Of a stretch of DNA of 28,895 nucleotides, positions 1 through 28,895 are shown in pieces (position 1 is the first letter of the stretch; each line of letters opens with the position of its first letter). A model generated the notes under the pieces. It did no database searches. It was not told the origin of the DNA and saw only the letters and a program-made list of their open reading frames with translations. The stretch comes from a virus. The translations under genes and the position numbers were made by a program. The DNA lies in the IMG/VR virus record IMGVR_UViG_3300047200_000163, positions 1-28,895 of that record; one strand, given 5' to 3'.

Positions 1-1626
1 CTTGCCAAATCAGCAACAGATGACTTTGGGAAGTTTGTTGCTGAGAAACCGGGGCTGTTTTCCAAACTGGAAAGTGTTGTCAATGAGGCGAATTTTAGTA
101 AGATGGATGCAGCACAGTTGAGAAGTATGCTTGGGAATAAACAAGTATCTCCGGTGGAGATTGAGAATACGTTGGGAGGACTGAGGGGAACTGTTACTAA
201 GCCACAGGTAATGGAGGAGGTTGCGGGGAAAGGGATTAAGTTGGAGGATGTTGTTCTGAAGGAACAAAAACCTTTTTCTATGCAAGAGGAAAATCGTTTG
301 TTTGAGTTGTCTAACCAACAACGTGAGTTTAATACTGCGGAAATGCAGGAGTATGATAGGTTATACGGATTAGCAAATACTGCAGAGAATATGAAACCTA
401 AGTTCTCCTCATACCAAGAACCCGGAGCTGTGGAGGGGAGTTATAGAGAGATGTTTGTGACGGCTCCAAGTAAAGTAGCCAGCGAGTTTCATGATAAAGC
501 AATTAAGGGACTTAACGAACTTATGGAGTATCGTAAGTATAATGATTTAACTGCATATGAAGACAAAATAAAGAAGATAATGATTGCCGAGGAACATGGT
601 ATTGATCCTGATAAGTTTGATAAGTATATATCAGGAATGATAGATGCAGATGAAGCTGCAGGTATACGTTCTTGGAAAGACGGCCACTCCGCTTATTCAG
701 ACATACAGAATCCTATTGTCAGGATTAGGTATAATGACAGAGAAGTGGATGGAAAGAAGATTCTCTTCGTTGAGGAGATGCAGGGGCCTGCTGGGGATAC
801 GAAGTACGTAATTCCACTGTCTCCTGGAGATAATAGTAAATGGGTTACATCTCCGTTTGATACCAAGGGTGCAGCAGAGACTTATGCCAAGGAACATAAT
901 ATAGACTTATCCAGGATTAGTAAGTCTGTTGAAGGCGAACAAGGCAAAATGCCCCCGCACCTTCAGTCACGAATTTATGACATTGGTGTTAAGCGTGTTC
1001 TTGCTAAGGCAAAGGAAGAGGGGTATGATGGAGTTGCCTGGACAACGGGGGAGATGCAGGCTGAAAGGTATGATTTGAGTAAGCAGGTAGATAGGATTAT
1101 CCACTATAAAACTGGAGAAGATAAGTATCATGTGTTTGTGTACGCAAAAGGTGATACTGCTCTTTCAACTCGTCCACAATTTGGCAAGCAGGAGATTTCA
1201 TTAAAAGAAGTTGAGGATTTTGTAGGTAAGGAAATTGCTCAAAAAATTGCTAAGGGAGAAGGCGAAGCAACAGAGAATGGTATTAAACTAAGTGGACTTG
1301 ACCTCAAGGTCGGCGGGGAAGGCCTGAAGTCTGTCTATGACAAAACACTGCCTGAGAAGTTTAAGAAGTATGGGAAGGGGGAGGTGGGGAAGGTTGGTAT
1401 ATCTACCATTAAAGAAACTATGATTGATACTCCAGGAGGAGTTAATTTAACTTCTAAAGTTGAAGATGTCCCCGTCCACTATATCCCAATCAAGAAGGAA
1501 ACTCCTTCTCGTTACCCTATTTATAGTGCCCTTCCCCCACTTCTAGCTGCTGGATTGGGGGCGGAGCAGTATCAGTTGGGCAGGGAAGATGTTAAGGGGA
1601 ATAGAACAGCTAGGATGAGATGGTAA
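1..1626 (+). CDS. C-terminal part of a large phage polyvalent-type protein (5' end outside window)
   Basis: The reading frame is open from base 1, so the first visible ATG (103) is probably internal and the gene starts before the window; 541 residues are seen. The middle (about nt 760-1100) has VEEMQ, then a helical stretch ending in GYDGVAWTTGEMQAERYDLS. The end has YDKTLPEKFKKYGK followed by a VHYIPI strand. I recognise this order (EEIQ-type strand, WTTGEQQAERYDLS, FYDKxLPxxxxKYGKK) from the C-terminal domain of very large phage and mobile-element polyvalent proteins, which are thought to be injected with the DNA. Family assignment is from memory of the motif; the biochemical role is unknown. 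It lies just before the HNH gene (7-nt overlap) and the portal. No frameshift is seen in the visible part. Confidence 0.75.
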   Translation, partial: LAKSATDDFGKFVAEKPGLFSKLESVVNEANFSKMDAAQLRSMLGNKQVSPVEIENTLGGLRGTVTKPQVMEEVAGKGIKLEDVVLKEQKPFSMQEENRLFELSNQQREFNTAEMQEYDRLYGLANTAENMKPKFSSYQEPGAVEGSYREMFVTAPSKVASEFHDKAIKGLNELMEYRKYNDLTAYEDKIKKIMIAEEHGIDPDKFDKYISGMIDADEAAGIRSWKDGHSAYSDIQNPIVRIRYNDREVDGKKILFVEEMQGPAGDTKYVIPLSPGDNSKWVTSPFDTKGAAETYAKEHNIDLSRISKSVEGEQGKMPPHLQSRIYDIGVKRVLAKAKEEGYDGVAWTTGEMQAERYDLSKQVDRIIHYKTGEDKYHVFVYAKGDTALSTRPQFGKQEISLKEVEDFVGKEIAQKIAKGEGEATENGIKLSGLDLKVGGEGLKSVYDKTLPEKFKKYGKGEVGKVGISTIKETMIDTPGGVNLTSKVEDVPVHYIPIKKETPSRYPIYSALPPLLAAGLGAEQYQLGREDVKGNRTARMRW

Positions 1627-1883
1627 AGAATGTGTCAAAAATTGACATATCTCAAGGATGTGCCAGGTGTGGGGTATCATACAACCTTCATAGGCATCAC
1701 GTCACCTACAATCCCCCACACCTGGCCTTGCTATGTTTTAAGTGCCATAAGGCAATAACCTTTATAAACACGGTGGCTGCGAAGATGTTTGGGACGCATA
1801 AGAAGTATAAAACGAAGATGACTAATGTGGTCAGGTTAGCACTGTGGGGGGAGTTTATAAAAGGCAATCGTAAAGGGTTTTGA
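1620..1883 (+). CDS. Small HNH-like zinc-binding nuclease candidate
   Basis: 87 residues. C14-x2-C17, then H24-R-H26-H27, then C39-x2-C42-H43 make a compact treble-clef/HNH-like layout seen in short phage HNH endonucleases; the C-terminal half is basic. Nuclease activity is inferred from this layout, and the usual Asn is not obvious. The ATG at 1620 overlaps the upstream gene and has AGGA four bases before it. An alternative GTG at 1632 coincides with the first base of the dispersed palindrome, whose bases encode SKIDIS here. The CARCG and PPHLA codons also form a perfect 13-bp inverted repeat (1662-1674 with 1714-1726). It may be a free-standing mobile gene between the polyvalent gene and the portal, or a zinc-finger regulator. 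Confidence 0.6.
   Translation: MVKNVSKIDISQGCARCGVSYNLHRHHVTYNPPHLALLCFKCHKAITFINTVAAKMFGTHKKYKTKMTNVVRLALWGEFIKGNRKGF
1633..1654 (+). repeat. Dispersed palindromic element, copy R1
   Basis: TGTCA-AAAAT-TGACA followed by TATCTCA, 22 bp. It lies inside the first codons of the HNH-like gene, where it reads (V)SKIDIS if GTG 1632 is counted as its first codon. The arm, core and one-sided tail match four other copies in this window. Orientation is taken as plus, with the TATCTC tail on the right. Confidence 0.9.
1662..1726 (+). repeat. Perfect 13-bp inverted repeat within the HNH-like gene
   Basis: GCCAGGTGTGGGG at 1662-1674 and its exact reverse complement at 1714-1726 enclose 39 bases. The arms encode the zinc-knuckle residues ARCG and the PPHLA stretch. 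It begins eight bases after copy R1. No T-run follows, so it is not a standard terminator. It may fold as an mRNA stem-loop or be a structural end of a mobile gene. Confidence 0.75.
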
Positions 1884-1945
1884 CTTTGACCTTTGTTTTG
1901 TCTTTTGCCGTTGGTTTTCATGATGCGTTATACCAGAGGTAAACA

Positions 1946-3895
1946 ATGAACTTAACAGACGACAGTACTATCAAGACTAAGCCAGGTAGTTCTACCTTGG
2001 AATCAGACGAAGTCCTTGTGGCAAGGCTTCTTGAGTGGCTTAAGCTATCTGAGTCTTCTACCAGTGAGACAAACTGGAGAACAGAATCTAAAGAGGATTA
2101 CGACTTTTATAGTGGCAAGCAAGACGATGCTGAGGTCTTGGAAAGACTGGCTATAGCCAAGAGGCCAGCCTCAGTCTATAATGAGTGCAAGCCAAAGATA
2201 GACATGCTGATAGGCTTAGCCTCCCAGAACAGGAAAACTCCTTATGCCTTCCCCGTTGAGACTACTGACGAATCCCTAGCTGAGATTGCCAATGGAGCCC
2301 TCAAGCACTATAGGAGAATGGCCAGAGTTGCTAGGAATGAGATTGAATGCTTTGAGCATATGGCCAAGTCTGGCAGGAGTCTTCTGCATTTCTATATCTC
2401 TGGGGATGACCCCTTCAAGCCTGAAATCAAGTCCAAGAGAATTCATGGGAGGGACTTTTGGCTCGACCCCGTGAGTGTTGAGTACAATCAGGAAGATGCA
2501 AGGTTCATCTTTGTGGATAAGTGGTTTGATAAGGATGAATTTAAGTCCTTGTTCCCAGACATTAACATTGATGAACTAAGCCAGTTCTCCAAATCCCACC
2601 CTGATATGCCCCTGTTCTTCTCCCAGGAAAGGGAAAAGTATCGTGTTACTGAGTGCTGGTATCGTAAGTATGACGAAGTTTACTGGGTCATGAATCCTCT
2701 TACTCAGCGCAGTGAAGCCCTTACAAGAGGGGAGTATCTGAAGTTCAAACAGGCTGTCTCGCAGGGAATTAAGCTTCCCAACGGGCAGATGGTGCCGAAT
2801 GATGCAGCTAATAAGTACCAGAAAAGGTGGAGAAAGAATGTTTACTATTGCTTCTTCTCTGCTAACAGGGTTATAGCAAGGGGTCCAAGTCCTTATAAGC
2901 ACAATGAATTTCCTTATATTCTTTATGGGGCTTACAAGGATGATGATGAGAACAGGTGGTTTGGTGCATTATCTATGATGAAAGACCCCCAGAGGGGGAT
3001 CAATACTATGCGGAGGCAACTCCAGCATCTGCTTCAGACCTCCCCCAAGAACATACTTGTGCATGAAGTTGGAGCTGTGTTGGACATTGAGGCCTATGAG
3101 AAAAGGTCATCTGAGCCAGGATTTCATATGGAAGTGGCTCAGGGAGCTGTGTCAACAAAGAAACTTGATTTTACACAGCAACCTCAGATAAGCCCCGTCT
3201 ATGCTCAACTGTTTCAGATGGACAGCCAGACAATGAAGGACGCTTCGGGCATCCAAGATTCCCTCCTTGGAATCCAGACATCTTCCCGTGAGCCCGGCGT
3301 AACAGTACGCATGAGGCAAGAAACTGGTTTGGCTGTCCTATTCCTTATGTTTGACAATGCCAGGGAATCAAGGCTTCAGGGTGGAAGGCAACTGTTCTCG
3401 ATGATTCAGCAGTACATTACTGGTGAGGAGATTATCAGGATTGAAGGGGAAGAGGGAGCTAAGATGATTCAAATTAACTCCCAGAGAAACAAACAAGCCC
3501 CTGGATTTAATGATATCTCGGTTGGCAAATACGACCTTGTTATTGATGAGGCCCTGGAAAATGCCTCAATGAGGATGGCTACGCTGCAGATGTTGACTGA
3601 GTTCGGGCAACAGAATCCGGGTTCTATTCCTCCTGAGATGATTATAGAGTATTCGGACTTGCCCATGACTGCTAAGATTCAGGTCAAGAATTACAGGATG
3701 GAACAACAGCAAATTCAGCAACAGCAAGTGCAGCAGCAAATGGCTGTAGAACAGCAAAAGGTTGCGAGTGAAGAGAATCTTAAAAGGATGGAACTGGCAA
3801 TAGAAGAGCGGATAGCAGTAATGGAGGCCAATGTTAAACTGGCCATAGCGGAGATTGTTCAAGAGGGCAGGAAGACTGCTCAGAAAGGAAGTTAG
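1946..3895 (+). CDS. Portal protein, P22 type
   Basis: 649 residues, somewhat shorter than P22 gp1 (about 725). The N-terminal ATESKEDYDFYSGKQ-like region (W-x3-SKEDYDFYSG), the RP(A)SVYNECKPKIDMLIGLASQNRK stretch and the RxFWLDPVSVEYN strand follow the usual order of P22-like portals. The dodecameric ring forms the DNA channel at the capsid vertex and docks terminase and the adaptor. From about residue 585 it becomes very Gln-rich and then a charged helix to the end, consistent with a barrel or coiled-coil tail. The ATG at 1946 has AGAGG upstream. It precedes the scaffold by four bases. The terminase is not in the window and is presumably upstream. Confidence 0.9.
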   Translation: MNLTDDSTIKTKPGSSTLESDEVLVARLLEWLKLSESSTSETNWRTESKEDYDFYSGKQDDAEVLERLAIAKRPASVYNECKPKIDMLIGLASQNRKTPYAFPVETTDESLAEIANGALKHYRRMARVARNEIECFEHMAKSGRSLLHFYISGDDPFKPEIKSKRIHGRDFWLDPVSVEYNQEDARFIFVDKWFDKDEFKSLFPDINIDELSQFSKSHPDMPLFFSQEREKYRVTECWYRKYDEVYWVMNPLTQRSEALTRGEYLKFKQAVSQGIKLPNGQMVPNDAANKYQKRWRKNVYYCFFSANRVIARGPSPYKHNEFPYILYGAYKDDDENRWFGALSMMKDPQRGINTMRRQLQHLLQTSPKNILVHEVGAVLDIEAYEKRSSEPGFHMEVAQGAVSTKKLDFTQQPQISPVYAQLFQMDSQTMKDASGIQDSLLGIQTSSREPGVTVRMRQETGLAVLFLMFDNARESRLQGGRQLFSMIQQYITGEEIIRIEGEEGAKMIQINSQRNKQAPGFNDISVGKYDLVIDEALENASMRMATLQMLTEFGQQNPGSIPPEMIIEYSDLPMTAKIQVKNYRMEQQQIQQQQVQQQMAVEQQKVASEENLKRMELAIEERIAVMEANVKLAIAEIVQEGRKTAQKGS

Positions 3896-3899
3896 TAAG

Positions 3900-4787
3900 A
3901 TGGGTTTTACCACTGAAGAATTGATGGAACTGCAGAATGAAGTTGAAGCGGAAGGTGGATTTCCTCCCGCTGATGAATCGTCTGAGGGTTCTGATGTTGT
4001 TAAGGTCATCCCAGATGGCTCTGAAAAAGACGAGACAAAGGACAAGGTAGACGAGAAAAAGGCTGAAGACAAAGTTGTTAAACCCGTTGAGGGTGATGTG
4101 AAGAAACCCTTAGAAAAGGAAGGCGAGGTTGATGAGACTTATGAACTTCGAGAATCCAATAGAAAACTCCAGGCAAAATTGGAAAGAGTTTCCTCTGAGT
4201 ATGAAAGGCTAAATAAGGTCCTTAAGGACAAAGGCCTTGTGGATGAAGAGGATGAGAAGGGCCGAAAGGATCAGGAAGACGCTGCAAGGGCTAGTTATAA
4301 TGCCAGGATGGAGAAGTTGTCTGAGATAGTCGAGGTTATGGCGGTTAATCCTAAGTATGAGGATGTGACTGAAGTTTGTTCTCAGAAGAACTTTGATGAT
4401 ATGTTCAGTGCAATGGCCCGATTCTATGTCAGCAAACAGGGTGGGGACTTTGATGAGACTTTGACTCAGGTTGAGAAACAGGTTTGGAGTTTGCCAAATC
4501 CTTACAAGTACATGTATGATATGGTTAAGAAATATCATCCATCTTACGTTAAGGATGAGGGTGTAAAGGATTCTAAGAAAGATGATAAGGTTGAGGGCAA
4601 AGGGGAGAAAAAGGAGCCCGCTCCTGCTGCCCCCTCGTTGCAGGACCTTCCCGGAGGTGATGGAAAGGGTGAATCTGGTGGTTGGACTGATGAACGCATC
4701 ACCAACCTTGATGAGGATGAGTTGTTTGAATTTAAGAAAGAGCACCCCAAGATTTACGCTAGTTATCTTAGGGGCGAACTAAAATGA
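3900..4787 (+). CDS. Capsid scaffolding protein
   Basis: 295 residues, close to the P22 scaffold (303). It is highly charged, with Glu/Asp/Lys runs through the first 100 residues, a predicted coiled coil around residues 75-110 and low hydrophobicity. It ends in a short helical segment with basic residues (FKKEHPKIYASYLRG), comparable with the coat-binding helix-turn-helix at the end of P22 gp8. The assignment rests on composition, size and position between portal and coat, not on a conserved motif. I chose ATG 3900, which has AGGAAG eight bases upstream; a longer TTG start at 3855 would overlap the portal and lacks a ribosome site. Its stop overlaps the next gene's start by four bases (ATGA). 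Confidence 0.8.
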   Translation: MGFTTEELMELQNEVEAEGGFPPADESSEGSDVVKVIPDGSEKDETKDKVDEKKAEDKVVKPVEGDVKKPLEKEGEVDETYELRESNRKLQAKLERVSSEYERLNKVLKDKGLVDEEDEKGRKDQEDAARASYNARMEKLSEIVEVMAVNPKYEDVTEVCSQKNFDDMFSAMARFYVSKQGGDFDETLTQVEKQVWSLPNPYKYMYDMVKKYHPSYVKDEGVKDSKKDDKVEGKGEKKEPAPAAPSLQDLPGGDGKGESGGWTDERITNLDEDELFEFKKEHPKIYASYLRGELK

Positions 4788-5248
4788 CAATACTAGAACT
4801 TAAGGTTGGTGGCCTTAGTCAAGGAACTAATCGTAAAACCATTGAGTTTTACATTGACGGAAATGGCTGTTTTATATGTACCTCGCATAATGTGCATCAT
4901 TCTGGTTATCCTCAGATATTTCATAATGGAAGGGTGACGAGTATAACAAGGATGATTATGGAAACTAGATACGGCAGAAAACTAGAAAGAGAAATATCTG
5001 TTATTCATAATTGTGATAATAAGTTGTGTATAAACCCTGATCATATTAGAGTGGGTACACAACAAGACAACATGATCGACTGCAGAAACAAGATGAGAAT
5101 AACAGGTCAAAAACTTTCTGATAGTGATGTAGAATCTGTCCGTGAGTTATATAAAACAGGAAATTTTTCACAGAGAATACTTGGTACTCGTTTTGGCGTT
5201 GGCCAGGATCAGATATCAAGAATAGTTAATTTCAAAAGGTGGAGGTGA
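4784..5248 (+). CDS. HNH homing endonuclease with C-terminal helix-turn-helix
   Basis: 154 residues. The catalytic pattern is V-I-H75-N76-C-D-N-K-L-C-I-N84-P-D-H87-I, followed by GTQQDNM, which is the classic HNH_3 layout of phage free-standing homing enzymes. Residues about 110-148 (LSDSDVESVRELY through FGVGQDQISRIV) look like a helix-turn-helix DNA-binding module. Such enzymes nick or cut alleles lacking the gene and spread by repair. It is placed between scaffold and coat, translationally coupled to the scaffold by an ATGA overlap, and its last codons contain the coat gene's ribosome site. The insertion is precise and leaves both neighbours intact, as expected for a homing gene that targets the adjoining coat or scaffold DNA. 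Confidence 0.88.
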   Translation: MTILELKVGGLSQGTNRKTIEFYIDGNGCFICTSHNVHHSGYPQIFHNGRVTSITRMIMETRYGRKLEREISVIHNCDNKLCINPDHIRVGTQQDNMIDCRNKMRITGQKLSDSDVESVRELYKTGNFSQRILGTRFGVGQDQISRIVNFKRWR

Positions 5249-5252
5249 CATT

Positions 5253-6311
5253 GTGGCTGGTTATCCAAAAACTACATTCGTTACGAGTGATAATTTAACT
5301 CGTAAGAAATGGGCAAGAGAACTTTTTAGTGTTCTGCTCCCCGCAACGGAGTTTAATGATCTCATTGGTAAGGATACTAATGCGATTATTCAGATGCGGA
5401 CAGAACTTGCAAAAGGTGAGGGGGATGTTATTAAGTTTGGTATTAGACTTCCCCTGTCAGGTACTGGCGTTCAGGGTAATGACCCTGTGGAAGGTAACGA
5501 AGAGAAACTGATCTTCAAAGACTTCTCTGTTACGATTGAGGAATTGAACCACGCAGTTGATACTGGTGGTAAGATGGAGGAACAGAGAATTCCTTATAAC
5601 CTTATCCAGGAAGGCAAGAATGGTCTTCAGGATTGGTGGGCAGCGAAGTTGAGTGATTATGCATTTGCTGTTCTGTGCGGGGATACGAGTTTTAATATGG
5701 TTGCTGGCAAGGGCGATTTCGGTACGGCTATTGCGGCATCAGACACGAATCATGTTCTGCGTGTTAATGATGCAGCAACTGATGCAGCCATGACAAGTGC
5801 TGATGTTATGGACCTGACCTTCCTTGATAGGATGAAACAACTTGCAGAAATGCCAACAGGAACGAATTGCTACAAGGTTCGTCCGCTTGTTATTGGAGGG
5901 AAAAAGTACTTCAGGATTATCCTGCATACCTATTGTTTTGACGCCCTTCGTCAGAATACTAACGTTGGCCAGTGGGGAGATTTGCTTCGCAGTGCTAACA
6001 AACTTGCTCAGCCCAATGTTGAGATTGAGTATAATGGTATGCTGGTGTCGAAGTCAGAAAGAATCAGAAAGAGCCCCACTAATTCAAGTGTTTATCGTAA
6101 TCTGCTTCTGGGTGCTCAGGCGGCTGTGTTTGCGTGGGGTGGAGCTGGTGACAGCAAATCCACTACAATGGCGTTTGTTCCTTATCAGAAGGATGCAAAT
6201 CGCTTCATGATGGTCCGAGGTGGGGGTATCTTTGGTATGGCTAAGACCACGTTCGCCTCTAAGGACTATGGTATTATCACTGGCTGTGCCTATGGCTCAG
6301 TGCTTGCGTAG
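5253..6311 (+). CDS. Major capsid protein, N4-gp56 type
   Basis: 352 residues. The N-terminus has LTRKKWARELF, then LLPATEFNDLIGK, then GDVIKFGIRLPLSGTGV, and IEELNHAVDTGGKMEEQR, in the order I recognise from N4-gp56-family (DUF4043) phage coats. It forms the icosahedral shell. The GTG at 5253 is preceded by GGAGG with seven bases of spacing; this site lies inside the last codons of the HNH gene, so coat translation starts right after that gene. Portal, scaffold and coat in this order, with the adaptor downstream, support the call. No transmembrane or protease-cleavage signal is visible. Confidence 0.92.
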   Translation: MAGYPKTTFVTSDNLTRKKWARELFSVLLPATEFNDLIGKDTNAIIQMRTELAKGEGDVIKFGIRLPLSGTGVQGNDPVEGNEEKLIFKDFSVTIEELNHAVDTGGKMEEQRIPYNLIQEGKNGLQDWWAAKLSDYAFAVLCGDTSFNMVAGKGDFGTAIAASDTNHVLRVNDAATDAAMTSADVMDLTFLDRMKQLAEMPTGTNCYKVRPLVIGGKKYFRIILHTYCFDALRQNTNVGQWGDLLRSANKLAQPNVEIEYNGMLVSKSERIRKSPTNSSVYRNLLLGAQAAVFAWGGAGDSKSTTMAFVPYQKDANRFMMVRGGGIFGMAKTTFASKDYGIITGCAYGSVLA

Positions 6312-6322
6312 GGAGGTTTAAG

Positions 6323-6733
6323 ATGGCTACTGATTTTTATACCAACGCTTTTGCTGATAACTTTAGGCTTGCCAAATCGAGGATTATTGTGAGTCCCGCG
6401 ACAGCAACCTTTAATGTTATCAGGGTTCCCAAGTATGCCTTTGTGTCTGATGTGTGGCTTCAAGTTGTTATTGCTACGAATGTGGAGCCTGATAATTGTT
6501 CTGTGGGTTGGAGTGGTAATGCAGATACGGCAGTTACTAATGGGTTTATTACTATAGAGACAGCTGACCCCCGAACCACAGGACTTAAAAGGGCGCAGAA
6601 GGATACTCTGACGACTTTTCAGGGTAAGTATTTTAGTGGTGGTAGTGGCGTGATTACATTCACTTTTGATGATGGTGCTGCTACTACTTTGGGTTCTTAT
6701 ATTGTGTTTGCACAGTACACCGTTGTTCATTAA
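6323..6733 (+). CDS. Probable virion protein, beta-rich (head decoration candidate)
   Basis: 136 residues with GGGAGG before the ATG. It is rich in alternating hydrophobic residues with Ser, Thr and Gly, and has a segment FNVIRVPKYAFVSDVWLQV that resembles small beta-sandwich head or tail proteins found next to N4-gp56-type coats. There are no catalytic motifs, no signal peptide and no cysteine apart from one. Its position directly after the coat suggests an abundant virion component such as a decoration protein. This function is an inference from place and composition only. Confidence 0.75.
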   Translation: MATDFYTNAFADNFRLAKSRIIVSPATATFNVIRVPKYAFVSDVWLQVVIATNVEPDNCSVGWSGNADTAVTNGFITIETADPRTTGLKRAQKDTLTTFQGKYFSGGSGVITFTFDDGAATTLGSYIVFAQYTVVH

Positions 6734-6745
6734 GGAGGAGTTAAA

Positions 6746-7273
6746 ATGGCTACAGCAACTATTGCGGATTATAGAAGGACTGATCAAAGATGTAATGCGC
6801 TGGAAAATCCTTTCTGGATTACGTCAGCGATTGTGGATGGTGCGGCAGTTTCGGGCCTCAAGGATAAGGCTTGTATTTTGTTCAGTTTTCCTGTGGCGGG
6901 TCAGAAGATTATCATTCATGACTTTGCACTGGAAATTATTACTGGATTTACTGCTGCGACAGTTATGGAAGTGGGGAGTTATACACTTGCTACCAGTGAC
7001 GCTATGACGACAGGGGAGTTGGCAACCTTGGTTGAGGCGGACGAATATCTTGCTCATGGGGATATTACAGCGACAGCAGCAGCTTGGTATTATGCAGATA
7101 GTGGTAGTCACTTTTTGACTGCCAAAGCTGCAGGTACGCATGTTGCAACGGCTAATCTTATTACTGGTGCTGCAACAGTGGTGCCTTGTATTGCAATTAC
7201 CCCGACCATTGCAACTATCATTATTGGGCAGGCTCAGTTGCACGTGTTGATTTCTATTGTCCCCGGAACCTAG
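6746..7273 (+). CDS. Tandem virion paralogue 1 of 3
   Basis: 175 residues; GGAGGAG lies just before the ATG. It shares with the next two genes an N-terminal DYRRTD block (residues 8-13), PFWITS (about 22-27), FSFPVAGQ (46-53) followed by a strand of Ile, and a closing segment with IIIGQAQLHVLISIVPG. No enzyme motif is visible. Beta-rich content and the place after the coat suggest a capsid or tail decoration protein. All three copies are intact, with their own ribosome sites, so this is a diverged gene family and not a broken duplication. Confidence 0.78.
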   Translation: MATATIADYRRTDQRCNALENPFWITSAIVDGAAVSGLKDKACILFSFPVAGQKIIIHDFALEIITGFTAATVMEVGSYTLATSDAMTTGELATLVEADEYLAHGDITATAAAWYYADSGSHFLTAKAAGTHVATANLITGAATVVPCIAITPTIATIIIGQAQLHVLISIVPGT

Positions 7274-7282
7274 GAGGATGAA

Positions 7283-7801
7283 ATGAGTGTTACCATTCAG
7301 GATTATAGACGAACAGATCTTCGAATGGATGTGAGTGGAGACCCTTTCTGGATTGTCTCAAAGGTCGTTGATGGCCATGAGGTATCTGGGTTAAAGGGTA
7401 AAGCTTGTGTTTTATTCTCCTTTCCCGTGGCGGGTCAGCAAATTATCATTCGTGAGGTTGTGGTTAAGATTACAAGGGCTTTTACAGTAGGTACGACCTT
7501 GGAACTTGGAACCTATACTCTTGCGACTGATAGTGTGGAGACTGGGGGTGTGGCGACTGCAGAGCATGATGATGCTTATATTGAAGTGGCAGATATTACC
7601 CCCACCATAGTTGGCTATTATTACCCCACTACGGGAGACTTTGCGGATGCTCGAGGGTCTGGAGTGACTGTTGGTGGAAGTAACTTGATTGTGGGGGCAA
7701 GTACTAGTGTCCCTGCAGTTGTGTTGACTCCTAAGATCTCAACAATAATCATCGGACAGGCACAAGTTTTAATGCTTGTCTGTATTGTGCCTGGGTCATA
7801 G
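7283..7801 (+). CDS. Tandem virion paralogue 2 of 3
   Basis: 172 residues, separated from paralogue 1 by nine bases that hold a GGAGG site. It is the closest relative of paralogue 1: DYRRTD at residues 7-12, PFWIVS at 21-26, VSGLKGKAC and FSFPVAGQ at 45-52, and the end IIIGQAQVLMLVCIVPGS. The central region differs most. Role unknown; inferred virion component. Confidence 0.78.
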   Translation: MSVTIQDYRRTDLRMDVSGDPFWIVSKVVDGHEVSGLKGKACVLFSFPVAGQQIIIREVVVKITRAFTVGTTLELGTYTLATDSVETGGVATAEHDDAYIEVADITPTIVGYYYPTTGDFADARGSGVTVGGSNLIVGASTSVPAVVLTPKISTIIIGQAQVLMLVCIVPGS

Positions 7802-7810
7802 GAGGTTAAA

Positions 7811-8332
7811 ATGGCAGTTGACGTTATCAGAGATTTAAGGGCGGGTTCACGAAGAACAAATATTGTTGGGGCTCCGTTCTGGATTACCAGTGATACTATG
7901 GATGCTGCAGGGACTACTATTGATGATAAGGCTGTTATCATCTTTAGTTTTCCTGTGGCGGGGCAGCAGATTATTCTCATGCAGTTTGTTACAGAAGTAC
8001 TGACCAATTTTACGGCTGGTTCATCAGCAACTATTGGTTATTACTCTTTGGCTACAGATGATGTTACTGTAGGTGGTGTAGCAACTCTTGTCGATGTTGA
8101 TAAGGTTGAGGCATCAGGAGCAACCTATACAACTGCTGCGATTTACTATAGTGCAACTGGGGATGCTCTTGCTAAGAAGATACTTGGAATTCCAACAGCA
8201 GCCAATGATTTAATTATAGGCGCAGCTACAACTGTTCCAGCCATTTGTGCTACGTTTGGAAATGCTGGAACTATTTCTGGTGGAAAGTGTAGATACCACG
8301 CACTGATTGCCGTAGTGCCTGGAACATATTAA
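7811..8332 (+). CDS. Tandem virion paralogue 3 of 3
   Basis: 173 residues, nine bases after paralogue 2, again with GGAGG. It keeps PFWITS (22-27), FSFPVAGQ (45-52) and an ending with YHALIAVVPGTY, but the DYRRTD block is weaker (DLRAGSRR) and the remainder is clearly more diverged. It is therefore the outlying member of the set. The three could form a heteromeric or layered decoration; this is inference. Confidence 0.78.
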   Translation: MAVDVIRDLRAGSRRTNIVGAPFWITSDTMDAAGTTIDDKAVIIFSFPVAGQQIILMQFVTEVLTNFTAGSSATIGYYSLATDDVTVGGVATLVDVDKVEASGATYTTAAIYYSATGDALAKKILGIPTAANDLIIGAATTVPAICATFGNAGTISGGKCRYHALIAVVPGTY

Positions 8333-8346
8333 CAGGAGGAAATGAA

Positions 8347-8940
8347 ATGTTAAATGAGGCTAAATATAGAATAGCAGGAACTCAAATTCCACTGGAAGTT
8401 GATACAAGAAAGAATCTTCTGGTGGCACAGGGGTCTGCAAAGTATACAGAAGCGGCACTTGCTGGTAGGTTGTTTACTTGTGCTATGCAGACAGCTACTA
8501 CCACAAGTACATCACTTAATACTACTTTTGTTGGATTGGCTCTTGTCAATCCTACTGGTAGTGGTAAGATTATCATTGTGCATAGGTTCTCCTATGCGGC
8601 GACAGCAGCGTTAACTGCTGAGACTCTTCTGGGGCTAGCAACGACAACGGATTCAGGATTTGCTGCAGGACTTACTCCCCGTTGTTGCAGGTATGGTTAT
8701 GCTTCCTCTATTGCTTATGTGGCTTTAAGTGCAACTATTGTAGCCCCCGTAGTGGAGAGGATTCTTTGCACACTTGGTCAGGGAGCAGATAGTGTTCAAC
8801 TTGGTGGAGCTCCTCCCAATATGTTTGACTTGGATGGGAGTATGATCCTTGATCCAGGAAGGGCTGTTGTGACAAATACTACAGCTGCTACTGGTGCTGT
8901 TATGCAGTTTGGCTATGTTTGGGAAGAAGTAACGGCGTAA
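8347..8940 (+). CDS. Virion protein, paralogue of the gene at 24171
   Basis: 197 residues with AGGAGG before the ATG. It contains GLALVNPTGSGKIII around residues 63-77 and ends GYVWEEVTA. The 216-residue gene at 24171 has ALWNPTGSGKNIALL in the matching place and ends GYSVTWEENTI, so the two look like distant paralogues 15 kb apart. The NPTGSGK string resembles a P-loop, but there is no Walker B and the flanks are beta-rich, so NTP binding is unlikely. Its stop codon TAA is the first triplet of dispersed element copy R2. Confidence 0.75.
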   Translation: MLNEAKYRIAGTQIPLEVDTRKNLLVAQGSAKYTEAALAGRLFTCAMQTATTTSTSLNTTFVGLALVNPTGSGKIIIVHRFSYAATAALTAETLLGLATTTDSGFAAGLTPRCCRYGYASSIAYVALSATIVAPVVERILCTLGQGADSVQLGGAPPNMFDLDGSMILDPGRAVVTNTTAATGAVMQFGYVWEEVTA

Positions 8941-8959
8941 GATATGTCAAAATTTGACA
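8938..8959 (-). repeat. Dispersed palindromic element, copy R2
   Basis: On the plus strand this reads TAAGATATGTCA, AAATT, TGACA; on the minus strand the tail is TATCTTA. The arms form the 17-bp near-perfect palindrome ATGTCAAAATTTGACAT (8944-8960). The first triplet is the stop of the 197-residue gene, then GAT, then ATG at 8944, which opens an eight-codon ORF (MSKFDMGS) closed by TAA at 8968-8970. Confidence 0.88.
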
Positions 8960-8975
8960 TGGGTTCTTAACCCAT
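8959..8975 (+). repeat. Short hairpin in the leader of the adaptor gene
   Basis: ATGGGTT-CTT-AACCCAT gives a perfect 7-bp stem with a three-base loop. It shares its first two bases with the end of element R2 and sits 18 bases before the adaptor start. It lacks a U-run, so it is more likely an mRNA structure than a terminator. Confidence 0.6.
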
Positions 8976-8992
8976 AGCCTGAGGAAATGACT

Positions 8993-9634
8993 ATGACATT
9001 TTTAGAATTACAAGATGCAGTGGCTTTAAAACTACAGGATGCCTCTCCAGAAATCGTAGCATCTATTCCGGATAAGATAAACGAATCTATTCAGGAGATA
9101 GCGGAGGAAGTTGAACTTCCTAGTTTAAAGTTACTTGGGTCGGTGTCTACGGTTGTTTCCCAGGCATGGGTTAATATTAAGACTAGCATTACATTGTTCA
9201 GTGGAAAGTTATCCTATGTTGGAACATCAAGTGGAAGTGTAGGAATCTATAAGTGGGGGCTAGAGGAACTTGTAAGTAACTATCCAACTATGACGGAAGC
9301 GGGTGATGTAGAGTACTGTACATTGGAAGGGGATATTTTATGGTACGCAAAGATTCCTACTACAGCAACCGCGTTGACAGTTGTATATAGGGCAGTTCCG
9401 GCAACACTAGTTAATGATGGGAATATTCCCACTGATATTCCTTACTATCTGCACAATGGATTGATAGTTAATAAGACCTGTGCAAAGTTATTTGATCTTA
9501 TTGAGGATGGACTTGAAACACAGAAGGTTAATACGCAGGCCTGTATTGCTTTGTACGATAAGGCAGTAATAAGTTTAAGGGCTTGGGCATCTCGTAGGAG
9601 GATTAACGTCGGTGGCAGTTTCTGGAGTGCTTAA
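8993..9634 (+). CDS. Head-tail adaptor (SU10-like / P22 gp4 role)
   Basis: 213 residues from ATG 8993, which has GAGGA seven bases upstream; the ATG at 8987 is too close to that site. The start MTFLELQDAVALKLQD, the helix with NESIQEIAEEVELPSL, the central beta region with DVEYCTLEGDILWYAK and the end with YYLHNGLIVNKTCAKLFDL plus RAWASRRR match the layout of podovirus adaptors that dock under the portal ring. The family call is by recognition of this pattern and by position. A 52-base leader with element R2 and a hairpin precedes it. The 3' end overlaps the next gene by 23 bases. Confidence 0.75.
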   Translation: MTFLELQDAVALKLQDASPEIVASIPDKINESIQEIAEEVELPSLKLLGSVSTVVSQAWVNIKTSITLFSGKLSYVGTSSGSVGIYKWGLEELVSNYPTMTEAGDVEYCTLEGDILWYAKIPTTATALTVVYRAVPATLVNDGNIPTDIPYYLHNGLIVNKTCAKLFDLIEDGLETQKVNTQACIALYDKAVISLRAWASRRRINVGGSFWSA

Positions 9635-10538
9635 ACAGAGAAGGTTGTTACTTAAGACCAGTGGCTTGAATAATGCTCAACCCCCGACAAGGTTGGAGTA
9701 TGATTCCAATACTGGGGTTATTGAGCTTGCTGAGGCTTATAACGTAGAGATTGATGATACTGGAAGGCCTTGTAGAAGAGGTGGTTATACTGCTACGGTA
9801 AGGACTGAAAGTAGTCATTCTATGTTTACTGGCAGAACAGGAACTTTCTTTGTTGCTGGTACGATTCTTTATAGGTTGAATGAGGACCTTACAAGGACCT
9901 CTGTTCGGACTGGGTTAACTACTGCTGCTAAGGTAAGTTATGTAGAAGTTCTGAATACTATCTACTATATGAATGGATATGAAAAAGGAAGACTTGTTAA
10001 TGGGGTTTATAGTAATTGGGACGTGGGTACTTATCAAGGTCCAGTTACCATTAGACAATTCTCAGCCCCTCCAATAGGAACATTGTTGGAAGCATATAAT
10101 GGAACTATGTTTGTTGTAGTGAAGAATATTCTTTGGTTTTCTGAAAGATTCGGGTTTAACCTTTTTGATATGGCCAGAGGGTATGTCTGGTTTGAAGATG
10201 ATATAACAATGGTTAAGGCTGTTGCGGATGGGCTATATGTTTCTACTGGTAGAAAGGTAGTATTTTTGAAGGGGCAAATTCCAAGTGATTTTCAGCAAAT
10301 AAATGTTTCTAGTTACAGTGCTATTAAAGGTACTGGAATAAGAATTAACGCAGAGGATATGTTGAAAGGACAGGTAGTAGGAACGGCTGTTCTTTGGACA
10401 GCCTCTAATGGGATTCACTTGGGATTGGCGGGTGGGGAGTGTAAGAACCTTACGGAGGACAGGATTGAACTTCCTTATGTTACTGAGGGTTGTGCTGTTC
10501 TTCATAATGGTAAGTATGTTGTAGTAATGAAAAAATAG
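9612..10538 (+). CDS. Tail hub / stabilisation protein, beta-propeller type
   Basis: 308 residues from GTG 9612, with TAGGAGGA about nine bases upstream inside the adaptor gene. The N-terminal NVEIDDTGRPCRRGGYT block and repeated short blades (TFFVAGTILYRLNEDL, TIYYMNGYEKGRLVNG, TMFVVVKNILWFSERF, ADGLYVSTGRKVVFLKG, LWTASNGIHLGLAGG) look like a beta-propeller tail hub of the P22 gp10/N4 kind. It is shorter than gp10 (472). It would bind below the adaptor and seal the tail. Alternative names in related phages are tail tube or tail-hub protein; I cannot separate these. Confidence 0.65.
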   Translation: MAVSGVLKQRRLLLKTSGLNNAQPPTRLEYDSNTGVIELAEAYNVEIDDTGRPCRRGGYTATVRTESSHSMFTGRTGTFFVAGTILYRLNEDLTRTSVRTGLTTAAKVSYVEVLNTIYYMNGYEKGRLVNGVYSNWDVGTYQGPVTIRQFSAPPIGTLLEAYNGTMFVVVKNILWFSERFGFNLFDMARGYVWFEDDITMVKAVADGLYVSTGRKVVFLKGQIPSDFQQINVSSYSAIKGTGIRINAEDMLKGQVVGTAVLWTASNGIHLGLAGGECKNLTEDRIELPYVTEGCAVLHNGKYVVVMKK

Positions 10539-10550
10539 GAGGAATTTGAA

Positions 10551-11306
10551 ATGGCTCTTAAATATTCAACTTGTTTAAGGAATATGCAACTTGGTGGTAA
10601 TATTGTAAGGCATGTTGCTGCAAAGACTAGTACAGGAATTGCGGCAGTAGATGGTGGAGCAGGTGTAGATACTCTTACTATTGCTAGTGGGTTTCTTGCA
10701 GCAGGATTTTCGCCTGGAGACTCTATTCTAGTGATTGGATTTACTGGAGGAGCAGCAGGTCTCGTTGGCCCGTTTTTGTTGTCTGCTGTAACAGATACTA
10801 CTCTTACGGTGCCTACTGCAAGTCTTGCTGATGACGCAGCAGGTGAGTCGGTTACTGTCGTTGCTCTTGTTGGTGGTTCTCTTAAGGACGTGTTTAAGGA
10901 TGGCGTTCTTAGGATATACAACGGAACTCAGCCCACGAGTCCTAATGATGGTTTAGGTGGAGCAACCATGCTTGTTGCAATTAGTAAGGCTAGTGCTACT
11001 TTTACTTCTGGTGCGGTTGCTGCTGGGCTTGAGTTTGGTCCTGCTGCACTTGGTGTGCTGAGTAAGATTACAAGTCCTGCTGATGTGTGGTCAGGAACGA
11101 TTGCGGCAAGTGGTACTGCAGCGTGGTTTAGATTTTATGCTAATGCGACTGATGCTGGTGGGGCAGATACAACCTATATTTATCCCCGAATTGATGGAGC
11201 TGTTGGGACATCAGGTAAAGAACTTAATATGAGTTCTGTTTCGTTGGTTGCTGCAGCGACATGTACTATTGACACGTTTGCTATTACGTTACCTGAATCG
11301 GCGTAA
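10551..11306 (+). CDS. Conserved phage virion protein, unknown role
   Basis: 251 residues, Gly/Ala/Ser/Thr-rich, with AGGAGG before the ATG. The blocks DVFKDGVLRIYNGTQPTSPND, VLSKITSPADVWSGT, GTAAWFRFYAN and GTSGKELNMSSVSL are familiar to me from a common small family of phage structural proteins that lie beside the tail hub gene. Residues about 40-105 look like an extra inserted beta domain (GVDTLTIASGFLAAGF through SVTVVAL). No catalytic motif is seen. Likely tail-associated. Confidence 0.7.
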   Translation: MALKYSTCLRNMQLGGNIVRHVAAKTSTGIAAVDGGAGVDTLTIASGFLAAGFSPGDSILVIGFTGGAAGLVGPFLLSAVTDTTLTVPTASLADDAAGESVTVVALVGGSLKDVFKDGVLRIYNGTQPTSPNDGLGGATMLVAISKASATFTSGAVAAGLEFGPAALGVLSKITSPADVWSGTIAASGTAAWFRFYANATDAGGADTTYIYPRIDGAVGTSGKELNMSSVSLVAAATCTIDTFAITLPESA

Positions 11307-11315
11307 GGATTAGTT

Positions 11316-11975
11316 ATGCCTAATACCTTTAATGTATATGCTCCAATAGCAACTTATGATATAAGGGCTGGTGCTATATCTACATTTGATGCATTGTGCT
11401 CTACCATAGATGCTTATGGATCAATTCTTACAACTTGCACACTTGATGTAGTTGCACCTTTTCATTCCATCAATATAATTGCAGGGGCAACTTTAGAATC
11501 AGGTTCTCCCTTCCCGACTGCACAGGGAGTTGTGGGTATAACCTCAAGAGCAGAAGGTTATTCCCCGTTTGCAAGTGCTATAGGTTATACAGGAGCATGG
11601 CTGTCGCAAAATGCTCCTGTTGCTACTGCCAGTGCACAGGTAAACAAGGTTTGGTCTGGTACATTTGCAGCAAACTCTATGTTTCCTAGTCTATCCTCAA
11701 CAGGACTAAGTGGAGTTGTTGCTGTACTTGGAAGTAATGGTTTTATATCTACACTCAGTGCGACAGGTTATATTAGTTCTGTTGGTACTTTTGCAGTTGA
11801 TACGCCATTTCCTAGTTTATATGGGAGTGGAAGTATTCCTTATGACTTTGGCAGCATTGTAATAACCAGTAATTATATAAACTATGGTTATGTAGTTTAT
11901 GGTGATGAGTATGGTTATATAGGTAAGTTCGATGTAAAATCTATGTTTCCAAGTATAGCCGGGAGTACTGTATGA
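11316..11975 (+). CDS. Repeat-containing tail-associated protein
   Basis: 219 residues built from degenerate beta repeats. A unit of the form F-x-V/A-x-(S/T)-x-F-P-S-(L/I)-x-(S/G)-x-G recurs, for example FAANSMFPSLSSTG, FAVDTPFPSLYGSG and FDVKSMFPSIAGS. The next gene starts on its last codon (ATGA). From memory, similar repeats are fused in related phages to the FNSF-type domain encoded by the next gene, so this pair may be one protein split in two. The ribosome site before 11316 is weak (AAGGA). Confidence 0.65.
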   Translation: MPNTFNVYAPIATYDIRAGAISTFDALCSTIDAYGSILTTCTLDVVAPFHSINIIAGATLESGSPFPTAQGVVGITSRAEGYSPFASAIGYTGAWLSQNAPVATASAQVNKVWSGTFAANSMFPSLSSTGLSGVVAVLGSNGFISTLSATGYISSVGTFAVDTPFPSLYGSGSIPYDFGSIVITSNYINYGYVVYGDEYGYIGKFDVKSMFPSIAGSTV

Positions 11976-12433
11976 GTGATCTAAGTTTCAATATGAATTG
12001 CAGTAATACTGCTGTTGGGCAGAATGAGGGATTTTCTTTCAACTCCTTTATTGTTATTGATGGTAAGTTATATGCTTCTAGTTCAGATGGCATCTTTCTA
12101 GTGGAGGGTGATACGGATAACGGTACTGATATTGATGCCTTCTTTTCTACGTTTTCAACTGATTTTGGAGTGAATACTAAAAAGAGAATTAGAAGTATAT
12201 ACCTTTCAGGCAATAGCAAGGGTAATTTGTATGTAACACCTGTGATGGATAATGACGAGGGGAAAAATTATCTTGTTAATCCTGAGAACACACTTTACTT
12301 TAGAAGTCATAAGGTTGCTATTGATAGAGATGAAAGAGGGTTCTACATTGGGGTTAAGGTTGCTAATGTAGATGGCGTGGACTTTGCTATTAACAGTATA
12401 GACATTCTATCGTTTGCTATCCCGCAACGATGA
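11972..12433 (+). CDS. Tail protein C-terminal type domain (FNSF/DGIF family)
   Basis: 153 residues. GFSFNSFIVIDGKLYASSSDGIFLVEGDTDNG, then FSTDFGVNTKKRIRSIYLSG and the closing VANVDGVDFAINSIDILSF follow a pattern I recognise from the C-terminal domain of podovirus tail proteins. It overlaps the upstream gene by four bases in the -1 frame, which suggests translational coupling. No slippery heptamer is visible at the junction. Its stop codon TGA is the first triplet of dispersed element R3. Confidence 0.68.
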   Translation: MSDLSFNMNCSNTAVGQNEGFSFNSFIVIDGKLYASSSDGIFLVEGDTDNGTDIDAFFSTFSTDFGVNTKKRIRSIYLSGNSKGNLYVTPVMDNDEGKNYLVNPENTLYFRSHKVAIDRDERGFYIGVKVANVDGVDFAINSIDILSFAIPQR

Positions 12434-12452
12434 GATATGTCAAAAAATGACA
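12431..12452 (-). repeat. Dispersed palindromic element, copy R3
   Basis: On the plus strand it reads TGAGATATGTCA, AAAAA, TGACA. It is base-for-base the reverse complement of copy R5 over 22 bp. Its TGA ends the upstream gene and its ATG (12437) starts the 753-residue gene, whose first codons MSKND come from the element. An imperfect hairpin (12409-12431, eight pairs with one bulged T) abuts it on the left. Confidence 0.92.
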
Positions 12453-14698
12453 TGAGTGCTGAAACAACAAAGATAATCTATTCATCTGACAAAGCAAGAT
12501 ACTTAACAGGACTTGCTAATGTGCAGATCTTTAATATAAAGTCCTATGCCAATAAAAATAATCTAGATCTATTTAAGACACAGGTAACACTTCAAGATGG
12601 TAGTTTTGTGAGATGTCTATTTGTGCATGGGCATACACTGGCAACTGTATTTACTCCAATTTTAGTCCCAGATGAAAAGGTTCGTAAGGAAGTTGTTAGG
12701 TATCTTACTACTTGTATTATACTATCCTCTTCTGAAAGTGATACCTACACTATACCCTTTAATATTTCAAGTTATGAAATGGATAGTATTGTGGGTAAGG
12801 ATAAACCTGAGATGGAATTCTTCAGTGAAACTTATGTTTATCCTTTCTATGACTCTTGGATTGAGACTTGTCCATTCATATTTACTTTGGATCACAAGAA
12901 TTTTATAACAGTTATAAATGGGGGAGGCCGATTTCAGGGAGTATCTAGTAGGGATGACTGGCATAATAATTCATACGATCAGCATCTTGACTTGGGACTT
13001 GGACAAAGTATCTGCACCTATTTTAACTCAATCAAGATGCCGGGGTCGGAGAAGGTTTGCTTTAGTTTCTCCCCGCTTACCTATGGAACTGAAATGAGGC
13101 ATGTTGATAGATATATTGATCATACCAAGAGACTTTATATTCCTATCCTTGGTAGGGGGGTTGAATTCTTAGACAAATACCCGAAACTTGCTGGTTGCGA
13201 AGGATACGCTTTTGGGAAGAAGCCGTTTACAATAACCAATGAAGGAATAGCTACTTACAAAGAGTCTGTGCGAGTATCAGGAGTTGTTCCTAACCCATTA
13301 GATCCTTATAACAATTTCAGGTTATCTCTGTTCTGGCCGTTTATACCTTATATGAGAGAGATACCTTATTTGAACATCCAGAATTATACTAAAGTAGAAC
13401 ATGGAACTTCTGGTTTTCCTGGAAGAAAGAGTTTAAGGTTTATTGAACCATCTTATAAGCACAGTATTTATTATAACTATATAGTAGAAGATGAAGTAAT
13501 TAGTACTCATTCTCTTGTTAGAGAGGATGAAGTAACAGGGGAATATCCTGATGTAGTTTCTAGCGCTTCTTCTGAAGGGACGCTTGACCCAAGTCACGGA
13601 ATTGTGAGTGGGTATCTTACACAGACCGCTATGCAAGGCCAGACCCTATCTACTCGTATAAAGAAGACTGCAACGATAGGGACGGTAGGCTCTCTCAAAG
13701 ATATATTTGTAGAGACAGTTCTACAGGCACAGTTGATTTATAGTTATAATAACACAGACCAAATAACAAGGGATACTAATTTCATAGCAAATTATTATGA
13801 TTCTGGATGGGTTCCTGATGGGTCTTGGCCGTGTGGCAAGCCCAGAGAAGATGCAACGAATGGAACTTTAGATACAAAAACTAGGTGGGATAATATTATT
13901 GAAGGTAGTCAATCTTTAAAGATAGGGGATATTGTAATAGATTCAGGAGATATTGCGTTGAGTTACTCTGGGGAGGATTCAACTGTTATAGAGCATAATG
14001 GTACGACCACTTGGAATAGGGCGTGTAACCCTTGTTCACAACTTGTTACGACCATAGACGTGTTGTATGACTCAGGTTCGCAGGTAATTGAACCTAGAGA
14101 TGGTTCTTCTCGTGGGCCGTGTGACTGTCCTCAGTCGTTTGATTCTAATCATGCTATACAACCGTATACTGATATATACAGACCGCCAGAAGGTCAGGGA
14201 TGGCCAGGTGCTTATGATAACCCCGGTTGGAACATGACAGGTCCTACACAGTTGAGTAATGGAAAATATGAGCCAGGGGCAACCACCCCCGGTAAGCTTT
14301 CTGTGTGGGAAGGGGAGTATTTTTACACCGCACCTGATGTAAATCAGATGGAAAGTAATTACTTGGACAACTGTAAGATGGCTGGTTTAGTTTATCTTTA
14401 TTGCCTCCGGTGGAATGAAAAAGAAAAAAGGGTAGAGAATTATTTAGCCGCCACTTCGGATTTTACTGTGTCTAATAGGGCTGTTGGGGGGTATGCCTTT
14501 TCGACATGTGTAAGTGTAAAGCTTGGCGGGGCAGACTATAATTATCAAAATTACTTTCTTTGTTCTGGACTACCTTTTTATACGCCTCCAGGAATATTAG
14601 GGTATAACTCTTGTGAGTTTAACGGGACACCTTCATACACCGAGATGAGATCTGTAGCTATGAAAGCAAGAGGCTGTTGCCCTCCAGGAGCACAATGA
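12437..14698 (+). CDS. Large Cys-rich virion protein of unknown function
   Basis: 753 residues. I do not recognise a family. The N-terminal two thirds read as a globular beta-rich protein with several aromatic-rich strands (YTIPFNISSYEMDSIV, RHVDRYIDHTKRLYIPILG). The last third is rich in Cys, Pro and Gly: CNPCS, GPCDCP, CKMAG, YCLRW and a terminal CCPPG, a pattern expected for metal sites or disulfides. No signal peptide or membrane segment is seen. The start ATG and MSKND come from element R3, three bases after the upstream stop; the nearest ribosome-site candidate is the GAGAT inside the element itself, which is weak, so coupling to the upstream gene is likely. Its position between tail-hub proteins and ejection proteins suggests a tail or appendage component. 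Confidence 0.7.
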   Translation: MSKNDMSAETTKIIYSSDKARYLTGLANVQIFNIKSYANKNNLDLFKTQVTLQDGSFVRCLFVHGHTLATVFTPILVPDEKVRKEVVRYLTTCIILSSSESDTYTIPFNISSYEMDSIVGKDKPEMEFFSETYVYPFYDSWIETCPFIFTLDHKNFITVINGGGRFQGVSSRDDWHNNSYDQHLDLGLGQSICTYFNSIKMPGSEKVCFSFSPLTYGTEMRHVDRYIDHTKRLYIPILGRGVEFLDKYPKLAGCEGYAFGKKPFTITNEGIATYKESVRVSGVVPNPLDPYNNFRLSLFWPFIPYMREIPYLNIQNYTKVEHGTSGFPGRKSLRFIEPSYKHSIYYNYIVEDEVISTHSLVREDEVTGEYPDVVSSASSEGTLDPSHGIVSGYLTQTAMQGQTLSTRIKKTATIGTVGSLKDIFVETVLQAQLIYSYNNTDQITRDTNFIANYYDSGWVPDGSWPCGKPREDATNGTLDTKTRWDNIIEGSQSLKIGDIVIDSGDIALSYSGEDSTVIEHNGTTTWNRACNPCSQLVTTIDVLYDSGSQVIEPRDGSSRGPCDCPQSFDSNHAIQPYTDIYRPPEGQGWPGAYDNPGWNMTGPTQLSNGKYEPGATTPGKLSVWEGEYFYTAPDVNQMESNYLDNCKMAGLVYLYCLRWNEKEKRVENYLAATSDFTVSNRAVGGYAFSTCVSVKLGGADYNYQNYFLCSGLPFYTPPGILGYNSCEFNGTPSYTEMRSVAMKARGCCPPGAQ

Positions 14699-15105
14699 AA
14701 GAGCTTACGTTTGAAGAATTTGTTGACAGAACTACGGCCATACAAAGGGCAAGGCGTATTTTTATAGATTCTGGCCTTATAAATAATGTGACACACGCAT
14801 TTCAAGCGTACCAAGCTATATTCGCTGAAAGGGAGAGGGAGATATTTATAAACATTAACGCTTATATGATGCCTCCACCTTCAAGTATGTACGGGAAGTA
14901 TAAATATCCTTTGTGTTTAGACTGTGGAGCAACTATGAATGTAAGGCAAGTGCCTGAGAATCCAGAAAATATCAAGATACAGCTTGTCTGCTCAAAGTGT
15001 GATACTGTTCTTAACAGTGAGGAAGATCTCCAGTGGTGGATGAATAATTTGAAGGTGAAGGATGGACATACAGGAATACCTCAAGGGGTTAAAGAAGACA
15101 AGTAA
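14695..15105 (+). CDS. Zinc-ribbon protein
   Basis: 136 residues from ATG 14695, which overlaps the previous stop (ATGA) and has AGGAG four bases upstream. The N-terminal half is helical and charged. The C-terminal half has C74-x2-C77 and C99-x2-C102, a four-Cys zinc ribbon, then an EEDLQWWMNNL helix. Such ribbons may bind nucleic acid or only brace the fold. It begins a three-gene cluster of small proteins, two with CxxC motifs, in the middle of the virion genes. The role is unknown. Confidence 0.72.
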   Translation: MKELTFEEFVDRTTAIQRARRIFIDSGLINNVTHAFQAYQAIFAEREREIFININAYMMPPPSSMYGKYKYPLCLDCGATMNVRQVPENPENIKIQLVCSKCDTVLNSEEDLQWWMNNLKVKDGHTGIPQGVKEDK

Positions 15106-15253
15106 GGCTGATGACATTCCTGGAACGGTTGAGTCATACAGTGATATTCCTTGTGCAGTTTGCGGTAAGAAGTTAAAGATTATGAAGCCCTGTTGTTCGA
15201 TGAAGAGAAAGGCTGCGGTATGTATATGTGGTTACAAGGTATATATGGAGTAG
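15062..15253 (+). CDS. Small Cys-rich (zinc-binding) protein
   Basis: 63 residues; it overlaps the end of the upstream zinc-ribbon gene by 44 bases in another frame. The ATG at 15062 is preceded by AAGGTGAAGG. Residues C31-x2-C34, C44-C45 and C54-x-C56 could make one zinc site with a spare pair. The first 28 residues are charged and probably unstructured. The large overlap lowers certainty, but the Cys pattern and start site support a real gene. Confidence 0.6.
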   Translation: MDIQEYLKGLKKTSKADDIPGTVESYSDIPCAVCGKKLKIMKPCCSMKRKAAVCICGYKVYME

Positions 15254-15549
15254 TGGCTTGTGAAGCCCTGGTGCAGTTATGGTTTCACGCCGCTCCGCTT
15301 CAAGGAATAAGGAGATTCTTTGTTAAGATAACTCCTTTCCTTTACAGCAAGGAGCAGGAGACTCACTTACTTGACTGCAAGTATTGCGTGAGTTTCTGGG
15401 CGGCTATTGTCGTAACTGTTATGTTCTTTACTCCGTACTATATTTACTTTGTGTTGCCTTTAGTTATACATAGGGTGTCGAATTTCTTGCATTTATTCTT
15501 CAGTCTTATGAGGGATAAGCAGTTTGATTTACGGGTGGGGAGGAATTAA
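15220..15549 (+). CDS. DUF1360-like membrane protein
   Basis: 109 residues from ATG 15220 (an upstream TTG at 15193 would add nine residues but has no clear ribosome site). The block THLLDCKYCVSFWAA is the diagnostic-looking core of DUF1360-type phage and bacterial membrane proteins (usually LxCPxCxGFW). Two or three hydrophobic helices follow: one near the N-terminus, one at VSFWAAIVVTVMFFTPYYIY and one at FVLPLVIHRVSNFLHLFF. It overlaps the small Cys-rich gene by 34 bases and meets the next gene at TAATG. Function unknown; an inner-membrane role during lysis, exclusion or DNA entry is possible. Confidence 0.65.
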   Translation: MYMWLQGIYGVVACEALVQLWFHAAPLQGIRRFFVKITPFLYSKEQETHLLDCKYCVSFWAAIVVTVMFFTPYYIYFVLPLVIHRVSNFLHLFFSLMRDKQFDLRVGRN

Positions 15550-16364
15550 TGGCTCAGTGGCCAGGTAACGCAATGGTTAGTCCTTACTCCCCAGAGATAT
15601 GGACAAACACCGCGATAAGGACAACTAACCTAGACAAGTCAAGCGTCGCAACAAGGGACTTGGTATGCTTTGAGGTTCTGGATTACGATTCTCTTACGTA
15701 TATTAAGGTAGGAGATGCTTATGTAAACGTAGTAGCTATGATTTATAAAAAGGTGATAATAGGTCATACTCAGGAACGAGTTTACAAACTTGAAAAAATA
15801 GACCCAGAGGAGTCGAATACAAAAGATAACAAGGTTCCTAATTATCCTGTGTGGTGGCTTGATAATACTCAGGCAACTGATGGGTATGAGTATAGCGGGG
15901 AAAGAAGTGTAGAGTATATACTTTGTGTTTTAGTTGGGGAAGTTAAATACTTACTCTCACTTGGGAATGTTAGTATTAGTGTGAGCGGATATCATAATTT
16001 AGCAGGAGTAAACAAAGACTTGATAGAAGATGCTGGGTTACTTGAATCAGAGGGTCCTTTGTTTACTGTGAGTGGGAATAGACTTTACGGAGTTTCTGTG
16101 AACTGTGGAAAAGATCTTGTAGCGTATAGTTATGATGTTGAGGAAAGAAATGATAGACCAATAAGCAATCAAGCTCTTTTGCAGATAGACTCTCCGATAA
16201 ATGTTGAAGATAAAAATGAGTTCTGGCAAAAGAAGAATAGAATTGTTGGGGCTATTAACTATGCAGGGGAAGGTACAAGCAAGGAATTTTCTTGTGATGA
16301 CTTTCCTGATGAAGTTATGGCCATTAACTATGGTAGTGTTGAGTACAGTAGGGAGGTAACATAA
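15549..16364 (+). CDS. Virion-region protein of unknown function
   Basis: 271 residues with GGGGAGGAA before the ATG; it shares single bases with both neighbours (TAATG at each end). I do not recognise a family. The sequence is beta-rich with a central region of Val/Ile/Ser strands (EVKYLLSLGNVSISVSGYHN). There are few cysteines and no membrane segments. Tight coupling to the membrane-protein gene upstream and the coiled-coil gene downstream suggests a common late transcript. Confidence 0.65.
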   Translation: MAQWPGNAMVSPYSPEIWTNTAIRTTNLDKSSVATRDLVCFEVLDYDSLTYIKVGDAYVNVVAMIYKKVIIGHTQERVYKLEKIDPEESNTKDNKVPNYPVWWLDNTQATDGYEYSGERSVEYILCVLVGEVKYLLSLGNVSISVSGYHNLAGVNKDLIEDAGLLESEGPLFTVSGNRLYGVSVNCGKDLVAYSYDVEERNDRPISNQALLQIDSPINVEDKNEFWQKKNRIVGAINYAGEGTSKEFSCDDFPDEVMAINYGSVEYSREVT

Positions 16365-17551
16365 TGGCTATAACTGATTATGGAGTTATTCCACAGTTAA
16401 TTGTAGATAATGTTAGTGGGAACATAACAAGTGTAGATGGTCTTGTTGGACAAAGATTTACAAATGCTTATACAGTAGCAGAAAGAGCATGGGTAGAACT
16501 GCAATCTTATTTAGCTCTCATTGGTAAAGAAGAGATGAATGTAGAAGGCTGGGAACCTATAGAAATTGAAGATACTTTGTCTGATATAATTGCTAGTATA
16601 ACTGGAGTAAGGCCAGAGATTGATAGTTTAAATAGTTATATCAGTCAACTTATTGCTGTAGAGATTCCTAGTTTTCCAGACTATCAAGTATCTCCAACTG
16701 TAGAGTTTTCTAGTGGGGCACTGGATGTTAATAATGCACTGTTTACTAAACTTCTAACTATAATTGAAGATGGGGGGACAGGTCTTGGATCTGATGTTGA
16801 GGCTTTAATTTGGGCTCGTATGAGACAAAGACAAGAAATTGAGAATGCTAGACAATGGTTGGAAGCAGAGAATTATTTTGCTGGAAGGGGATTTGATCTT
16901 CCCCCCGGAGCATTAAGTGGAAAGTTAAACGAGATTTCTATTGATATAGCAAGAAGTAATGTAAACACTAATAATGATATAACTGTGGAACAGGCAAGGC
17001 TTGCTCAGACAAACACCCACTTTGCTTTGGGTGAGTCTTATAAAGCTACCGTATCTATTTTAGGAGATGAAGCCAACAGACTTGTTGCTTATAATAAAAC
17101 AACCTGTGATGTGTATGTAGCTAAATTGGAAGGAGCAAAGGCTTCTATAAGTAAGTTTGTATCTATACTTGATAGTATGGTTAAGTATATTGGAGCAAAG
17201 GTTGGGTTGTATCAAGCTGATATTTCATTAGGTGGGTTAGAGATAGAAAGTAAATATAAAACGTCTGAACTTAAAGTAAGAATATCTATTGCACAAGCAG
17301 AAGTTAAAATAAAAGAGATGAGTTTAGTTATAGAGACAGCTAAGAATATGGTTGCCTTAAGAGTAGAGGCACTTAAGAGTGCGGCTCAGGTACTAAGTCA
17401 GATTTGTGCTAGTGCACTGACAAGTGTTAATGCTAGTGCTAGTATGGGAATTAGTACTAGTGTTGGAGAGAACTTGGGGATGAGTTATCAACAGTCATCT
17501 TCGCATAGTGAAAGTCATACTGAGAATATCAACATAAGTCAGAGTCAGTAA
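16364..17551 (+). CDS. Coiled-coil internal or tail-associated virion protein
   Basis: 395 residues. The central block ALIWARMRQRQEIENARQWLEAEN followed by FAGRGFDLPPGALSGKLNEI matches, in my memory, a conserved podovirus protein in which RxRELEEA-type helices lead into GFxLPPGxLxGRL. Residues about 185-345 are long amphipathic helices. The last 30 residues are Ser/His/Gln-rich and disordered (SYQQSSSHSESHTENINISQSQ in part). Expected to be a virion protein, perhaps part of the ejectosome or tail. The coding DNA here is the most A+T-rich of the structural block by eye. Confidence 0.68.
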   Translation: MAITDYGVIPQLIVDNVSGNITSVDGLVGQRFTNAYTVAERAWVELQSYLALIGKEEMNVEGWEPIEIEDTLSDIIASITGVRPEIDSLNSYISQLIAVEIPSFPDYQVSPTVEFSSGALDVNNALFTKLLTIIEDGGTGLGSDVEALIWARMRQRQEIENARQWLEAENYFAGRGFDLPPGALSGKLNEISIDIARSNVNTNNDITVEQARLAQTNTHFALGESYKATVSILGDEANRLVAYNKTTCDVYVAKLEGAKASISKFVSILDSMVKYIGAKVGLYQADISLGGLEIESKYKTSELKVRISIAQAEVKIKEMSLVIETAKNMVALRVEALKSAAQVLSQICASALTSVNASASMGISTSVGENLGMSYQQSSSHSESHTENINISQSQ

Positions 17552-17561
17552 GGGGGATAAA

Positions 17562-18209
17562 ATGGGAGAGTTTATAAGTTCTTCTACAAAGTGGAGAAGT
17601 GATTTTAACGAAGGAATGAAAAGGAAGTATGATATTCTCCAACAGCATGCTGATATCGAGGGAAGGGAGCAGGTTGCCAAGGCTCCTTACTACGAAGCAG
17701 CAGCCTCTCATGCTGCAGGGGCTAACCAGTCAGCAGAGAATATTGCTCAGATGCACTATGGGCCTGGTGGAGCTGTGGATAGGCAGATAGCTGGAAATGC
17801 TCCTTGGCAAGCGGCTAATACTGCAAGTGTATTGAACACAACTGGAATTGCTAAGCAGAAGTGGGAGGGGTTTGAGAAGCCTGCCATGACTAATATGCAA
17901 GATATGTTTAATGAAAACTTTGATATGATGAAGTCAAATAAGAAGAAGTCCTTGGCGTTGGAAGGAAGGTCTTATGATAGTCCTGAGTTTGCACAGAAAA
18001 CATATGGTCTGTCTCCTGTTAATGCCCCAGTATCTCCTCTTGCTGTAGCAAAACCGAAAGTAAGGCCACTTTGGTATACTGGAAAGCAAACAACTCCTTT
18101 TAAAGAAGAACGTCAAGGTCCTATGTTTGCTCCCTATGGTGGGGGAGATAATAATCCTGTTAACTGGGCCTTACAGCCAGTAGTTCCTTTCATGAGAATG
18201 TTTCGATAG
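17562..18209 (+). CDS. Probable internal virion / ejection protein, small
   Basis: 215 residues with a GGGGGATAAA leader. It is helical in the first 60 residues (QHADIEGREQVAKAP), Ala/Gly/Asn-rich in the middle and Pro-rich and basic near the end. Its place between the coiled-coil protein and the 1431-residue protein matches where P22-like and N4-like phages put several ejection proteins. There is no sequence motif that proves this. Confidence 0.6.
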   Translation: MGEFISSSTKWRSDFNEGMKRKYDILQQHADIEGREQVAKAPYYEAAASHAAGANQSAENIAQMHYGPGGAVDRQIAGNAPWQAANTASVLNTTGIAKQKWEGFEKPAMTNMQDMFNENFDMMKSNKKKSLALEGRSYDSPEFAQKTYGLSPVNAPVSPLAVAKPKVRPLWYTGKQTTPFKEERQGPMFAPYGGGDNNPVNWALQPVVPFMRMFR

Positions 18210-18224
18210 TAGTGGAGAGTTAAG

Positions 18225-21200
18225 ATGCCTATCAAAATATACGAAGACTTCATGAAGCCCGATCCTATGATGCAGCATTTTGTGCAGCAAAGGATGGCTG
18301 AGCAGGAAAGGATTAGTAATGAGAGAAGAAACTTTCTCTCTGACCCCCTCAATGTGGAAAGGATTGTTTCCCACTTTCATCATCAAGCCCTTCCAGAAGA
18401 CAAGGCAGCAAAGATTGCTACGGGTTCTTCGTTGGAAAAGATTGAGAAGGGTATTCCTAAAGGTGATCCAAGGAAGGGAATGGGAGCAAGGACTGTTGCG
18501 GAAGCTCAGCAGGCAATACTAGCTTCCCCCGGAAGACATCCTGTTGAGGTTGTGGCTGAAGCGTATAATAAGAACCTTGGAGGATTAGTAGACAAGGGAC
18601 TTTATAACTATATTCGTGAGCAGAATTCTAGTCTTATTGGGGGTAAGGTTGCCACAGCTCCTGGGTACGAAAAGTGGAAACAACTTCCTGAACAGGCTGA
18701 AAACAAGTGGGAATATACTAATCCTCTTTTGTCAGCAGGAATAGGAGCAGCATTTTCTTTGGCTGGAGCAGGGATTGGAAGTATGTTAGCCCCCGGTCCT
18801 GGGACTGTGGCGGGCGGACTTGCTGGTAGAGTTGCTGCAACCGCTGTTGGTGGTTGGCTTGGAAGAACACTTGCTGTTAAGGCAGGTCAAACTGTACTCG
18901 GGCAAGCAGGTAAAGCAGGTCTTGTTGCAATTCCATCCTTTGCAATCTTTGATACTGCTCATAATGTTTTAGGTGAAACTGACTGGGGCAAGTCAAGACC
19001 AATAAGTAGACTGCTTGTTGCTGGTGTTGGTGGCGGTGCTGCTGATTATGCTATGATGAGAGGTCTTAGTGTAGCTACTAAACCAGTTGTGGATGCATTT
19101 AAAGACTTTAATATGATGGGGGATGTTCTTGCTAAGGAACCAAGTATTGGTAATATATTAAAGTACGATAAAGCAAGAGCTGGTGTAGGTGAAGAAGCTC
19201 GGAATGTAATGAAGGATAGGATGTCCTATAAGACTGGAGCAACAGAGGAGGCTAGTGAGTATTATAAGAACAACATTCCTCTTGGGGAGGGGATTGCTAG
19301 ACCACGTCTTGATGCTTTAGAAAAGGAGACTTATCTTAGTAGCATACTCAAAGGAGAAACTCATGAGGGGGCGTTAAAGACTGCTACCGAAGCAAGTAGA
19401 ATGGCTGTTGCTAAAAGTATTTCTGAAGCTGCTATTAAAGATGAGATGAATTTTAAGAGTCTTTTAGCAGAAAGGTCAGCACTTCATCCTGAAATAGATC
19501 CTATTCAACATAGTATCAATATTAGAAATGAGCAGGAGTTTATAAATAACGTGCTTGGTAGTGGAGGAGGAAAGGTAAGTACCTCAGAATTTCCTTCTAT
19601 TATAAAGAATAAAAAGAAGATAAACCAATTAAAACTTGATGAAGCAACCAAAGCCACAACAGAGGAATACGAAAGGCAAATAGGGGATATAGTTCCGGGT
19701 GTGAAGAGTCTTGATGATCTTAAAATGGCATCTGAACTTAGAAATCTTAGTAGAAGAGATTCTGTTATTGCTCTTGGTAAAATTCAGCAGGCTAAAAATA
19801 CAGGACTTATGACTGAAGAGGAAGCAAGATTGTGGTCTGCTCCTATTGAGAAGGTTATAAGGAGAGATCACAGAGATCTACTTGGTCTTGGAGTAGAGGA
19901 AAATGTGTTTGACCTTAGTGGCAAGGCTGTTGATACAGCCAAGGGACACGAACTTGCTATGTCATCTCTCACGAAGGCCTTAGAACACTCTGACCCCGCC
20001 AAAGCAATAGACATTTGGGATAATACTATTAGCCACGTTCTTTCTAATAGTGTTAGTTCAAAGTCAAAGGATGAGTTTCTGTCAAAGCTTAGTGTATTTA
20101 CTTCGACAGATGCTCATAAGAACATGATGGAAAAAGCAAAAGGATTGTTTACTGATAATTTAAGTAATATGATTTATGGAGTAGGAGCAGTTGCTAGTGC
20201 AACGGGATTGATTTCCCTTATGACTCCGTCTTCTGCTGAGGCATTTAATGTAGAGCCTTTTGTTAAGGCAGCAAAGAAATTAACAGGAGCAGAAATGGAA
20301 TTAGCTGTTAGTAAACTTATGACATCTCCTGTTGTTTCTGCAGATGGCCAGACGTTTCTACAAGGAGCAGCTAGCCTGAGTATGAAACCAAAGACTGAAT
20401 ATATTATAAGAAAGGAAGGGATAGGTCCTATACTATCAAGGATAGCTAGTCCGGGCCTTAACGAACAGTTCTTATTTAGAGCAGGTACTGGTCCTCGAGC
20501 TATATTGGCCTCTCATACAAGAGCAGCAGCAGCTGATACTACTGATATGCTTGGGGTTGCAAGTCGAAATCTTTCTGTTATACCTGAGGAGACAAACATA
20601 ATTCGTGAGTATATGAAACCAATGCTAAAATATGATCCTATGTTGGCTGAGTTTAATGGGATTACTGCACAACATGATGTTCTGGATCAGATTTTAAGTG
20701 GTAAATATAAAGTCGCAGCGGATATAGAACAAGCTGGCCTGAGTAAAAGAATCAAGACAGGTAATCTTGATGAAGCAGATATGGAAGCAGTTAGATATTT
20801 TAATAACCTGAAGTCTGGTCTTGAAGAGGATCTTAAAAGGTTTGAGGAACCTGTAAAGGCATACAAGAATGAGTACAAAGAACGAGCACAATACCTTGTA
20901 GAAAATCACTCTTCATCAAGAGTTTTCTTTGGCGCAGAGGGAGAAAAGATGCGGGGGTTTGCTGCAACAGATCCTTGGTTTGGTGAGTTTAATGAGAAAG
21001 TTATGAATTCACTTAGTCACGATGAAAAACTAGCAGCTGCGAGACTTAAGGAACTTATGCAGTTCCAAGCAAAAAGGGCAGAGGAGGCGGGGCTTAAAAC
21101 TATATCAAAGGAAGGGTATATGCCCCATGCCTTCCACCCTGATTCAGATTTGGCAAATCTTGACAAAATAGCAAAGGATGTTATGTTCTCTAAGGGCGCG

Positions 21201-22520
21201 GGGATTGATATGGCTAAGTTTCATTCTCGTTCTTTTGACTCCCTGCCTATGATGCCTGATGCCCATTTTGCTATGGCTAAGTATATCCCTGATTCAAATC
21301 TTAGAATTCAAATGTCTTCTTTCTGGAAGGAGTGGGGGCCGTTTGCTAAAGAGGCAGAATACAAAGGATACACTGGAGTTGCTGAGCATCTTAAGACTAT
21401 ACAAAAAGCATTCTCTCCTGTTGATGGGTTTGGAGGATGGGAAAAATGGGCAAGTAGAATACAAGCATTTGAAGCAGCAAGGTTGATCTCACTTAGCCCT
21501 GCAGTTGGTTTTAAGCACAGTATGAAACTTATGGCGAGTTTGTCTTTTGGAGGTACTTCAACCATTAAAAGTTTGCCTGGTGCTATTAAGATGTCCTATG
21601 ATTTACAGTTAAATAATCTTCTTAGAACCGCCCCGCAAAATATTAGGGCTGCATTGGCCAAGTCATTTATCGGGGGCAAAGACATGTTTGCTATGGCTAA
21701 TGATATTGTACCTGTTCAAAAGGATTTAAGTTGGTTTGATGCGGGCATAAAGAAGTGGAATGATAATACTAACTTCATTGTAAATAATGTAGAGATTTTG
21801 GATAGAGGTGTATCTGTATTATCTTCTTTAAATATGGCAGCAAAGAGAGGAATGACACCTGAGCAAGCAGCGTATCTTGTGCATGATACTATAGTAAGGG
21901 CTAACTTTCTTAGTGGTATACACAATCCTAGTTGGTTGAGGGACCCAAAAACCAGACTCCTTTTCTTGTTTCAAGGTACTCCATTTAAGATATGGGAGCA
22001 GCGTTTGTATACTGCTATTAGAGGAGGGCAAGCAATATCTGATGGGACAAAGAAGGTATATCAGCAACTTATCAGTGATATTAAAACTGGTGAGCGTAAT
22101 ATGAAGTATGGGCTTATTAAGGATGCTTTTACTGCAGCAAGAGATGTTAATGGAAATTCATACTCAGGGGAAATGATGAGAATGCTTTTAACACTTGGGG
22201 CTGTTGCCTATGGGGGGAAGCAGGTATTGGATGTTAGTTTTATGGACCAAATTCTACACCCCCCGTTTATTAAGGTTAAAGAACAATCAGCAGGTCTTGC
22301 TACAAATCCTATAATGGGTGCGGCTTATGGAACGTTAATGAGTAAGGATGATGAAACTAGTAACTTTATACAGTTTATGAAAAAGTGGCTTCCGCAAGGT
22401 CCGATTCCTGCAGCTGTGGTTAAGGCACATAGACTAAGTAAAAATGATATACCTGAAATATATAAGGACAGTAAAGTTCAATACTTCTTTGGTGTGCCTT
22501 CGTGGCACAGAGAGGATTGA
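18225..22520 (+). CDS. Giant internal virion / DNA-ejection protein
   Basis: 1431 residues, the largest gene in the window. Residues about 166-250 form a long Gly/Ala-rich, weakly hydrophobic stretch (AGIGAAFSLAGAGIGSML, then AATAVGGWLGRT) that could insert in membranes. Another hydrophobic segment lies near 648-667 (IYGVGAVASATGLISLM) and a third near 1320-1335 (MLLTLGAVAYGG). The rest is mostly charged helix. The C-terminal region with LVHDTIVRANFLSGIHNPSWL and FLFQGTPFKIWEQR resembles the C-terminal domain (LPD38-like) of large polyvalent/ejection proteins; this is a weak resemblance. I see no lytic transglycosylase motif. It ends ten bases before element R4. Confidence 0.72.
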   Translation: MPIKIYEDFMKPDPMMQHFVQQRMAEQERISNERRNFLSDPLNVERIVSHFHHQALPEDKAAKIATGSSLEKIEKGIPKGDPRKGMGARTVAEAQQAILASPGRHPVEVVAEAYNKNLGGLVDKGLYNYIREQNSSLIGGKVATAPGYEKWKQLPEQAENKWEYTNPLLSAGIGAAFSLAGAGIGSMLAPGPGTVAGGLAGRVAATAVGGWLGRTLAVKAGQTVLGQAGKAGLVAIPSFAIFDTAHNVLGETDWGKSRPISRLLVAGVGGGAADYAMMRGLSVATKPVVDAFKDFNMMGDVLAKEPSIGNILKYDKARAGVGEEARNVMKDRMSYKTGATEEASEYYKNNIPLGEGIARPRLDALEKETYLSSILKGETHEGALKTATEASRMAVAKSISEAAIKDEMNFKSLLAERSALHPEIDPIQHSINIRNEQEFINNVLGSGGGKVSTSEFPSIIKNKKKINQLKLDEATKATTEEYERQIGDIVPGVKSLDDLKMASELRNLSRRDSVIALGKIQQAKNTGLMTEEEARLWSAPIEKVIRRDHRDLLGLGVEENVFDLSGKAVDTAKGHELAMSSLTKALEHSDPAKAIDIWDNTISHVLSNSVSSKSKDEFLSKLSVFTSTDAHKNMMEKAKGLFTDNLSNMIYGVGAVASATGLISLMTPSSAEAFNVEPFVKAAKKLTGAEMELAVSKLMTSPVVSADGQTFLQGAASLSMKPKTEYIIRKEGIGPILSRIASPGLNEQFLFRAGTGPRAILASHTRAAAADTTDMLGVASRNLSVIPEETNIIREYMKPMLKYDPMLAEFNGITAQHDVLDQILSGKYKVAADIEQAGLSKRIKTGNLDEADMEAVRYFNNLKSGLEEDLKRFEEPVKAYKNEYKERAQYLVENHSSSRVFFGAEGEKMRGFAATDPWFGEFNEKVMNSLSHDEKLAAARLKELMQFQAKRAEEAGLKTISKEGYMPHAFHPDSDLANLDKIAKDVMFSKGAGIDMAKFHSRSFDSLPMMPDAHFAMAKYIPDSNLRIQMSSFWKEWGPFAKEAEYKGYTGVAEHLKTIQKAFSPVDGFGGWEKWASRIQAFEAARLISLSPAVGFKHSMKLMASLSFGGTSTIKSLPGAIKMSYDLQLNNLLRTAPQNIRAALAKSFIGGKDMFAMANDIVPVQKDLSWFDAGIKKWNDNTNFIVNNVEILDRGVSVLSSLNMAAKRGMTPEQAAYLVHDTIVRANFLSGIHNPSWLRDPKTRLLFLFQGTPFKIWEQRLYTAIRGGQAISDGTKKVYQQLISDIKTGERNMKYGLIKDAFTAARDVNGNSYSGEMMRMLLTLGAVAYGGKQVLDVSFMDQILHPPFIKVKEQSAGLATNPIMGAAYGTLMSKDDETSNFIQFMKKWLPQGPIPAAVVKAHRLSKNDIPEIYKDSKVQYFFGVPSWHRED

Positions 22521-22530
22521 CCCAGACAAA

Positions 22531-22575
22531 ATGTCATATTTTGACATATCTCGAAAAGAGTTTATAGTATTATGA
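22531..22575 (+). other. Fourteen-codon ORF formed by element R4, coupled to the fibre gene
   Basis: ATG at 22531, the first base before the R4 palindrome, opens MSYFDISRKEFIVL and closes with TGA at 22573-22575. That stop overlaps the ATG of the next gene (22572) as ATGA. The next gene has only a weak ribosome site, so the mini-ORF could feed ribosomes to it. No clear site precedes the mini-ORF itself. Whether it is translated is not shown by the sequence. Confidence 0.35.
22532..22553 (+). repeat. Dispersed palindromic element, copy R4
   Basis: TGTCA-TATTT-TGACA followed by TATCTCG. It occupies most of the 51-base gap between the giant ejection gene and the fibre gene. Same orientation as R1 and R5. 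Its plus-strand frame reads (M)SYFDIS; the minus strand also offers ATG TCA, which runs for 37 antisense codons. Confidence 0.9.
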
Positions 22576-23792
22576 GATACGTAAGTGAAGGTAGAGTAAA
22601 GGATATTTTAGGTCTGTCTACAGAGGATAAGCCGCACCTTACTGGCACTGGCCATACCTTCTTAGAGGTTGATACAGGATTAAAAGCTGTATGGGACGGT
22701 GAAAGGTGGGTTGAGGATGTATCTGCAATTTATGCTCAATCTAAAGGTCTCGAGAACTACTTTGAATCTCTTAGAGGAATAGGACTACTTGATGAAAAAG
22801 GAAATCCTTATGGTGTAAAGCAAATAAATGGTAAGCCCCGTGTTTCTACTATACCTTATCTTCATGACATTTCTTCCTTACATATTAGTGGTAAGTCTAT
22901 TTGGTCGAAGGTAGGATATAATGGAGATGTAGATGGTGGTACTGAGGATATTTGGGCTGTAGGTGGGTTGTATGTATGGCCTACAGCAGAGATGCAGATG
23001 GAGGTTTATTCTGACTCTGAACGGGATCAGCAGCAGGCTATAACTGCATTTGCTACGTCTGATGGAGGGACAAAAACAAAGGTCACTGTTACAGCTAATC
23101 ATGGACTGACCAACGGGGATAAGGTAACTATTTCAGGGTGTGCAACTGCGGCCTATAATACAGTTCATATTATTGAGCAAGTGAATACAAACTTCTTTGT
23201 TATCCCTGTGGCATATGTTGTAACAGCGGCGGCAGGTATAGCAAGGGGACCGGGAGTTAATGTCGTCACTATTTTCTATCTCAATGCGGCGGGAGTAGAG
23301 AAAACTGAAGATGTGACTATAGGACCTAAAGTGGCAGTTGCCACAGTAGCAACAGATATTTACAGGATAAACGCTTTTAGATCAAAGACTGTGGGTAATA
23401 CGGGTAAGGCAGTAGGAAATATTGACTTAAGGAATCTGGCTGATACTCCTATATATGCTAGGATTGCTCCGGGATATACAAGGTCAAGGAATTCAGCCTA
23501 CACTGTTCCGTTTGGGAAAACGCTGTTTATAACAGGGGCAACCTTTTCGTCTGTGGGTATTGCAACAGGTAAGGATGTTATCTTTACATTGAGAACAACT
23601 TATGATGATATAAATAATTCTATGAGGACGTTTTTCGTTCCCTTAATAGAGATAGGATTGATGGATGGAGCTGTTCATATTCCGTTTGATATACCTCTTA
23701 GACTTCCTGCTGGAGTAGATATGATTGTTACAGGTCTTGCGGGGAGTGATAATGCTAAATGTTCATCAATTCTTAGGGGATGGTTAGAATGA
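22572..23792 (+). CDS. Tail fibre / appendage protein with N-terminal attachment module
   Basis: 406 residues. Residues 12-49 (ILGLSTEDKPHLTG... TFLEVDTGLKAVWDGERWVED) form a module that reappears as a stand-alone 65-residue gene at 23967, with 22 of 38 positions identical and no gap. The middle (about 150-240) has an extra beta region (VTVTANHGLTNGDKVTISG) typical of virion beta-sandwich domains, and the end (about 300-405) is a further beta domain. The role as fibre or appendage is inferred from modular beta structure and place after the ejection genes. The start at 22572 overlaps the R4 mini-ORF; its own ribosome site is weak. Confidence 0.6.
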   Translation: MRYVSEGRVKDILGLSTEDKPHLTGTGHTFLEVDTGLKAVWDGERWVEDVSAIYAQSKGLENYFESLRGIGLLDEKGNPYGVKQINGKPRVSTIPYLHDISSLHISGKSIWSKVGYNGDVDGGTEDIWAVGGLYVWPTAEMQMEVYSDSERDQQQAITAFATSDGGTKTKVTVTANHGLTNGDKVTISGCATAAYNTVHIIEQVNTNFFVIPVAYVVTAAAGIARGPGVNVVTIFYLNAAGVEKTEDVTIGPKVAVATVATDIYRINAFRSKTVGNTGKAVGNIDLRNLADTPIYARIAPGYTRSRNSAYTVPFGKTLFITGATFSSVGIATGKDVIFTLRTTYDDINNSMRTFFVPLIEIGLMDGAVHIPFDIPLRLPAGVDMIVTGLAGSDNAKCSSILRGWLE

Positions 23793-23941
23793 AACTCTGT
23801 AAAATAGGAATTCATAAGTGGGGTAGTCCTAAGCAGTGGATTGACAGTAATGGCAATGTTGTCTTTACACCACGTTGTAAGGATTGCCACAAACTAAAGG
23901 AGGTGGCAGGCGTCAATAAAGAAACTAAGAAGCTAATGTAG
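23789..23941 (+). CDS. Zinc-finger microprotein (50 residues)
   Basis: ATG at 23789 overlaps the fibre gene stop as ATGA, and the frame runs to TAG at 23939-23941. The product has C4, H9, and a CKDCH cluster with C30, C33 and H34, enough ligands for one zinc ion, plus a basic helix at the C-terminus. The coupled start, metal-ligand pattern and exact fit in the 174-base gap between neighbours support a real gene. Role unknown; nucleic-acid binding is possible. Confidence 0.6.
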   Translation: MKLCKIGIHKWGSPKQWIDSNGNVVFTPRCKDCHKLKEVAGVNKETKKLM

Positions 23942-23966
23942 CACCTAAATCGTAAGGGGGTCTGAG

Positions 23967-24164
23967 ATGGCAGTTAAACTGATTACAGATGTGAGAAAAT
24001 TTATAGGGTTATCTACAGATACTAAACCATATTTGACTGGTATAGGTGGGAAGTTTACTGAGATTGATACCGGAGCAAAGTTCCTTTGGAATGGTGAGCA
24101 GTGGGTAGACGACTTAACTTTAACCTACGCCTTTTTAGAGGCACTAAAGATACATGGGAGGTAA
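23967..24164 (+). CDS. Stand-alone copy of the fibre N-terminal module
   Basis: 65 residues with AAGGGGG before the ATG. Residues 12-49 (FIGLSTDTKPYLTG to WVDD) align without gaps to the first 49 residues of the 406-residue fibre gene. After that the two differ, and this protein stops 16 residues later. It could be a small adaptor or chaperone that uses the same binding surface, or the stump of a fibre gene whose distal part was lost or replaced. The intact start and stop and good ribosome site favour an expressed gene. Confidence 0.65.
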   Translation: MAVKLITDVRKFIGLSTDTKPYLTGIGGKFTEIDTGAKFLWNGEQWVDDLTLTYAFLEALKIHGR

Positions 24165-24170
24165 GAAAAA

Positions 24171-24821
24171 ATGAATGATCTTAAGATAGGACCTGGTGGA
24201 GGAGCAGATGCTCAGTTTGTCCCCCCGAGGGCAAGTAGAAATGGCTCGCATATTGTAGCTGATGGACAGGGAAAGTATTATGAACAAACAGTCAGAGGGA
24301 ATGTTTTCTCAATGGTTCTGACTGCCTGGTCTACTACTATATCAGCAGGTAATACACTTGCAGCAGCCGCAGCAGCAGTGTCACAGTTTGCGCTATGGAA
24401 TCCTACAGGAAGTGGGAAGAATATTGCTCTTCTGAAGTTTGCAACCTGGCCGATTTCAGGAACATGGGGTATTTCTGGTTTATGGCACAGTTATATGTCT
24501 GTTAATCCTACTATTGCAAGTACATCTTTGACTCCTGTTACTTGTAATAATATAGGTCTGGCAGCAGCAACTATTGCGGGGTATCACTCTTCAGCAGCAG
24601 GAACTGCGTTGACTGGTTGTTCAGCACTGAAAGTTATCAGGGCAGCTAATTTGTATATTAGTGCTGGTACGCTTTCAGCTTTGGCTGGTGTTGCTTATGT
24701 TGACCTTTGTGACGGGGATATAGTTATTCCTCCGGGTTTTGGCTGGGCTCCGACATGGGCACACGCAGGTACGACCACACTTGGTGGTTATTCTGTGACT
24801 TGGGAAGAGAATACGATCTAA
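24171..24821 (+). CDS. Virion protein, paralogue of the gene at 8347
   Basis: 216 residues, seven bases after the stand-alone module gene. It shares the ALWNPTGSGKNIALL block (residues 75-89) and the GYSVTWEENTI ending with the 197-residue gene next to the coat cluster. The middle is Ala/Ser/Thr-rich and beta-like. No catalytic motif is visible. A duplicate of a head-side protein within the fibre region suggests re-use of one beta fold for a different virion position; this is inference. Confidence 0.7.
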   Translation: MNDLKIGPGGGADAQFVPPRASRNGSHIVADGQGKYYEQTVRGNVFSMVLTAWSTTISAGNTLAAAAAAVSQFALWNPTGSGKNIALLKFATWPISGTWGISGLWHSYMSVNPTIASTSLTPVTCNNIGLAAATIAGYHSSAAGTALTGCSALKVIRAANLYISAGTLSALAGVAYVDLCDGDIVIPPGFGWAPTWAHAGTTTLGGYSVTWEENTI

Positions 24822-24827
24822 CTTTAC

Positions 24828-24862
24828 TGAAGGACCTGCTCTGTAAAGGGCAGGTTACTTCA
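24828..24862 (+). repeat. Strong RNA stem-loop in the 60-base gap
   Basis: Inner stem ACCTGCTCT (24834-24842) with AGGGCAGGT (24847-24855), nine pairs with one G-U, closed by a GTAA (GNRA-type) loop. Outer stem TGAAG (24828-24832) with CTTCA (24858-24862), five pairs, separated by a 1x2 internal loop. There is no T-run after it, so it does not look like a standard intrinsic terminator. It may be an mRNA-stability or processing element before the gene at 24882. Confidence 0.7.
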
Positions 24863-24881
24863 TTACATAAGGAGAACTAAA

Positions 24882-25316
24882 ATGGCTGGAACTATTATAG
24901 CTACTACAAGGGGGATCAAGAAAGTAGGTTCTCCTTATAAGTACGATATGATTGAGGTGAGATTGCTTTGTACTTGTGAAGCAGCAGCGGCTACGTTTAC
25001 GTCTGTGGTTTTGAATACTCTTTCTGGAGTAGTTGGTTATGATCTTGTTGGGTATAAACTGTATAGTGTCAAAGCTTTCCCTGGCTCGACTGGCCCGACA
25101 GATGCAACGGATTTGACTATTACAGATGTTGATGGAGTTGATCTTCTTGGGGCAAGAGGAACGAACTTGATTATGGAAGCTACTAAGACTTCATGCTGTG
25201 CGGGGTCAGCTAGCAGCGAGATGCCTATGCCCATTACAGGTCCAATTACAATTAACATCTCTAACAATGCAGTCAATGCAGCTGTTATAAATCTTAAACT
25301 TTTATTTACAGTTTAA
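24882..25316 (+). CDS. Small virion protein, unknown function
   Basis: 144 residues with AAGGAG before the ATG. The central block YKLYSVKAFPGSTGPTDATDLTI followed by GVDLLGARGTNLI is like a set of small phage structural proteins I have seen near fibre genes, but I have no firm family name. It has a CTC pair and a CC pair, and ends in beta strands (PITINISNNAVNAAVINLKLLF). Likely a beta-sandwich virion component. Confidence 0.65.
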   Translation: MAGTIIATTRGIKKVGSPYKYDMIEVRLLCTCEAAAATFTSVVLNTLSGVVGYDLVGYKLYSVKAFPGSTGPTDATDLTITDVDGVDLLGARGTNLIMEATKTSCCAGSASSEMPMPITGPITINISNNAVNAAVINLKLLFTV

Positions 25317-25327
25317 GGAGTATTCAA

Positions 25328-26083
25328 ATGAGCTATTATACACAAGAATACTATGAGCAAGGTGGGGTTACAACTAAGTACAGAGGCACCATCACCGGAC
25401 TCCGCATAAGTGCTGTTGACGGAACGGCGTTTGTGGACGGCGCAAACGCTTCCGTAACTGCTTTGGCAGACGGCAACCATGAAATTTCTATATACGACTC
25501 CTCCGGCAGGGCTTTGAAGGGGGTGCTGAAGGCGGCGGGGTCAGGAGGTGGAACTCTGAGTGCGGAGAAGATTTTGGGTTGGACTAATCATATTTCTCTT
25601 GGTTACAACACTTTCACGAAAAACGCAGATACGAGAATTATAGATTCCGCCATTGAAAATCCCGCTGATACTGCCCTTGCTTACTGGGATCACTCTACAA
25701 CCATGCCGGATAAGGCTCTCTTTTGTTTCACAGCATCCCTTACATTAAATGATGGGAAAACTGACTGTCCAAAGTTTAGAACTGGCGATGATGGAGGAGC
25801 TGATAATGGTGTTTTTACAGTAGCAATGGCAACTACACTGGCATCTGGAGCAAACACATATTACAGGACAAGTAACGGTCATGATTTAATGATGACTATA
25901 TGGACTTTAGGTGATGCCTCTTTCAGCCTGAATCCCTCATACAAACAGATACTTGCCCCCTCCTCAAGTGGCTGCACGGTGGTATCCGCTAAGGGTGGCG
26001 TTACCTATAACTTCACTTCAAAGGATGCCTCGTTTGCTTATAATAAAGCGAGCTATGACGTGGTGGTGAGGAGATTGAGATGA
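25328..26083 (+). CDS. Candidate receptor-binding or fibre-tip protein
   Basis: 251 residues with AAGGAG before the ATG. An N-terminal Tyr-rich start (MSYYTQEYYEQGG) and a beta domain to about residue 68 lead into a GSGGG linker (residues about 71-75), then a second beta domain to the end (FTASLTLNDGKTDCPKF, YNFTSKDASFAYNKASYDVVVRR). The Gly linker marks a domain boundary. Base composition rises in G+C from about 25380. Modular build and place at the end of the structural genes suggest host recognition; no enzyme motif is seen. Confidence 0.55.
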   Translation: MSYYTQEYYEQGGVTTKYRGTITGLRISAVDGTAFVDGANASVTALADGNHEISIYDSSGRALKGVLKAAGSGGGTLSAEKILGWTNHISLGYNTFTKNADTRIIDSAIENPADTALAYWDHSTTMPDKALFCFTASLTLNDGKTDCPKFRTGDDGGADNGVFTVAMATTLASGANTYYRTSNGHDLMMTIWTLGDASFSLNPSYKQILAPSSSGCTVVSAKGGVTYNFTSKDASFAYNKASYDVVVRRLR

Positions 26084-26448
26084 ATAAACTCGGAGACTTA
26101 TTCAACAAGTATCAGGACGCCTTCATAGACGCAACGGAGTCCTCGGACAAGATCATCGACATACTTGTGCCTGTCAGGATTCGCCTATACGGGCGGCAGC
26201 AGGACAAGATAGCCGCATGGAACGCAGAGCATCCAGATAATCAGGACAATATGTTTTTCATGTCAGTCTCAACCAATCCTGTCGAGTTGTGGGGAGACTT
26301 GAGGGAAGCTGACGGAAAGCCCGTTGTAAATCATTTCGCGCTTGGCCATGAACTCGGTCATGCTATGCGGGTAGCGATGAGTGGGTGGACACTTCGGTCA
26401 GAGAATGACGGGGAGATGTTAAGCCCGGATAAATACATAGAAATTTAG
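26080..26448 (+). CDS. HELGH-motif protein, putative zinc metallopeptidase
   Basis: 122 residues, coupled to the previous gene by ATGA. Residues 86-95 read FALGHELGHA, with H90, E91 and H94 in a textbook HExxH motif inside a helix; a third metal ligand could be E108 or E112 but is not certain. No signal peptide or membrane segment is visible. Phage proteins with HExxH include virion proteases and ImmA-type peptidases, but this short protein matches none clearly. The G+C-richer coding sequence differs from the earlier genes. A structural role with a chance motif cannot be ruled out. Confidence 0.6.
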   Translation: MNKLGDLFNKYQDAFIDATESSDKIIDILVPVRIRLYGRQQDKIAAWNAEHPDNQDNMFFMSVSTNPVELWGDLREADGKPVVNHFALGHELGHAMRVAMSGWTLRSENDGEMLSPDKYIEI

Positions 26449-26461
26449 GAGGAATCAAACC

Positions 26462-26848
26462 ATGATGGTAGAAGGGCAGAAGAAGCACTTATCAGCGGTC
26501 ACGTTTCAAGGGGTAGTTTATAACATCTACCTAATGTGCCAGATGCAGGGGCCACAGGTTTATATCCTTGTTCTCTGTAAGGGTGACTGGCAGGTTGCAA
26601 GTCCTGAGACTCTGGAGACTTGCCTTCTTGACGATTCCAGTGGACAGTATAGTAGTCAGGAGAAATGGCCCGATCCCTTTAACTATGTCACATGGGCCTG
26701 TGGGATTCTCCAGACAGAGTGGGCGAAGGTCGAGGGCGGGACAACTCCACCTCCGGTAACTACATGGACTGAGAGGTTGGAAGCATATCTCTTTCGCGTG
26801 GCTTTCTTTCTTCAAGCGGATGGCAAGCATGTCATCAAAATAATCTAA
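26462..26848 (+). CDS. Hypothetical protein in the accessory region
   Basis: 128 residues. Two adjacent ATGs (26462, 26465) follow an AGGAGGAA site. I do not recognise it. The N-terminal 50 residues look like beta strands (VTFQGVVYNIYLMCQMQ, VYILVLCKGDW), followed by a Trp-rich part and a TTPPPVTTW hinge. The final 25 residues could be an amphipathic helix. Short gaps to both neighbours suggest one transcript with the HELGH gene. Confidence 0.6.
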   Translation: MMVEGQKKHLSAVTFQGVVYNIYLMCQMQGPQVYILVLCKGDWQVASPETLETCLLDDSSGQYSSQEKWPDPFNYVTWACGILQTEWAKVEGGTTPPPVTTWTERLEAYLFRVAFFLQADGKHVIKII

Positions 26849-26858
26849 GGAGGGTATA

Positions 26859-27290
26859 ATGACACAAATCGAACAAGCAAAGATCAAGCAGGCAATCGGG
26901 ATTCTTCAGTCACTTCTGGTGGACGAGCAGGCGGAATACACTTTTGTTGGCACATTCGCTGGGGCAATGCTTCGGGATCAGGCGGGTAAACTGCACAAGG
27001 CGGTCAGGGACGGTGACAAGTGGGCACTTGCCCCTCCAGAACCTGACCCTGAGCCAGATAAGCCGAAGCCGGAAGTTGTCTGGCCTGAAGTGGACTACAG
27101 CAATCCTCGTTACACAATCGGGACGTGCAAGACCTGCGTGTCCTACTACTCAGACCTGTTCAAGTTCGGCTTCCCCGGATTCGTGGCAGAGATCAGGAAG
27201 TTCTGGGGACAGCAGGAAGGCTTCTACCAGCCGATTAAAGACTTCATCAGAGACTACCCGGAGCTGTTCCCGAAGTGTGAGACCTGTTAG
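26859..27290 (+). CDS. Hypothetical protein with Pro-rich linker and CxxC pairs
   Basis: 143 residues with AAGGAGGG before the ATG. The N-terminal domain is helical (KIKQAIGILQSLLVDEQ), then comes a PEPDPEPDKPKPE linker at residues 61-73, then a C-terminal domain with CKTC and a final CETC, which may bind zinc together. No known family recognised. It lies between the accessory genes and the lysis cassette. Confidence 0.62.
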   Translation: MTQIEQAKIKQAIGILQSLLVDEQAEYTFVGTFAGAMLRDQAGKLHKAVRDGDKWALAPPEPDPEPDKPKPEVVWPEVDYSNPRYTIGTCKTCVSYYSDLFKFGFPGFVAEIRKFWGQQEGFYQPIKDFIRDYPELFPKCETC

Positions 27291-27326
27291 GAGTTGCGCC
27301 AATTCAGTTGTGAAGGAGATGGGCGG

Positions 27327-27725
27327 ATGCCAGATCATTATGACGAAAGGCTCTGTAACTCAAAGCACGAAGGATTAATGAAAATCGTTGCCTTAAGTGC
27401 AGATAAGTTGAAGACCCGATTAGACGGGATGGACATAGCCTTATCATTGAAGACACAGGATATGGATCGTCGACTGGAAGGTCTGAACCATCTGCGTGCT
27501 GAATACACCAGAGACAGGATGGAGGATCGGGCGCAGTACGTCAAGACGGAGACATACGAAATCAAGACGAAAGGCTACGACGAGTGGACAAGGATCGTGG
27601 ACAACAGGCTGATGAAGATGGAAACGCAGTATGCCAGCAGGATCAGCTTTGCGACTACATTGTCTGTGTTCTCCGCTATTATAGCCTTGCTCGGAGTGGT
27701 TATTCCGTGGCTGCTTCATAAATAG
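27327..27725 (+). CDS. Coiled-coil protein with C-terminal membrane anchor (XhlA-like, lysis accessory)
   Basis: 132 residues from ATG 27327, which has AAGGAG eight bases upstream; an earlier in-frame TTG at 27294 would add 11 residues without a site. A long charged coiled coil (residues about 14-105) precedes one hydrophobic helix near 108-128 (FATTLSVFSAIIALLGVVIPWL) and a short basic end. This is the topology of XhlA-type hemolysin/holin accessory proteins. Being directly before an endolysin and a holin supports a lysis role. The family call is by topology only. Confidence 0.65.
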   Translation: MPDHYDERLCNSKHEGLMKIVALSADKLKTRLDGMDIALSLKTQDMDRRLEGLNHLRAEYTRDRMEDRAQYVKTETYEIKTKGYDEWTRIVDNRLMKMETQYASRISFATTLSVFSAIIALLGVVIPWLLHK

Positions 27726-27739
27726 GGAGGGGGGAGAAG

Positions 27740-28096
27740 GTGAAATACTTTAAGATCGAGGAGTTTGCCTGTAAAGGTAAGGATTGCTGTAATGGCTCCC
27801 GCCTTGTGGACCCAACCTTTCTCGAAATGCTCGACAACGCAAGGGGGATTTCCGGTGTGCCTTACATTATCCGTTCAGGGTATCGTTGTTTTAGCCATAA
27901 CAAGGCTATTGGTTCAACAAGCACGAATCATATTAGGGGTCTGGCAGCAGATATTGAAACCTTGGATGGCCCGACCAGAGGCAAGGTCCTCCGGGGACTC
28001 TACCTTGCAGGATTTCGTAGGGTTGGAATTTCCTTCGCGAAAGGATTTGTCCACGCAGATATAAATGATGGGCCGGAAAGTTGTTTTGAGGAGTAA
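27740..28096 (+). CDS. Endolysin, peptidase M15 (D,D- or L,D-carboxy/endopeptidase type)
   Basis: 118 residues from GTG 27740 with GGGGGGAG before it. The zinc site pattern of M15A is present: SGYRC, then S-T-N-H64-I-R-G-L-A-A-D71, and G-F-V-H105-A-D107. These enzymes cleave the peptide stems of peptidoglycan. There is no signal peptide, so export depends on the holin. The start carries a short KIEEFACKG region usual for this family. CxxxxCC near residues 11-17 is an extra Cys cluster that may be structural. Coupled tightly with the holin gene (six bases apart). Confidence 0.9.
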   Translation: MKYFKIEEFACKGKDCCNGSRLVDPTFLEMLDNARGISGVPYIIRSGYRCFSHNKAIGSTSTNHIRGLAADIETLDGPTRGKVLRGLYLAGFRRVGISFAKGFVHADINDGPESCFEE

Positions 28097-28101
28097 AGAC
28101 T

Positions 28102-28527
28102 ATGGGAATCGCTGATATTAACATTGACGGAAGCCTTATCAAGGGAGCGTTTGAAGGGGTCAACTCTTTCATCCAGACTATTCGAAGCGTGATAACAGGC
28201 AAGCTACCGCCAGACCAAGAGGCGGCCTTGTTGCAAAGGGCACTTGAAATCGAGGCTACGCTGAACAATGCACAAGCAGAGATTAACAAGATTGAAGCGG
28301 GTAGTTCATCACTATTTGTTGCAGGATGGAGGCCTTTTATCGGCTGGACTTGCGGTGTTGCTCTGGCTTATAATTATGTACTTATGCCATTCATAGTGTG
28401 GTTCGTGATGAACTTCTATCCAGATGCTCCTGGTATGCCAGTTTTGGATAATAGTGAGTTGATGACTATCCTATTAGGCATGTTAGGTTTGGGTGCCATG
28501 AGGACGTATGAGAAGGTTAAGAAGTAA
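28102..28527 (+). CDS. Holin of the 3TM family
   Basis: 141 residues. An amphipathic N-terminal half (residues 1-68) precedes SSLFVAGWRPFIGWTCGVALAYNY (seen in parts at 69-92), then a second helix to about 104 and a third at 118-134, ending with GAMRTYEKVKK. The FVAGWRPFIGW block is the recognisable start of the Holin_3TMs family. It would permeabilise the inner membrane and release the M15 endolysin. Its 3' end overlaps the convergent minus-strand gene by 11 bases. Confidence 0.88.
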   Translation: MGIADINIDGSLIKGAFEGVNSFIQTIRSVITGKLPPDQEAALLQRALEIEATLNNAQAEINKIEAGSSSLFVAGWRPFIGWTCGVALAYNYVLMPFIVWFVMNFYPDAPGMPVLDNSELMTILLGMLGLGAMRTYEKVKK

Positions 28528-28804
28528 AGACTGTTTCTACACTTTCTACCTGTTCTCTAAATCTAATAGCTAAGCATTCTATACTTTCATACTGAGCGCA
28601 GCAAATAAATCTAAACTGCCCCTCAGTAATCTCAACATACCAAGTATGACTTCCCCCATCCTTGTAACTGACCCCAACCTCATAGACATTATCAAACAGC
28701 TTCTTGGCCCAATTTAAGTTGGCCTCAGAAGGCTCTCCCAATCCTGCCTTAAGCATGGTTTTAAGGTTCAAATTCCGCAATAAGATCGTGTCATTTTTTG
28801 ACAT
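28517..28804 (-). CDS. Minus-strand small protein starting in element R5
   Basis: 95 residues, beginning MSKND, which is encoded by the dispersed element, the same five residues as the gene at 12437. The rest is alpha/beta in character (NLNWAKKLFDNVYEVGVSY, HTWYVEITEGQFRFICCAQYES, CLAIRFREQVES). No family recognised. It is the first gene in the opposite direction and converges with the holin, with both 3' ends overlapping. The upstream ORF stops in the element three bases before its ATG, so coupling is likely. Confidence 0.65.
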   Translation of the reverse strand: MSKNDTILLRNLNLKTMLKAGLGEPSEANLNWAKKLFDNVYEVGVSYKDGGSHTWYVEITEGQFRFICCAQYESIECLAIRFREQVESVETVFTS

Positions 28805-28810
28805 ATCTCA
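28789..28810 (+). repeat. Dispersed palindromic element, copy R5
   Basis: TGTCA-TTTTT-TGACA followed by TATCTCA; identical over 22 bp to copy R3 on the opposite strand. In the direction of the minus-strand genes it supplies TGA (28810-28808) to the upstream ORF and ATG (28804-28802) to the 95-residue gene. Confidence 0.92.
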
Positions 28811-28894
28811 ATCCACCCCAGTCCAAATATACCATATATCTCCGGTCTCATTCTTAGGTCCTCTAAATACTCTCTTAACCTTTCCTGTCCTCAT
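28808..28894 (-). CDS. Short minus-strand ORF at the window edge (possibly partial)
   Basis: Reads MRTGKVKRVFRGPKNETG then DIWYIWTGVD and ends with the TGA of element R5. The ATG is at the last bases of the window, so the gene may start further outside. It is basic at the start and Trp-rich at the end. The codons look protein-like and the stop-GAT-ATG junction matches that at 12431. No function can be assigned. Confidence 0.4.
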   Translation of the reverse strand: MRTGKVKRVFRGPKNETGDIWYIWTGVD

Positions 28895-28895
28895 G

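Follow-up and report, generated by a model that had tools for sequence, protein, structure and literature searches.

The open reading frame (ORF) that carries an HELGH motif beside a probable tail-fibre gene may encode a small, orphan metallopeptidase, zincin-like and of a single domain, as part of a tail-fibre exchange cassette, a reading to which we give a probability of about 0.45. It occupies positions 26080–26448 on the forward strand of the window, by which is meant the whole stretch of 28,895 nucleotides of IMG/VR record IMGVR_UViG_3300047200_000163 that was analysed, and it is inherited in one block with the final 42 or so fibre codons in two unlike phages. The case for a metallopeptidase is built on the motif and on the strength of purifying selection, which make a protease function plausible. 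With one homologue found, the gene is an interesting lead and not a discovery.

The gene (P0001; 122 aa) starts with the ATG at 26080, its stop codon ends at 26448, and its start overlaps by 4 bp (ATGA) the end of the upstream probable fibre gene. One relative of the protein was found, in record IMGVR_UViG_3300037493_005088 (G001), where the copy is 97% identical in amino acid sequence across all 122 residues. Of the 366 nucleotides of the coding sequence, 29 differ between the two copies, 26 of them at third codon positions, with 24 codons changed silently and four changing a residue; dN is 0.0139, dS 0.438 and dN/dS about 0.03, and together these values indicate strong purifying selection on the gene. 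Both other forward frames are interrupted by stops, and the ORF is confirmed as a real gene. The clean HExxH that the sequence-only reading had placed in a 122-residue protein is upheld, the HELGH string lying at residues 90–94 (codons at 26347–26361, forward strand) of a real and conserved product.

If the protein is such an enzyme, zinc would be bound by H90 and H94, with E91 as the likely catalytic base. A third zinc ligand is not identifiable in the protein, in which 28 residues remain after the motif; the nearest acidic residues past it that are common to both copies are E108, D110 and E112 (codons 108–112, 26401–26415, forward strand), which are candidates by position only, and E108 or E112 may perhaps serve. 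The metzincin extension is absent, as R97 occupies the position at which glycine is required in the motif HEXXHXXGXXH/D, as given in an excerpt of PMC8235301. The three residues that the earlier reading had expected homologues to retain, H90, E91 and H94, are all kept in the G001 copy, which is nearly empty as a test because this sole homologue differs at just 4 of 122 residues. The order of elements, judged by eye as helix-strand-helix-strand-strand-motif helix, would fit a minimal zincin. The AlphaFold2 model, made from a two-row alignment, speaks neither for nor against a zincin fold, as its pLDDT is 48 and the motif is not helical.

Minigluzincins are small proteins in which HExxH lies towards the C-terminus. 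The HELGH protein is likewise small, has its HExxH near the C-terminus and holds a glutamate, E112, 18 residues past the second histidine (H94). The family is named in an excerpt of PMC4559962; the likeness to it is one of description and not of a minigluzincin profile, and the HELGH protein differs in that the searches detected no homology and that its third ligand is a candidate.

Of the 87 ORFs in the window that reach 60 aa, the HELGH gene is the only one to encode an HExxH, and the ALGHELGHAM string of its product is the only match among them to PS00142, which we take to be the zinc-protease signature with HExxH in a hydrophobic context. Across 5000 shuffles of a 34-gene set, one or more HExxH motifs appeared in 11.8% of trials and one or more PS00142 matches in 0.7%; when the HELGH protein alone was shuffled, the frequencies were 0.6% and 0.02%, respectively. 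The bare motif is thus not rare, and the full signature is uncommon, yet not impossible in a window that was read for many things.

Other carriers of the extended motif were sought by a DNA-level scan of IMG/VR for [LF]GHE[LF]GHA, which returned 88 stretches. Eighty of these were grouped into the G001 copy and 31 other groups, and the remaining eight resemble, by eye, groups already found and include no relative of the HELGH protein. With one representative per group compared to Pfam at E 0.001, metallopeptidase families are matched by up to five of the 31 groups (M78 twice, M48, M10 and DUF6782, the member of the last being taken as distinct in this count). The motif is also present in non-peptidase proteins, namely a sigma-70 factor, inside region 3, and a terminase, just ahead of the matched domain; one DUF6267 protein and one weak DnaJ match complete the annotated carriers. 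The remaining groups have no Pfam match, and some give the impression of being wrong-strand frames. The viral sigma-70 factor with LGHELGHA in region 3 is seen at L049:3992-4879, and the DUF6267-represented group, which consists of five listed loci, at L016:225-932. Metallopeptidases are therefore the largest annotated class of extended-motif carriers and not the sole one, and the extended motif alone is no proof of a peptidase. Should the HELGH protein turn out not to be a protease, it would serve as a useful warning that a sigma factor and a terminase, too, have the extended signature seen in this phage ORF.

Comparison with known families returned little. The HELGH protein has no family match in Pfam or PHROGs up to E 5, a limit to be read with the HMMER filters in mind, as these discard most matches above about 0.1; NCBIfam, PADLOC and PDB sequences likewise gave no match. 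The earlier statement that it resembles no known short phage peptidase agrees with these five empty searches. Profile comparison with hhalign was made against M78, Zincin_1 and M48 sets of 30 loci each, from which loci were dropped if they lacked an ORF of at least 70 aa with HExxH within 300 nt of the locus centre, leaving 21, 28 and 29 rows, respectively; one M78 row (L134) looks non-homologous and stays in the set. The best of the three is M78, at 81% probability over 17 columns covering the active-site helix. Its score was equalled by 5 of 100 shuffles that kept residues 89–96 and by 6 of 100 that kept residues 87–97, and the resemblance therefore hardly exceeds the motif itself. M48 and Zincin_1 (PF06262) align over 9 and 8 columns, with nothing beyond the motif, and their scores were equalled by 15 and 12, respectively, of 100 shuffles in which the motif was kept.

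In comparing the protein to the ImmA/IrrE-type M78 family (PF06114), F-x-x-x-HELGH is shared at the active-site helix; in contrast, residues 95–122 hold no ExxAxxFA in either its exact or its looser form, which follow the motif in 8 and 16 of the 21 aligned M78 rows, respectively. For M91 (PF14891) no match was obtained in the record, in a search that missed the cut-off in all 14 control genomes as well. The genome of locus L003 has one M91 match below the cut-off, and across 198 genomes of its phylum none was found at E 1e-5, with controls that did not reach the cut-off.

Relatives were sought by peptide-pattern scans of viral contigs and genome contigs, by motif scans and by a fibre-end scan. 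With tblastn, annotated phages and plasmids gave six records and one record, respectively, all at E 6 or worse, and with blastn there was no match to the cassette in phages or to the HELGH gene in E. coli genomes. The portal relatives introduced below (G002, G003 and G004) showed no match to the HELGH protein in records that may be incomplete. Genome locus L003 was considered as a relative and judged a chance match, as the match spans 29 residues of a 1079-aa protein and leaves out the HELGH part. Of 396 genomes from the phylum to which G005 belongs, a two-row profile matched 40 at E 1 or better (best 0.0012); eight loci from these matches were fetched (L103–L110) and six re-scored at E 0.01 or better, of which only L109 has HELGH in register (32 residues), and the best, L103, has no HExxH. 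Among the matches looked at individually, we accept the G001 copy alone as a homologue. No paper on the HELGH protein itself came up in the literature searched.

The neighbouring gene (25328–26083, forward strand; 251 aa) is a probable tail fibre, for which receptor binding would be a probable role. For its product, Pfam gave nothing and PHROGs a single match at E 0.15, and the structure model, with a pLDDT of 30, is useless. The gene has a mosaic homologue in G001, a 485-aa version with a LamG-lectin match at E 5.8e-5, below the Pfam cut-off, which is preceded by two collagen-like fibre genes with a 165-aa ORF between. Parts of the beginning, middle and end of the two fibres are shared and little of the centre, the N-terminal segment being 48 bp at 89.6% (25375–25422, forward strand) and the middle segment 75 bp at 77% (25466–25540, forward strand). 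The sequence-only reading, which is supported in part, had coupled the HELGH gene to a putative receptor-binding gene; the coupling stands by the ATGA overlap and by co-inheritance, whereas receptor binding by the neighbour is no more than probable, given the weak LamG match of its G001 version. In another phage, a 194-aa ORF at locus L203 (motif at 8125-8148) contains VTYNFTSKDAQF, which resembles the fibre-end string VTYNFTSKDASF, in a context that looks unrelated.

With self-matches of the window's own stretch (L002) ignored, a block of 504 bp (25956–26459, forward strand) that takes in all of the HELGH gene together with the end of the fibre gene is 90.5% identical between the window and G001, and the start of the next gene is 98% identical over 57 bp (26858–26914, forward strand). 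In G001 this next gene comes immediately after the HELGH gene; in the window an extra 128-aa ORF lies between the same neighbours (26462–26848, forward strand), for which Pfam, PHROGs and PADLOC gave no match. The HELGH gene is thereby shown to have been inherited in one block with the final 42 or so fibre codons, which lie within the 504 bp. This co-inheritance with the fibre may be mere linkage, because the sharing extends to the beginning of the next gene as well.

The two phages are otherwise unlike. In tblastx matches of at least 30 residues, the cassette is accompanied only by the M15 endolysin (69.8% over 106 residues), the region 9717–10514 (41% and 32%) and short matches at 26–35%. 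The window has a P22-like portal (PF16510; phrog_156) with no match in G001, in a search run with no positive control, and G001 carries its own head-tail adaptor (phrog_332), major head protein (phrog_1357) and terminase (phrog_2). Portal relatives of the window are found in G002 (62% identity), G003 (60%) and G004 (45%). In the first two of these, whose records may be incomplete, positions 22501–28895 of the window are unmatched at E 0.01 except for 29 residues at the start of the fibre gene.

A metallopeptidase made beside the fibre would, with less confidence than is given to the enzyme itself, act on the fibre by trimming or maturing its constant C-terminal end, or else ride on it. No obvious signal peptide is seen by eye in the HELGH protein, and action on the host surface, one of the roles that the sequence-only reading had suggested, would therefore need its incorporation in the particle. 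A more specific proposal, in which a separate zinc metallopeptidase co-inherited with the constant C-terminal end matures the folded fibre in trans, is doubtful and carries low odds. It would differ from the T5 and K1F fibres, whose intramolecular chaperone domains are removed by autoproteolysis according to an excerpt of PMC10579305. Were the protein a fibre-maturation protease, the exchange cassettes of fibre plus helper, which have a bearing on phage host range, would gain an enzyme; the helpers in those described in that excerpt are chaperones, and no HExxH protein at the fibre-helper position came up in the literature searched.

This leads to the main rival, that the protein is a non-catalytic fibre-assembly chaperone or a tip protein in which HELGH is incidental or structural. 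We consider it unlikely, although the position and exchange pattern resemble the fibre-chaperone pairs of Alteromonas phages: in the excerpted text of PMC10579305, the unlike phages A5, V22 and P24 share a tail fibre together with its chaperone, and here too two unlike phages have in common a fibre gene end and the small gene that adjoins it. The exchange of a small gene along with a fibre end is indeed a known arrangement. The Alteromonas chaperones are 176–239 aa long, with DUF4376 in A5 and V22 (same excerpt), whereas the HELGH protein has 122 aa, an HExxH and no DUF4376. Adjacency to the fibre C-terminus and exchange with it, seen in two phages and in a block that extends to the next gene, would suit a chaperone, as would the existence of non-peptidase proteins with the motif. 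Set against this, no chaperone family was matched in Pfam or PHROGs up to E 5, and the full zinc-protease signature is unlikely by chance. The HELGH protein is also far more conserved than the fibre end: the last 42 fibre codons have a dN of 0.098 against 0.014, and at an equal dS (0.434) their ratio is about 0.22 as opposed to about 0.03, as expected of an enzyme and not of a fast-changing tip.

A rather unlikely alternative accepts the metallopeptidase and moves it inside the host, where it would serve in takeover, counter-defence or lysis timing as a passenger in the interval between fibre and lysis genes. In both phages the HELGH gene is situated after the probable fibre gene and ahead of an M15 endolysin, identified by Pfam in the window and by homology in G001, and the gene content of the stretch from fibre to endolysin varies. 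GC3 climbs from 0.29–0.31 in four upstream genes (starts at 18225, 22572, 24171 and 24882) to 0.44 in the fibre gene, 0.59 in the HELGH gene and 0.54–0.66 in the next three genes, before reaching 0.47–0.48 in the endolysin and holin; the raised GC3 suggests an imported stretch. The rise to 0.59 and the strong purifying selection would both be compatible with an intracellular enzyme, while the 4-bp fibre overlap, a shared block that starts inside the fibre gene and the lack of a PADLOC match argue against one. The last rival, that the ORF is not a gene or that it is spurious and has the motif by chance, is very improbable: about 12% of comparably sized gene sets should contain a bare HExxH, but a spurious ORF is ruled out by the third-position pattern, the four residue changes and the stops in the other frames, and the chance-motif half of the argument falls under the chaperone rival.

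Some further features of the two records were seen. The lysis pair of the window lies at 27740–28527 and consists of the M15 endolysin (PF08291, 1.9e-14; phrog_894) and a GTA-type holin (PF11351; phrog_3427), and in G001 a 959-aa ORF with glycosyltransferase matches is located downstream of the endolysin (L009:2176-5055). The first ORF of the window (103–1626; 507 aa) distantly matches a hypothetical Dolichospermum phage protein (E 1e-8) and partially matches phrog_7348, which is annotated as an endolysin. At 6323–8332, four neighbouring ORFs of 136–175 aa have tblastx matches to L006 and L007 that cross over between neighbours, suggesting that they may be tandem paralogues.
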